Positions 1 through 47,124 of a stretch of DNA of 47,124 nt are shown here, one piece after another. This stretch comes from a virus. Within the stretch, counting starts at the first letter, position 1, and the number at the start of each line of letters is the position of its first letter. Where the stretch lies: positions 1 to 47,124 of the IMG/VR virus record IMGVR_UViG_3300023112_000027; one strand, given 5' to 3'. The notes under the pieces were generated by a model. That model had not been told where the DNA came from and searched no databases. It saw only the letters and a list, made by a program, of their open reading frames with translations. A program made the position numbers and the translations under genes.

Positions 1-137
1 GTCGAATGTTATTGGCCCTTTGTACTGCTAAGGAAAGGCTAAGGCCAATGCTCATAATTTCCCCGAGAATATTTTTAGGTGCATTGCATATATATAACAA
101 TCACTCAACCCCCCTGCCCACCCCCCTTTGGATTCTG
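1..137. repeat. Terminal redundancy, left copy
   Basis: These bases recur at the right end of the window. The first 119 bases are identical. The remainder differs at three places (positions 120, 127 and 132), all changed to C within or beside a poly-C run, with no indel. This is either a short direct terminal repeat or the overlap left when a circular assembly was linearised. The segment includes an inverted repeat, ATTGGCC/GGCCAAT at about 10-48. Confidence 0.9.
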
Positions 138-274
138 GGGAATAAATCAAACAAGTTTTCCATAGTTGGCATGATACTTGCTAGGGCTAGGCTTAACATT
201 CTGGCATGATGCTTGCAAGGTGCAATGACCTTGCCAGTCTTGTCCATGTCTATGCCTACTATATACCATGCCAT
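101..274 (-). CDS. Small hypothetical protein (57 aa)
   Basis: A 57-residue frame begins MAWYIVGIDMDK. Its ATG is preceded by AAAGGAT at good ribosome-binding distance, which favours this start over an upstream in-frame ATG at 337 that has no clear ribosome-binding site. It contains the motif GIDMDKTGKVIAPCKHH and an arginine- and glycine-rich tail (RIQRGVGRGVE). I do not recognise the family. It reads leftward in the same sense as the late genes and ends inside the terminal redundancy. Across the circular junction it would sit just upstream of the first virion gene at 46,971. It could be chance, since the tail is encoded by the poly-C tract. Confidence 0.4.
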   Translation of the reverse strand: MAWYIVGIDMDKTGKVIAPCKHHARMLSLALASIMPTMENLFDLFPRIQRGVGRGVE

Positions 275-449
275 TTGTAATCCTTTGTACTCCTTTGTAC
301 CTGCCTTTGTATAGCCTAAGCCATTGATATTACACATCTTTACACCCGTTAGGGACGTTGATTTTTATTTCTACCTATCCCTATCTATCTGTTTCTATTA
401 ACTATTATATATATACTTACCTGTAGTATTCTTGGCATGGTGTATGCTA

Positions 450-461
450 CGCGTGTACGCG
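450..461. promoter_or_regulatory. CGCGT-GT-ACGCG inverted repeat
   Basis: A 12-bp GC palindrome with perfect 5-bp arms lies inside about 200 bp of AT-rich DNA between the two transcription arms. Its isolation suggests a protein-binding site such as an operator, or an origin element. Function is inferred from position only. Confidence 0.35.
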
Positions 462-510
462 GTCATTATATATATAGCAGCTATTATTAATATCAGTGTT
501 AAGTGTATGA

Positions 511-538
511 TATATAAGCATAATGTAAATTAGTTCAA
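511..538 (-). promoter_or_regulatory. Possible leftward sigma70-type promoter
   Basis: On the minus strand, TTGAAC (533-538) and TATATA (511-516) are separated by 16 bp. Each box matches the consensus at about four of six positions. The site faces the 101-274 frame and, across the junction, the virion gene at 46,971. In DNA this AT-rich chance matches are common, so support is weak. Confidence 0.3.
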
Positions 539-556
539 TTATCTTGCCTTATTCCC

Positions 557-584
557 TTGCTTTCCTCGCTGGGTTTGCTATTCT
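557..584 (+). promoter_or_regulatory. Early promoter P1 (candidate)
   Basis: TTGCTT at 557-562 and TATTCT at 579-584 are separated by 16 bp, the same spacing as the stronger P2 downstream. Transcription would start near 591 and reach a boxA-like sequence about 40 nt later. The match is moderate, but the parallel with P2 supports it. Confidence 0.45.
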
Positions 585-630
585 CTAAACATCAAAACAA
601 AACATCGTTTCGGTAAGCAACAAGTTAAAC

Positions 631-643
631 GTTCTTTAACAAT
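631..643 (+). promoter_or_regulatory. boxA-like antitermination sequence 1
   Basis: GTTCTTTAACAAT closely matches the boxA of gammaproteobacterial rRNA leaders, whose core is CTCTTTAACAAT. It is followed by CTGG, as in many rRNA leaders. It overlaps a small inverted repeat, GTTAAA/TTTAAC. In rRNA and lambda nut sites, boxA RNA binds NusB-NusE and makes host RNA polymerase resistant to termination. That function here is inferred. Confidence 0.6.
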
Positions 644-765
644 CTGGCTTAGGTATATGACATAGCATCAGTCATCCGTCTTACTCCTCCGCACCTTGCT
701 AGGCAAGCTCTCGATATGGATGGGACAGTTTACTTACTCCTTATAATGTAAGGGTAAATAAACAT

Positions 766-793
766 TTGACAAACGATGCGAATCAACTATACT
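766..793 (+). promoter_or_regulatory. Early promoter P2, strong sigma70 type
   Basis: TTGACA (766-771, perfect) and TATACT (788-793, five of six) are separated by 16 bp, with a predicted start near 800. This is the best sigma70 promoter I found in the window, and it faces the early gene block. It fits a phage that begins infection with host RNA polymerase. Confidence 0.75.
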
Positions 794-824
794 TAGGTCA
801 AGTTAAGCAGAACAACGTTTAACA

Positions 825-838
825 GTTCTTTAAAAATT
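825..838 (+). promoter_or_regulatory. boxA-like antitermination sequence 2
   Basis: GTTCTTTAAAAATT lies about 25 nt after the predicted P2 start and repeats the boxA 1 core at the same relative place. Two promoters each followed closely by boxA is the arrangement seen in rRNA operon leaders. Confidence 0.55.
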
Positions 839-839
839 C

Positions 840-1190
840 GGGTAGTGTGAAGTGTATGTTAATCATCAAGTTGATTGCCGTCACGTAGTAAGCGACTAAG
901 GTATGGGAGGAAGCCACGGCTAACCTTGTATAGATGAACCCGCTGAATGAGACAACAGGCATGATGAAAGATGATTGGTATATAAACGTTACAGCACCAT
1001 TGTGCCTAACGTCCGTAACGCTACCTTAAAGCTCATTAATAATTAGGATGATAGATAAGACTACGGGGATAAAATCCCGCTTACCTATCAGCAGACCAAA
1101 CGAGGTGGAATAGCTTGAGCCGATATAGGCCGTGGACTATGCCTAAGAAGAACCACCACGTAATGTCTTTAAACTTACTCGAAAGAGTTA
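840..1190 (+). ncRNA. Structured untranslated leader or small RNA
   Basis: No good reading frame is present, but the stretch is dense in hairpins. ATCA/TGAT lies near 862-876. CGTTA/TAACG (987-1011) encloses GCAC/GTGC. A long stem pairs 1050-1059 with 1080-1089 around a CGGG/CCCG stem. TAGGC/GCCTA lies at 1126-1145. ACTC-GAAA-GAGT, a GNRA tetraloop, lies at 1177-1188. Competing pairings exist: CGTTAC can pair with GTAACG at 1015-1020 instead, and CGTGG (1131-1135) can pair with CCACG (1156-1160). It fits no RNA family I know (not tmRNA, RNase P RNA or 6S RNA). It could be the 5' leader of the early transcript or a processed small RNA. Confidence 0.5.
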
Positions 1191-1197
1191 TTAACTA

Positions 1198-1222
1198 CAT
1201 GTTACTTGTAATGAGTAGCATG
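1198..1222 (+). promoter_or_regulatory. Hairpin before first small gene
   Basis: CATGTTACT pairs with AGTAGCATG around a 7-nt loop (9 bp, one G-U pair). Then comes an A/T-rich stretch, AGTAACTTAACA, and the AGGGG ribosome-binding site. It is the first of four hairpins placed the same way before small genes (others at 2446, 2913 and 3413). GTTACT can also pair with AGTAAC at 1229-1234. Confidence 0.55.
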
Positions 1223-1251
1223 AATGATAGTAACTTAACAAGGGGAAATGT

Positions 1252-1317
1252 ATGACTGTTGGCGTATTGATTATCTATGCCCTAATTGTTCTTATTGCAT
1301 TAAGGGTAATGTCATGA
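1252..1317 (+). CDS. 21-residue membrane microprotein
   Basis: The frame encodes a single hydrophobic segment (MTVGVLIIYALIVLIALRVM plus one serine), which looks like one transmembrane helix with a final arginine near the cytoplasmic end. The start is chosen because AGGGG lies 6 nt upstream. The same aggggaaaNNtATG spacing precedes the genes at 2495 and 2967, whereas the alternative ATG at 1248 is only 2 nt from the ribosome-binding site. Its TGA overlaps the ATG of the next gene (ATGA), so the two are probably translationally coupled. It is too short for standard gene callers. A small early membrane protein that alters the host envelope is one possibility, but no function is known. Confidence 0.55.
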   Translation: MTVGVLIIYALIVLIALRVMS

Positions 1318-1442
1318 GAGCTTATCAGGTGGTATTCACCAATGGCGTTAAGTGGGAAGTTAAGGGGAAGAATCCTCAACACGTTATGGCTAAGTATAAG
1401 CTTGCCCGTAACACCATCAGAACGTTGTCACCAATCAATTAA
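1314..1442 (+). CDS. Small hypothetical protein (42 aa)
   Basis: The frame begins MRAYQVVFTNGVKWEVKGKN and ends TIRTLSPIN. Its ATG overlaps the stop of the microprotein upstream (ATGA), implying coupled translation. A longer reading from 1248 would add a cysteine-containing extension but has a badly placed ribosome-binding site. The product is basic, and a short beta-rich start is followed by a possible helix (QHVMAKYKLARNTI). The family is not recognised. Confidence 0.55.
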   Translation: MRAYQVVFTNGVKWEVKGKNPQHVMAKYKLARNTIRTLSPIN

Positions 1443-1443
1443 T

Positions 1444-1480
1444 GGGATGTGGTTTAGTCCTATTCACTTTAGAAAATAAT
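1444..1480 (+). promoter_or_regulatory. 37-nt repeated leader element, copy 1
   Basis: GGGATGTGGTTTAGT, then 3 variable bases, ATTCACTTT and AGAAAATAAT, followed directly by AAGGAG and a start codon. Three further copies (3196, 5423 and 10234) align without a gap over 37 nt. In copies 1-3 the element abuts the ribosome-binding site, so it may act in the mRNA leader. Confidence 0.7.
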
Positions 1481-1491
1481 AAGGAGGCTCT

Positions 1492-2040
1492 ATGCCTATC
1501 ATCGAATTCAACAAAGAAGCAATTGAAGCTAAAATCGTTACAGTTGCAGCCAGTGAAAAGATTACCAAGAAAGCTCTATCTGAGTTAAGCCGTGAACTAT
1601 TAGCATACGTCTATGAGACAAGTGACGTTGCAATGGTAACCCGTTTAATTAAAGTATTAACACCTGTAAATAAGAAAGTTGCGGCTATCTACTTCCCTAA
1701 CTTCTTGGGCTGGTCTTTCAATGAGAAAGAACTTACCTTTGGTAAGAAAGCTAAAGAAAAAGTGTTTGATAAGAAGCTTGAAGCGACTACGGCTTTCTTG
1801 GAAGATGAGGCGAATGACATCTGGAAGTTTGCCGAAGATGAAATCGTACTACAAGCTAAGCCTAAAGATTATGCGGCTAAACTTACCCAGCTTGTAACTA
1901 AAGCAATGAAAGATGAAAACGAAGGCTTAACTATGAAAGAATTATTGTTTGCTATCGTAGCCAGTGAAGAAGTATCATTAGGGGACTTAATGCAGCCATT
2001 GGGTGAGCTTGTTGAAGTGAAAGAAGAAGAAGCGGCATAG
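1492..2040 (+). CDS. Early hypothetical protein (182 aa)
   Basis: This is an acidic, lysine/glutamate-rich, mainly helical protein with no cysteine, no signal peptide and no membrane segment. It ends in a run of acidic residues (EVKEEEAA). A possible globular core covers about residues 60-75 (KVAAIYFPNFLGWSFN). The start is supported by AAGGAGG 6 nt upstream. It is the largest gene of the early block and lies directly behind copy 1 of the 37-nt element, so it is likely made early and in quantity. An acidic C-terminus is common in DNA mimics and host-takeover proteins, but I do not recognise this family and assign no function. Confidence 0.85.
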   Translation: MPIIEFNKEAIEAKIVTVAASEKITKKALSELSRELLAYVYETSDVAMVTRLIKVLTPVNKKVAAIYFPNFLGWSFNEKELTFGKKAKEKVFDKKLEATTAFLEDEANDIWKFAEDEIVLQAKPKDYAAKLTQLVTKAMKDENEGLTMKELLFAIVASEEVSLGDLMQPLGELVEVKEEEAA

Positions 2041-2041
2041 T

Positions 2042-2215
2042 ATGCCACAGTACAGGATAGTAAGGGCAAGGTATATCCAAGACCTAGTTCACGATGTAAA
2101 CAAGTGGATTGGGTTCGGGTGGGCGGCGCAAGGTGGTGTTTGCCACTCCCCTGAAACCCTTCAATCTTCTGAACAATACACCCAAGCATTAGTTAAGGGG
2201 AAAGATGATGTCTAA
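2042..2215 (+). CDS. DUF1737-like small protein (57 aa)
   Basis: This frame is missed at a 60-residue cut-off. It has the DUF1737 pattern: an N-terminal strand (YRIVRARYIQDL), a helix ending VNKWIGFGW, then AAQGGVC and a final YTQALVKGK. The family order of strand, helix, VN....GW, QGG and Q(A/S)xVK is all present. The function of DUF1737 is unknown; its members are small proteins common in phages and marine bacteria. The ATG lies one base after the stop of the preceding gene, and the frame overlaps the next gene by 8-11 nt, indicating a tight operon with translational coupling. Confidence 0.75.
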   Translation: MPQYRIVRARYIQDLVHDVNKWIGFGWAAQGGVCHSPETLQSSEQYTQALVKGKDDV

Positions 2216-2435
2216 ACTAGCCTACTACGTCAACGAGCATAAGAATCAAGTGGTGTTCGGTGTGCAAGGCTTATTCTATGAGTTCACACTTGCGTCATGT
2301 AAGCAGTGCAAGGAGTTCTACTTGAGCCGCACTGCTGATGATTTCTCGCATGGCACCTACTTTGGCAGCCATATTAAACCTACTGGTTTGGCTAAACTAA
2401 CCCAGCCACAATTTGCAGGGATGCTGTGCAGCTAG
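2208..2435 (+). CDS. Small hypothetical protein (75 aa)
   Basis: The product begins MSKLAYYVNEHKNQ and contains a CxxC pair (SCKQCKEF, about residues 30-34) and a final cysteine near the end (MLCS). Two ATGs occur in tandem (2205 and 2208). The second is preferred because the AGGGG site is 7 nt away, matching the spacing before neighbouring genes. A metal- or redox-active cysteine pair is possible. The family is not recognised. Confidence 0.7.
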   Translation: MSKLAYYVNEHKNQVVFGVQGLFYEFTLASCKQCKEFYLSRTADDFSHGTYFGSHIKPTGLAKLTQPQFAGMLCS

Positions 2436-2445
2436 GCACAAACTC

Positions 2446-2466
2446 AAGGTTGTTATGAGCAGCCTT
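2446..2466 (+). promoter_or_regulatory. Intergenic hairpin cassette 2
   Basis: AAGGTTG pairs with CAGCCTT (7 bp, one G-U) around TTATGAG. It is followed by ATGATTGTCTTTTAACTAGG and the ribosome-binding site of the next gene. The hairpin with a T-rich stretch after it looks like a weak intrinsic terminator. The CTTTTAAC that follows resembles boxA. Confidence 0.55.
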
Positions 2467-2494
2467 ATGATTGTCTTTTAACTAGGGGAAAGGT

Positions 2495-2683
2495 ATGAAG
2501 GGTTCAATAGAATTTAACCATGTACTTACAGATTCACGCCAGACTATGGGCGGGACAATTGAGGCGGGAACGCCTGTCTCGATTCTTAGCCAGTGTGGTA
2601 CTAACTGCCAGATTCAGGCAGGTGAAACAATCTTTTTCGTAGATAGCTCTGAATTAACAGAACTACACCATCCAATGTATTAG
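2495..2683 (+). CDS. Small hypothetical protein (62 aa)
   Basis: The protein is likely beta-rich. The core reads GTPVSILSQCGTNCQIQAGE and then TIFFVDSSELTEL. The order GTxV, paired cysteines, a short turn and an FxVDxxxL ending resembles the 53-residue product at 3247, so the two may be distant paralogs with a small beta-barrel fold. AGGGG is 6 nt before the ATG. No family is recognised. Confidence 0.65.
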   Translation: MKGSIEFNHVLTDSRQTMGGTIEAGTPVSILSQCGTNCQIQAGETIFFVDSSELTELHHPMY

Positions 2684-2692
2684 GAGAACACT

Positions 2693-2902
2693 ATGATTAA
2701 ACGTTCAAGTATAATCTTGCCAAGCGCTACAACTGCACAAGCGGCTAGTGTGTTAAAGAACACTACAGGTAGCCGTAAGTATGTTGTTAAGCGTACGTTC
2801 CATTCATCATGTGCTGCATGTATCTCTGGCACTATGGTATCATTCATTGACGACACTGGTAAGATGGTAAGTGTTGATTCATACGATGTTGTGGAAGCAT
2901 AG
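2693..2902 (+). CDS. Small hypothetical protein (69 aa)
   Basis: A basic N-terminal half (MIKRSSIILPSATTAQAASV) is followed by a strand-rich second half containing SSCAACISGTMVSFIDDTG (a CxxC pair at about residues 40-43) and VSVDSYDVVEA. The ending resembles that of the 2495 and 3247 products (acidic VD..xx.V/L). The ribosome-binding site AGGAG lies 7 nt upstream. No family is recognised. The early location suggests a host-interaction role, which is inference only. Confidence 0.65.
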   Translation: MIKRSSIILPSATTAQAASVLKNTTGSRKYVVKRTFHSSCAACISGTMVSFIDDTGKMVSVDSYDVVEA

Positions 2903-2912
2903 GCACATACTC

Positions 2913-2937
2913 AAGACTACTAGAAATTAGTAGTCTT
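2913..2937 (+). terminator. Intergenic hairpin cassette 3 (weak terminator)
   Basis: AAGACTACTA pairs perfectly with TAGTAGTCTT (10 bp) around GAAAT and is followed by TATGAATGTTCTTAAACAAG and the next ribosome-binding site. The T-tract is interrupted, so termination would be partial. TGTTCTTAAACAA resembles boxA. Confidence 0.55.
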
Positions 2938-2966
2938 TATGAATGTTCTTAAACAAGGGGAAAGAT

Positions 2967-3182
2967 ATGTGTACTCAAAAGATAGTGTATAATAACCACG
3001 TTCTAGTTACAAAGGCGGCACTTGCATTGCGTGACGTGAACCATGTCGTGCTAGGCACTGCTATCGTTGTTGAGGTAAACCGCTACACTACGAATCAGGT
3101 GGCTAACGTATGTCATCAATATGGTGGCTATATGGCTAACGAAGTTACCCAGTATGATGAAGCTAAGCTCATTGGAGCTTAG
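2967..3182 (+). CDS. Small hypothetical protein (71 aa)
   Basis: The start at 2967 (MCTQKIVYNNHVLVTKAA) is preferred over an upstream in-frame ATG because AGGGG lies exactly 6 nt before it, the spacing used by sister genes. The product is alpha/beta with a VVLGTAIVVEVNRYTTN segment and an acidic C-terminus (YDEAKLIGA). There is no membrane segment or recognisable motif. Confidence 0.65.
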   Translation: MCTQKIVYNNHVLVTKAALALRDVNHVVLGTAIVVEVNRYTTNQVANVCHQYGGYMANEVTQYDEAKLIGA

Positions 3183-3195
3183 TAGCCTGGATAAT

Positions 3196-3232
3196 GGGAT
3201 GTTGTTTAGTAACATTTACTTTAGAAAATAAT
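3196..3232 (+). promoter_or_regulatory. 37-nt repeated leader element, copy 2
   Basis: GGGATGTTGTTTAGT, AAC, ATTTACTTT and AGAAAATAAT, followed by AAGGAG and the ATG at 3247. It is identical to copy 1 except at five positions, four of them in the variable middle. Confidence 0.7.
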
Positions 3233-3246
3233 AAGGAGAATGCACC

Positions 3247-3408
3247 ATGAACACACACACGTTAAAACAAGATGTTGACACTATTGGAAATGGTGTATTC
3301 GCTAAAGGTACTGAGGTGGTGCTTATTAACTTTGACAGTGGCATCTGCTTAGTACACTGTAATGGTCAACAGTTCTATGTTGACATTGACAAGCTTGCTG
3401 AGAAGTAG
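3247..3408 (+). CDS. Small hypothetical protein (53 aa)
   Basis: A compact, probably all-beta product. The core reads GVFAKGTEVVLINFDSGICL, then VHCNGQQFYVDIDKLAEK. The arrangement of GTxV, a cysteine, a turn and FxVDxxxLxE recalls the product at 2495. The gene follows copy 2 of the 37-nt element, with AAGGAG about 10 nt before the ATG. It is below common length cut-offs but has a good ribosome-binding site and protein-like composition. The family is not recognised. Confidence 0.65.
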   Translation: MNTHTLKQDVDTIGNGVFAKGTEVVLINFDSGICLVHCNGQQFYVDIDKLAEK

Positions 3409-3412
3409 CCTC

Positions 3413-3436
3413 AAGCCTATTAGAAATAGTAGGCTT
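3413..3436 (+). terminator. Intergenic hairpin cassette 4 (weak terminator)
   Basis: AAGCCTA pairs with TAGGCTT around TTAGAAATAG. It is followed by TCTGATTATTTCTTTACACG and an AGGAG ribosome-binding site. It has the same placement as the other three cassettes and a T-rich but interrupted tail. Confidence 0.5.
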
Positions 3437-3469
3437 TCTGATTATTTCTTTACACGTTAGGAGACAAGA

Positions 3470-3577
3470 ATGAAATATTTAATACCTGCAATACTGCTAA
3501 TTGGTTCTTTAACTTACTTGAGTATTGAGATTCAGAATATGTTTATGAATGAACTTACTTCCTTAATTATTGGTTAA
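3470..3577 (+). CDS. 35-residue membrane microprotein
   Basis: One hydrophobic segment (residues 2-18, KYLIPAILLIGSLTYLS) follows the start Met and a single lysine and leads into a short amphipathic tail (IEIQNMFMNELTSLIIG). It reads either as an uncleaved membrane anchor or as a small inner-membrane peptide. AGGAG lies 6 nt upstream. It is well below usual length cut-offs. Together with the peptide at 1252, it gives the early block two membrane microproteins. Confidence 0.5.
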   Translation: MKYLIPAILLIGSLTYLSIEIQNMFMNELTSLIIG

Positions 3578-3649
3578 TGTGTTATTAGTTAAGAATAATA
3601 AAGGTAATAACAATACTAATATACTAGTATTACTAATACTTCTAACAAC

Positions 3650-3690
3650 CTATACTTATAGTACCTGAAAATTTACGTTTTGTGAGTAAA
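3650..3690. repeat. 41-bp repeated motif, copy A
   Basis: CTATA-CT-TATAG, a 16-bp spacer, then TTTTGTGAGTAAA. A second copy without indels lies at 38788-38828. The outer base pair of the palindrome is C/G here and T/A there, so symmetry is kept. It lies in AT-rich DNA about 35-75 bp before the gene at 3724. It could be a promoter (TATACT as -10), an operator or an origin site. Confidence 0.65.
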
Positions 3691-3723
3691 AATAAGTGAA
3701 ATTAGTTAAAATAGGAGGAAATT

Positions 3724-3954
3724 ATGAGCTTTCTTAGTGTCCAATCGTTACGTGGTCAGATGCAATCATGTTGTCCTGATGCGCACTGTCGTATCGGTTT
3801 CGGTGATGACGAGAAGGTCACCTTATGCTGGGTATACAACGGTGGTTGGGAGTGTCACCAGATAACATTCCAATTAGGACAACTTAGCATTGCTAATCGT
3901 GTGTTTCAAAGGAAAATGCACGAAGCAAAAAGATTCTTTAACGGTTTGGAGTAA
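3724..3954 (+). CDS. Hypothetical protein (76 aa)
   Basis: The first gene after the AT-rich gap carrying the 41-bp motif, with AGGAGG 6 nt before the ATG. The product has four cysteines, including a CCPDAHC cluster at about residues 16-22, and two tryptophans (CWVYNGGWECHQ). A helical basic C-terminus (NRVFQRKMHEAKRFFNGLE) follows. The cysteines and histidines might bind a metal. The family is not recognised. It sits 3 bp before the next gene, in the same operon as the amidoligase cluster. Confidence 0.7.
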   Translation: MSFLSVQSLRGQMQSCCPDAHCRIGFGDDEKVTLCWVYNGGWECHQITFQLGQLSIANRVFQRKMHEAKRFFNGLE

Positions 3955-3957
3955 GTT

Positions 3958-4791
3958 ATGAAACGTGAAATGTATTTTAAAGCATTGGCAGCCCTTAAAA
4001 AGGCTGTAGATGATGAGTTTGGTCGAGGTAAAACACAAGCATTGTTGACTCTCAACGGTGAAGGTGTGGTAAATCGTCTTGATAACACCGCGTGTAGTGC
4101 AGGGTTAAACTACCTCAGAGATGACGCACGTAAAGACCTGCAATGCATCATCTCGTTAAACCAACTGAATAATGGGTGTAGAGAAGAGCTTACGCAAGAG
4201 GAGAGGCAGTTATTTTGTGACTGGTTCTTGAAACGTAGTCCTTACGCCAAGTGCATCGTCACTAAGAGTGTGAAAACTGCACTCACCCTTGGTATTATAG
4301 TTGACCCTAACTACCCAGCGAATTTAGTAGTTGGAACAACTATAGCACAACGTGTGTTATGGGAGTACACCAATATTGTCCAACGCTTCTGCCGCTTTAC
4401 TAAGGCAGGGATGGATGAGGATGCTGCTTTCGTCATGGCACACAGATATAGCGTGGACGATGGTAAGGTTGCAGAAAGCTGTGAGTCTGGGCACTGTGCC
4501 CTAAATGGAAACTATGTAAGTAAGGAGTATATTAGTAACTTCTCGAAGAGAACCTATAGGAATAAAAGGCGTAACTTCAATGTTGTACTTAAGTACGGCA
4601 TGATTCATAAGCTCTGGGGGGAATACTGGGCAAGAGATTCAGGAATTGACCAGAAGATAAAAGAACTTGTCAAGGTTGAGGTAGCGCCCAAAGAGATACC
4701 AAACCCATTCGCACTCACAATGAACCTCAAACGAAATGCACTCACTGTAGAGGCATGTGTTGAGTATATTCAATCAATCCTAGGGGAATAG
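3958..4791 (+). CDS. Unknown protein at head of amidoligase cluster (277 aa)
   Basis: A mostly helical, basic, soluble protein. It is cysteine-rich (about ten Cys), with a CxxxHC-type group near residues 176-182 (SCESGHCALNG) that might hold zinc. The middle carries YRNKRRNFNVVLKYG, and the C-terminus ends VEACVEYIQSILGE. There is no signal peptide or membrane helix. It is 1 bp from the class I amidotransferase gene and so is likely co-translated with the cluster, but I do not recognise its family and cannot say whether it takes part in the same chemistry. Confidence 0.8.
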   Translation: MKREMYFKALAALKKAVDDEFGRGKTQALLTLNGEGVVNRLDNTACSAGLNYLRDDARKDLQCIISLNQLNNGCREELTQEERQLFCDWFLKRSPYAKCIVTKSVKTALTLGIIVDPNYPANLVVGTTIAQRVLWEYTNIVQRFCRFTKAGMDEDAAFVMAHRYSVDDGKVAESCESGHCALNGNYVSKEYISNFSKRTYRNKRRNFNVVLKYGMIHKLWGEYWARDSGIDQKIKELVKVEVAPKEIPNPFALTMNLKRNALTVEACVEYIQSILGE

Positions 4792-4792
4792 T

Positions 4793-5413
4793 ATGCCTAA
4801 AGTATTAATTATTGATGGTGGCCCAAGCTACTATGCAATGTTCGACAAGATGGGTTGGAAGTTTGCAACAAAGGTTGAAGATGCAGACCTAGTACAGTTT
4901 ACAGGTGGTGCTGATGTAACACCTAGCTACTATGGGCAAGTACCTCACCCAACTACATCATCAGATGCAGGTCGTGACAAACGTGAAGCCCTTATCTTTA
5001 ATAAAGCACGTAAGTTAGGTAAGCCTATGGCTGGTATCTGTCGTGGTGGTCAGTTCTTACATGTGTTAAGTGGTGGCACACTATTCCAACATGTACATGG
5101 TCATGCAATGTTTGGGACACACGTTGCCGTAACGCCGGACGGGCATATCTTCCAAGTAACCTCGACACACCATCAAGCTATGCGAGATGATTGTGGGGAA
5201 GTCCTTGTAGTGGCCGAAACACACGCCCCACAGGAGTTTATGGACGAGGATGGTACGATTGCATTAAGCTCGGCATTAAACAGCGTAGAGAGCGTATATC
5301 ACGCTAATACGAAGGCTTTCTGCTTCCAACCTCACCCAGAGATGGACAAAGGGAAGGAATGCTGTGTGTTCTATTTCTCCAAACTAGCTGAATTGTTTGG
5401 GTTAGGGGCGTAG
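4793..5413 (+). CDS. Class I glutamine amidotransferase / C26-type hydrolase
   Basis: The triad is visible: nucleophile Cys83 in GICRGGQFLH (nucleophile elbow), with His181 and Glu183 in FQPHPEM. FTGGADVTPSYYG (about residues 36-48) matches the oxyanion and substrate loop of gamma-glutamyl hydrolase/PuuD-like members (GGxDxxPxxYG). At 206 residues it is a stand-alone domain. Known members either hydrolyse gamma-glutamyl bonds or pass ammonia from glutamine to a partner synthetase. Its place before a class II amidotransferase, two amidoligases and an ATP-grasp enzyme suggests it trims or supplies nitrogen for an amide- or peptide-bond-forming pathway. The exact substrate is unknown. Confidence 0.9.
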   Translation: MPKVLIIDGGPSYYAMFDKMGWKFATKVEDADLVQFTGGADVTPSYYGQVPHPTTSSDAGRDKREALIFNKARKLGKPMAGICRGGQFLHVLSGGTLFQHVHGHAMFGTHVAVTPDGHIFQVTSTHHQAMRDDCGEVLVVAETHAPQEFMDEDGTIALSSALNSVESVYHANTKAFCFQPHPEMDKGKECCVFYFSKLAELFGLGA

Positions 5414-5422
5414 TGGGATTAA

Positions 5423-5459
5423 GGGATGTGGTTTAGTTGCATTTACACCAGAAAATAAT
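5423..5459 (+). promoter_or_regulatory. 37-nt repeated leader element, copy 3
   Basis: GGGATGTGGTTTAGT (identical to copy 1), TGC, ATTTACACC and AGAAAATAAT, followed by TACAGGGG and the start of the class II amidotransferase gene. Confidence 0.7.
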
Positions 5460-5473
5460 TACAGGGGAATAGG

Positions 5474-6760
5474 ATGTGTGGATTAGTTGGGGTTGCCGGA
5501 GAAATTGGGCATACTGAAGATAAAGTCTTCAGAGATTTATTAATAATTGACAGTATTCGTGGCCCGCACTCAACAGGGGCACTTTTTGTGAGTAAGGCAG
5601 GGCATCCAACACTAATTAAAACTGCTGGAGACCCTTTTGTATTGCTGGAGAACACACGTTTCGCCACTCAAATGCGTTATGCTAACCGAGTGTTGCTAGG
5701 TCATAACCGTTACGCCACCAAAGGTGCAGTCAACAAGGCAAATGCGCATCCTTTTGAGTTTGATACTCTTATTGGCGCTCACAACGGTACATTGACAGGC
5801 CAATACCTGCTAGATGACCATAAAGATTTTGCTGTGGATAGTGAAAACCTATACTACCACATGGATAAACATGGTGTACAAGCTACTGCACCTAAGTTAA
5901 TGGGTGCTTATGCACTAACTTGGTATGATAAGAATGAAAGTTCAGTTAATTTCTTGCGCAACTTTGAGCGTCCTCTTTATTATACATTCGCCACAAGTAA
6001 TAAAACAATGTTCTGGGCTAGTGAGCCTTGGATGTTGACTGGAATCTTAGGTAAGCATAAGGTTGAGCACACCGACATCATTCAGGTGGAGGTGGGATAC
6101 CACTACAAGATGGTTATTGAAGGCAAAGGTATCCTGCCTGACATGATTATTGAAAAGGTCACGCCATACTCATACAAAGCAAAAAGCAGTAAGAAGAGCC
6201 ACACAAACGCACTGTCTACTTATGTACGGAACAAAGTATCACACATCTGCGGTGATGATGGGGTCTTTAGGGAACTTCAAGAGCATCTTGGGCAAGAAGT
6301 GTACTTTAGCGTGGTTGGTTTCTCTGCACCAACAGGCAACGACAAGAACGGGTACTACCTAGCAAGTATGTGTGCAAAACCACACATCAAGTTACGTATT
6401 ATCACCACAAAGGACAGCCGAACTAGCAAGAAGATTGATTGTGGGGAACGCTTTAGCGGTACGGTGAATCGAATTAACAAAAGGGCAGCTCCATACGGAG
6501 TTATAGCAAACGCAAGTATCTCTATTGTAAGAGAGTTACCTAGCGAGGATGATGAGGACGACTCACCATGCTTACTTGGCTATGGCGGTGCATTACTTAC
6601 AGAGCAAGAGTGGGAACATGCAACGAGTGGTTGCTGTGCTTGGTGTTCTAGCCCTGCTATTGCGGACGAGCATACAGATTACTCTTGGGTGGATGACAAC
6701 ACATACGTTTGTGGTGATTGCTCACAAGAAGCTGACGTTAAACAATATTTATTAGACTGA
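5474..6760 (+). CDS. Class II glutamine amidotransferase (Ntn) with C-terminal zinc-like domain
   Basis: Processing after Met1 would expose catalytic Cys2 (MCGLVGVAG). Family motifs follow in order: RGPHSTG (29-35), GHNRYATKG (76-84) and GAHNGTL (101-107), as in the glutaminase domains of GlmS and PurF. The domain covers about 220 residues. The partner synthase domain of those enzymes is absent. Instead there is a region of unknown fold and a Cys cluster (CCAWC at 387-391, CGDC at 413-416) that looks like a zinc knuckle. It probably releases ammonia from glutamine for the neighbouring ligases. It lies behind copy 3 of the leader element, 10 bp before the amidoligase gene. Confidence 0.9.
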   Translation: MCGLVGVAGEIGHTEDKVFRDLLIIDSIRGPHSTGALFVSKAGHPTLIKTAGDPFVLLENTRFATQMRYANRVLLGHNRYATKGAVNKANAHPFEFDTLIGAHNGTLTGQYLLDDHKDFAVDSENLYYHMDKHGVQATAPKLMGAYALTWYDKNESSVNFLRNFERPLYYTFATSNKTMFWASEPWMLTGILGKHKVEHTDIIQVEVGYHYKMVIEGKGILPDMIIEKVTPYSYKAKSSKKSHTNALSTYVRNKVSHICGDDGVFRELQEHLGQEVYFSVVGFSAPTGNDKNGYYLASMCAKPHIKLRIITTKDSRTSKKIDCGERFSGTVNRINKRAAPYGVIANASISIVRELPSEDDEDDSPCLLGYGGALLTEQEWEHATSGCCAWCSSPAIADEHTDYSWVDDNTYVCGDCSQEADVKQYLLD

Positions 6761-6770
6761 GAGGTAAGTT

Positions 6771-7670
6771 ATGAAAATCGGTAATAGCGAGTTTTTAATC
6801 GGGGCAGACCCAGAGTGTTTCGTACGTGAAATCAAATCTGGTAAGCTTGTCAGTGCTCATGGGATGTTGCCGGGCACTAAAAAGAATCCCCATAAAGTAC
6901 CTCACGGTGCGGTGCAGATTGATGGCATGGCAGCAGAGTTTAACATTGACCCAGCAGCAACGTGCGAAGAGTTTGTGCGTAATGTCACGTCAGTGTTGAA
7001 CACCATCCGTGAGATGATTGGGCCTGAATACGAGTTGGTGTTCACCCCCACAGCACACTTTGGTAAAGAGTTGATTGATGCTCAACCACAAGAGGCTAAA
7101 GAGTTGGGTTGTGACCCAGACTTCAACGCATACACAGGCAAAGAGAACCCTGTACCAGATGCTGAACTTCCATTTCGTACTGCAGCAGGGCATATCCACA
7201 TAGGGTGGACAGAGGGCCAAGACTCACACAATGCAGAACATTACAAAATCTGCCGCCACATAATCAAGCAATTGGACTACGCAACACTGCCCACCACACA
7301 GCTTGAGAATGATGACACACGACGTAAGCTATACGGCAAGGCTGGGGCGTTCCGTCCTAAGTCTTACGGGGTAGAGTACCGTACACCCTCTAACTTCTGG
7401 TTAGAAAGTGAGGAAACAATAAGTCTGATGTACATTGCGGTTACTCAGGGCATTAAGAAGCTCGTCTCTGGGGAGGAGGCGTACTCAGATAGCCCACACC
7501 AACAATCAACAGTACGAAGTACCTTCGACAAGGTTGAGGGCGTATACCAATACGACAATTTGGACTGCAAAAATCTCGCGAGAAAGTTCGGTTACAGAGA
7601 CCAGCTCCTTCACGCCCTCGAAGCCCAAAGACTACGTCCCCAACCACGTGAGGGGCTTTTCCATGTATGA
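6771..7670 (+). CDS. COOH-NH2 ligase type 2 (amidoligase)
   Basis: The protein matches the phage amidoligase family first noted in phiEco32, a circularly related branch of the glutamine synthetase fold. Visible motifs are GADPECF (11-17), DGMAAEFNID (51-60), GHIHIGW (140-146) and VEYRTPSNFW (201-210). Their acidic, His and Arg residues are those expected to bind Mg-ATP and substrate. The predicted reaction is ATP-dependent joining of a carboxylate to an amine. Members occur beside ATP-grasp enzymes and amidotransferases in phages (Iyer and colleagues, amidoligase survey). Substrate and product are unknown. The stop overlaps the next start by 8 nt. Confidence 0.9.
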   Translation: MKIGNSEFLIGADPECFVREIKSGKLVSAHGMLPGTKKNPHKVPHGAVQIDGMAAEFNIDPAATCEEFVRNVTSVLNTIREMIGPEYELVFTPTAHFGKELIDAQPQEAKELGCDPDFNAYTGKENPVPDAELPFRTAAGHIHIGWTEGQDSHNAEHYKICRHIIKQLDYATLPTTQLENDDTRRKLYGKAGAFRPKSYGVEYRTPSNFWLESEETISLMYIAVTQGIKKLVSGEEAYSDSPHQQSTVRSTFDKVEGVYQYDNLDCKNLARKFGYRDQLLHALEAQRLRPQPREGLFHV

Positions 7671-8223
7671 CCATGCTGAGTATGCTAGAACACGCCTAGT
7701 TGGCACTATCGTCCTACATCGTCGCACTCCTGTCTACATAGAGACAATTAAACGGGATATGACAGCTACTGTATACAATCCACTACAGAAAAATGCCAAG
7801 GCTTACCAAGTGCCGCTATGTGGGCTGAACCTCTTAGACTTTGAGTTAGGTTTTATTAACAAGCCACGAGGCGCTGTGTATCTATCCCGTAAGCCACTAC
7901 GGCATGACTGGAGACAAGGGCTTCGGACTAATAACGTACACTCAAGCAATGGACGTACCACCATGGATGATATTGCGGGGGCATTGCTCCACCGTTACCC
8001 CAGCTTCCAGCAGGTAGCCAAGCGGGTGTTGGTTGATAGGCTAGTCCCTAGCTGTGCTTGGTGTCAAGAGTTTGCAATGAACTCTCAGAACAAGATTATC
8101 TGGCGCTATGACGTGGTTGGGCAATACTCTCATGGGGATTCAGCAATAACACTTGATGCTCGATTTAAGTTCTTAAAATACAGTTTGGAGGAGGTTACCC
8201 GTGACAGTTGCAAAGTATTTTAA
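7663..8223 (+). CDS. Conserved-looking amidoligase-associated protein (186 aa)
   Basis: The start MYDHAEYARTRLVGT is chosen because GAGGGG lies about 7 nt upstream and it overlaps the amidoligase stop. The open frame extends further upstream, but only inside the previous gene. The N-terminal half is beta-rich (RLVGTIVLHRRTPVYIETI), with a later VYLSRKPLRHDWRQGL motif. A SCAWCQEF pair (about residues 131-134) could bind metal. The second amidoligase starts inside its 3' end (23-nt overlap). I do not recognise a characterised family. Its position between two amidoligases implies a role in the same pathway, perhaps as substrate, carrier or binding subunit. Confidence 0.8.
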   Translation: MYDHAEYARTRLVGTIVLHRRTPVYIETIKRDMTATVYNPLQKNAKAYQVPLCGLNLLDFELGFINKPRGAVYLSRKPLRHDWRQGLRTNNVHSSNGRTTMDDIAGALLHRYPSFQQVAKRVLVDRLVPSCAWCQEFAMNSQNKIIWRYDVVGQYSHGDSAITLDARFKFLKYSLEEVTRDSCKVF

Positions 8224-9043
8224 CATACCTGACAGGAAGCTCACCGATGGTGACCTAGGGGTTGAGGTTGAGGTTGAGGGATGCAACCTACCACGACGCA
8301 TCCCAAGATACTGGAACACTGATTATGATGGAAGCCTTAAAGGAGAGGCTTACGAGTATGTCTTAGCTAAGCCCCTAAAGAAACCTGAGTTAGCTAAGGC
8401 TCTGGTTGAGTTGGATAAGGCGTACTTAACTAACGGCAGTGTGGTTAACGACAGTGTACGCTGTGGTGTGCATGTCCATGTGAATGTGCAGAAGTTAACC
8501 ATTACACAACTATACAACTTCTTCACCCTATACTCATTGTTTGAAGGCCCGTTGCTACACTACTGTGGTAAGGGTCGTGATGGGAATCTATTCTGCCTAC
8601 CCTTGAATAAGAGCCCTCAAGTTGTGTATGCCTTACGTGAGGCAGCACAGCAGAAAGAATTCCGCCCATTGTATGACGATGCCTACCGCTACTGTGCAAT
8701 GAATGTCAAGGCATTAGGTCAGTATGGTAGCCTTGAGTTCCGTGCCTTACGTGGCGGCCCTGACCTACAGCGTGTGTACAAGTGGGCTGAGCTGTTGCAA
8801 CACCTACGTGATGTGGCAATGGAGTTTAAAGACCCTTGTGAAATCATTGAGTCTGCCTCCCTTAATGGGCACTTAGAAACATTTAAGAAACTCCTTGGAG
8901 ATAAACGCTCCGTCATGTTTAAGGCTGTACCAAACATTAAACGTAAGCTACAGAAAGGCGCACGTAATGCAGCAGCAATTGCTTTTGCAACTAACTGGGC
9001 AGACTTCGATAAGAAGTATGACCCTTACCCAGATTTCTATTAA
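8201..9043 (+). CDS. Second amidoligase (amidoligase_2 type)
   Basis: Motifs of the putative amidoligase family (PF12224-like) are clear: LGVEVEVEG (19-27, paired acidic metal ligands), DGSL (43-46) with EYVL (52-55), CGVHVHVNV (88-96) and YGSLEFRALRGG (175-186). The order E-x-E, D-GS, HxH and EFR is that of glutamine-synthetase-fold ligases. The start is GTG with a strong GGAGGAGG site, inside the end of the previous gene. It is only distantly like the ligase at 6771, so the two probably act on different substrates or steps. Confidence 0.85.
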   Translation: MTVAKYFNIPDRKLTDGDLGVEVEVEGCNLPRRIPRYWNTDYDGSLKGEAYEYVLAKPLKKPELAKALVELDKAYLTNGSVVNDSVRCGVHVHVNVQKLTITQLYNFFTLYSLFEGPLLHYCGKGRDGNLFCLPLNKSPQVVYALREAAQQKEFRPLYDDAYRYCAMNVKALGQYGSLEFRALRGGPDLQRVYKWAELLQHLRDVAMEFKDPCEIIESASLNGHLETFKKLLGDKRSVMFKAVPNIKRKLQKGARNAAAIAFATNWADFDKKYDPYPDFY

Positions 9044-9052
9044 GGAATTGTC

Positions 9053-9874
9053 ATGAAATTATTTATTAAAGGCCACAAAGCTGGTAGTAAGTCCGTTAAG
9101 GCGTTACGTGATGTATTAAAGGCTGCTGATGTTGATGTCAAGCTTATTCGTAATAAGAATAGTAAGTATGTACACGATGCGGAAGAACACCTAGTGATTA
9201 ACTGGGGTGATAGTGGTGCGGAAGTCTATGGGAATATGTTAAATGACCCGAGAGCTATCTCTTTTGCGTCAGATAAAATGGCGACATTCAAGTCATTGGC
9301 CGAACGTGATGTAAGCTCAGTCCCTTTCTTCTTTACTAAGGAAGGGGCTCAGGACTTCCTAGAAGCTCGTGAGGGACGCGTTGTTTATTGCCGTACAATC
9401 ATCCAAGGTAGTCAAGGGGATGGCATTGTAGTGGCTAAGAATGCCGATGAGCTAGTACCTGCCAAGCTATACACTGGCGGTATTGTTGACAAGAAACGTA
9501 AGGAGTATCGGGTACATGTGTTCAACGGCAAGGTTATCAATATACAAGAGAAGCGTCGCCGTAATGGTTACAAGGAGCTTGAGAACTACAGTGACGATGT
9601 ACGAAATCTTGCAGGTGGCTGGGTATTCTGTACCAAGGATGTCAAGCTTGGGGACGAAACGGTACAGACCTGTGTTAATGCCGTAGCTGCATTAGGCTTA
9701 GATTTCGGCGCTGTAGACATCTTACAGACAACCAATGGTAAGTGTTGGGTATTGGAAGTAAACACCGCCTGTGGCTTACAAGGCTCTACTGTGGACAAGT
9801 ATGTAGAAGCTATTAAGGATTACCTAAACCCTAAGGTGGCTGATGTTGCAGATTTAGTCTGGGGTGAGGATTAA
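9053..9874 (+). CDS. ATP-grasp ligase
   Basis: A compact ATP-grasp protein. The N-terminal domain ends near DKMATFK (74-80). The flexible glycine loop is GSQGDGI (119-125). EYRVHVFNGKVINIQEKRRR (151-170) gives the adenine and substrate part, and the metal-binding C-lobe has DFGAVDIL (217-224) and LEVNTACG (234-241). This layout is that of RimK/YheC-type carboxylate-amine ligases that add amino acids to peptides or cofactors through an acyl-phosphate. It closes the cluster, 10 bp after the second amidoligase. The probable role is the first or a chain-extending peptide-bond step. The substrate is not evident. Confidence 0.9.
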   Translation: MKLFIKGHKAGSKSVKALRDVLKAADVDVKLIRNKNSKYVHDAEEHLVINWGDSGAEVYGNMLNDPRAISFASDKMATFKSLAERDVSSVPFFFTKEGAQDFLEAREGRVVYCRTIIQGSQGDGIVVAKNADELVPAKLYTGGIVDKKRKEYRVHVFNGKVINIQEKRRRNGYKELENYSDDVRNLAGGWVFCTKDVKLGDETVQTCVNAVAALGLDFGAVDILQTTNGKCWVLEVNTACGLQGSTVDKYVEAIKDYLNPKVADVADLVWGED

Positions 9875-9895
9875 GGTAACAGCAAGTTACGTCAA

Positions 9896-9916
9896 GTAAC
9901 GGTAATAATAATGGGA
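9896..9916 (+). repeat. 21-bp direct repeat, copy 1
   Basis: GTAACGGTAATAATAATGGG plus one A recurs exactly at 10217-10237. Copy 1 ends beside the ribosome-binding site of the gene at 9927. Copy 2 runs into the fourth 37-nt element. It probably reflects duplication of a leader segment. Confidence 0.7.
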
Positions 9917-9926
9917 GTATTAAAGT

Positions 9927-10220
9927 ATGAGTAAGAGCTATAACAAGGTGGTCGTAATTAACCCAACGCTTAAATGTTACAAACAAGTTGGAACTACCAT
10001 TGAAGAAGGTACGCTGACAAGTATTGTATGTATAGGTGGTAGGAAGGTTAAGTTGCGGAACATTAACATGACTAAATTAGTTTCCAAGAAGACCGAGGAA
10101 CTAACCATCCTATATAACCCCAAAAACGGTTGGGTTAAAAAGTACCCTAATGCTTGTGTGGCAAATAAGGTCAGAGCAAAATGGGGAATGCACCAGCAAA
10201 TACTCACAGTAAGCGTGTAA
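9927..10220 (+). CDS. Small basic hypothetical protein (97 aa)
   Basis: A lysine-rich product with an N-terminal beta-rich half (KVVVINPTLKCYKQVGTTIE, then EEGTLTSIVCIGGRKVKLRN). It recalls the small early beta proteins at 2495 and 3247 (GTx...C...). A basic C-terminal tail is encoded close to the second 21-bp repeat. GGGAG lies 9 nt upstream. It has no known family. Its position between the amidoligase cluster and the replication block gives no clear functional hint. Confidence 0.65.
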   Translation: MSKSYNKVVVINPTLKCYKQVGTTIEEGTLTSIVCIGGRKVKLRNINMTKLVSKKTEELTILYNPKNGWVKKYPNACVANKVRAKWGMHQQILTVSV

Positions 10221-10237
10221 CGGTAATAATAATGGGA
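10217..10237 (+). repeat. 21-bp direct repeat, copy 2
   Basis: An exact copy of 9896-9916, overlapping the stop of the 97-residue gene and the beginning of the fourth 37-nt element. Confidence 0.7.
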
Positions 10238-10270
10238 TGTGGAGTATGTAGATTTTTGCTAGAAAATATT
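10234..10270 (+). promoter_or_regulatory. 37-nt repeated leader element, copy 4 (diverged)
   Basis: GGGATGTGGAGTATG, TAG, ATTTTTGCT and AGAAAATATT align to copies 1-3 with no gap but more changes. Unlike the others it lies 40 nt from the start codon and overlaps a hairpin (10257-10285). Confidence 0.55.
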
Positions 10271-10285
10271 TTCCATGTTCTAGCA
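10257..10285 (+). promoter_or_regulatory. Leader hairpin before replication block
   Basis: TGCTAGAA pairs with TTCTAGCA (8 bp) around 13 nt, 25 nt before the gene at 10310. It could stabilise the mRNA 5' end or bind a regulator. Confidence 0.45.
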
Positions 10286-10309
10286 CACACAATTTAATAA
10301 GGAAATAGT

Positions 10310-10537
10310 ATGTCAAAGGTTACACGTATCGAACAGTTAGCAAATGAAGATTCACTATACCGTGTTAGTGGTTTGTTTGAGAAGAGTCAGATTTGCACTG
10401 TGGTTAAGTTATTTAATTGTCACCTAGTAGCGCCAGTGCTAAACTGTCCTAAGGGCCAATACTATGAGAGCCACGTTTTTGAGGCAATGCTAAAGACGGG
10501 TTCAGTTAAAATTATGTGCCTACAACGAGGTTATTAG
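10310..10537 (+). CDS. Small hypothetical protein (75 aa)
   Basis: First gene after the diverged leader element and hairpin, 10 bp before the primase-helicase gene. The product is alpha/beta with three cysteines (QICTVV, NCPKG and the final MCLQRGY) and mixed charge. No motif is recognisable. AAGGAAA is the likely ribosome-binding site. Its place suggests a replication-accessory or regulatory protein, as inference only. Confidence 0.65.
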   Translation: MSKVTRIEQLANEDSLYRVSGLFEKSQICTVVKLFNCHLVAPVLNCPKGQYYESHVFEAMLKTGSVKIMCLQRGY

Positions 10538-10547
10538 GGGAGAGTAG

Positions 10548-12212
10548 ATGGGAAGATGTATAGCAGAGCTCCCACATGAATGTGGTACAGAGTTCGGGCT
10601 TCGTGCCTTTGAACGTGAAGATGGCACAGTAGATGGATTCTGCTTTCGTTGCCACAAGTATGTACGGCATCCGTTTGGTAAGCCAATGGGTGTTGAGGAT
10701 GTCCCAGCACCCAAACGTAAGTTAGGGCTAACAGAGGAGGAGTTAGCAGAGGCATTTGCAGAGATTGCAGAGTGTAAGGCCGTTGACCTAGTAGACAGAC
10801 GTTTACGGGCTGATTGCTTAGACTACTATGGAATTAAGATTGGCATGGACAGAGCCACTGGGAAGAAGCCTGAGCTTCACTACTATCCATACACTAAGAG
10901 GGGGAAGATAGCAAGGTGTAAAGTAAGACTCATTGAAAATAAAAGAATGTGGTCTATTGGTAATGAAAAAGATGTAGACTTATTTGGGTGGGAACAGGCA
11001 GTAGCCTCAGGCGCTAAGCGTTTGCTAATCGTTGAAGGAGAGCTTGATTGTCCTGCACTTAAACGTATCATTGATATTCACACCAAACCTGAATTTGACC
11101 AATACAAACCTGCCGTGGTGTCCCTGATTAACGGGAGTAAATCCGCAGGTAAAGACTTAGCTAGGCTTGCACCTAAGATACGTAAGCACTTCAAGGAAGA
11201 GGACATCAGCTTTGTCTATGATGATGACGAGTCAGGTGAACACGCCGTGGAAGACTCAATCAAAGTGTTCCCTAATGCAACATCAGTAACACTGCCAAGT
11301 AATGATGCCAATGCCTGTATCCTAGAGGGCACTACAAGGGGTGCGTTCAACGCAGTGATGTTCAAGGCAGAGAAGCCTAAGAACTCTCGGCTAGTGTCCG
11401 CTGATGACTTGTTTGAGGAAGCTAAAGTGCCTGCTGAGTTGGGTGTTAGCTGGCCTTGGGCAGTTATGACAGACATGACTCGTGGTATCCGTACTGGGGA
11501 GACTATCTACATAGCCGCTGGGGAGAAGATGGGTAAGTCTGAGATAGTTAACGCCCTTGCAGCACACCTCATTAAAGAGCATGGTTGGAAAGTGTTCTTG
11601 GCTAAGCCAGAGGAGGCATTGAAGAAGACGGTCAAGATGCTGGCGAACAAGATGGTCGGTTCTGTGTTCACAGACCCACACATTCCGTTTGATGAGTCTG
11701 CATACAACAAGGCTTGTGACCTGATGAAAGGTAAAGTCAAGCTCCTTGGTGTGTACCAGCATGTTACTTGGGAGGTGTTAAGGGCTGACATATGTGCAGC
11801 AGCAGCTTGGGGTACTAAGGCGGTGTTCATAGACCCACTAACATGTCTTACAAACGGCATGAGCAGTACAGAACGTAACGATAAGCTGATGGGGATAGGG
11901 CAAGAGTTAGCAGCCTTGGCACTAGACCTTGACATTGTAATCTTTATCTTTGCCCACCTAAATAAACCAGCACAAGGCGCTACGCCATGGGATAGGGGTG
12001 GTAAGATAACAACAAACTACTTTGCAGGTAGTAGCGGCATGGCACGTAGCTGTAACTACGCAATAGGGTTGGAGGGAAATAAAGACCCAGAGCTTAGTGA
12101 GGATGAACGTAACATCAGGAAGTTAGGCTTGCTTGCAGACCGAGAGTTTGGTGAGTCCGGCTATTGTAATCTCTACTGGAACAAGGCTAACCACATGTTT
12201 AGTCAGATATAG
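10548..12212 (+). CDS. T7-like bifunctional primase-helicase
   Basis: Domains run in the T7 gp4 order. A zinc-binding region has C12 with C32/C35 (HECG ... CFRCHKYV). The TOPRIM primase has EGELD at 163-167 and YDDDESG at 224-230. A DnaB-type helicase follows, with Walker A AAGEKMGKS at 323-331, Walker B AVFIDPLTCL and the C-terminal NYFAGSSGMARSCNY segment. At 554 residues it matches the usual size. It unwinds the fork and makes RNA primers for the family A polymerase encoded 1.3 kb downstream. It begins a replication operon with small genes inserted between the core enzymes. Confidence 0.95.
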   Translation: MGRCIAELPHECGTEFGLRAFEREDGTVDGFCFRCHKYVRHPFGKPMGVEDVPAPKRKLGLTEEELAEAFAEIAECKAVDLVDRRLRADCLDYYGIKIGMDRATGKKPELHYYPYTKRGKIARCKVRLIENKRMWSIGNEKDVDLFGWEQAVASGAKRLLIVEGELDCPALKRIIDIHTKPEFDQYKPAVVSLINGSKSAGKDLARLAPKIRKHFKEEDISFVYDDDESGEHAVEDSIKVFPNATSVTLPSNDANACILEGTTRGAFNAVMFKAEKPKNSRLVSADDLFEEAKVPAELGVSWPWAVMTDMTRGIRTGETIYIAAGEKMGKSEIVNALAAHLIKEHGWKVFLAKPEEALKKTVKMLANKMVGSVFTDPHIPFDESAYNKACDLMKGKVKLLGVYQHVTWEVLRADICAAAAWGTKAVFIDPLTCLTNGMSSTERNDKLMGIGQELAALALDLDIVIFIFAHLNKPAQGATPWDRGGKITTNYFAGSSGMARSCNYAIGLEGNKDPELSEDERNIRKLGLLADREFGESGYCNLYWNKANHMFSQI

Positions 12213-12219
12213 GAGGGCT

Positions 12220-12405
12220 ATGCTTAGATTCTTATGCGGGTTGTGGTTTGGTGCACTGTTAGCCATACTTGCAGCTATGTACATTTCAGAGAAGCCTATG
12301 AGGGATGCTTGTGGGCTAGTGGGGGAAGACTATTGGATGGTCTCATATAATGACTTGGTTGTTGTCTGCAAGAAAGGAGAGCAGAGAGTGACAGTGGTGA
12401 GATGA
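12220..12405 (+). CDS. Small membrane protein (61 aa)
   Basis: The start MLRFLCGLWFGALLAIL is chosen by the AGGAGGG site directly after the helicase stop. A longer frame upstream lies inside the helicase gene. One membrane helix (about residues 3-20) is followed by a soluble tail with two cysteines (RDACGLVGE, VVVCKKGEQ). It could be a single-pass inner-membrane protein of unknown role. It is 1 bp before the sigma-factor gene. Confidence 0.65.
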   Translation: MLRFLCGLWFGALLAILAAMYISEKPMRDACGLVGEDYWMVSYNDLVVVCKKGEQRVTVVR

Positions 12406-12406
12406 T

Positions 12407-12895
12407 ATGAAGAAGGAGATAGAGCAGCACTACATTGATAACTACGGGAAGTTTGTTAAGATATTGAACCACAGGGCAGGCTCGGTTCAAGGGGCAGAGG
12501 ATGTTATCCAAGATGCCTACGAACGTGCCCTGCGCTATAAGAACAGCTTCAACCCAGACTTACAGGAGTTTGGTGGTTGGTTTAATGGCATATTGAATAA
12601 TGCACTACGTGACTATAAGGTGGTTGAACGTCGCCTAGGTATGAGTGTGGAGTATGATGAAGAAAGGGAGGAGGGAACACCCCTTCTTGAGTGGGAACAG
12701 AACACTATTGACTGTGTGCTTGCCGACATAAATAAAAGGAAACTCCTTATTAGGCAAGTGTTGTTCCTTTACTTCTTCCGTCAATATAAACCACGAGATA
12801 TTGTTCAGGTACTTGAGACGAGTAATGCTTATGTGCGAACTTTAGTTAAGGAGTTTAAGAAGGAAATGAAAGCTAAGTACGGGGATAAGGTTTGA
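12407..12895 (+). CDS. ECF-like RNA polymerase sigma factor
   Basis: The 162-residue size and layout match two-domain ECF sigma factors. Region 2 lies at about residues 25-75, with AEDVIQDAYERALRYKN and then FGGWFNGILNNALRDYK. Region 4 (about 108-155) has the helix-turn-helix FRQYKPRDIVQVLETSNAYV. It would direct host core RNA polymerase to phage promoters. phiEco32, which also encodes a COOH-NH2 ligase, has an ECF-like sigma that does this. No phage RNA polymerase is present, so this gene could be the temporal switch. It is expressed with the replication genes. Region 4 is less typical, so another HTH regulator is possible. Confidence 0.75.
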   Translation: MKKEIEQHYIDNYGKFVKILNHRAGSVQGAEDVIQDAYERALRYKNSFNPDLQEFGGWFNGILNNALRDYKVVERRLGMSVEYDEEREEGTPLLEWEQNTIDCVLADINKRKLLIRQVLFLYFFRQYKPRDIVQVLETSNAYVRTLVKEFKKEMKAKYGDKV

Positions 12896-13032
12896 GGTAT
12901 TTCTTAGACACGGACATGCCTGACTGGGAGTGGTACATCTTGGATTGTGTGAACTTCTATAGGAGGGTGGAAGGGCCATTTGGCACACGAGAGGAAGCAC
13001 AAGCGAGGTGTGATGAATTAAACAAGGGGTAG
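12892..13032 (+). CDS. Small hypothetical protein, TTG start (46 aa)
   Basis: The frame starts at a TTG that overlaps the sigma-factor stop (TTGA), behind GGGGATAAGG. The same overlap type is used at 18552. The product reads RYFLDTDMPDWEWYILDCVN and then EGPFGTREEAQARCDELNKG. The aromatic beginning and GPF-T-EEA-x4-L ending resemble tiny phage proteins of the 'W-V-x-G-P-F-x-T-x-x-E-A' kind. It fills an otherwise empty 138-bp gap exactly, which supports it. Function is unknown. Confidence 0.6.
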   Translation: MRYFLDTDMPDWEWYILDCVNFYRRVEGPFGTREEAQARCDELNKG

Positions 13033-13033
13033 T

Positions 13034-13501
13034 ATGTCAGAATTTGTATTGAAGTGTTGTGCCCATTGCGGCAAGGAGTTTAGTAGTGATGTCTCAACTA
13101 AGCTATACTGTTGTACCAACTGCAATAAGGCCGCTTGGCGCAAGAGGAATCCTGAAAAGGTTAAATCTTACCGGAAAGAGTACGACGGGAACGTACCTAA
13201 CAGGATTCTTACTAGAGTGAAAAGCAGGGCAAAGAGGTGTAAAATACCTTTTAACCTGACGATAGAGGACATAATCGTGCCAGACCTATGCCCAGTTCTT
13301 GGAATACCTATATACAGTGTGAGCGGAGCAGGCACTAACCAGTACCACTCCCCATCTCTGGATAGGATAGTGCCAGAGCTGGGATATGTCAAGGGGAATG
13401 TCCGTGTCATTTCGCAAAGAGCAAACTTACTTAAAAGTAACGCAACAATTGAGGAGTTGGAGGCCGTCCTAGATGACGCAAGGAAAAACTTACTGCTTTG
13501 A
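13034..13501 (+). CDS. HNH-family endonuclease with N-terminal zinc ribbon
   Basis: The N-terminus has CCAHCGKEF and YCCTNCNKAAWRKRNPEK, a CxxC...CxxC zinc ribbon (about residues 8-33). The C-terminal part reads CPVLGIPI, HSPSLDRIVPELGYVKGN and VRVISQRANLLKS, the pattern of phage HNH endonucleases. The 3' end overlaps the DNA polymerase start by 29 nt, so the two are coupled. Free-standing HNH genes beside a polymerase gene are often homing endonucleases. A role in genome processing or host DNA breakdown is the alternative. Confidence 0.8.
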   Translation: MSEFVLKCCAHCGKEFSSDVSTKLYCCTNCNKAAWRKRNPEKVKSYRKEYDGNVPNRILTRVKSRAKRCKIPFNLTIEDIIVPDLCPVLGIPIYSVSGAGTNQYHSPSLDRIVPELGYVKGNVRVISQRANLLKSNATIEELEAVLDDARKNLLL

Positions 13502-15362
13502 TTTAGAGGGGGACAGCCTTACACCCACAAAGATTTGGTGTATTGGCTGCCAGAATGTTAAGGTTGGTGGTGTAAACACTACCACAAGCTATGAGAACAT
13601 GCGTAAGCTGTTTTCTAACCCAACCCATACATTCATAGCACATAACGGGAAACGCTTTGACATCCCTGTTATGGAGCACCTGTTGGGTATTAGCATAAAG
13701 GCAAGAGTTATTGATACACTGTTCTTGTCTTGGACACTAGAGCCTAACAGACCTAAGCATGGGCTGGACTCATACGGAGATGAGGCTGGCATACCTAAGC
13801 CCCCAATTGAGGACTGGGAGAACTTACCGATAGAAGAATACTTGCATCGTGTCACGGAAGATGTTAAGATTAATATGTACGTTTGGAAGAAGCAACTTAA
13901 GATGCTCAAGAAGTTGTATGACAATGATATGGATGAAGTAAACAGGTACATTGACTTCCTAATGTTCCATGCAGACTTAGCAGTCAAGCAGGAGCAAGTA
14001 GGTTGGAAGCTGGACAGTAAGCGTTGTCCCCGTGTATTAGGGGAGTTGGTAGAGGTCAAGGAAGCTAAGCACCTTGAGCTTGAGAAGTATATGCCTAAGG
14101 TGGCAGTGTATAAGAAGAAGACATTCCCTAAACGGGAGCAGTTCAAACGTAACGGGGACTTATGTAATGATTGGGTTAACTGGTATGCACTGCTTGAGGA
14201 GCAAGGGCTACCAAAGAATCACGTTGGTGAAGTTAAGTATGTGGCAAGCTACAAAGAACCTAATGCCGGAAGCGTTGACCAACTCAAGGCTTGGTGCTAT
14301 AGCTTAGGCTGGAAGCCTAGTGAGTTTGACTACAAGAGGGACAAGAAAACTGGGGATGTGCGTAGGATACCACAACTCAGGGTTAAGACGGACGAAGGGC
14401 CAGAGTTAGCACCTTGTGTTAAACTCCTGCTCGATAAAGAACCTAAGTTAGAGCTCATAGCTGACTTAGGAGTAATAACACACCGCATCTCAGTGCTCAA
14501 TGGCTTTCTGAATAACGTCAATGAAGAAGGTTATGTCCAAGCACAGATGCAAGGGTTTACAAACACATTACGGTGGAAGCACAAGGTTGTCCTTAACCTG
14601 CCCGGTGTTGATAAGATGTATGGGGAGGATATGAGGGGCTGCCTGACATGCCCAGAAGGTTATGAGTTATGTGGCAGTGACATGTGTGCCCAAGAGGACA
14701 GGACGAAACAGCATTACATGTGGCCGTATGACCCTGACTATGTTACTGAGATGAACACACCAGACTTCGACCCTCACCTTGACTTGGCAGCGTTCGCAGG
14801 GAAGCTGACCAAAGAACAGGTCGCGGCATTTAAAATCAAGAAGAACAAGATTGTAGGTGCAATACGTAAGGTTTATAAGTCAGTGAACTATGCCTGTACT
14901 TATGGAGCTCAAGGGCCAACAGTAGCACGTACAGCAGGAGTTCCTGAGCCAGAGGGGTACAAGCTAGTTGAGTCATACTGGAAACGTAACTGGTCTGTAA
15001 AGGCTATAGCAGAGGAGCAGATAACTAAGAAATGTAATGGCTTGATGTGGCTATACAATCCAGTCAGTAAGTTTTGGTACTACCTAAAACATAAGAAGGA
15101 TATATTTAGTACACTAAACCAAGGGACAGGCTCTTACGTATTCATTAGATGGTTGATGAATGTTGTGGCGCTAGGTGGCCCACCAATTATTGGCAATGTA
15201 CACGATGAGATAATATGTCTCATTAGGAAAGTACCGGGAGCTAGGGAGAAGTGTGCAGCATTATTGCACAAGGCTATAGCAATGGTAAACGAACAACTTA
15301 AACTGAACAGAGACCTTGAGGTTGATGCTCAATTCGGAAACACTTATGCAGACATACACTAA
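13473..15362 (+). CDS. Family A DNA polymerase with 3'-5' exonuclease domain
   Basis: The proofreading domain starts with CFDLEGDSL (Asp10 and Glu12 as metal ligands) and AHNGKRFD (56-63). Polymerase motifs follow: motif A with Asp403 in GSDMCAQEDRT, motif B KSVNYACTYGAQG starting at residue 469, and motif C VHDEI at 576-580. At 629 residues it is slightly shorter than T7 gp5. It replicates the genome with the primase-helicase, and host thioredoxin or the small thioredoxin-like protein at 21234 could serve as a processivity partner, but this is untested. The start lies inside the HNH gene. Confidence 0.95.
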   Translation: MTQGKTYCFDLEGDSLTPTKIWCIGCQNVKVGGVNTTTSYENMRKLFSNPTHTFIAHNGKRFDIPVMEHLLGISIKARVIDTLFLSWTLEPNRPKHGLDSYGDEAGIPKPPIEDWENLPIEEYLHRVTEDVKINMYVWKKQLKMLKKLYDNDMDEVNRYIDFLMFHADLAVKQEQVGWKLDSKRCPRVLGELVEVKEAKHLELEKYMPKVAVYKKKTFPKREQFKRNGDLCNDWVNWYALLEEQGLPKNHVGEVKYVASYKEPNAGSVDQLKAWCYSLGWKPSEFDYKRDKKTGDVRRIPQLRVKTDEGPELAPCVKLLLDKEPKLELIADLGVITHRISVLNGFLNNVNEEGYVQAQMQGFTNTLRWKHKVVLNLPGVDKMYGEDMRGCLTCPEGYELCGSDMCAQEDRTKQHYMWPYDPDYVTEMNTPDFDPHLDLAAFAGKLTKEQVAAFKIKKNKIVGAIRKVYKSVNYACTYGAQGPTVARTAGVPEPEGYKLVESYWKRNWSVKAIAEEQITKKCNGLMWLYNPVSKFWYYLKHKKDIFSTLNQGTGSYVFIRWLMNVVALGGPPIIGNVHDEIICLIRKVPGAREKCAALLHKAIAMVNEQLKLNRDLEVDAQFGNTYADIH

Positions 15363-15374
15363 AGGATAAATAAT

Positions 15375-16100
15375 ATGGCTTTAAACGCTAAGCGAGTAGC
15401 AGTACAAGCAACAGGCAACAAACAAGAACCAATGGAAGCTGGCACATACCCATGTCGTGTAGTACAGATTATCGACTTAGGTGTGCAGCCTCAACGTGCA
15501 TTCGATGGTAACGCTAAGCCACCTATCCAGCACATCCGTATTACTTATGAGTTCACTGATGAGTTCTGCTTAGATGATGGTGGCAAGGAGCAAGACGATA
15601 AGCCACGTTGGTTATCAGAAGACATCCCGTTCCATTCACTAAGTGCTGACCTAGCTAAGTCCACTAAGCGTTACAAAGCTATTGACCCACAAGATAACTT
15701 TGATGGGGATTTCACACAATTAGTTGGTTGTGCATGTAATGTTACCATTGTGAATAGCGAAGGTAAAGGTAAGAATGTGGGCAAGGTGTACAACAACATC
15801 GGAGCTGTCACATCAATGCGTGACCGTGATGCTAAGAAGTGTGCTGAGTTAGTGAACGAGCCTACTGTATTCCTCATGGATGAGCCTGACAAGAAGGCTT
15901 GGGGCAAGCTACCTCAGTGGTTACAAGATAAGATTAAGGCCGCTATTGACTTCGAGCAAAGCCCATTAGCTAAAGTGTTGGCTGGTGGGGAGCCTGACAA
16001 GCAAGAGCCTAAACCAGAACCTAAGCAAGAGCCTAAACCAGAACCTAAGCAAGAGCCTGTAGCTGATGATGGTGAAGAAGATAGCGATAAACCTTGGTAG
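15375..16100 (+). CDS. Single-stranded DNA-binding protein (SSB-like)
   Basis: A 241-residue protein directly after the polymerase gene. The first 190 residues form a probable OB-like beta-rich core (GTYPCRVVQIIDLG...). A low-complexity KPEPKQEP repeat (two copies of an 8-residue unit) leads to an acidic tail, ADDGEEDSDKPW, ending in an aromatic residue. An acidic tail with a terminal aromatic is the hallmark of phage SSBs such as T7 gp2.5, which use it to bind polymerase and helicase. The repeat is also visible in the DNA at about 16005-16052. The assignment rests on tail and context more than on core motifs. Confidence 0.75.
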   Translation: MALNAKRVAVQATGNKQEPMEAGTYPCRVVQIIDLGVQPQRAFDGNAKPPIQHIRITYEFTDEFCLDDGGKEQDDKPRWLSEDIPFHSLSADLAKSTKRYKAIDPQDNFDGDFTQLVGCACNVTIVNSEGKGKNVGKVYNNIGAVTSMRDRDAKKCAELVNEPTVFLMDEPDKKAWGKLPQWLQDKIKAAIDFEQSPLAKVLAGGEPDKQEPKPEPKQEPKPEPKQEPVADDGEEDSDKPW

Positions 16101-16109
16101 GAGGTAGTT

Positions 16110-16271
16110 ATGTGTTGTGATGCTTGTGGTGGTACGAAAGATGATGGCGAGAAAGGTGTGTGTAAGCATTGTGGGTCAACTACGTATGGGGGGATTTCCG
16201 AAGATATTTGTGGGTATAGTCCATGCTGCTGTGGGCATTGCGGATCCGCCCCTTGTGACGAGAGATGCTAG
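16110..16271 (+). CDS. Cysteine-rich metal-binding microprotein (53 aa)
   Basis: Twelve of 53 residues are cysteine: CCDAC at 2-6, CKHC at 18-21, C34, CCCGHC at 39-44, C49 and C53. With His20 and His43 this could hold three zinc ions or another metal cluster, like a metallothionein or a run of zinc ribbons. AGGAGG lies 5 nt upstream, right after the SSB stop. A frame of this length so rich in cysteine is unlikely to be chance. It sits before DNA ligase, 9 nt ahead of a UUCG hairpin. No family is recognised. Confidence 0.65.
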   Translation: MCCDACGGTKDDGEKGVCKHCGSTTYGGISEDICGYSPCCCGHCGSAPCDERC

Positions 16272-16279
16272 TTAAATTA

Positions 16280-16295
16280 AGGGGCTTCGGCCCCT
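16280..16295 (+). promoter_or_regulatory. UUCG hairpin before DNA ligase
   Basis: AGGGGC-TTCG-GCCCCT forms a very stable 6-bp stem with a UUCG tetraloop, 5 nt before the ligase ribosome-binding site. No T-run follows, so it is more likely an mRNA-stabilising or processing element than a terminator. A sister hairpin precedes phoH at 19688. Confidence 0.6.
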
Positions 16296-16309
16296 ACTTT
16301 GGAGGTAGT

Positions 16310-17089
16310 ATGGCAAGGCGTACTGATTTTACTAAAGCCCTAACGTACACAGGGCAGAAGCTCAAGGGTGATGTTGAAGTTACCCTAAAGATAGATGGTG
16401 TCCGTATCTTATACCGAGATGGGGAATTAGTTACACGTAACAACAAAGTGCCACCGGGGCTGTACAAGGCATGTACAAGGGGTGCGATAGAGAAGCTCAA
16501 GAAGCATGGGGACTGTGAGATATACCTTGGCTCGTTTGTCAAGTCTAACAGCCCATTACAACGACATGAGCCAGAGGTTGGTTGCATTACAGAGGAGCAC
16601 ATCTACCCACTGGCTGAGTTGGATGAGCGCCTTAAGTATGGTATCTGGGAGGAAGTTACAGGAGAGTTCTATGAGGCCATGCAAGTCATGCTAAGGATGG
16701 CAGTGGGGGCAGGATTTGAAGGTCTTGTGCTTAGGGCCAATGGCAGGTGGTATAGGATGAAGCCAAAGGCTACGGCTGATGTATTCATTACTGGTTGGTT
16801 CGAGCAGAAGGACAAGCACGGCGAGCTTAAAGGGGTATTGGGCGGGTTTACAACCAACTATGGTAGAGTTACAGCCTTCACTGATGAAATGCGCGAGAAG
16901 CTCTGGGTTGAGCCTGTGCAGCATGTAGGTAAGCTAATGGAGGTTGAGTATAAAGAACTGTATGCAAGCGGGTCATTCAGATATGCTGTTAAGTTCTTAC
17001 ACTTCCGTTACGATAAAGATGTAGAATCATTTGATAAAGTGAACGTAGGGAACATCGAATTTAATCCACACATGTGGGAGGATGAATAA
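16310..17089 (+). CDS. ATP-dependent DNA ligase
   Basis: The adenylation motif is KIDGVR (27-32), with Lys27 as the AMP carrier. EGLVLR (137-142) is motif IV, and MKPK (150-153) with the following VFITGW is motif V. A C-terminal OB part follows. At 259 residues it is shorter than T7 ligase (359), so it is a minimal form. It seals nicks in Okazaki fragments. The start with GGAGG 4 nt upstream is preferred over an upstream in-frame ATG that precedes the UUCG hairpin. Confidence 0.9.
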   Translation: MARRTDFTKALTYTGQKLKGDVEVTLKIDGVRILYRDGELVTRNNKVPPGLYKACTRGAIEKLKKHGDCEIYLGSFVKSNSPLQRHEPEVGCITEEHIYPLAELDERLKYGIWEEVTGEFYEAMQVMLRMAVGAGFEGLVLRANGRWYRMKPKATADVFITGWFEQKDKHGELKGVLGGFTTNYGRVTAFTDEMREKLWVEPVQHVGKLMEVEYKELYASGSFRYAVKFLHFRYDKDVESFDKVNVGNIEFNPHMWEDE

Positions 17090-17091
17090 GT

Positions 17092-17160
17092 ATGCAAGTA
17101 GAAACATTAGGTTGGGCAGCGTGGTTAAAGGTTGAGTCAAATAAAGTGAAGGGGAAATAG
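17092..17160 (+). CDS. Possible 22-residue microprotein
   Basis: A tiny frame reads MQVETLGWAAWLKVESNKVK plus two residues. It begins 2 bp after the ligase stop, behind GGAGGAT about 10 nt away, and its stop directly abuts the next ATG. It is amphipathic and could be real or merely a leader. Confidence is limited by its length. Confidence 0.3.
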   Translation: MQVETLGWAAWLKVESNKVKGK

Positions 17161-17388
17161 ATGGAGTTACAAATTGGAATGCCCGTAGTATTACATGATG
17201 TACATGGGCTAAAGGATTGCCAGCTATGGCCGGGTCAAGAGGGAATGGTAAACTCAATGGTGAATGTGGAGGGTGTTAGCTACATCTACTTCATGCCAGA
17301 TAATACGACACGTATGTATGTTATTACAGAAGACCGTGTGACTATTAATGAAGATAAGATTGGTGCTTGGGAGGCAGAGAATGAATAG
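17161..17388 (+). CDS. Small hypothetical protein (75 aa)
   Basis: A beta-rich small protein: IGMPVVLHDVHGL, PGQEGMVNSMV, YIYFMPDNTTRMYVITED. The G-x-x-V...G-x-V...V pattern suggests an SH3-like barrel. The C-terminus is acidic. GGGG lies 7 nt upstream. The next gene starts inside its last codons (8-nt overlap). No function can be assigned. Confidence 0.7.
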   Translation: MELQIGMPVVLHDVHGLKDCQLWPGQEGMVNSMVNVEGVSYIYFMPDNTTRMYVITEDRVTINEDKIGAWEAENE

Positions 17389-17569
17389 CTGCCCTAAGTG
17401 TGGTGGTGATTTAATAGGGGATGGTTACTCAACAGTAATGCACTGTGAGTTTGCAGACCCAGAGACTTACATATACTGTGCTCCTGATGAGGGGCCGATA
17501 CTGTGTGACTTTGACATCTTGGAGAACCTAAAGGTATGTGAGGAGTTGCTTATGAAGAAGGAGGTGTGA
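17381..17569 (+). CDS. Small zinc-ribbon protein (62 aa)
   Basis: The start MNSCPKCGGDLIGDGY is supported by GGAGGCAGAGA upstream and by overlap with the previous stop. CPKCGG (4-9), with later C21 and C32 and further cysteines, suggests a small zinc ribbon. The C-terminus is acidic and helical (DILENLKVCEELLMKKE). Its stop overlaps the exonuclease start (TGATG), implying translational coupling. A nucleic-acid-binding helper is possible but not shown. Confidence 0.65.
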   Translation: MNSCPKCGGDLIGDGYSTVMHCEFADPETYIYCAPDEGPILCDFDILENLKVCEELLMKKEV

Positions 17570-18555
17570 TGAAACCATTAATCGATATGGATATTTTACG
17601 CTATGAAATTGGGGCGTGTGGGCAGTATGAAGATGAAGAAGGTAACATAGTAGCTAAGAGCTTTGATGGAGTGGCTGCTGCTGTTGACCAGAAGATTAAG
17701 GAAATCTGTGCCCTTGTCTGGGCTACAGAAGAACCTTTATGCTTCCTTAGTATGGATGCACGTACTAAGAAACGTGACGCTCGTAAGATTGAGCGTAAGG
17801 TTAAGCGCCTTGAGAAGAGATTGGAGGGGAATCCCCTAGACGCTTCCGCAAACGCTGAGGTGAAAGTTCTTAAGGAGCAGCAAGTATATAAGCCCAACTT
17901 CCGAGAGAACATAGCCAAGAAGAAAGTGTATAAGGGCAATCGTGCTGCATCAGTCAAGCCTTTACACTATGACAACATCACTGAGTATATCTTAGCAGCA
18001 TACGACTGTGTAATGGCAGAGGGTCTTGAAGCAGACGACCTCCTCTCCATCTACCAACGTAAGGCAATGGCCGAGTGTAAAGACCCTACTACCATCATTT
18101 GCAGTAGGGACAAAGATTTGGCCCAGTGTAACGGAATGTATTTCTCTTGGGAGTGTGGGCGACAGAAGCAATTCGGGCCAGTCCTAGTGTCTGGGCTAGG
18201 TTCGTTACGCCCAATCTACAGAGGTAAGAATGCAAAAGGAGAGCCTAAGTTAGCGGAAGTAAAAGGTGTGGGGGTGTCGTACTTTGCCGCACAAATGCTT
18301 ATGGGAGACCCAACGGACAACATACCGGGGCTACCGGGGTGTGGGCCAACAAAGGCGTACCCCTCACTAAAAGACTGCAACAGTGAGCAGGAGTTGTTCA
18401 CCGCAGTTAAGGAGTTGTACGTCCTGAAGTTTGGTGATGGGTGGGCAGAGGAGATGCTTGAGCAAGGTAGGTTATTATTTATGGTGCAGGAACTAGATGA
18501 GGACGGCAAGCCAATTATGTGGCAGTTGCCAGAATATCTCTTGGAGGATGTTTGA
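17569..18555 (+). CDS. 5'-3' exonuclease (FEN/T7 gp6-like)
   Basis: Acidic metal ligands appear in order: LIDMD (Asp6 and Asp8), EADDLLSI (Glu154, Asp156, Asp157) and SRDKDL (179-184). The helix-hairpin-helix DNA-binding part is GDPTDNIPGLPGCGPTKA. Between residues 66 and 105 a lysine-rich helical stretch probably forms the arch through which single strands pass. It removes primers and degrades DNA ends. ATG 17569 is chosen over GTG 17566 because GGAGG is better spaced. The end overlaps a downstream TTG-started HNH gene. Confidence 0.9.
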   Translation: MKPLIDMDILRYEIGACGQYEDEEGNIVAKSFDGVAAAVDQKIKEICALVWATEEPLCFLSMDARTKKRDARKIERKVKRLEKRLEGNPLDASANAEVKVLKEQQVYKPNFRENIAKKKVYKGNRAASVKPLHYDNITEYILAAYDCVMAEGLEADDLLSIYQRKAMAECKDPTTIICSRDKDLAQCNGMYFSWECGRQKQFGPVLVSGLGSLRPIYRGKNAKGEPKLAEVKGVGVSYFAAQMLMGDPTDNIPGLPGCGPTKAYPSLKDCNSEQELFTAVKELYVLKFGDGWAEEMLEQGRLLFMVQELDEDGKPIMWQLPEYLLEDV

Positions 18556-19040
18556 TAACACAAGCGAGGTTAATGGAGGTGCTACAACTTAACAATGATT
18601 GCACCGGATTTATCAACAAAGTGCGGAGAGGTAAGTGCTTGATTGGAGACAGTCCGGGGTATCCCCTTGAGGGGTACACGTACTTAATGCTGGACGGTAA
18701 AGCGTACCCCGCACACCACCTGATGTGGCTGTGGCATAAAGGGGAACTACCACCAAAAGGCTTCGACATTGACCACGAGGATTTGCGGCGGGACAACAAC
18801 CACATTACAAACTTGCGGTTGGCAACCCGCTCCCAGAACATGCTCAACACAAAAGCACATAAGGACAGTAGGTCTGGTATTAAGAATGTATTCTTTAGGA
18901 GGGATACCGGGAAGTGGGCAGTGCGGCTCACTGTGAACGGGAAGTACAAATCTTTCGGAAGTTTCGAGGACTTAGAGCTGGCTGAACTTGTTGCCGAGGA
19001 GGCCAGAGAAAAGTATCATGGGGAGTTTGCAAATGGCTAG
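18552..19040 (+). CDS. HNH homing endonuclease with AP2-like DNA-binding domain
   Basis: The likely start is a TTG overlapping the exonuclease stop (TTGA), with GGAGG 4 nt upstream. The reading begins ITQARLMEVLQL. HNH motif: YPAHHLMWLWHKGELPP, then DIDHEDLRRDNNHITNLR and NMLN. A C-terminal AP2/ERF-type module follows (SGIKNVFFRRDTGKWAVRL, GKYKSFGSFEDLELA). This two-domain layout is typical of free-standing phage homing endonucleases. It is inserted directly between exonuclease and another nuclease gene, as expected for a selfish element that parks next to conserved genes. Confidence 0.85.
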   Translation: MITQARLMEVLQLNNDCTGFINKVRRGKCLIGDSPGYPLEGYTYLMLDGKAYPAHHLMWLWHKGELPPKGFDIDHEDLRRDNNHITNLRLATRSQNMLNTKAHKDSRSGIKNVFFRRDTGKWAVRLTVNGKYKSFGSFEDLELAELVAEEAREKYHGEFANG

Positions 19041-19470
19041 ACCAAGCGGTGAGAAGAATAGGTGTTCTGGGCAGTGGACGGAAGCGAAGTTCCACAGCTT
19101 CATTAAGAGTATGCTGAGGCAGGGCACTAGGAAATGGGCCCCTATACAGCAATGCCTGAAGGAGGCAAGAGTGCGACGGGGCTGGTACTTGTGTGCCTAT
19201 TGCAACCAAGAAGTACCTGCCACAATACTAACCACACTAAAGAACGGGAAGACTAAGCGAGTAAAGAACGCAATTGCAGACCATTTGATTCCCGTAGTGC
19301 CGCCAGAGGTAGGCTTTACCACATGGGATGACCTGATAGAGGGCATGTACTGCGAGATAGATAACATAAAGTGCTGCTGCCACGCTTGCCATCAGGTCAA
19401 GTGTGCAGAAGAAGCAGCCATTGCTAAAGAGCGCCGGGCAAAAGAGAAACAGGAGAAGTTAGATGAGTAA
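19033..19470 (+). CDS. HNH endonuclease, second type (145 aa)
   Basis: The start MARPSGEKNRCSGQW is chosen because GGGGAG lies 8 nt upstream. Upstream codons belong to the overlapping HNH gene. Motifs: WYLCAYCNQEVPA (CxxC), ADHLIPV (His of HNH), then DNIKCCCHACHQVKCAEE (CxxC and terminal His). This order matches structural zinc plus beta-beta-alpha-metal nucleases. It lacks a homing DNA-binding repeat, so it may be a phage-function nuclease, for example in recombination or packaging. It overlaps the next gene by 8 nt. Confidence 0.75.
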   Translation: MARPSGEKNRCSGQWTEAKFHSFIKSMLRQGTRKWAPIQQCLKEARVRRGWYLCAYCNQEVPATILTTLKNGKTKRVKNAIADHLIPVVPPEVGFTTWDDLIEGMYCEIDNIKCCCHACHQVKCAEEAAIAKERRAKEKQEKLDE

Positions 19471-19681
19471 ATTATTTCAAGAAATCAGCAACCCAGCACT
19501 ACGTGCATGGAATCAGCTAGCCACACTACGTAACTTGGAGGAGGTGCATGGAGAGAAAGCATCCAGTGCCTACTACGAGGAGTTAAGTGATGCAGAGAAA
19601 GTGAACATCTTGGCAATTGGAACCCGCATCCTTGTTAAGGGTGAGAGTTTCGTACGTGCAGAAGTGAACCGAGAACTATAA
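19463..19681 (+). CDS. Small helical hypothetical protein (72 aa)
   Basis: An all-helical, acidic protein: RAWNQLATLRNLEEVHG, YYEELSDAEKVNILAIG, LVKGESFVRAEVNREL. AGGAG lies 8 nt upstream and the gene overlaps the preceding HNH gene. It lies just before the hairpin and phoH. No family is recognised. Confidence 0.7.
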   Translation: MSKLFQEISNPALRAWNQLATLRNLEEVHGEKASSAYYEELSDAEKVNILAIGTRILVKGESFVRAEVNREL

Positions 19682-19687
19682 TCTTAC

Positions 19688-19702
19688 GGGGCTTCGTGCC
19701 CC
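19688..19702 (+). promoter_or_regulatory. UUCG-type hairpin before phoH
   Basis: GGGGC-TTCGT-GCCCC lies between the 72-residue gene and the GGAG site of phoH. It is the same design and position as the hairpin before ligase (16280-16295), with no T-run. Confidence 0.55.
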
Positions 19703-19719
19703 ACATCTTGGAGTTGATT

Positions 19720-20490
19720 ATGAGTGGTAAAAATAGAATTAAGCAGCAGAAAGCAAAGCAAGCTAAACGTGACAACCAACAGGCACATCAAGTAGCAGAC
19801 AGCGAACGTAAGCACCAATCACACTACAAGCTAGACTGGTTTAAGCCTACTGAGATTCAGCAAGAGATATGCCTAAGCTACTACTCGAATGACCTGACAG
19901 CAGTACAAGGAAGCTCTGGTACTGGTAAGTCCACTACCGTTATCCACCTTGCCCTGAACGATTTAAAAGACCGACGATTCAGTAAGATTGTATTCTGTAA
20001 GACACCTGCTGAGTTAGGTGATGATAAGATTGGTTTCTTATCTGGGAGTGCAACAGAGAAACTGGCAATGCACTTCGAGGCAATGCGTAGTATTTTCCAC
20101 ACGTTTATGTCAAAAGAAAAACTTGTAATGGAGGAAGCACATGGGAATATCGAGTTTACTATACCTAACTTTATTGCTGGACGCACTATTGACAATGCCA
20201 TCTTTATCCTTGATGAGAGCCAGCTTCTGTCAGCTAAAACCTGTAAGCTCTTGCTCGAACGGGCAGGACAAAACTGTAAAGTAATTGTCCTTGGGGATAA
20301 GAGCCAAACGTATGCTTGTAAGGAACGTACTGATGGCTTCACTGATTTTGTGCAACGTATCACCCGTGTTGATGAAGATGGCCAGAGGGTTAGCACACAG
20401 CCTACTATGGGTTATGTAGAGATGAAGGCAGCAGATAACATGCGCTCAGACCTATCACGCCGTGTGGTTGAACTTTACGAGGGAGTGTAG
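19720..20490 (+). CDS. phoH: PhoH-like ATPase
   Basis: Walker A GSSGTGKST (64-72) and Walker B ILDESQLL (Asp165/Glu166) are set in a RecA-like domain. KTPAELGDDKIGFLSGS and GDKSQTY are PhoH signatures. The N-terminal 35 residues are basic and glutamine-rich. PhoH proteins are RNA-associated ATPases; phoH is an auxiliary gene common in marine phages, once linked to phosphate stress, though its phage role is unsettled. The start with GGAG upstream is preferred over a frame extending into the hairpin. Confidence 0.9.
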   Translation: MSGKNRIKQQKAKQAKRDNQQAHQVADSERKHQSHYKLDWFKPTEIQQEICLSYYSNDLTAVQGSSGTGKSTTVIHLALNDLKDRRFSKIVFCKTPAELGDDKIGFLSGSATEKLAMHFEAMRSIFHTFMSKEKLVMEEAHGNIEFTIPNFIAGRTIDNAIFILDESQLLSAKTCKLLLERAGQNCKVIVLGDKSQTYACKERTDGFTDFVQRITRVDEDGQRVSTQPTMGYVEMKAADNMRSDLSRRVVELYEGV

Positions 20491-20493
20491 CAC

Positions 20494-20919
20494 ATGACAA
20501 CTATAGTCTATAGCCATGAGCACAAAGAAATCGCATTCGACTCACGAGCATCCCGTGGTGGAGACATTGTAACAGACGACTACAACAAGTTATACAAGAG
20601 TAATGGTGTACAGTTCATCATCTCGGGGAGTCCTGCTGATGCTGAGGTATTCATTGCAATGTACGAAGACCCTGAGCTACGTGCCATCCCTGAGATTGAT
20701 GCCATTGTGGTTGATGAAGGGAAGGTGTACAGTGTTCATCCCACAGAGGAGGGTGAGTTATCTTGCTTCGAGGCCTACTTTGATATTGGTGCAGGGAGTG
20801 GCTCTCCTTGGGCCATTGCTGCCCTAGACCACGGCAAGACACCACGACAGGCTGTTAAGTATGCAGCTACTCGTGACTTATACACTGGCGGTAAGATTCA
20901 TGTGATTAAGGTGAAGTAG
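20494..20919 (+). CDS. HslV/proteasome-fold peptidase
   Basis: The N-terminus MTTIVYSHEHKEIAFDSRAS aligns with HslV: Thr exposed after Met removal, DSR matching the GDG aspartate, and NKLY giving the catalytic lysine 16 residues later, the same Asp-Lys spacing as HslV. FIISGSPADAEVF matches the HslV AGGTADAF loop. The later IGAGSGSPWAIAALDHGKTP matches the IGSGG..A.AAA segment. At 141 residues it is shorter than HslV (about 175). No HslU-like unfoldase is encoded here, so it may use a host partner or act alone. The predicted activity is threonine-dependent peptide hydrolysis. Confidence 0.75.
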   Translation: MTTIVYSHEHKEIAFDSRASRGGDIVTDDYNKLYKSNGVQFIISGSPADAEVFIAMYEDPELRAIPEIDAIVVDEGKVYSVHPTEEGELSCFEAYFDIGAGSGSPWAIAALDHGKTPRQAVKYAATRDLYTGGKIHVIKVK

Positions 20920-21230
20920 TGGAACTATGTGACTACAGTGGAGACCAAGTATTGCTAGACCGTACTGTTGATAAGCTGGAGGACGGCGGGAAGCCTGACT
21001 TAGTAGACAAGCCTAACCACTATATGGTTATTGGCAACACAGAGGCTAAAGACCTCATCAAGGTTATGCTAGACCAGTATGTTAAAGATAACCCTAGTGC
21101 CACACCTTACCAGATTTACTGTGCAGGTTGCTCCTTCAAGTACCGTCTTCGTGTAGGTAAGAAGGACGCTGTAGGGCAGGAAGTACGTAAGGCACTTAGG
21201 TATGTAGATATGCACAACGAGGAGATCTAA
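20919..21230 (+). CDS. DUF3310 protein
   Basis: The start is a GTG overlapping the stop of the peptidase gene (TAGTG). The DUF3310 pattern is present: KPNHYMV (about residues 31-37), EAKDLIKVML, YCAGCSFKYRLRVGKKD and a final ALRYVDM. Members are small phage proteins often labelled nucleotide-kinase-like, without firm biochemical support. It lies with the nucleotide-metabolism genes before the thioredoxin-like protein and RNR, which suits a role in nucleotide supply. Confidence 0.8.
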   Translation: MELCDYSGDQVLLDRTVDKLEDGGKPDLVDKPNHYMVIGNTEAKDLIKVMLDQYVKDNPSATPYQIYCAGCSFKYRLRVGKKDAVGQEVRKALRYVDMHNEEI

Positions 21231-21233
21231 TAA

Positions 21234-21452
21234 GTGAATTTGATTTACACATCGACGGGATGCGCACCGTGCAAGGCGCTCAAGATTAAGTTGGCTGAGG
21301 CTGGCATTGAGGTCACATACGTTAACGTAGAAACCTTGGAACGCACGGATTATCCAGCAGGGCTTCGCTCAGTACCAACGCTTGTTACTGGCCACGGGGA
21401 TATGGTTGTTGGGGATGCAATACTTAAAACCCTTCTTGGAGGTAATGCCTAA
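21234..21452 (+). CDS. Thioredoxin/glutaredoxin-like protein
   Basis: A 72-residue thioredoxin fold. The redox motif CAPC (10-13) follows NLIYTSTG, and the cis-proline is in RSVPTLV with the later GDAILKTL helix. Start is GTG. It ends where the RNR gene begins (1-base overlap), so the likely job is reducing the C-terminal cysteine pair of the reductase after each turnover, as NrdH or thioredoxin does. It is shorter than most thioredoxins and closest in size to NrdH-type glutaredoxins. Confidence 0.85.
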   Translation: MNLIYTSTGCAPCKALKIKLAEAGIEVTYVNVETLERTDYPAGLRSVPTLVTGHGDMVVGDAILKTLLGGNA

Positions 21453-23305
21453 TGGAATTAAGCAACGAAATACTAAGTTCAATCACAATCTTTAATAAGT
21501 ATGCTAAGTACATCCCAGAAAAGGAACGTCGGGAAACTTGGCATGACCTAGTTACACGTAACATGGAGATGCACATAAGCAAATATCCAAAACTTGAGGG
21601 GGGGATTAGGGATGCCTACAATCTCGTGTTTGATAAGAAAGTCTTGCCAAGTATGCGGTCACTCCAGTTCGGAGGCCGTCCAATTGAGCTTGCCCACAAC
21701 CGCATATACAACTGCGCTTACATGCCAATTGACCACATTGATGCATTCAGTGAGCTTATGTTCCTCTTGCTTGGTGGAACTGGAGCTGGATATTCCGTAC
21801 AGTCCAGACACACTGAACAGCTACCCACTGTTACTGGCCCAATTAACGAGAGCCGTCGGTTCCTTGTCGGGGATAGTATTGAAGGGTGGGCAGACGCAGT
21901 TAAAGTCCTCGTTGAGTCATACTTCCTTGGAAAGCAATATCCTGTATTTGACCTACGAGATGTGCGTGAGAAAGGGGCAGCACTAATAACCACAGGGGGT
22001 AAGGCTCCAGGGCCTGAGCCACTTAAGGTATGTCTAGGTAAGTTGGAAGTTATCCTTGATGCGAACTTGGGGCAGCAACTGCGGCCTATTGATGTCCACG
22101 ACATGTGCTGTATCATTGCTGACGCAGTGTTGGCTGGCGGCATACGCCGTGCAGCACTCATCTCATTGTTTGACCGCTTTGATGAGGAGATGTTGACATG
22201 TAAGCAAGGTGCTTGGTGGGAGACAGCACCACATCGAGGTCGTGCAAACAACTCTGCAACACTTCCGCGAGGTGAGGTGAGCCGTGGTGAATTCTACGAG
22301 TTGATGAAGCGTGTAGAGGACAGCGGTTGTGGTGAGCCGGGGGTATACTGGACTAACAACCCAGATTGGGGAACAAACCCTTGCTGTGAGATAGGCTTAC
22401 GGCCATTCCAGTTCTGCAACCTAAACGAAATAAATGCAGATGACTTGGTTGACCAAGCTGACCTGAATGCACGAGCTAAGGCTGGCGCACTTATTGGCAC
22501 ACTCCAAGCAGGTTATACAGACTTCCACTACCTACGCCCCGTCTGGAGACAAACCACAGAGAAAGATGCTTTGGTTGGTGTTGGTATGACAGGCATTGGT
22601 TCTGGTGCTGTACTTGGCCTAGACCTTCGTGAAGCTGCAGACGTAGTTATCGAAGAGAATAAGCGTGTGGCTGACTTGATTGGCATTAATCACGCAGCAA
22701 GAACAACAACAGTTAAGCCTAGCGGTACATCAAGCCTTGTGGTTGGTAGTGCTTCTGGTATACATGGTTGGCACAATGACTACTACATACGCCGGATGCG
22801 CCTTGGCAAGGATGAGGCTTTGTATAAGTACCTACACAAGAATATTCCCGCTTTAGTTGAAGATGACTTCTTTGCCCCAGCCACATCGGCAGTTGCCTCA
22901 TTCCCACAGAAAGCTCCTGAGGGCTCTGTACTAAGACATGAGCCTATGACTGACCTACTAGAGCGTGTCAGACACTTTAACCTTGACTGGGTACGCCACG
23001 GCCATATGAACGGAGACAATACACACAACGTGTCTTGTACCATTTCGGTAAAGGCAGATGAGTGGCCTACTGTGTGTGATTGGATGTGGAAGAACCGCAA
23101 TGACTACAATGGCATCTCTGTCCTGCCATATGATGGCGGAACTTATCAGCAAGCGCCTTTCGAAGATTGTACTAAAGAGGTGTATGAGGGTATGTTACCT
23201 CAGCTAAAGGCAGTTGACCTATCTAAAGTAGTTGAGGGGGATGACAACACAGACTTGGCTGGTGAGGTTGCCTGTTCAGGTGGTGCTTGTGAGCTTGTAA
23301 TGTAA
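21452..23305 (+). CDS. nrdJ: Class II (adenosylcobalamin) ribonucleotide reductase, monomeric type
   Basis: The active-site pattern N309-P-C311-C-E313 gives the thiyl-radical cysteine. The redox pair is Cys88 (RIYNCAY) and Cys322 (FQFCNL), exactly 11 residues after Cys311, as Cys408/Cys419 in the Lactobacillus leichmannii enzyme. The C-terminal shuttle pair is Cys608/Cys613 (CSGGAC), the same spacing as in that enzyme. There is no small subunit gene, so the radical must come from adenosylcobalamin. At 617 residues it is shorter than the 739-residue model. It makes deoxynucleotides from ribonucleoside triphosphates for phage DNA. Cobalamin-dependent RNR is a hallmark of cobaviruses such as SIO1. 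Confidence 0.9.
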   Translation: MELSNEILSSITIFNKYAKYIPEKERRETWHDLVTRNMEMHISKYPKLEGGIRDAYNLVFDKKVLPSMRSLQFGGRPIELAHNRIYNCAYMPIDHIDAFSELMFLLLGGTGAGYSVQSRHTEQLPTVTGPINESRRFLVGDSIEGWADAVKVLVESYFLGKQYPVFDLRDVREKGAALITTGGKAPGPEPLKVCLGKLEVILDANLGQQLRPIDVHDMCCIIADAVLAGGIRRAALISLFDRFDEEMLTCKQGAWWETAPHRGRANNSATLPRGEVSRGEFYELMKRVEDSGCGEPGVYWTNNPDWGTNPCCEIGLRPFQFCNLNEINADDLVDQADLNARAKAGALIGTLQAGYTDFHYLRPVWRQTTEKDALVGVGMTGIGSGAVLGLDLREAADVVIEENKRVADLIGINHAARTTTVKPSGTSSLVVGSASGIHGWHNDYYIRRMRLGKDEALYKYLHKNIPALVEDDFFAPATSAVASFPQKAPEGSVLRHEPMTDLLERVRHFNLDWVRHGHMNGDNTHNVSCTISVKADEWPTVCDWMWKNRNDYNGISVLPYDGGTYQQAPFEDCTKEVYEGMLPQLKAVDLSKVVEGDDNTDLAGEVACSGGACELVM

Positions 23306-23314
23306 GGAGTTGAT

Positions 23315-23458
23315 ATGGAGAGTCCTGTGGAGTGGGCAGCTTTGAAGTTCCCACCCCTAAACTTATGGAATATGTGGCCAACCAAAGAGATGGCTGCAAT
23401 ACACGCTGAGGTTCAAGACCCGACCTTATGGAATGAATACGAGACAGAGGTAATTTAA
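23315..23458 (+). CDS. Small hypothetical protein (47 aa)
   Basis: The product begins MESPVEWAALKFPPLNLWNM and ends QDPTLWNEYETEVI, with four tryptophans. AAGGAG lies 6 nt upstream. Its stop overlaps the next ATG (TAATG). It is below common length cut-offs but well placed in the RNR operon. No family is recognised. Confidence 0.55.
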   Translation: MESPVEWAALKFPPLNLWNMWPTKEMAAIHAEVQDPTLWNEYETEVI

Positions 23459-23613
23459 TGTTTAAAAGGTATGACCTAGAAGTAATCAATAACTTCCCAA
23501 TGATGGTGGAGAAACCTGACGGACGTTACGTACATGCAGACACTTACATCAATCTTGTCCGTGCGTATAAAGAGTTGCTGGATGTTTACTGTAAGCCTGT
23601 AGCCGAAAGCTAG
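23458..23613 (+). CDS. Small hypothetical protein (51 aa)
   Basis: The last + strand gene, overlapping the previous stop by one base. The product begins MFKRYDLEVINNFPMMVEKP and contains DGRYVHADTYINLVRAYKEL. Its second half is probably helical. The D-G-x-Y-V-x-x-x-x-Y pattern is seen in many tiny phage proteins of unknown role. The convergent terminator follows 10 bp later. Confidence 0.6.
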   Translation: MFKRYDLEVINNFPMMVEKPDGRYVHADTYINLVRAYKELLDVYCKPVAES

Positions 23614-23616
23614 ACA

Positions 23617-23653
23617 AAAAGAAAGGGGAGAAGACGCAATGTCAACTCCCCTT
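23617..23653. terminator. Convergent bidirectional terminator
   Basis: AAGGGGAG (23623-23630) pairs with CTCCCCTT (23646-23653). On the minus strand the stem is followed by TTTCTTTTTG, a good U-tract for the late operon. On the plus strand it is followed by a weaker ATATTACTT. It sits exactly where the two arms of the genome meet. Confidence 0.75.
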
Positions 23654-23656
23654 ATA

Positions 23657-23905
23657 TTACTTAACTTTAACGTAGTCACCTAACTCATCCCTGAGTGTGT
23701 CTACTTGATATTGTAAGAATTCCAACTGACCATCCTGCCTAACCTTACCCTCCGATAAAGTCCTCACAATAGCCAAGTCCTTTTTAAACCCCTCCTGATT
23801 AGTCGTCAACACAGCAACATCCACCCTAACAGCGGTATACGCACCGACCCCACCAACAAGGCCAGCAAGTAGTGCTGGGACTAACCCCTTTACAAAATCT
23901 GACAT
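23657..23905 (-). CDS. Lysis-type membrane protein (holin or i-spanin-like, 82 aa)
   Basis: One N-terminal membrane helix (about residues 5-32, VKGLVPALLAGLVGGVGAYT) is followed by a charged coiled-coil region (QEGFKKDLAIVRTLSEGKV ... QYQVDTLRDELGDYVKVK). The topology fits an inner-membrane spanin subunit (Rz-like) or a class III-type holin. The AGGAG site is good. It is the last gene of the late operon, next to a lipoprotein and the glucosaminidase-bearing virion protein, which is the expected place for lysis genes. Holin and spanin cannot be told apart by sequence here. Confidence 0.65.
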   Translation of the reverse strand: MSDFVKGLVPALLAGLVGGVGAYTAVRVDVAVLTTNQEGFKKDLAIVRTLSEGKVRQDGQLEFLQYQVDTLRDELGDYVKVK

Positions 23906-23913
23906 ACCCTCTC

Positions 23914-24171
23914 CTAGAATAAATTCCTAATACTTCCAATAAGACTAAACAAACCTTTTATCATCTCACCCGGTGACGGGATAGCCCACCCTGCAAGCAG
24001 GATGATAACACCCAACATCCATGGTTCTATCATATTTGTGATGACATTACTCGTCTGACTTACTGAACCTACTGTTTCTGCAACAACCTCTTGAGGGGCA
24101 GGTATCCCTGCACACCCCGTAAGTAAGAGGACTATCCAAAAGAATAGCCCTACCAATAGATACCCTCTCAC
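23914..24171 (-). CDS. Small lipoprotein with extra membrane helix (lysis-associated)
   Basis: A GTG start with a strong GGGGGAG site. A signal peptide, MRGYLLVGLFFWIVLLLTGC, ends in a lipobox (LLTGC, Cys20), so the mature protein would be lipid-anchored. A second hydrophobic stretch (PWMLGVIILLAGWAI, about residues 50-64) and an amphipathic end follow. An outer-membrane spanin (Rz1) is the usual lipoprotein in this position, but the additional helix is unlike Rz1. A holin with a lipobox-like start is an alternative. Confidence 0.6.
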   Translation of the reverse strand: MRGYLLVGLFFWIVLLLTGCAGIPAPQEVVAETVGSVSQTSNVITNMIEPWMLGVIILLAGWAIPSPGEMIKGLFSLIGSIRNLF

Positions 24172-24172
24172 A

Positions 24173-26362
24173 CTACTCCCCCTTAATGCGTTTCATAATA
24201 GAGATTAACTTCTCGGCATACTTAGGGTCAGTTGCATACCCTGCATCTTGCAGTGCTTGCGCTTGCTCCTCTGGTGTACCTGCCTCAAGTGCCTTGGCAT
24301 ATCTTGGATTGCTTAGTATGAAGTCCTTATACCCCTTGACACTATCCGAGAATCCCTCGAACTTCTTGAACTCATCATCAATCTTCACACGCTTACCGTC
24401 TACGACTTCGTGTGTTGTGATGGTCTGTCCCTTCCCTTTTATGCCAAAGTAGTTACTTCCTTTTACACTCTTGCCCCAACCCGACTCAAGGATAGCTTGT
24501 GCTGCCACTACCTCTGGGTGGATGCCAGTTCCTTGGACAACCTCAGTTATCGTTGGCACTATTGAGTTGACAAAGCCTTCCCTCGTTGAGGTGTCAAGCG
24601 TAGGCTCTGCCACTGCTACTTTCCCAGTAGGAGTAGTATTAATATTAGATTCCTCACTCTTCACCTCCTGTGGCTTTTTTACACCTTCCTCGGCTCCTTC
24701 CTCCTGTGGTAAGAAGAACTTACTACCTTCCTCAAAAGAAACTCCCAAAGCTTTAGAGTATACATTTACGGATGGAACTACATCTTCTCGTAGTTTCTTG
24801 TTCAGGTCACGTATGTCCTTTTGGGCAAGGCGGCTGTTCAAGTGTTCAGGTTTTAGTTCCCAGTGAATGTTCCCGTCAGTGACAACGAGTGTAGCTACGT
24901 CTGCAATAGGCTTGCTCTCCCTTGTGTAGCCTCCTGCGAATCGTGGGTCAGACGCACTACTACGTGCGGTATTCACCTGAGCACCTGTCACGGCCTCACG
25001 GATAGCAACATCAGTTACGTCAGTAACATACATCTGCATAGTCTCAAATGCAACACGCTTCTGCTCGGGGTTAAGTACATCCATAGCACCCTCAACATTC
25101 ATAAGGTCTACAACATACTTAAGTTCGTCTGTGTCATAGTCCATGCCATTACGGTGCATGTGTGTGATGACACCCTCCAACGAGTCAGCCAACTCCCCCT
25201 TAACCTCAGCATCTACCTCGGGCTTAGCTCCCTGCTCCACTACAGTCTTTAGTGCCACCTTATCTTCCTCTGTGGCCTCTGTAACATCAAGAGGTTTAAC
25301 TGGCTTAGGCTTAGGATTAAGTCTATTCAACTCATCCTTGGTCGCCTTAGAGGTCACAAAGTCAACAACAAACTTACTCATACTCACCCCGATTCCCGGC
25401 TGATGTCCCATAAGTTTAGATGCAGTGACCACTGCTAGGCGGTCTGGGTCTGATACAAACAATGCCTCAGCGATGTTCGTATTGCGGGCACGACGTGCTG
25501 CTGCTGCCTCAGTCTCAATCGTCTGATTTACAATGTCTTCTGCGAGCTGTAGCTCCTCTTGGATAGGCTTGGCTAACGCCATGATACTAGGGTCAGTTGC
25601 ATACTCCCCTAGGCTGGCGATGCCACGGTTGAGCTCCATCTTATTCTTACGGATAACTAGGAGCGCCTCCTCTTGTGTCATATCTCCACGTTTCCATGAC
25701 TCTACAAGCTCATCTGCCTCGTTCTCGTTCTTGGTGAGCAAGTCCTTAGACACTGTCTGGAATCCAGCCAACACTGTTGTCTTGAGCTGTCTTTTAGAGA
25801 TTCGCCCTTGCTGCTCCTCTTGTGACATACGTTTAATGTCAGCAGAGATAATCTTATCCTTCATCTGCAAGGACTGGAACACCTCAAACTGTTTGTCGTT
25901 AAACTCTTGTGATGCACCAAAGCGACCAAACCCATCACTGATTGCAGCATTGCGCCGTTTCTGCTCTGCCGCCTCATCCACAGAAGGGCCAGCGGAAGTT
26001 TCCCCAGTGGCCTCCTTGAACAGTCTACTCGCATCTGTGGCAAGCTCTGGGTGTTCTGCATTAAACTTAGATAGTGCTAGGCGTTGCTCACGAGAGACAT
26101 CAACCTTACCACTCGTAGCCCCTGCCTGTCGGATGTTTAGGAGGCGTTGAGACAGGTCTCCCATTGCTGTTGCAGTTGTACGCTTAGCCTCATCCACTGC
26201 CTTAGCTTGCTGGTGTCTGGCTGCCTGTTGGAAGATGCCAGCACCGACGTTGAGTGCTTGCACAACACCCTCCGAACCAGTGCCTTGTACTACTGGCACT
26301 TCCGCGAACTGCGGAGCACCTCCTTGTTGTACCTGATTTACTTGCTGAAAGCCTGTAGGCAT
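24173..26362 (-). CDS. Internal virion protein with C-terminal GH73 glucosaminidase
   Basis: The first 560 residues are helical and glutamine/alanine-rich, like T7 internal protein gp15. From about residue 590 a GH73/FlgJ-type lysozyme domain follows: AQAILESGWGKS with catalytic Glu626, NYFGIKG, FEGFSDSVKGYKDFI and ending YATDPKYAEKLISIMKRI. It cleaves peptidoglycan, probably to let the tail extension pass during DNA entry. No separate endolysin gene was found, and the lysis-type membrane genes lie directly downstream, so it may also serve lysis. It overlaps the end of the 1527-residue gene by one base. Confidence 0.85.
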   Translation of the reverse strand: MPTGFQQVNQVQQGGAPQFAEVPVVQGTGSEGVVQALNVGAGIFQQAARHQQAKAVDEAKRTTATAMGDLSQRLLNIRQAGATSGKVDVSREQRLALSKFNAEHPELATDASRLFKEATGETSAGPSVDEAAEQKRRNAAISDGFGRFGASQEFNDKQFEVFQSLQMKDKIISADIKRMSQEEQQGRISKRQLKTTVLAGFQTVSKDLLTKNENEADELVESWKRGDMTQEEALLVIRKNKMELNRGIASLGEYATDPSIMALAKPIQEELQLAEDIVNQTIETEAAAARRARNTNIAEALFVSDPDRLAVVTASKLMGHQPGIGVSMSKFVVDFVTSKATKDELNRLNPKPKPVKPLDVTEATEEDKVALKTVVEQGAKPEVDAEVKGELADSLEGVITHMHRNGMDYDTDELKYVVDLMNVEGAMDVLNPEQKRVAFETMQMYVTDVTDVAIREAVTGAQVNTARSSASDPRFAGGYTRESKPIADVATLVVTDGNIHWELKPEHLNSRLAQKDIRDLNKKLREDVVPSVNVYSKALGVSFEEGSKFFLPQEEGAEEGVKKPQEVKSEESNINTTPTGKVAVAEPTLDTSTREGFVNSIVPTITEVVQGTGIHPEVVAAQAILESGWGKSVKGSNYFGIKGKGQTITTHEVVDGKRVKIDDEFKKFEGFSDSVKGYKDFILSNPRYAKALEAGTPEEQAQALQDAGYATDPKYAEKLISIMKRIKGE

Positions 26363-29300
26363 TATCTATTCTCCTCGTACTCTCGTACTTTGTTGATTGT
26401 GTCGATTAAGTCTTGGTGTCTGCTAGTGCCATCGGCAGGAAGGGAATTACTCCACTCGATAATCTTATCTCCACCCATGTATTCAAACTTACTTATGATG
26501 TGGTCATATATAACACTGGAGCCACTTGCTGCATCTCGGTCTAGGTTCTTAGCAATGATGGACTGTGCCTTTGTACTACTGCCAAATGCGAGGAAGCACT
26601 GAGAGAGCACCATGATAACATACTCACTATCCTCTGCTGTTAAGCCCTCAGAAGCTAGACCACGGGTAGTACGTTTATACCACTCATTAACATCCTTGGT
26701 GTACTCGTTTGTCTCCTTGTACATATCCATACCTACCCAAGCTCGCTGTGCTGATGCCATTGTCTGGAAACCGAACATCATTAATACTGCCTCTGGTGTA
26801 GATACACTTGGGTCAACCACTTGCCCTCTCGCTCCGTATGCTTTGCCATACTCAAGAGCCATCTTAGCTTTGAAGTAGTTAGACATACCCGATGATAGGG
26901 ATGCTAAGTCTTTCCAAGCCCTCGCCATAGTTACTGGGTGCTCACGTACATCCTTGTTGGGATTCACAATTGAGGCAACAGTCTTAGCTAGGTTGGTGAT
27001 ACGCGGGTTATTACCGAAGAACAACTGCCCTGATGGTGTGCTGGCAACCATTGCTCCCATGTCTGTAGCAAGCATACCTTTGATGAAATGCCACAATCCG
27101 TATGAGTCTGATGGGGCTAGGTTACCAAAGTTCATATCCACTTCCTCGCCTGTCGCAACAGACAACATTTTGTTGAACATGAAGAACTCAAGGCCTTGCA
27201 CTATAGCTTCGTGTGTGTCTGGGTACTTCTCTTTATCAGGAAGCACGCCTCCGAACATCTCGTACATAGCTGCTGGTGGGAGGGTGAACATCATTGCATT
27301 GTACATGAACAAGCGAGCTCTTGACTCTTTAGACAATGCACGGTTAGTCATTTGTAATAGTGATTTGTGGGGAATCTGCATATACTGCATGAACAAGCCT
27401 AAGCTGTTCGAGTTGTACGGCATATCACCTGCACGGTTCATGTTGAATGTAAAGTTACGAGCCTGTCCTGAAATACGGTCAAAGTCAGAAGCATCTAAAT
27501 AATTCTTAGCTTTCATTGCTGCATCGTAGTGGGCTAACCACGCTGAGTTAAGGTTGAGCTCCTCCCCAAAGTCGAACCCCACTTTACGTGAAAGGCTTAG
27601 TGGACTAGCCACTGGGCCGAAGTCACCTTTATACCGCTGGGATTCAGCCATATCAACAAGTGCCCCGCGAAGTAAGTTGTTCTGGTCAATTGATGCGGAC
27701 AGTCCTGACTTCTTGTACTCAGCCCACATAAACTTAAGTTCATCCTTTGTACGTCCTGTCAAGGCAATTGCTGCCTTAGGTACGTCAATCCCCATACGCA
27801 TATACATGAATGCGTGCATGTCTGCCACCAACTTCTGTGATGTCACATAGCCTGTAAAAGTAGCTGCAAGTAGTGTTGATTGGTGTACGTTCAGTGCGAA
27901 CTGTCGGAATGGGTTGGTTGCTAGGTACATCTGAAATGATAGGTTCTTAGCAAAGGTTGTCGGGTTGAGTGTACTAGCTTTCTCGAACACTGACTCCACA
28001 CTACGTAGCCCACCTTCACCAGCACTTTCTGCTATGCTTTTCAGGATGCCTTTAATGATTGAGTCCATGCCGTTGATGTAACCAAACTCTAGGAATGAGA
28101 TGTACTCATAAGTTGAACGTGCATCTGCAACAGACTTAGATAACTCACGCCCCTTACCACCAATCTCGCTAATGTCTTTAGGGTACTTAGTCATACCTTT
28201 CTCAACAGGGAGATTCTCTGCATGTTGTTCCATGAAGCGTCTCTTCATTGCTGCAATCGTATCGCCCATGGCAACCTTGTTACCCATAGTGCGGGATGTG
28301 GCAATGATTGAGTCAATAGGGCCAAGCACATTACTATTCTCTGTCCCTGTCACAACTGCTGTAGCATCTTCAAGTTTGTCTCCACGTACTCTTTGTGACG
28401 ACAGGCCATTTGACTCGAAGGTATCCATTTCAAAGTTAGCCAACTCTTTAGGGTTCTTAACGTCACCACGTACTCGGTACTCACCCTTGGTGTTTGTACG
28501 TTGTAGTCGTTTCACATACAAGTTAGCGTCTGCAATAGTCTCTGCTGTTGCAATAGCTTTCTCAAACTCCTTGCCATTCTCGGTAACACCCTTCTCCACG
28601 ATGAAATGTGGGGATGTGTATATGCGTTGGAAGTATCCTTCGCGGTGTGGGTATACTCGGTCGGAGTCTCTTAAACCCCTCCAGCTATTGTTGTTGCGAA
28701 CAATCATCTGGTCAGTTACTGCACCACCTAAATCCTGAGGACGGCGGAGGCGAGATACTGTATCACCTTTGGCATAAAGTTTAACTAGGTCATCTTCGTT
28801 CATAAACATAGAGATGCCCTTCACTGGGTCATAGATACGCTCACCACGTTCAACTTGGCCTTTAATGACAGGCCGCGTAATAAGACGGTCTTGCAACTTA
28901 ACGTCCTCGTAGATTCCGTAGCCTTGGTTACGTAGTGCCCGTACGTCTGTGATGTTTCGGGTCTCCCAGATAGTGTCCCAATACTCACGAAATGATGTGA
29001 TGGTCTCAATCTCTTCACCGCTGAACCCATACTCTCCGTATAGTGTGTTCACATTGTGAGGGATTTGTTTCTCATTTGCCTCAAGAATGTAGTTAAACAT
29101 CTTAGCTTGGGAATCTTTACCTGCCTTACCATAGCTAGTGGCGAACTTCTTGCCAACAGCAAGGAATTCTTTTGTGATTCGTGCAGCCTTATCAACCTTA
29201 GCGTTAGCACCTAGTGTAAGGTGTGGGTCTAAGATAGATGCTGGGTCAAAGAAGTGGCGGTTAACTGAGAACTTAGCAGCTAGTGGGATGCGGTCTAGGA

Positions 29301-30945
29301 AGTTGTGCTTCACATCGTGCTTGTCCCAAGTCATTACATCTGAGTATTGCACACGGTAGTTGTAATCCACACCTACCAGAAAGTCTCCTCCAGTTGGTTC
29401 GTCTACGCGCATGTACTCGCCTGTATCATTACTGCGCTCTAGGATGTACATATCTTCACGGGTAAGTCCATGCTCGCGCAAGGCTACCTCAGTAAGTGAT
29501 AGTGCTTCCTCTGCATCTGCCCAGCCACCATTAGCTGGCCCATACACTCCACTAATCTGAGCACCTGTTGGTGTGTGGACATGCTGGAACATCTCAGTAC
29601 GTGAAGTAACACCGACGGCTTCTTGCATACGGTATACTACGTGAGCCTCTGCACTCTCCATCTCTCTACGACTTAGGGCGTTAATATTACTCTCGTCGAT
29701 TGCGTTCTTAACATCCGAATCAAGTAGGAATTCTTTCTGGTTTATAGCGTCTACATTGTGTACCTTAGAACGTACTCCTGCATCCTTCCCCATCTCTGGC
29801 AATACTGCATCTGCTACAGCATCTACCTTATCAGAGCCACTGAGCGCCTGTGCGGCCTCGTCAGTCGTATCCTCTGTAATCATCTTATACATTGCTTTAG
29901 TCTTCTCTGCGTTCGTCTCAGACGCTATACGCAGTGGTGACACTGGACTTACTTTAGTTCGTACCATATCCTTAGCAGACAGTAGGTCTTCTGGCAATAC
30001 TACAGGTAGCTTAGCTCCTGCCTTTACTGCCTTACCAGCTCGTGCTGCTTTTACTGCCCATGCAAGAGGCTTACCAAGAATGGTTAGGTCTGCAATACTA
30101 ACAAAGTCATCAACCCATCGGTCAACATCTGTGTATGCACCACCATAGATAAGCTCATCGAACATCTGCTTCTCAAGGATACCGTTGGTAATGAAGCCAG
30201 TACGGTTGGCCTCGTGAGCCACGTTAAGGAACTTCTCTGCTGCACCAATACGTTCGTTAAGAGGCATACGTTTAAATGCGTTAAAGAACTCTTGCTTAGC
30301 TTCACCCATCAATAGGAATGACTGGAGTGAGCCACCAGCATCCCCAATCTTAACTAGGGCTTCTGCAACATTGGCTTGTTCAATGAATGGGATAACTAAC
30401 TGAACCATGTCAGCCGTCATTGTGAGACCAGTCATAGTCTTGTCAAAGTCTTTACTGTCTGCAATTGCTTGCTGTGCCTCACGGTACTGTGTGACGTTCT
30501 TTAAGCTTTCAATTGCCAAGCTGCGTAGGCTGTCTCGCTCATCTGTAGTCGGGATGCCTTCTGCTTCATCCTCTTGCATTAAGAACTCACGTCCCAACTT
30601 GTGTGGCAATGTAGTCTCAGGGCGGTTGTCTGTGATGTCCATTTGAGAGATGGTGGAGCGAGTGCCAATATCGACAGAAGTATCTAACATGATATTAGAC
30701 TTCTCTAAATTAAGCATGTCAGTTTCTTCTTGGTGTAGTGCATCCTTTAGTCCCACAGATGATGGACTATGCCCTAATGAATCTTGTTCATCAAGCACGT
30801 TGTTGTACGCGTCAATACCTTCCTGCCCACCTTGCTCAAACAAGGCATTAAATCCCGCTTCCATCTTCTGGTAAGCTGCATCCGGCTCTTTTCGTGGAGC
30901 TGTGCGCGCCTCATCAGTGCTATCCATTAGTACATTGTCAAACAT
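26362..30945 (-). CDS. Giant internal virion protein (T7 gp16-like, 1527 aa)
   Basis: The longest gene in the window. The product is mainly helical with long amphipathic segments and few cysteines, like the ejection protein gp16 of T7-type phages, which is expelled at infection to form a channel across the envelope. Unlike T7 gp16, I see no N-terminal lytic transglycosylase. The lytic domain is carried by the neighbouring 729-residue protein. Hydrophobic or glycine-rich stretches near residues 1000-1130 (NPTTFAKNLSFQMYLATNPF, LHVHQSTLLAATFTGY-like) may insert in the membrane. Order gp14-, gp16-, gp15-like supports the call. Confidence 0.8.
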   Translation of the reverse strand: MFDNVLMDSTDEARTAPRKEPDAAYQKMEAGFNALFEQGGQEGIDAYNNVLDEQDSLGHSPSSVGLKDALHQEETDMLNLEKSNIMLDTSVDIGTRSTISQMDITDNRPETTLPHKLGREFLMQEDEAEGIPTTDERDSLRSLAIESLKNVTQYREAQQAIADSKDFDKTMTGLTMTADMVQLVIPFIEQANVAEALVKIGDAGGSLQSFLLMGEAKQEFFNAFKRMPLNERIGAAEKFLNVAHEANRTGFITNGILEKQMFDELIYGGAYTDVDRWVDDFVSIADLTILGKPLAWAVKAARAGKAVKAGAKLPVVLPEDLLSAKDMVRTKVSPVSPLRIASETNAEKTKAMYKMITEDTTDEAAQALSGSDKVDAVADAVLPEMGKDAGVRSKVHNVDAINQKEFLLDSDVKNAIDESNINALSRREMESAEAHVVYRMQEAVGVTSRTEMFQHVHTPTGAQISGVYGPANGGWADAEEALSLTEVALREHGLTREDMYILERSNDTGEYMRVDEPTGGDFLVGVDYNYRVQYSDVMTWDKHDVKHNFLDRIPLAAKFSVNRHFFDPASILDPHLTLGANAKVDKAARITKEFLAVGKKFATSYGKAGKDSQAKMFNYILEANEKQIPHNVNTLYGEYGFSGEEIETITSFREYWDTIWETRNITDVRALRNQGYGIYEDVKLQDRLITRPVIKGQVERGERIYDPVKGISMFMNEDDLVKLYAKGDTVSRLRRPQDLGGAVTDQMIVRNNNSWRGLRDSDRVYPHREGYFQRIYTSPHFIVEKGVTENGKEFEKAIATAETIADANLYVKRLQRTNTKGEYRVRGDVKNPKELANFEMDTFESNGLSSQRVRGDKLEDATAVVTGTENSNVLGPIDSIIATSRTMGNKVAMGDTIAAMKRRFMEQHAENLPVEKGMTKYPKDISEIGGKGRELSKSVADARSTYEYISFLEFGYINGMDSIIKGILKSIAESAGEGGLRSVESVFEKASTLNPTTFAKNLSFQMYLATNPFRQFALNVHQSTLLAATFTGYVTSQKLVADMHAFMYMRMGIDVPKAAIALTGRTKDELKFMWAEYKKSGLSASIDQNNLLRGALVDMAESQRYKGDFGPVASPLSLSRKVGFDFGEELNLNSAWLAHYDAAMKAKNYLDASDFDRISGQARNFTFNMNRAGDMPYNSNSLGLFMQYMQIPHKSLLQMTNRALSKESRARLFMYNAMMFTLPPAAMYEMFGGVLPDKEKYPDTHEAIVQGLEFFMFNKMLSVATGEEVDMNFGNLAPSDSYGLWHFIKGMLATDMGAMVASTPSGQLFFGNNPRITNLAKTVASIVNPNKDVREHPVTMARAWKDLASLSSGMSNYFKAKMALEYGKAYGARGQVVDPSVSTPEAVLMMFGFQTMASAQRAWVGMDMYKETNEYTKDVNEWYKRTTRGLASEGLTAEDSEYVIMVLSQCFLAFGSSTKAQSIIAKNLDRDAASGSSVIYDHIISKFEYMGGDKIIEWSNSLPADGTSRHQDLIDTINKVREYEENR

Positions 30946-30954
30946 ATCTTATCC

Positions 30955-31401
30955 TTATTTACTTAGGTTCTCTACTGCCTCAAAACCACCCGCCGATTGG
31001 AACACGTTGGAACCTATTGCGGATACATTAGAGAACAATTGTTGTCTAGCTTGAGATGAGGCTATTGCCTGATTCCCTGCACTCAGTACATTTGTTGCTG
31101 ACAGGGCTCCTGCTGACTGTGCTACCTGTTGGCTTGCTTGAGTTCCAACCAATGCTGTACTTGACAGAGCAGTGGAGCTTCCACCCACCCCAGACAGCTC
31201 AGCCTCTGCTAGGAGTTGTGCCCGACGTACTCGTTCCTCTCGGAGTGCCTTACGTCTACCTGCTGCCTCTGCTGCTGCGTTACGTGCCCTAACCCTCTTG
31301 GCCTGTTTCCGTTGTAGCCCTCGGGCTTTGTGCCCCTCTACGATACTGGCCCCAGCCCCTACCACAGAAGCTGCTAAACCAACTACTGCCAATACACCCA
31401 T
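30955..31401 (-). CDS. Internal virion protein (T7 gp14-like)
   Basis: A glycine/alanine-rich hydrophobic N-terminus (MGVLAVVGLAASVVGAGAS) is followed by an arginine-rich helix (RKQAKRVRARNAAAEAAGRR) and a serine/alanine-rich end. This size (148) and composition are typical of gp14-type ejection proteins, which insert in the outer membrane first. AGGGG lies 6 nt upstream. It lies between gp13-like and gp16-like genes as in T7. Confidence 0.8.
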   Translation of the reverse strand: MGVLAVVGLAASVVGAGASIVEGHKARGLQRKQAKRVRARNAAAEAAGRRKALREERVRRAQLLAEAELSGVGGSSTALSSTALVGTQASQQVAQSAGALSATNVLSAGNQAIASSQARQQLFSNVSAIGSNVFQSAGGFEAVENLSK

Positions 31402-31402
31402 A

Positions 31403-31693
31403 CTACCCCTCCAATTCCCAAACTATTATTTGGTGTTTGGTGCCATTGTAATCAACAGCACCTCTGTCCTCCCCACCTGCCATCCGTTTCACAAACTTCG
31501 GGTTTGGGGTTATTGTATACATACGCCCAAAGCCCTCCAGACGGAAAGCCTCCATTGCATCTTTAAATACTTTCTTAACTTCCCTTGCAACACGGGGTGT
31601 CCAGTTAGACACCTCCATGTGTAAGTTCACTTGCAAGAATTCATCGACCTCTGCACGGAATGCGAAGTCATCTGTTACTAAAACGTCATACAC
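31403..31693 (-). CDS. Small protein at gp13 position, possible partial GNAT fold
   Basis: 96 residues between tail tube gene B and the gp14-like gene, where T7 has gp13 (needed for internal protein assembly; GNAT-like). The C-terminal FGRMYTITPNPKFVKRMAGG and KHQIIVWELEG recall the end of an acetyltransferase fold (substrate residue name, helix, last strand). The N-terminal half of a GNAT is missing, so catalysis is doubtful. It overlaps the tail gene stop by 8 nt. Confidence 0.55.
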   Translation of the reverse strand: MYDVLVTDDFAFRAEVDEFLQVNLHMEVSNWTPRVAREVKKVFKDAMEAFRLEGFGRMYTITPNPKFVKRMAGGEDRGAVDYNGTKHQIIVWELEG

Positions 31694-34433
31694 GATTGTT
31701 AACCCCCATCATTGCTGACCACCCCAGTATGCGGCAATCTTTACCTGCCTCCGAAGAAATCTTCAAGGAGAGCACTCGTCCCTTACCCCTGATACGATTC
31801 TTTGTAACTATGGTGGAGAATCCACTGTCGTATGTATCATTGACATCACTAGGCATGTACTGCGTTCTGTATCGGTATGCTTGGAACTCTCGTCCCCACC
31901 GACCTGACGTAGCACTGTTCGCCCAATCCCATTGTGCCTGTACCAGACATCCTGACTCATGTGTTGGATACCAGTCACCGAGAACATCTTGTGCGAACCC
32001 ATCCTCTGTACGTTCAAAGTGGAATGTGATGTATGGCACTTGCTTATGTCTTTGGAAGTCACCTCCAGAGACGTAGCCTGTCACCATGTAGGCTTGGGCA
32101 TCTACTTCCCCCCAATCTTTGAACTCGGGGTTTGTGAAGTTTGCGAAGGTAATCCAACTGCGACCCGCAATATTCTTTATGGTGAGGTATGAGATGTCGG
32201 TACTTCGCGGCTCTATGGCAACACTTGGAATTACTACAACGTCCTCCCCGACAACAACATTGTCAATACCCACAAGAACTTGCGTGGCTGCTGATGCCAA
32301 GATAACTGGCGGCACTTTCACTGGCCCCACAACCGTACGGCTCTCAGCCCCATCCTCGATAACTGAGGTGGTGAATGCCCCTGTTGTTGCCATCAACTTG
32401 AGCATAATCACTTTCTCTGCGTTAGCTATGCTGTTGTTCACTGTCCACGTTGCAGTGCTGGTGTAGGAATCGTACCCACCCACAACATCAACCTTCGCCG
32501 TGTATGGAATGCCGTCGTAGTATGTCTGTATTGTCTTCTCGGTAAGGTTGTCAAGTTTATATGTGCCAGCTTGACCTATACTAAGTAAGTAAATACCACG
32601 TTTGGCCCAGAATAGTATTGAAGTATCTATGACAATAACGGAACGTGGGCTTACACACCCTTCATCAGATACCTTCTGGACTCTTGGGTTTGTTGGGGTG
32701 AAGTAGTTACCATCTCCCCCAGATACCGCCCACACACCGTTTTGTCCGAATGCGATTAGAGAGTTCCCAAGGGGTACAAGATTGTTGATGCCATATGCAC
32801 CATCAAGAGATAGGAAACCTCCGTCCGTCTCTAGCAGCTCCGGTGCATCTACAGATGTTGGGTCACCCTTTTGGTAACATTGAGTCAACGCCTTTCGGTG
32901 GTTCGTTAACTGGGAGTACATCAAGTACGAGTCAAGCCTTAGGTTGCTTGGTGCAGTCCCCTCTTCAGAGAACCCCCCAAACCAAGCCCGACCTCCATAC
33001 TCCGCAACTGCCGTAGGGCCTCCTGGAGTTAAGTCTGGGGGAAGTGCCCCACCCTCAGCCTCAGGATACCCTTGGTCAGCAATCAGCTCGTTCCAACGGG
33101 CCTCTCGTGACTGAGAGCGAGTAAGTGCATCAATGATGAAGTAGCCCTTAGGTGCAGGGAAGTTCCCTTGTGCGTTTACCACCAAGTCCTCTGCATGGAA
33201 CCGTTCAGCAGTCTTGTTGGTTGCATCTAAGTTGTTGTACAGGGCGGATAAAACAGTGTCAGCCATTGAGGGGTATTTCCCGGAGGCAGTGATGAACGAC
33301 TGAATGGGGTCTTCAACAACCTCAGTAGTTTTCGGGAGTCGCTTTGTGGCGAATGTCTGGTTGCGTAGGTTATACTTATACGGCTGGTTGGCATCCGGGG
33401 TGTCTTCACTAACCCCGATTGTGAAGTCTAATCCGGCAGGTACGTTTGCCTTAAGCTGCGCAAACGCGGACAACGACAGGTTTGCAGTGTACGTCCATTG
33501 GTTGGTGTCAGACCTAGTAAATGAGTACGTAGCCTCGGTAATCCGGTCAGTGACCTCAAACCCCGAGAAGCTTGGGACACCCGCACCTGCGGTAAACACG
33601 ACGGATAAGTATAGAGTGCCTCGGGCGGGGCGGGACGTAGCAACGAACTTACTTATTGTATATCCTAAGTATGTTGTTGGGAAGAAGTCCTCTCCAGTTA
33701 CAGTAGTAATCGTATCCAAGTACCCTACTGTATCTTGCTCAGTCACGGTCTCGGAGGTTATGAAGTCGTAGGCCTCTGGCACTACTATATCACCGACAAG
33801 TCCTGCGGCTAACGGCCTTTTAGTAACATACTCTGGGTCAGTAAGTTCAATATAGTCATAGTCCTCTGGGGTATCCCCCTCCACTGCCCTGTTGTATTGT
33901 ACATCAATCCCGAACAGGTCGCGTATTGTCAGTCTTGATTTCTCTACGTTGAACGTGGGGGCGGCAGGAATTGTAAGGTCAGCCACAACCGTATGTACAT
34001 CTCTTCCGCCAGTTACTACTATGAGGGTTCCATCCACGTTAGCGAACCCGTAAGGGAGACTCCCCTTATCACCAATCCAAACAGTGTCAGTGATTGCACC
34101 CTCTGAGATTGAATCACTTGAGGTGAGGTACATGTGAAGCTCTCGCTCTAGCTGTACTACTAGAATGCTCACACTCGGGTTGCCTGACACGTTCTCCCAC
34201 AGAAAGTTAGTAACTAAATCGGGGGAGCCCGTAGTATATGAGTATGTTGTAGCCTTAGGGACTGAATTAATCTCTTCCTCTAGGCCAAACCTACGTACAC
34301 GAGAGCCATCCCGTGTCAGCTCAAAGTTAACCTCATCTAGGGAAGCGTTGTCAGGGAATGTTAGTGCATTAGCTTCTGTAACCAACCCACCAGATAGCGA
34401 GTTGAACTCAAGAGGTGCTACTTGCTTTGCCAT
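31686..34433 (-). CDS. Tail tubular protein B (T7 gp12-like nozzle)
   Basis: The start MAKQVAPLEFNSLSGGLVTE is chosen because AAAGG lies just upstream. The open frame extends 25 residues further but into the preceding small gene. The GLVTEAN...P..AS.DE.NFEL.RDGSRVRR opening is the signature of podoviral tail nozzle proteins. The C-terminal RYRTQYMPSDVNDTYDSGF and following KNRIRGKGRVLSLKI segment is also typical. At about 915 residues it is longer than T7 gp12 (794). It forms the hexameric tail tip. Confidence 0.9.
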   Translation of the reverse strand: MAKQVAPLEFNSLSGGLVTEANALTFPDNASLDEVNFELTRDGSRVRRFGLEEEINSVPKATTYSYTTGSPDLVTNFLWENVSGNPSVSILVVQLERELHMYLTSSDSISEGAITDTVWIGDKGSLPYGFANVDGTLIVVTGGRDVHTVVADLTIPAAPTFNVEKSRLTIRDLFGIDVQYNRAVEGDTPEDYDYIELTDPEYVTKRPLAAGLVGDIVVPEAYDFITSETVTEQDTVGYLDTITTVTGEDFFPTTYLGYTISKFVATSRPARGTLYLSVVFTAGAGVPSFSGFEVTDRITEATYSFTRSDTNQWTYTANLSLSAFAQLKANVPAGLDFTIGVSEDTPDANQPYKYNLRNQTFATKRLPKTTEVVEDPIQSFITASGKYPSMADTVLSALYNNLDATNKTAERFHAEDLVVNAQGNFPAPKGYFIIDALTRSQSREARWNELIADQGYPEAEGGALPPDLTPGGPTAVAEYGGRAWFGGFSEEGTAPSNLRLDSYLMYSQLTNHRKALTQCYQKGDPTSVDAPELLETDGGFLSLDGAYGINNLVPLGNSLIAFGQNGVWAVSGGDGNYFTPTNPRVQKVSDEGCVSPRSVIVIDTSILFWAKRGIYLLSIGQAGTYKLDNLTEKTIQTYYDGIPYTAKVDVVGGYDSYTSTATWTVNNSIANAEKVIMLKLMATTGAFTTSVIEDGAESRTVVGPVKVPPVILASAATQVLVGIDNVVVGEDVVVIPSVAIEPRSTDISYLTIKNIAGRSWITFANFTNPEFKDWGEVDAQAYMVTGYVSGGDFQRHKQVPYITFHFERTEDGFAQDVLGDWYPTHESGCLVQAQWDWANSATSGRWGREFQAYRYRTQYMPSDVNDTYDSGFSTIVTKNRIRGKGRVLSLKISSEAGKDCRILGWSAMMGVNNRV

Positions 34434-34602
34434 TACCTTTCCCCCTTGCCTTAGATAAGTGTTTGTCGATAGCTTTACGAGCCTCCCCTGTTGAGGTGTA
34501 TAGGCCACGTAGCTCTTTAACTACACTACCCTTACCCTTAGCTTTTATCTCTTTCATAGTCCCGTTACCAGACACTATGAGGTAACCTTTATACTCTTCC
34601 AT
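34408..34602 (-). CDS. Small basic hypothetical protein (64 aa)
   Basis: MEEYKGYLIVSGNGTMKEIK opens a small, very lysine-rich protein with YTSTGEARKAIDKHLSKARG near its end. The pattern Y-K-G-Y-x-I ... GKGSV ... L-x-G-x-YTS-x-x-EA-x-x-AID is common among small phage proteins of unknown role. It sits between the two tail tubular genes and overlaps the second by 26 nt. Nucleic-acid binding is possible from its charge. Confidence 0.7.
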   Translation of the reverse strand: MEEYKGYLIVSGNGTMKEIKAKGKGSVVKELRGLYTSTGEARKAIDKHLSKARGKGNGKASSTS

Positions 34603-34613
34603 TCAATACTCCG

Positions 34614-35402
34614 TTAGTTATTCTTGTCTATATAAGGGCTTGAGCTGCGACCTCTCCCACGTCTTCCGTAGTTAGGCGATTGGATACCACCAGCGATTCG
34701 TCGTGCCTTACGTGCCAACCACCGTTGCTGGCGTTTAGATTCTTGCTCCGCCTTCTGGTCAGCTACTTGTAGTAGCTTCATGGATGCACGGCTCTTAGCT
34801 TCCTCCACCAGTGCAATGAATGCCTCATCTGGCAAGTCTGGAATAAAGTCATCAGCAGGAATCCATTTGGGCATTACATAGGCCATAGCCTGTATGAATG
34901 TGGATTCGAGGTTGGCCTCACGTCCTTTGTCGTAGGCATTGAACACTAAGGTTCGGTCATCGAATGAGGTGTAGATTGTTGGATGTCTGTCGTTCATAAT
35001 AAACAAGTCTATACCACTTGCATCAGCCACAACATCTACATTGTCATTAAGCTCATTATATGAATTGATTATCTGTAAGAACTCTTCTGGCTCTCGCCAC
35101 TTCATACGTACAAACTTACTACGAGAACTTGCATCATCCCGTGTGTCATAGTTAACAAAAATCATCTCTTTGATGTCATCTTTAACGTACATGTGTGTAG
35201 GTTGGGCTAGGTCTGTGGTGGGGGTTAGATGTACCGCACGTCTTAGGTGAGGCCAGTTACGGGTAGACATCATAGCAAAGTATGTTGACTTAACCATCTG
35301 TGCAACCTGTGTTGCCTCTACGGTGTCATCAATACTATTTACTTCATCGCTGTCAATGTCGTTGAGTATTTCCTGAACTATATCAAGGAGTGACCATTTC
35401 AT
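34614..35402 (-). CDS. Tail tubular protein A (T7 gp11-like gatekeeper)
   Basis: The opening MKWSLLDIVQEILNDIDSDE is the family signature. VAQMVKSTYFAMMSTRNWPH and later TIYTSFDDRTLVFNAYD and a basic C-terminus (KRQQRWLARKARRIAGG) all fit podoviral gp11. At 262 residues it is longer than T7 gp11 (196), mainly by the charged tail. It forms the dodecameric adaptor between portal and nozzle. It is followed 11 bp later by the small gene and the nozzle gene. Confidence 0.9.
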   Translation of the reverse strand: MKWSLLDIVQEILNDIDSDEVNSIDDTVEATQVAQMVKSTYFAMMSTRNWPHLRRAVHLTPTTDLAQPTHMYVKDDIKEMIFVNYDTRDDASSRSKFVRMKWREPEEFLQIINSYNELNDNVDVVADASGIDLFIMNDRHPTIYTSFDDRTLVFNAYDKGREANLESTFIQAMAYVMPKWIPADDFIPDLPDEAFIALVEEAKSRASMKLLQVADQKAEQESKRQQRWLARKARRIAGGIQSPNYGRRGRGRSSSPYIDKNN

Positions 35403-35412
35403 TTATTCTCTC

Positions 35413-36138
35413 CTATTGTACTGTATGCACAGTGCGGACGTACCAGCCATTTACTTTGACTGTAACACCTGTTGAGTCTGCTATCATAACAACTTGAGTA
35501 GGATTGTCTAGCGTAGCTGTACTTCCCATATAGACACTGAATAGACGTACTAATCGGTAAGTCCCTGCATCCTTAAAGTTTATCTGGGAGAATACTGGTA
35601 CTGCCTCATCCACGACCCCTACACCAAGAATCACATCTAAGTCAACTGCGGTATTCGTGGATGTTGTAGTTACTTCCACATCAAAACGAACATCAACAGT
35701 GTCTCCTAACACAAGGACATCTCCACCGTTCTTCCAATGGAACTCATTCAGTGTGGTATCCCATATATCAGTTAGCCCCGGTAGGCCATAGGTAAGTAGC
35801 GTTCCAGCCCCTAGTCCATCATTAGTTAACTTGTATGGAGTACCTGCCACTGTCAGGGCTACGGGTGTTGTTGCCGTTGCTAAGTCATTGTAGTCGTACA
35901 TGCCTTGCACTGTTGCGCCCGGTGCTGGGACGTTATCCTCAAAGGTTGCACTGCCTGCACCATCTGATGTTAGGTATTGTCCCGCTGTGCCATTCTCAGC
36001 GTCCTTAACTTCTTTTACTAGCCATTGCCCTGAGCCAAGCCCATCTGCCACGTACACCTGACCTGCCTGCGCCGTGGATGTTCCTTTAGGTTCATGTAGG
36101 TTAGGGTCTACTATATCTACGTGATTAATGTTCGCCAT
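35413..36138 (-). CDS. Virion surface or head-fibre-like protein (241 aa)
   Basis: The N-terminal part has short repeated motifs seen in head fibres and decoration proteins (HEPKGTSTAQAGQVYVADG, then GTAGQYLTSDGAGSATF). The rest is a beta-rich domain (PYKLTNDGLGAGTLLTYGLP, NGGDVLVLGDTVDVRFDVEV), probably a jelly roll exposed on the capsid. No cysteine is present. It is the first gene after the capsid terminator, upstream of the tail genes. Confidence 0.7.
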   Translation of the reverse strand: MANINHVDIVDPNLHEPKGTSTAQAGQVYVADGLGSGQWLVKEVKDAENGTAGQYLTSDGAGSATFEDNVPAPGATVQGMYDYNDLATATTPVALTVAGTPYKLTNDGLGAGTLLTYGLPGLTDIWDTTLNEFHWKNGGDVLVLGDTVDVRFDVEVTTTSTNTAVDLDVILGVGVVDEAVPVFSQINFKDAGTYRLVRLFSVYMGSTATLDNPTQVVMIADSTGVTVKVNGWYVRTVHTVQ

Positions 36139-36152
36139 ACTTTCTTTCTCCC

Positions 36153-36190
36153 AATAAAAAGGCCGAACCGAGAAAACTCGACTCGACCTT
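36153..36190 (-). terminator. Strong intrinsic terminator after capsid genes
   Basis: On the minus strand a 14-bp stem (AAGGTCGAGTCGAG with CTCGGTTCGGCCTT, three G-U pairs) with a TTTT loop is followed by TTTTTATT. Position after capsid and decoration genes matches the Tphi terminator of T7, which limits expression of tail genes relative to capsid. Confidence 0.9.
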
Positions 36191-36197
36191 AAATGTC

Positions 36198-36545
36198 CTA
36201 CAGCGCTTTAATGTAGAAAACGTGCACTGTACCAGCCGTTGGGCCAGTGATAGTAACGTCACCACCAAGCGGTGTTGCAACGTAAGTAGCTTCTGCACCA
36301 GTGGCAGCAGCAACATCAACAGCACCTACAGTGATTGCGGTAACCGCACCTGTAGAGAACTCCTCAACAACCTGTGTGACAACTGAACCAGCAGGGAGTG
36401 TAACTTTCATTACTGACTCACTGTCAAAGTTGACAGACGCTTCGTTCTTCATACCTTCTGTGCCGATAACACCTTGTGTGCCACCGACAGCGCGAGGGCC
36501 GAAGTGATTTGATACACCCAGACCTGCACTATCTTCAAAACTCAT
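36198..36545 (-). CDS. Head decoration/stabilisation protein (115 aa)
   Basis: A small beta-rich, alanine/threonine/valine-rich protein with no cysteine (VMKVTLPAGSVVTQVVEEFS, GAVTAITVGAVDVAAATGAE). Such proteins next to capsid genes usually bind the outer shell. It lies 9 bp after the capsid gene, before the terminator, so it would be made at capsid-like levels. The assignment rests on position and composition. Confidence 0.7.
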   Translation of the reverse strand: MSFEDSAGLGVSNHFGPRAVGGTQGVIGTEGMKNEASVNFDSESVMKVTLPAGSVVTQVVEEFSTGAVTAITVGAVDVAAATGAEATYVATPLGGDVTITGPTAGTVHVFYIKAL

Positions 36546-36553
36546 ATAAACTC

Positions 36554-37507
36554 CTAGTATTTAGTTCCATCAGTGATTAATACACCCAACGTGTCTACAC
36601 GCTGAATACCCCAGCCATAGCGGGCACGTACTACGAACTCATCACGAGCACGGTCTTTGTTACGTTCACCCTCTGACTTAGGCATGCGTCGCCATGCAAG
36701 CATAGCTGGCTTAGTCTGGTCATCCATCACGTTCATAAAGATGTTAGCAACACCGTTAGTAGCAATTGATGTAGTACCGTCACCAAACGTACCTACTTCT
36801 AGGCGGTTCGATGTAATGATGTTCCAGCCGAATAAGTTCATAACAAACTTCATACCGCGAGCCATACCACCTTCGATGATTTTAGCGGCGAATGGTGTAA
36901 CGTCAGTTGTGATAGTAACTAGGCGGTTCAGAGTTGCTTCAACTGTAGGGTCACAGATGAATACGTTACCTTCTTCTGGCACATTAGCTTTCTTGAATGC
37001 TAGTCGCATTGCAATTAAGTAGTCTAGGTCAAAAGTACCTTCGTGACCTGCTGTAGCTACAGAAGATGCGATACGGTGTGGGAAGCCATTAATAAGGTTA
37101 GCGTTGGCATCTGTCTGACCTGCGTTCAACACTTCAAAGAAGCGTGATTCGTGGTTCTCTTGGAATGCACGAGTAGACTCAGATGCACGTTCTGCCATTA
37201 GGCGGTCAATTGATGTACCATCTTCTCGAAGGTCATCTGTAACATACCAAGCATCACCAACGTAGTCGGTTAGCTGCATTGTTACTTCGCCTGTTTCAAT
37301 TGGGTTGTAAACTAGTGGTGTATCCTCAGCAGCTTCTTGAATAGTTACTGAACCGATAGTTTTAATGTGTAGTGTGTCGCCTGAACCAAAGTCAGATACG
37401 TCACGGTAGAATGATTCTGATAGCAATCCATCATGTAAGTTATTTAGAATGAATGTGCTGTACTGCTCTGCCTCGATAAAGGCACGAGTGTTACTTGTTA
37501 CTTGCAT
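36554..37507 (-). CDS. Major capsid protein
   Basis: 317 residues with the layout of podoviral capsid proteins: EAEQYSTFILNNLHDGLLSE near the start, GDTLHIKTIGSVTIQE, LTDYVGDAWYVTDDLREDG and the C-terminal ARDEFVVRARYGWGIQRVDT. Positions after scaffold and before a strong terminator, and a good GAGGT ribosome-binding site, agree. It should adopt the HK97 fold. Codon and amino-acid composition are those of a highly expressed gene (no cysteine besides one). Confidence 0.9.
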   Translation of the reverse strand: MQVTSNTRAFIEAEQYSTFILNNLHDGLLSESFYRDVSDFGSGDTLHIKTIGSVTIQEAAEDTPLVYNPIETGEVTMQLTDYVGDAWYVTDDLREDGTSIDRLMAERASESTRAFQENHESRFFEVLNAGQTDANANLINGFPHRIASSVATAGHEGTFDLDYLIAMRLAFKKANVPEEGNVFICDPTVEATLNRLVTITTDVTPFAAKIIEGGMARGMKFVMNLFGWNIITSNRLEVGTFGDGTTSIATNGVANIFMNVMDDQTKPAMLAWRRMPKSEGERNKDRARDEFVVRARYGWGIQRVDTLGVLITDGTKY

Positions 37508-37524
37508 ATGTTACCTCGTAGTTA

Positions 37525-38292
37525 TTATTCGGTCACGCCAAATTTGCGATAGACTTCTTCCTTGACCTTTCGCATATACTCTGCTTGGTCTTTGGTTGTA
37601 CACCCTGATAAGAGACTCTTTTCGGGTCTACCCAACGATTCTTCTTTAGGTTTCTGAAAACCTAGATTCCGAGAGTTGCCAGTTAAAGAAGGAGAATTAG
37701 TTTTTGCTTGGAACAGAGCTAACACCATATCAGGCTGCTTCTCTGCTAAAACACCTAAAGCCTCTGGAGTAGTGTTTAACTCTTTCGCTTTAGCTTGTAC
37801 AACTTCTGATGCTTTCTCTCCAAAGGTAGACACTAATGTGTCGTTCACCTTACTTGAGTTACTAGCCGCAGTTTGTTGTAAGTTGCGTTTCTCTAATGTA
37901 GCCTCAATTAGTCGGGCCACCTCATCTTCACCAAAACTAGCTCCCTGAGGGGTTACCTCTTGACCTTGCTGTTGGTGGTTGGTTAACTCTGTTACGACTT
38001 CCTGTACGCCTTTATGCTTTGCCAGCTCTTCGCGTAGTTGAGCAAGCTCAGATTCCTGTTGAGTCACTTGTGACTGCAATGTAGGAATAAATGTTTGCGA
38101 GTGAGCTAAGGCTTCTAGTGCTTTATCGACAGTGCCGTACTTTTGTCTACCGTCCTCCGTTTGAATCCCTGCTAGTTGGTCACCGTACGGGTTTTCATTG
38201 GGTTGTGCTTGTGCAAGTGGTGCTTGCTGTTCCCCTGCTGGGGCTTGTTGCTGTTGTTCTTGTTTATCAAATACACTGGCTGGGTTAGTCAT
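37525..38292 (-). CDS. Capsid scaffolding protein
   Basis: A glutamine/proline-rich N-terminus (KQEQQQQAPAGEQQAPLAQ), a central coiled coil (LQSQVTQQESELAQLREELA) and a basic C-terminal end (AEYMRKVKEEVYRKFGV) that would dock on capsid protein. Size (255) and place directly upstream of the capsid gene match T7 gp9. It guides procapsid assembly and leaves before DNA packaging. Confidence 0.85.
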   Translation of the reverse strand: MTNPASVFDKQEQQQQAPAGEQQAPLAQAQPNENPYGDQLAGIQTEDGRQKYGTVDKALEALAHSQTFIPTLQSQVTQQESELAQLREELAKHKGVQEVVTELTNHQQQGQEVTPQGASFGEDEVARLIEATLEKRNLQQTAASNSSKVNDTLVSTFGEKASEVVQAKAKELNTTPEALGVLAEKQPDMVLALFQAKTNSPSLTGNSRNLGFQKPKEESLGRPEKSLLSGCTTKDQAEYMRKVKEEVYRKFGVTE

Positions 38293-38314
38293 GTATGTTC
38301 CTTTATAAATTAAT

Positions 38315-38393
38315 TGGCGGACAGGGGGGGGGACTTGAACCCACTATCTTTTGCTTAACAGGCAACCGCATATTCCACTTATGCTTCCCGTCC
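38315..38393 (-). tRNA. tRNA-Asn (GUU)
   Basis: Acceptor stem GGACGGG/CCTGTCC, discriminator G and encoded CCA. D-arm GCAT...ATGC, anticodon loop CTGTTAA (GTT) and T-loop TTCAAGT. The T-stem is followed by nine C in a row, two more than a normal cloverleaf needs, so either the homopolymer is miscounted or the T-arm is abnormal. A similar C-run problem occurs at the contig end. Confidence 0.8.
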
Positions 38394-38397
38394 AAAT

Positions 38398-38474
38398 TGG
38401 TCAGTGTGGTAGGATTTGAACCTACGACCACAGGTATCCAAGACCCGTACGCTACCAGACTGCGCTACACACTG
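38398..38474 (-). tRNA. tRNA-Pro (UGG)
   Basis: A complete 77-nt cloverleaf: acceptor CAGTGTG/CACACTG with encoded CCA, D-arm GCGC...GCGT, anticodon loop CTTGGAT (TGG), and T-arm GTAGG-TTCAAAT-CCTAC. It is closely similar in plan to bacterial tRNA-Pro. Confidence 0.95.
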
Positions 38475-38480
38475 TTAAAT

Positions 38481-38556
38481 TGGTACGCCTACCAAGACTC
38501 GAACTCGGACTATAAACTTAGAAGGATTATGTGCTATCCGCTTACACTATAGACGC
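38481..38556 (-). tRNA. tRNA-Arg (UCU)
   Basis: 76 nt with acceptor GCGTCTA/TAGGCGT and encoded ACCA. The D-stem is GTGT/GCAC, the anticodon loop CTTCTAA (TCT) and the T-arm CCGAG-TTCGAGT-CTTGG. One T-T mismatch is present in the anticodon stem. It reads AGA/AGG codons, which are often rare in gammaproteobacterial hosts. Confidence 0.9.
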
Positions 38557-38566
38557 ATTAAAGAAA

Positions 38567-38637
38567 ATACCAACACGATTTCAGCATTAACTAAGTGGTG
38601 CTTTACCGTTCTCTTAGTTACTAGGCTTGGTTGGTAT
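38567..38637. ncRNA. Nested inverted-repeat structure beside tRNAs
   Basis: ATACCAAC (38567-38574) pairs with GTTGGTAT (38630-38637) and encloses TAACTAAG/CTTAGTTA, with an inner GTGGT/ACC pairing. The size is close to a tRNA but no cloverleaf or anticodon loop fits in either direction. It may be a small RNA, a processing signal for the tRNA transcript, or a terminator lacking a T-run. Confidence 0.45.
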
Positions 38638-38787
38638 ATTTATTATTGACTTTTTACAGAAGCCTAACTGGACACCGATGGCTGCAACCATGGTTACTTA
38701 CTATTAGTATTTCTTAAGTATTCTTATTTATATTTTTAATTAAATAAAATAAGTTATTTCTAAGCTTCTTAAGTATCTTTATAAACC

Positions 38788-38828
38788 TTATACTTATAAT
38801 ACCTAGAATTTAGCGTTTTGTGAGTAAA
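38788..38828. repeat. 41-bp repeated motif, copy B
   Basis: TTATA-CT-TATAA, a 16-bp spacer, then TTTTGTGAGTAAA, matching copy A at 3650-3690 without gaps. The palindrome outer pair changes from C/G to T/A, preserving symmetry. It lies just past the end of the small gene at 38835. Confidence 0.65.
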
Positions 38829-38834
38829 CTAAAT

Positions 38835-39083
38835 TCATTTTTCTGTAATTAATGAAATTATTTCACTTAGTGCTCTCTTATACCCTTGTGCATCAGCCAT
38901 CTTATGTGCCCAATTAGCGCACTCATACCCATCATCACTCATACAAGCCTTCTCTTTCTCTTGCATCTTACGTGCCAACATCTCTGCCAGCCTTGCTCTG
39001 ATGTATGCAGAAGATTTGAAGGAAGACTTAATCTCTTCCTTCTCCTGCTTCTCTGTGACACCTTTAACCCATGAGGTCTTCAT
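38835..39083 (-). CDS. Small helical protein next to portal (82 aa)
   Basis: A charged, helical product (EKQEKEEIKSSFKSSAYIRA, then RARLAEMLARKMQEKEKAC) ending in RALSEIISLITEK. The GGGGGAG ribosome-binding site is good, and it starts 2 bp after the portal stop. Tiny proteins of this type lie between portal and scaffold in several T7-like phages without a known role. A packaging or assembly helper is possible by position only. Confidence 0.7.
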   Translation of the reverse strand: MKTSWVKGVTEKQEKEEIKSSFKSSAYIRARLAEMLARKMQEKEKACMSDDGYECANWAHKMADAQGYKRALSEIISLITEK

Positions 39084-39084
39084 A

Positions 39085-40839
39085 CTACTCCCCCACGGCC
39101 TCTGGTGCGAGCTGTGCGGCTACGTTCTCCTGAGCCATGCCCTGACGTACCTGAGTATCTTCCTGCTCTTTAACTGCTGCATTAGGACTAAAGATTTTGT
39201 AGCCATTCAATCCAAGCGTATCGTTAATGAACTTAGTCATTTCGATAGACGAGGTATGTGGTGCAATCATCTGGCCCACCGCAGTGTTGAACACATCGGA
39301 TAGGTTACGTAAGTCCTGAGACTGTTTAGAGAAGTGTCGAGCACCTACTGGACGTATCTTACCATTAGCCATGATGTCTTGTGCTGTGAGCTGCTGGAAG
39401 ACCTCAGCGCCAATGTCTGTATCCATAACACGAATGGTATCGGCAACATCTAAGTTACGCTGTGCAGACTCTAACATGTTGTTAAGGAGTTTCTCTAGTA
39501 GCTCAATCTCGAAGTGTGTAATCTTTTCTTGGAAGATACGACCTGCTGCATTAGACAGTTGGTCAACCTCAAAGGCTGTCTTCTCGCCCGGAGAGCGAAC
39601 ACCCATAGCTTCACGAGGAGCACCTGCATATAGCTCCATGCGGTCTTCTATCATTTGAATCTCAGAGTTGGCTGAGAATACGTTACTGGCGTTCTTACCA
39701 AGCTCTACTACATCTGAACCCTCAGAGTCAATCTGAATCTCTGCACCCGGAGCCCATACAAACTCTTCTACCTCTCCAATAACTTTTAGCGGTGGATGGA
39801 TAAGTAAGTCCATGGCATCCGCTTTCAAGTTCTCTAGGTGGTCTAGTCGGTATTGAAGTCCTACTAGGTTCTCAAGTGGGCCCATGCTCCACAAGTTATC
39901 AGGACGCTCTCTCCAGCCCACAAAGCTGAATGGGCTACCACAGTACCACTGAGGCATCGCTTCGTTGCGTACGGTCGTTGAGCGGTCTACAATCGTAATG
40001 ATTCTATCTGTTTGTAGCTCGCCTGTATCCTTGTCGTGGTAATCCCCGTAGAACTCTAATATCTCCACGTAGTCTGATTGGAAGTATTCATACATGTTAC
40101 CAAAGCCGTCAACCTGATAGCCGATAGCTTTGTCGAAGTCTTCAACAGAGTATCCACCCATAGTGTCTCTGATGAACTCACGCTTCTTAAGTGCAATCTC
40201 CCAGAACATATTCTCAGGCTCATCCATTGCCATCTTCTTCAATTCACCTAGAGACTTCAATGAGCGTACCACTTTGTGGGAACTCTCAAAGCTCTCGGCT
40301 AGTGGGTTGAATACAATATCAAGTGGACTTACTCGACGTGCAACAGGGCCAATGAAATCTGGTACTTTATTCCCATCTGGCATGACCTTGTATTTGGCCT
40401 TAAAATCGGGCACAGAGATGGCTACGCCGTAATCAATGTAATCGTACAGCAACTTACTTACCGTCGTCCTAAAGCCTCCTATGCGCGTCTTGTTGGACAT
40501 ATAGGCTTCGATTGCGCTAGCCTTATCTCTGAGGCTGTCATCTGCCGTATAACCCTTCCACTGGAGCCAATCATCATTAGGGAATAGGGCACTCAGGTAG
40601 TTGGCATGTAAGTTGTCTCGAATCTGACACAGCTTAGGTAATGTTGTGGTGTTCTTCCAAGGCAGTGCAGCATTGCTTGTGCTTGTTGTGTCTGTTGCAA
40701 AGATATAGTCACGGAGTTCTTTCCAGTCTTCAATCTTGTCTCTGCGATTATCATTGTACTTATCCCACAAATAGGTAATCCAAGTGGCAGGGTTATCCGC
40801 CTCCATCATACCACTTAGTTCTACTATTTTGTCACTCAT
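39085..40839 (-). CDS. Portal protein (head-tail connector)
   Basis: 584 residues of the podoviral portal family: an N-terminal WKELRDYIFATDTTST, then ALPWKNTTTLPKLCQIRDNL and ALFPNDDWLQWKGY, a central stem region (DHLENLKADAMDLLIHPPLK), PGEKTAFEVDQLSNAAGRIF and a disordered C-terminus. It forms the dodecamer through which DNA enters and leaves. It follows the terminase gene with no gap, as expected for a packaging pair. Confidence 0.9.
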   Translation of the reverse strand: MSDKIVELSGMMEADNPATWITYLWDKYNDNRRDKIEDWKELRDYIFATDTTSTSNAALPWKNTTTLPKLCQIRDNLHANYLSALFPNDDWLQWKGYTADDSLRDKASAIEAYMSNKTRIGGFRTTVSKLLYDYIDYGVAISVPDFKAKYKVMPDGNKVPDFIGPVARRVSPLDIVFNPLAESFESSHKVVRSLKSLGELKKMAMDEPENMFWEIALKKREFIRDTMGGYSVEDFDKAIGYQVDGFGNMYEYFQSDYVEILEFYGDYHDKDTGELQTDRIITIVDRSTTVRNEAMPQWYCGSPFSFVGWRERPDNLWSMGPLENLVGLQYRLDHLENLKADAMDLLIHPPLKVIGEVEEFVWAPGAEIQIDSEGSDVVELGKNASNVFSANSEIQMIEDRMELYAGAPREAMGVRSPGEKTAFEVDQLSNAAGRIFQEKITHFEIELLEKLLNNMLESAQRNLDVADTIRVMDTDIGAEVFQQLTAQDIMANGKIRPVGARHFSKQSQDLRNLSDVFNTAVGQMIAPHTSSIEMTKFINDTLGLNGYKIFSPNAAVKEQEDTQVRQGMAQENVAAQLAPEAVGE

Positions 40840-42441
40840 CTAAAATGCTCCTCCGAAACGGTTCCGTTTTTGTACACTGCTGAATAGCGCCTGTACGTTC
40901 TTTGATTTTGATTGGATAGGTTTCACCGCTATCTCTATTGCAGATGCCAGAGCATCCTTTACATCATCGTGTTTGGGCCTAGCCTGGACTAACTCTTCTT
41001 CCAAGACTTTAATCTCCCCGTCTACAAAGTGCCATACAGTCATATCATCATATCGCCACTCAAGTGCTGCTGCCATACGCTCTTCTTTAGAACCCTCCTT
41101 GCGGGATGGCCTAAATTCGTCGATAGAGAGCCGTAGGCCGTCTTTCTTCAAGTAGTCCTTAATATCGTTCACGATAATCTGTTGAGCCACTGTGACCTCT
41201 GCACGGAGCTTCTTGAAGTTCCACTTAGAATGAAGTGCTCTGATGTGATTAAAGTATTCTCGTGTCTTATCAGACTTGAATCGGTCAATGTCCAGCAGGT
41301 AGATGAATCCATCTGAGTCAATACCAATAACCACAATAGCTGTACTATCGGCTGCCTTACTTAGCGAGAATGCGAAATCCACTGCTGCATACACGTTGAG
41401 TCGTCTGTCCTTAAAGAACCAAGAGCCACCCTCCCGCTTGATGTGCTTGCGGTCATAGTATTGGAACTTGTCTCGACTGATGCGCTCAGAGCCGGGGTCA
41501 TTTGGGTCATTGTAATACTGTGCGTAGAATTGGATACGGTCGGTGTACTCTGCACGTATGCGGGACAGTACAGGCAGACTAAACCCGAAAGCTTTGCCAT
41601 CATCAGGGCGAACCATCCGAGGCCAAATAAATATGTTGTCTTCTTCTACTCGATACTCTTTGATGTCCCACACTGGGATGTTATCAATCAGTTCTTCTTC
41701 TTCGTTGTAAACAGGATACTCCTGTTCTTTCCAAGTGGCATAGATGTCGGCAGGGTGATAGCGCGTCCCACAGGCCATTGTAAAGCCACCAGCATTACGG
41801 ATACTCGTGAACTGAGAAGTCTTCTTAGAGACGGTATCACGGCCATCCTCGGTGTATGCATTCTCTGGTACTACCAAGTCATCTGACACAACCACGTCGG
41901 CGTGCCACCCAGTAGTATTCGTTGTTAGTCCAGCAGTTGAGATAGTTGCATCTCGGATACCTTCCTTCTTACGCTGCGCATGGTCAACACTAATCTTAGT
42001 TGAAGACCACTTCTCACGCTTACCTTCTTGTGGGTCTAAGTATTCAGGAAAGAATCTCTGGTATGTTGAGCCACCTAAGATATTCTTAATTGCGTACAAC
42101 TGTGTGATTGCTAGTTCGGCAGTAGCCGAAACATACAGCATAGTAATCTCTGGGTGTCTTGTGATAACCCAAGCACACCATGTAGCCACCATGTGCGACT
42201 TTAAGTGCGCACGAGGTAGCATGATAAGTTTATTGGCAGACAAGTCATCATTCTGTCCGAACAGTGAATACTCCTGCATCCACCGATAGATTTCTTTATG
42301 TACCTCTCCGTACATGTAGCCGGGGTTGACAAGGCGTGCGAAGAAGAACAAATCAGTCTTTGCTCTCTCCCGCACATCCACTGCCTTTGCTGGCATGTTC
42401 TTTATCTTACGTGCAGCGAGTATCCGCCATTCATCAGCCAT
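40840..42441 (-). CDS. Terminase large subunit
   Basis: The ATPase has a divergent Walker A PRAHLKS (76-82) and Walker B DVVVSDDL (182-189). The RNase H-fold nuclease has AAVDFAFSLSKAADSTAIVV around residue 355 and ends with PKHDDVKDALASAIEIA, the last metal ligands. At 533 residues it is slightly smaller than T7 gp19. It pumps DNA through the portal and cuts concatemers. A T7-type enzyme would fit short direct terminal repeats, which agrees with the redundancy at the window ends. Confidence 0.95.
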   Translation of the reverse strand: MADEWRILAARKIKNMPAKAVDVRERAKTDLFFFARLVNPGYMYGEVHKEIYRWMQEYSLFGQNDDLSANKLIMLPRAHLKSHMVATWCAWVITRHPEITMLYVSATAELAITQLYAIKNILGGSTYQRFFPEYLDPQEGKREKWSSTKISVDHAQRKKEGIRDATISTAGLTTNTTGWHADVVVSDDLVVPENAYTEDGRDTVSKKTSQFTSIRNAGGFTMACGTRYHPADIYATWKEQEYPVYNEEEELIDNIPVWDIKEYRVEEDNIFIWPRMVRPDDGKAFGFSLPVLSRIRAEYTDRIQFYAQYYNDPNDPGSERISRDKFQYYDRKHIKREGGSWFFKDRRLNVYAAVDFAFSLSKAADSTAIVVIGIDSDGFIYLLDIDRFKSDKTREYFNHIRALHSKWNFKKLRAEVTVAQQIIVNDIKDYLKKDGLRLSIDEFRPSRKEGSKEERMAAALEWRYDDMTVWHFVDGEIKVLEEELVQARPKHDDVKDALASAIEIAVKPIQSKSKNVQALFSSVQKRNRFGGAF

Positions 42442-42442
42442 A

Positions 42443-42688
42443 CTACACCTCTTGGGATGCCGGAGCTTCCCAGTTTGCTTGGATATAGGCTAAAGCCTCT
42501 TCTTTCGTATGTGCCCCGCCATAGTTACAGCTAATTACAACTTCTGTTTTCTCGTAGTTAACTCGTGCGTTAGGATGCTTGAAATAAGATGGACAAGTAC
42601 GCTGCTCAGTCTCGTTGCCTTCTTCATCTTTTACAGTTTCAGTTGCCATCCACTCTTCGTATGTTAGAAATTTATACATTGCTGTCAT
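42443..42688 (-). CDS. Small hypothetical protein (81 aa)
   Basis: The ATG at 42688 overlaps the stop of the preceding gene (ATGA) and has GGGAG upstream. A longer TTG-started reading is less likely. The product MTAMYKFLTYEEWMATETVK has an acidic insert (DEEGNETEQ) and a later YFKHPNARVNYEKTEVVIS strand-rich part. It is 1 bp before terminase. No family is recognised. Confidence 0.65.
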   Translation of the reverse strand: MTAMYKFLTYEEWMATETVKDEEGNETEQRTCPSYFKHPNARVNYEKTEVVISCNYGGAHTKEEALAYIQANWEAPASQEV

Positions 42689-43437
42689 ACTAACTCCCAA
42701 TTTGATTCATTAAAGTTTACTGCTGTTCCGTCCCAATTGCCAACAGTTGATAATGTTTGGCGAATAACAGGGTTGTTATCCCAACCATCATCAATAGGAT
42801 AAAATAAGTTTGGATGCGTGTCTGTTGGTGTTGAGCGTGTTATACGTAGGTTTTTGATTACATTGTCGTAGTACCCGCCACTTACGTCAGTGAAGCGACT
42901 AATTAGACCTAATTTTGTTGTAGTCGGCACTACACAAACCATGTGGTGTAAAACTCCATCCAGTGGGTAGCTAGTTACTTGGGATATGATAGGCTGACCG
43001 TCAATTGAAGCTACACAATTGAAAAGTATGAATGTGCCGTTGCTATAAAGCTGTACAATAATTCTGTTAGCTAGTGTGGTCTCGCCAACTTGGCCATCAA
43101 TAAGATTACTAACAATGGAGCGCTGGGTGTTGGCAACAAAATCAAATTCAACAACATCCCCCGTAAATAACTCAATAGTCGGCAGTTGAATATAGTCATC
43201 TATGCCGTCGAAGTTGTGTTGAGGGATGCCCTCGCCATAAGCCAAATACAGACGGTAGAGGCTCTCGTTCATATTTCCTGTCCAGAAGCCTAGGGCAAGC
43301 ATGTAAGCTTTGGCATCATCTACAATACTACCAGAAGAATACCCTTGCTCATTCAGGTATCTCCTCCACGCCACTGTGCCAGCATTCTCTAGGTTGTTCT
43401 CGACAAAGACTTTCTTTAGTCCATTTATATTACTCAT
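42685..43437 (-). CDS. LamG/concanavalin-like virion protein (250 aa)
   Basis: The N-terminal 70 residues form a helical segment (MSNINGLKKVFVENNLENAG, AKAYMLALGFWTG). A beta-sandwich of LamG type follows: HNFDGIDDYIQLPTIELFTG opens it, and VLHHMVCVVPTTTKLGLISR and YYDNVIKNLRITRSTP end it. Such FDG-x-DDY-I domains bind sugars. It lies between the putative small terminase and terminase but is more likely an appendage for host-surface binding. Confidence 0.7.
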   Translation of the reverse strand: MSNINGLKKVFVENNLENAGTVAWRRYLNEQGYSSGSIVDDAKAYMLALGFWTGNMNESLYRLYLAYGEGIPQHNFDGIDDYIQLPTIELFTGDVVEFDFVANTQRSIVSNLIDGQVGETTLANRIIVQLYSNGTFILFNCVASIDGQPIISQVTSYPLDGVLHHMVCVVPTTTKLGLISRFTDVSGGYYDNVIKNLRITRSTPTDTHPNLFYPIDDGWDNNPVIRQTLSTVGNWDGTAVNFNESNWELV

Positions 43438-43924
43438 TCACTAACCTCACTATGTCTGCTGAGTATTCTTGGTCTATCTTACTTTGCATGGCAGTCTCCC
43501 TATCCACATCAGCTTTACTAGGACGGCCAGCAGGTCTCTTGTCCCAACCTCGGTCAGCAAGCCACTTAGCTGCTTGGAATCCTTTCTCACCCTCTGAGAG
43601 GTCTCTGATGGCCATCACAGCTTGAGAGCGAAGCTTTAGTTCCAACTCCTCACGCCACTCATCAATCATCTTAGAGAACACCTTGTTGCGGCAGATACGC
43701 TGCCACTGGTTCCAACCTAGTAAGTAAGTACACGCAAAGTCATATTCTGTTGGGTCTTCGTGTGCTAGGTATATTTTCTTGAGGGAAGGGTAGACCTTCC
43801 CCTCGTACTCAAAGTCTTCATCTTTCTGGGTGTACACAGCAAACTCTGTGTTGTATCCCACCTCGAGGAATAACCCTTGTGTTAGTGGGCGACCCCTACT
43901 ATCTTTTAATTTACCCTTATCCAC
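43430..43924 (-). CDS. Putative terminase small subunit
   Basis: 164 residues. A central helical part includes WNQWQRICRNKVFSKMIDEW and SQAVMAIRDLSEGEKGFQAA, and the motif KWLADRGWDKRPAGRPSKAD is typical of phage small terminase proteins, with the glycine/arginine-rich GRPSK hook before an acidic helical end. The start is a GTG overlapping the stop of the tail-fibre gene (TAGTG). It would recognise phage DNA and bring it to the large subunit, encoded 1 kb downstream. Confidence 0.7.
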   Translation of the reverse strand: MDKGKLKDSRGRPLTQGLFLEVGYNTEFAVYTQKDEDFEYEGKVYPSLKKIYLAHEDPTEYDFACTYLLGWNQWQRICRNKVFSKMIDEWREELELKLRSQAVMAIRDLSEGEKGFQAAKWLADRGWDKRPAGRPSKADVDRETAMQSKIDQEYSADIVRLVNE

Positions 43925-44769
43925 TACAATGTCCCATCCTTATACTCAACAGCTAAGTCAGCAGTAGTGACTGACCACGCAGTATCTGTTGTAACAACAA
44001 CAACTATAAAGTAGTCGCCAGCAGACACTTGAACACATGGGGTGGTTATTGTTGCTAATGTGCTATCGTAACCAAGCTCATTTCCACCTGCCCATCGGCG
44101 TTGGTATACCCCCGCACTATTGTATAGTTTAATGTGCATAGTAACTGGGATTGATGTTGAATGGTTGCCAAGCTCCACAAAACTGGTGACTTGAACTTTA
44201 GCCACTCCGGCTGGGATGGTAAGCTTTGTGTCATCCACACCGTGGCTAGTGAAGCCATCTGTATCATACTCAACAAACCCGAATGGGATAGTGTAAGTCC
44301 CGTTGCGGTTGTTTATGTCTGTAGTTACCCGCATAGAAGCTCCATGGAATGTTGAGCTACCAGATGCAGTAGAACTGACTACAGGGTTGTTTGGGTCTGT
44401 GTTGTCAACAGCAATGTTAGCCCCAGCAACCACAGAGGAAACCCCGCCAGATGCAGTAGAGCTTACCACGGGCTTGGCTGGGTCTGTGCTGTCCACCACC
44501 ACGTTTGCCCCTGCAAGCACCTCAGTTACCCCGCCAGCAGCAATAAAATCAAGCTGACCTTTTGTGGCTGCATCATTTGCAGTAACTCCTGGGGCTAGGT
44601 TAGTTATTCTGTTTTGGTTCATATCTAAATGAGTGTTTAACTCATTAGCCTCACCAACCTCCACATTACGCTTAACAACATCACCATTAAGCACGTCTTG
44701 TATTTTCTGGAAGTTAGCGTTCATAACACTTGTGTTATTAGAACTAACCACATCATTTAACACTATCAT
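43924..44769 (-). CDS. Tail-fibre-type protein with tandem 29-residue repeats
   Basis: The N-terminal 60 residues carry the anchor pattern NANFQKIQDVLNGDVVKRN, then LDMNQNRITNLAPGVTANDA, common in tail-fibre stems. Two tandem 29-residue repeats follow (79-107 and 108-136, GGVTEVLAGANVVVDSTDP / GGVSSVVAGANIAVDNTDP), forming a shaft. The last 140 residues look like a C1q/TNF-like jelly roll (TIPFGFVEYDTDGF ... VSAGDYFIVVVVTTD), likely the receptor-binding head. The repeats are also visible in the DNA at 44362-44535. Confidence 0.8.
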   Translation of the reverse strand: MIVLNDVVSSNNTSVMNANFQKIQDVLNGDVVKRNVEVGEANELNTHLDMNQNRITNLAPGVTANDAATKGQLDFIAAGGVTEVLAGANVVVDSTDPAKPVVSSTASGGVSSVVAGANIAVDNTDPNNPVVSSTASGSSTFHGASMRVTTDINNRNGTYTIPFGFVEYDTDGFTSHGVDDTKLTIPAGVAKVQVTSFVELGNHSTSIPVTMHIKLYNSAGVYQRRWAGGNELGYDSTLATITTPCVQVSAGDYFIVVVVTTDTAWSVTTADLAVEYKDGTL

Positions 44770-44788
44770 AGTCTCACAACCTCACACT

Positions 44789-45691
44789 CTATTCTTTTGG
44801 AGGCAGGAATGCCTCACCTAGTATTGGACTTCCCTCCCACAACCCATTAACACCACCCACCTCATCAACCATAGTTAGGTTGTCGTTAAGTTCGTAGTAC
44901 CTTGAGTTACTTGGGTCAGCTAAGTCTGTCAAAGATAACCTAGATATAAACCCCTCGAGTCCGTCAAATATAAAAATTTCATCAAGCCCGTTGACTTCAT
45001 TAGGCTCTTCAAACCCCACACCAAACCTAGTTACAACATTGAAAAGCCCCGTATGCAACTCCACCTCATATACCCAGCCCGGAACTATTGCAACTTCCCC
45101 AGACAACTCCTCCCAAGAGTCAACAAGAACTTCATCAAAACCCTCGTGGCAGAGCACACCACCCTCCAGAAACAAACTCCCAGCACCACAGGAAAGAATG
45201 ACTTGCCTCTTATCCACGTCATCTAGCACACTAAGCAAGAGGGAAATAACCCCACCACCGCCTGTTGCCTCCCATGCTGGAATAACCCCAAACTGGAATA
45301 CTTCCTCTTCTGTGTCCGGGTCGTCTGGGACAAATACTGCTGGGCGCTCTAACAACACTACTGGGGCTTTTATGTCGTACGGAGTCACCACCTCAAATGC
45401 TGTCCTAGTCACATCAACACCGCTAATCCTTGGGGGAGATAGTATCACATCCCCAACGTAACCACCACCATCACCCTCATCACCACCACCACCCCCTCCC
45501 CCGGAATCTTGGTAAGCACCACTCCCGGCGGAGGCGTTTACTAATACCAAGTCAGTCCACATTTCATTTGGCCTCCCAACCTCGGGGTCAAGGGATATGC
45601 AGTGCTTGTCTATAAACTCCTTTATTCTTGTAAAGTTGGCATCTATTTTTGACCTTGTGTTACCAGCCCGAATGTCTTCAAGTTTAAGCAT
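44789..45691 (-). CDS. Receptor-binding or appendage protein with polyglycine hinge (300 aa)
   Basis: The N-terminus (LEDIRAGNTRSKIDANFTRI) is a third version of the anchor seen in the neighbours. A glycine/aspartate stretch (about residues 64-77) forms a flexible hinge. The rest is beta-rich, very acidic and ends EGSPILGEAFLPPKE. A LamG-like fold is suggested by GLEGFISRLSLTDLADPSNS. The start overlaps the stop of the preceding gene, whose last residues (LEDMRAGNA) echo this N-terminus, a sign of local duplication. Confidence 0.7.
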   Translation of the reverse strand: MLKLEDIRAGNTRSKIDANFTRIKEFIDKHCISLDPEVGRPNEMWTDLVLVNASAGSGAYQDSGGGGGGGDEGDGGGYVGDVILSPPRISGVDVTRTAFEVVTPYDIKAPVVLLERPAVFVPDDPDTEEEVFQFGVIPAWEATGGGGVISLLLSVLDDVDKRQVILSCGAGSLFLEGGVLCHEGFDEVLVDSWEELSGEVAIVPGWVYEVELHTGLFNVVTRFGVGFEEPNEVNGLDEIFIFDGLEGFISRLSLTDLADPSNSRYYELNDNLTMVDEVGGVNGLWEGSPILGEAFLPPKE

Positions 45692-45962
45692 TGCCAGCCC
45701 TCATATCTTCGAGTATTGCAAGTGCAGCATCCAAGTCTGCGGCCGACACAATGTGGGAGGCATTCACTATACGATTTTGATTCATGTCCAAGAATGTCTG
45801 CATTACGTTAGATTCACCACCCACCAAGACCCGCTTTGCAACATGGTCGTTAAGGTATTCCTCTATTTTGTCAAAATTACTTTGTATCTTATCTAGGTTA
45901 TACCCAGAAGCTATCTTCTCTAGTTCCATACCAACCTTACCAATCCTCTCGTTCAACACCAA
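45684..45962 (-). CDS. Stand-alone tail-fibre anchor module (92 aa)
   Basis: The protein consists almost only of the anchor module: ASGYNLDKIQSNFDKIEEYL, VAKRVLVGGESNVMQTF, LDMNQNRIVNASHIVSAADL, ending LEDMRAGNA. It has no receptor-binding domain. It could be an adaptor that mounts other fibres, or a fibre that lost its tip through domain loss. It overlaps genes on both sides (26 nt and 8 nt). Confidence 0.7.
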   Translation of the reverse strand: MVLNERIGKVGMELEKIASGYNLDKIQSNFDKIEEYLNDHVAKRVLVGGESNVMQTFLDMNQNRIVNASHIVSAADLDAALAILEDMRAGNA

Positions 45963-46971
45963 GAGTTAAATTATTAACCTCCGGGACAGTCCAAGCTGCA
46001 CCAGTCTTAGGGCTGTCTTCCCATATGTGTTTCTGCACTGAGTACCACACTATGCTTAATTTCTTCGCAACCCCAGCAGAAGTAGCACCATCAGTTATTA
46101 TGTAGTTTTTGGCGGCGGTGCGGGCTGTGTCTGCCGCTACCGCATCTAATGTAGTCTGTACTGCATGTACGGCAGACACGGCTGGCAGGTCTTCTGTAAC
46201 CACCTCAGCAGTTGCCCCATCATACGCCAAGTAGATGTTCGTCATAGATTTATCACTACTCCCAAAAGGGTCATCCACATCTAAGTACCCTCCAACAGCA
46301 TACCGTTGTGCTACATCACCAGTAGGTAGCAATGCCCGCACCCTATGCCTCTTCCTCCCCATTATTGGTGGTTGTTGGGTGTGGTCAGCTTGGATTACAA
46401 AATCACTGTAGTAGTTTACACTATTAAAGTCACCAGTCAACACAACACTTGTTCCATCCTGCCCCGCCTCGTAGCCAGTGCCAGTAACTGCAAGCTTCCT
46501 GTCTACATAGACACTACAGGAAGTTGGGCTAAACTCAACCTCAAAGTATTGCCACACCCCTTGCTTAACAAACCCGTTTAGGCTTGCCCCACCATACCCT
46601 CCGAACACACCAAAGCCTATATATATTTGTCCGTACTCACTGCAAGAGATATTCATGTTGGCATTTAAGTTGCCTCCGTAGTCCCACCCCATTGTTGAGT
46701 TGGTGGTGGTTAGTAGTTGGGAGGCTTTAAGGGGTTCTCCAACCTCACCTAGCTTTCTCCAGAATGATACAGTGACATACGGGTGGTACTCCATACCAAC
46801 CCCCATACACACATCAATGTCACCAACCATGCGTAGGCAACTACCACCCCCCTTACCACCACCTGTGATGACCTGCTTAATTCCGGGGTCTACCAAGCCC
46901 TCAGACCAACCCCTATCCTCTAGGTCTTGGACAGTGCCAGCTAACTCAAAACTCTCTATAAACTTATACAT
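45937..46971 (-). CDS. LamG/concanavalin-like virion protein, first late gene (344 aa)
   Basis: A beta-sandwich of lectin type in the first 200 residues (FIESFELAGTVQDLEDRGWS, YVTVSFWRKLGEV, GVWQYFEVEFSPTSCSVYVD). The last 140 residues contain a helix- and alanine-rich VHAVQTTLDAVAADTARTAA and end PEVNNLTLGVEREDW. It is likely a host-surface-binding appendage. AGGAG lies 6 nt upstream, behind an inverted repeat in the terminal redundancy. As the most upstream - strand gene besides the 101-274 frame, it should start the late operon. Confidence 0.75.
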   Translation of the reverse strand: MYKFIESFELAGTVQDLEDRGWSEGLVDPGIKQVITGGGKGGGSCLRMVGDIDVCMGVGMEYHPYVTVSFWRKLGEVGEPLKASQLLTTTNSTMGWDYGGNLNANMNISCSEYGQIYIGFGVFGGYGGASLNGFVKQGVWQYFEVEFSPTSCSVYVDRKLAVTGTGYEAGQDGTSVVLTGDFNSVNYYSDFVIQADHTQQPPIMGRKRHRVRALLPTGDVAQRYAVGGYLDVDDPFGSSDKSMTNIYLAYDGATAEVVTEDLPAVSAVHAVQTTLDAVAADTARTAAKNYIITDGATSAGVAKKLSIVWYSVQKHIWEDSPKTGAAWTVPEVNNLTLGVEREDW

Positions 46972-46987
46972 ACTACTCCTATTACGT

Positions 46988-47124
46988 GTCGAATGTTATT
47001 GGCCCTTTGTACTGCTAAGGAAAGGCTAAGGCCAATGCTCATAATTTCCCCGAGAATATTTTTAGGTGCATTGCATATATATAACAATCACTCAACCCCC
47101 CTGCCCCCCCCCCCTTGGCTTCTG
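46988..47124. repeat. Terminal redundancy, right copy
   Basis: The same 137 bases as at positions 1-137, with three substitutions to C in the final 25 bases. The clustering of errors at the very end in a C-run suggests base-calling error rather than biological change. If the overlap is removed, the unique genome is about 46,987 bp. Confidence 0.9.

Follow-up and report, generated by a model that had tools for sequence, protein, structure and literature searches.

A known kind of phage amidoligase cassette with two conserved partner proteins in a Zobellviridae-like phage

The 47,124-nucleotide stretch of phage DNA analysed here (IMG/VR record IMGVR_UViG_3300023112_000027, below called the window) carries an amidoligase cassette of the known phage type represented by RIO-1, phiEco32, LUZ24 and CW02, whose genes very probably act jointly in one pathway. 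We put the probability of this reading at roughly 85%, a figure that does not cover the target. An earlier note on this DNA had claimed seven genes on one strand at 3958-9874, filling about an eighth of the genome. The open reading frames were indeed found there on the + strand and take up 5,917 of the 47,124 bases (12.6%):

3958..4791, +, UNK1 (277 aa), phrog_27195; regular cassette gene, putative Cys/His enzyme
4793..5413, +, GAT1 (206 aa), class I glutaminase / Peptidase C26 (PuuD/Lin1909-like), Cys83-His181-Glu183
5474..6760, +, GAT2 (428 aa), class II (N-terminal Cys) glutaminase domain plus C-terminal part
6771..7670, +, COOH-NH2 ligase (299 aa), phiEco32 type, PF14395, phrog_3815
7663..8223, +, UNK2 (186 aa), phrog_11055; between both amidoligases in nearly all loci
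8201..9043, +, Amidoligase_2 (280 aa), GTG start, PF12224, phrog_7469
9053..9874, +, ATP-grasp ligase (273 aa), RimK-like, PF08443, phrog_2599
10548..12212, +, DNA primase/helicase, context outside the cassette, which it usually follows in relatives

Intergenic spacing within the cassette ranges from -23 to +60 nt, none of the seven genes contains an internal stop, and most starts are preceded by a purine-rich stretch resembling a ribosome site. The best start for UNK2 is the ATG at 7663, which falls within the COOH-NH2 ligase gene near its end; UNK2 is in turn overlapped by the second amidoligase gene, which starts with the GTG at 8201. The G+C content of the cassette (0.455) is close to that of the genome (0.457). 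Scans for promoters and terminators gave matches no more numerous than in shuffles. On the 3' side follow the primase/helicase, a sigma factor, DNA polymerase, exonuclease and ribonucleotide reductase, so that genes for the COOH-NH2 ligase, Amidoligase_2, the ATP-grasp ligase and the glutaminases lie clustered beside replication genes, which is what defines a phage amidoligase cassette.

Pfam matches of all five recognisable enzymes exceed the curated cut-offs, and PHROGs matches to phage families (7218, 18128, 3815, 7469 and 2599) are much stronger than the Pfam ones. The COOH-NH2 ligase matches PF14395 at 8.8e-11 (41.9 bits, cut-off 25) and has the invariant acidic, His and Arg residues; the second amidoligase matches PF12224 at 3.2e-6 (27.7 bits, cut-off 22) with the ExExE and HxHxN motifs present. 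The two had been called unrelated-looking, and they are not detectably alike: profile comparison gave a probability of 2.5%, with only an HxH motif in common. For neither amidoligase did sequence searches yield a solved relative. The ATP-grasp ligase (PF08443, 9.8e-8, 32.3 bits, cut-off 21) contains the metal ligands D222, E235 and N237, and its nearest relatives are RimK-type alpha-L-glutamate ligases (rimK_fam 4.3e-12).

Both glutaminases have the residues named in the earlier note, and other family-invariant residues are kept as well. GAT1 (Peptidase_C26, 5e-20) has the triad C83, H181 and E183 in GxCRG and HPE motifs, which places it with Peptidase C26 and class I GATases. Its profile is nearest to Lin1909 and three entries named 'probable glutamine amidotransferase' among solved proteins, with a PuuD entry among the matches. 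GAT2 (GATase_6, 4.7e-15) is a class II GATase with the N-terminal C2 and the glutamine-pocket residues R79, N104, G105 and D122; its N-terminal domain is nearest to PurF/GlmS among solved proteins. Behind the glutaminase domain no synthetase domain was detected, and the C-terminal part of about 200 aa holds the conserved cysteines C391, C413 and C416. Full alignment revealed no loss of catalytic residues: those of all five recognisable enzymes are conserved across phages and intact in the window.

Linkage was assessed by running profiles of the seven proteins on IMG/VR loci collected from three anchors (GAT1, COOH-NH2 ligase and ATP-grasp). The loci are best matches to one member per scan, which biases them to complete cassettes of close relatives, and some contigs are common to the scans; within this sample all seven genes were present in 60 of the 61 GAT1-anchored loci with enough flank, the remaining one lacking UNK1 only. 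UNK1, GAT2, UNK2, the amidoligase and ATP-grasp accompanied the COOH-NH2 ligase in all 54 loci anchored on it (GAT1 in 52); in this sample both UNK proteins thus co-occur with amidoligases, which the earlier note had suggested checking. Loci anchored on ATP-grasp were more varied: only GAT2 and ATP-grasp were found in 14 of the 38 that had 7 kb or more of sequence on each flank, and in 8 of these the two genes are neighbours. The inspected GAT2 proteins of this reduced set start with MCIAI or MCVAI and keep the N-terminal Cys, with Pfam scores below the curated cut-offs. No fusions between cassette genes were found in the loci examined. For each of two cassette genes, IMG/VR holds at least several hundred matching stretches (more than 500).

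The Vibrio phages 1.235.O and VPMCC5 are close to the window in their core genes (terminase 73-74%, primase 56-60% identical), and none of eight profiles (the seven cassette genes plus gamma-glutamyl cyclotransferase) matched in either. Because of the near-complete co-occurrence on one side and this joint absence on the other, the cassette is an all-or-none module, gained or lost as one unit. In T2S2 the terminase and primase are close to those of the window, and the amidoligase is only 36% identical; since core and cassette similarity disagree, this suggests exchange of the cassette between phages. Among 84,980 GTDB species genomes the cassette or parts of it occurred at 11 loci (L255-L265). 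All are on metagenome-assembled contigs of 4.8-49.5 kb and are for that reason probably phage contigs binned with hosts. In three of them (L255, L256 and L257) the ATP-grasp gene does not follow the amidoligase; a divergent version (E about 1e-16 to 1e-20) either separates GAT1 from GAT2 or precedes UNK1.

The genes are also linked in relatives, which is not what unlinked insertions would give. The same order before the primase/helicase is seen in DMTU_1, CVT22, Pecta, Asterion and T5S1, and also in BA6 and Phriendly. CW02 has the same cassette with UNK1 at the other end of the record. Zobellviridae cassettes (the first five of these, CW02 and PA11/TC6) thus share genes and order with the window, whereas identity of the cassette proteins is about 23-52% over aligned parts; several have small ORFs inserted between genes. 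The nearest relative among the loci compared is an IMG/VR contig (L016) whose cassette genes are 39-64% identical and whose gene order is that of the window as far as the contig extends. Rearranged sets occur in RIO-1, LUZ24, phiEco32, Rhizobium phage N3_19 and 7-11. LUZ24, phiEco32 and 7-11 have the COOH-NH2 ligase, UNK2, amidoligase, GAT2 and ATP-grasp in common with the window, but GAT2 follows the amidoligase, a cyclotransferase is added and GAT1 was not found; in 7-11 a tandem pair of UNK1-like genes is present.

The cassette is of a kind already described, and the window presents it in another phage, so the novelty claimed in the earlier note does not hold; the idea of superinfection block through peptidoglycan was likewise in print. 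A seven-gene 'peptidoglycan modification cassette' with a superinfection hypothesis was reported for RIO-1-like podoviruses, with phiEco32, 7-11, PA11, tf, MR299-2, LUZ24, PaP3 and CW02 as carriers and with reference to Hardies 2013 and Iyer (PMC5498523). It has the same ligases, class II glutaminase and UNK proteins as the window, also adjoining the primase/helicase; RIO-1, however, has a gamma-glutamyl cyclotransferase and no detected C26 GAT1, whereas the window has GAT1 and no cyclotransferase. The same hypothesis was put forward for a LUZ24-like phage together with an endolysin-target idea (PMC11945000), and an amidoligase with a GATase was described in OM43 phages (PMC10580990).

The absence from the window of a cyclotransferase (no match with a profile of six phage cyclotransferases) also bears on the earlier proposal of a 'complete pathway', which was overstated: many relatives add this enzyme (it was found in 52 of the loci examined) and other phages keep only GAT2 and ATP-grasp. 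In the DMTU_1 locus no cyclotransferase is annotated; therefore cassettes without it exist, and the enzyme is common but not strictly required.

Both UNK proteins had been presented as undescribed. This did not stand as to their existence, as they are regular cassette members with their own families (PHROGs 27195 and 11055); it stood in that they are without known function. Searches of viral contigs with UNK1 or UNK2 as single proteins gave no matches. A first alignment of UNK1 was too divergent to reveal patterns, which was solved by anchoring loci on conserved neighbour genes. Across the resulting 170 aligned sequences, with gaps scored as misses, Cys46, Arg132 and Glu136 are each conserved in more than 90%, His179 in 88% and Ser94 in 84%. 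AlphaFold2 modelled the protein with confidence (pLDDT 87.5, pTM 0.88), yet no fold in the PDB matched better than E 4, nor was there a credible sequence match to solved structures. Given near-invariant residues and a confident model without PDB match, UNK1 looks like a putative, uncharacterised Cys/His enzyme. Within a viral fold library the model matches proteins of other phages of this type, as far as RIO-1 and GAP52, and ties UNK1 to GAP52, Aeromonas and Proteus phage proteins. The profile detected homologues in RIO-1 and 7-11. LUZ24 gp14/gp15 and phiEco32 gp87/gp88 were considered as homologues and discarded, as the profile detected none there.

The model of UNK2 has a pLDDT of 94.8. In the PDB it resembles only SH3-like/KOW/Tudor barrels, along some 50 residues (E 0.33, probability up to 0.98), a weak fold match from which it may be a scaffold. 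A role as structural partner of both amidoligases is at most plausible, because the gene sits between them.

That the seven genes form one linked pathway making and editing amide bonds, as the earlier note had it, is well supported at the level of sequence by intact catalytic residues, conserved linkage and all-or-none presence. In such a pathway the COOH-NH2 ligase, Amidoligase_2 and the RimK-like ATP-grasp enzyme would act one after another in the cytoplasm, each spending ATP to attach amino acids or amines to a peptide or metabolite that bears a carboxylate. GAT2 would hydrolyse glutamine to supply ammonia, and its likeliest recipient is the ATP-grasp enzyme, since other phages retain just this pair. 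Like PuuD, the C26 enzyme would cleave gamma-glutamyl amides. UNK2 may hold both amidoligases together, and UNK1 would be a further Cys/His-dependent enzyme. The putrescine pathway of PuuA and PuuD likewise pairs a GS-type ligase with a C26 gamma-glutamyl hydrolase; the phage set differs in its two amidoligases, its ATP-grasp enzyme, its class II GATase and the two additional proteins.

As to the target, the peptide stems of cell-wall precursors, favoured in the literature, are a candidate that we consider more likely wrong than right; a protein of host or phage, or a small peptide in free form, is about as likely. Altered stem peptides in peptidoglycan could block superinfection or make the wall cuttable by the phage's own lysis enzyme. 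Apart from being the published hypothesis (PMC5498523; the lysis-target variant in PMC11945000), this possibility agrees with D-Ala-D-Ala ligases among the weak relatives of the ATP-grasp enzyme and with the ability of C26-type enzymes to act on gamma-glutamyl links. The enzymes also look cytoplasmic, which is the site of precursor synthesis; strongly hydrophobic segments were absent from all seven cassette proteins. Our search of the open literature, however, yielded no experiment on cassette function or a peptidoglycan target, and the lytic domain of the window is a glucosaminidase, which cuts glycan and not peptide. This domain lies at the end of a late 729-aa protein (24173-26362), and Pfam gave no match to it in the tested corresponding proteins of two cassette-free relatives.

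Rather doubtful is a small-molecule role, in which host metabolism or defence would be altered by a free gamma-glutamyl peptide or amide. The PuuD-like C26 enzyme would fit such a product, as would gamma-glutamyl-CDP-amidate hydrolase as a weak relative (9.7e-6) and the cyclotransferase of many relatives; against it, no product is known and no PADLOC defence family matched at E 0.1 in a library without counter-defence models. A protein of host or phage to which the ligases attach glutamate or other amino acids seems unlikely. RimK adds glutamate to ribosomal protein S6, and RimK-type ligases are the best relatives of the ATP-grasp enzyme, but two amidoligases and a C26 enzyme need no protein substrate and no tagged protein is known. 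Accessory genes that are neighbours by chance are highly improbable: varying gene order and reduced sets might be read that way, but near-complete co-occurrence and joint absence refute it at the level of linkage.

The analysis adds new details: for UNK1, the conserved residues and a model without PDB match; for UNK2, a hint of its fold; and, for the cassette as a whole, the reduced set of GAT2 and ATP-grasp and the all-or-none pattern. Returning to the joint-pathway reading, a bolder version is conceivable, though we would not count on it: UNK1 would represent a new enzyme family with a fold absent from the PDB, using Cys, His, Arg and Glu for a pathway-specific step, and GAT2 with ATP-grasp would be the catalytic core, so that the amide product would be of an undescribed kind. 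This widespread cassette takes an eighth of a small phage genome, and the natural contrast between relatives that have the entire set and relatives that lack it makes the product question testable in cultured phages.

By its terminase the phage falls among Zobellviridae-like phages, and the late genes are on the strand opposite to the cassette. An exact 119-bp direct repeat is present at both ends (1-119 and 46988-47106), followed on the right by 18 further bases. The window is a near-complete phage genome with terminal redundancy; given this repeat and the annotated terminal repeats of RIO-1 (121-bp) and Phriendly (105-bp), it probably represents a whole genome flanked by direct terminal repeats. 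In the late region tRNA-Pro(TGG) and tRNA-Arg(TCT) lie side by side (38398-38556). A 141-aa protein (20494-20919) matches the HslV peptidase family in PHROGs (6e-27) and, weakly, Pfam Proteasome, and is a putative phage-encoded proteasome-like peptidase. Two HNH endonuclease-like ORFs (18519-19470) adjoin the exonuclease.
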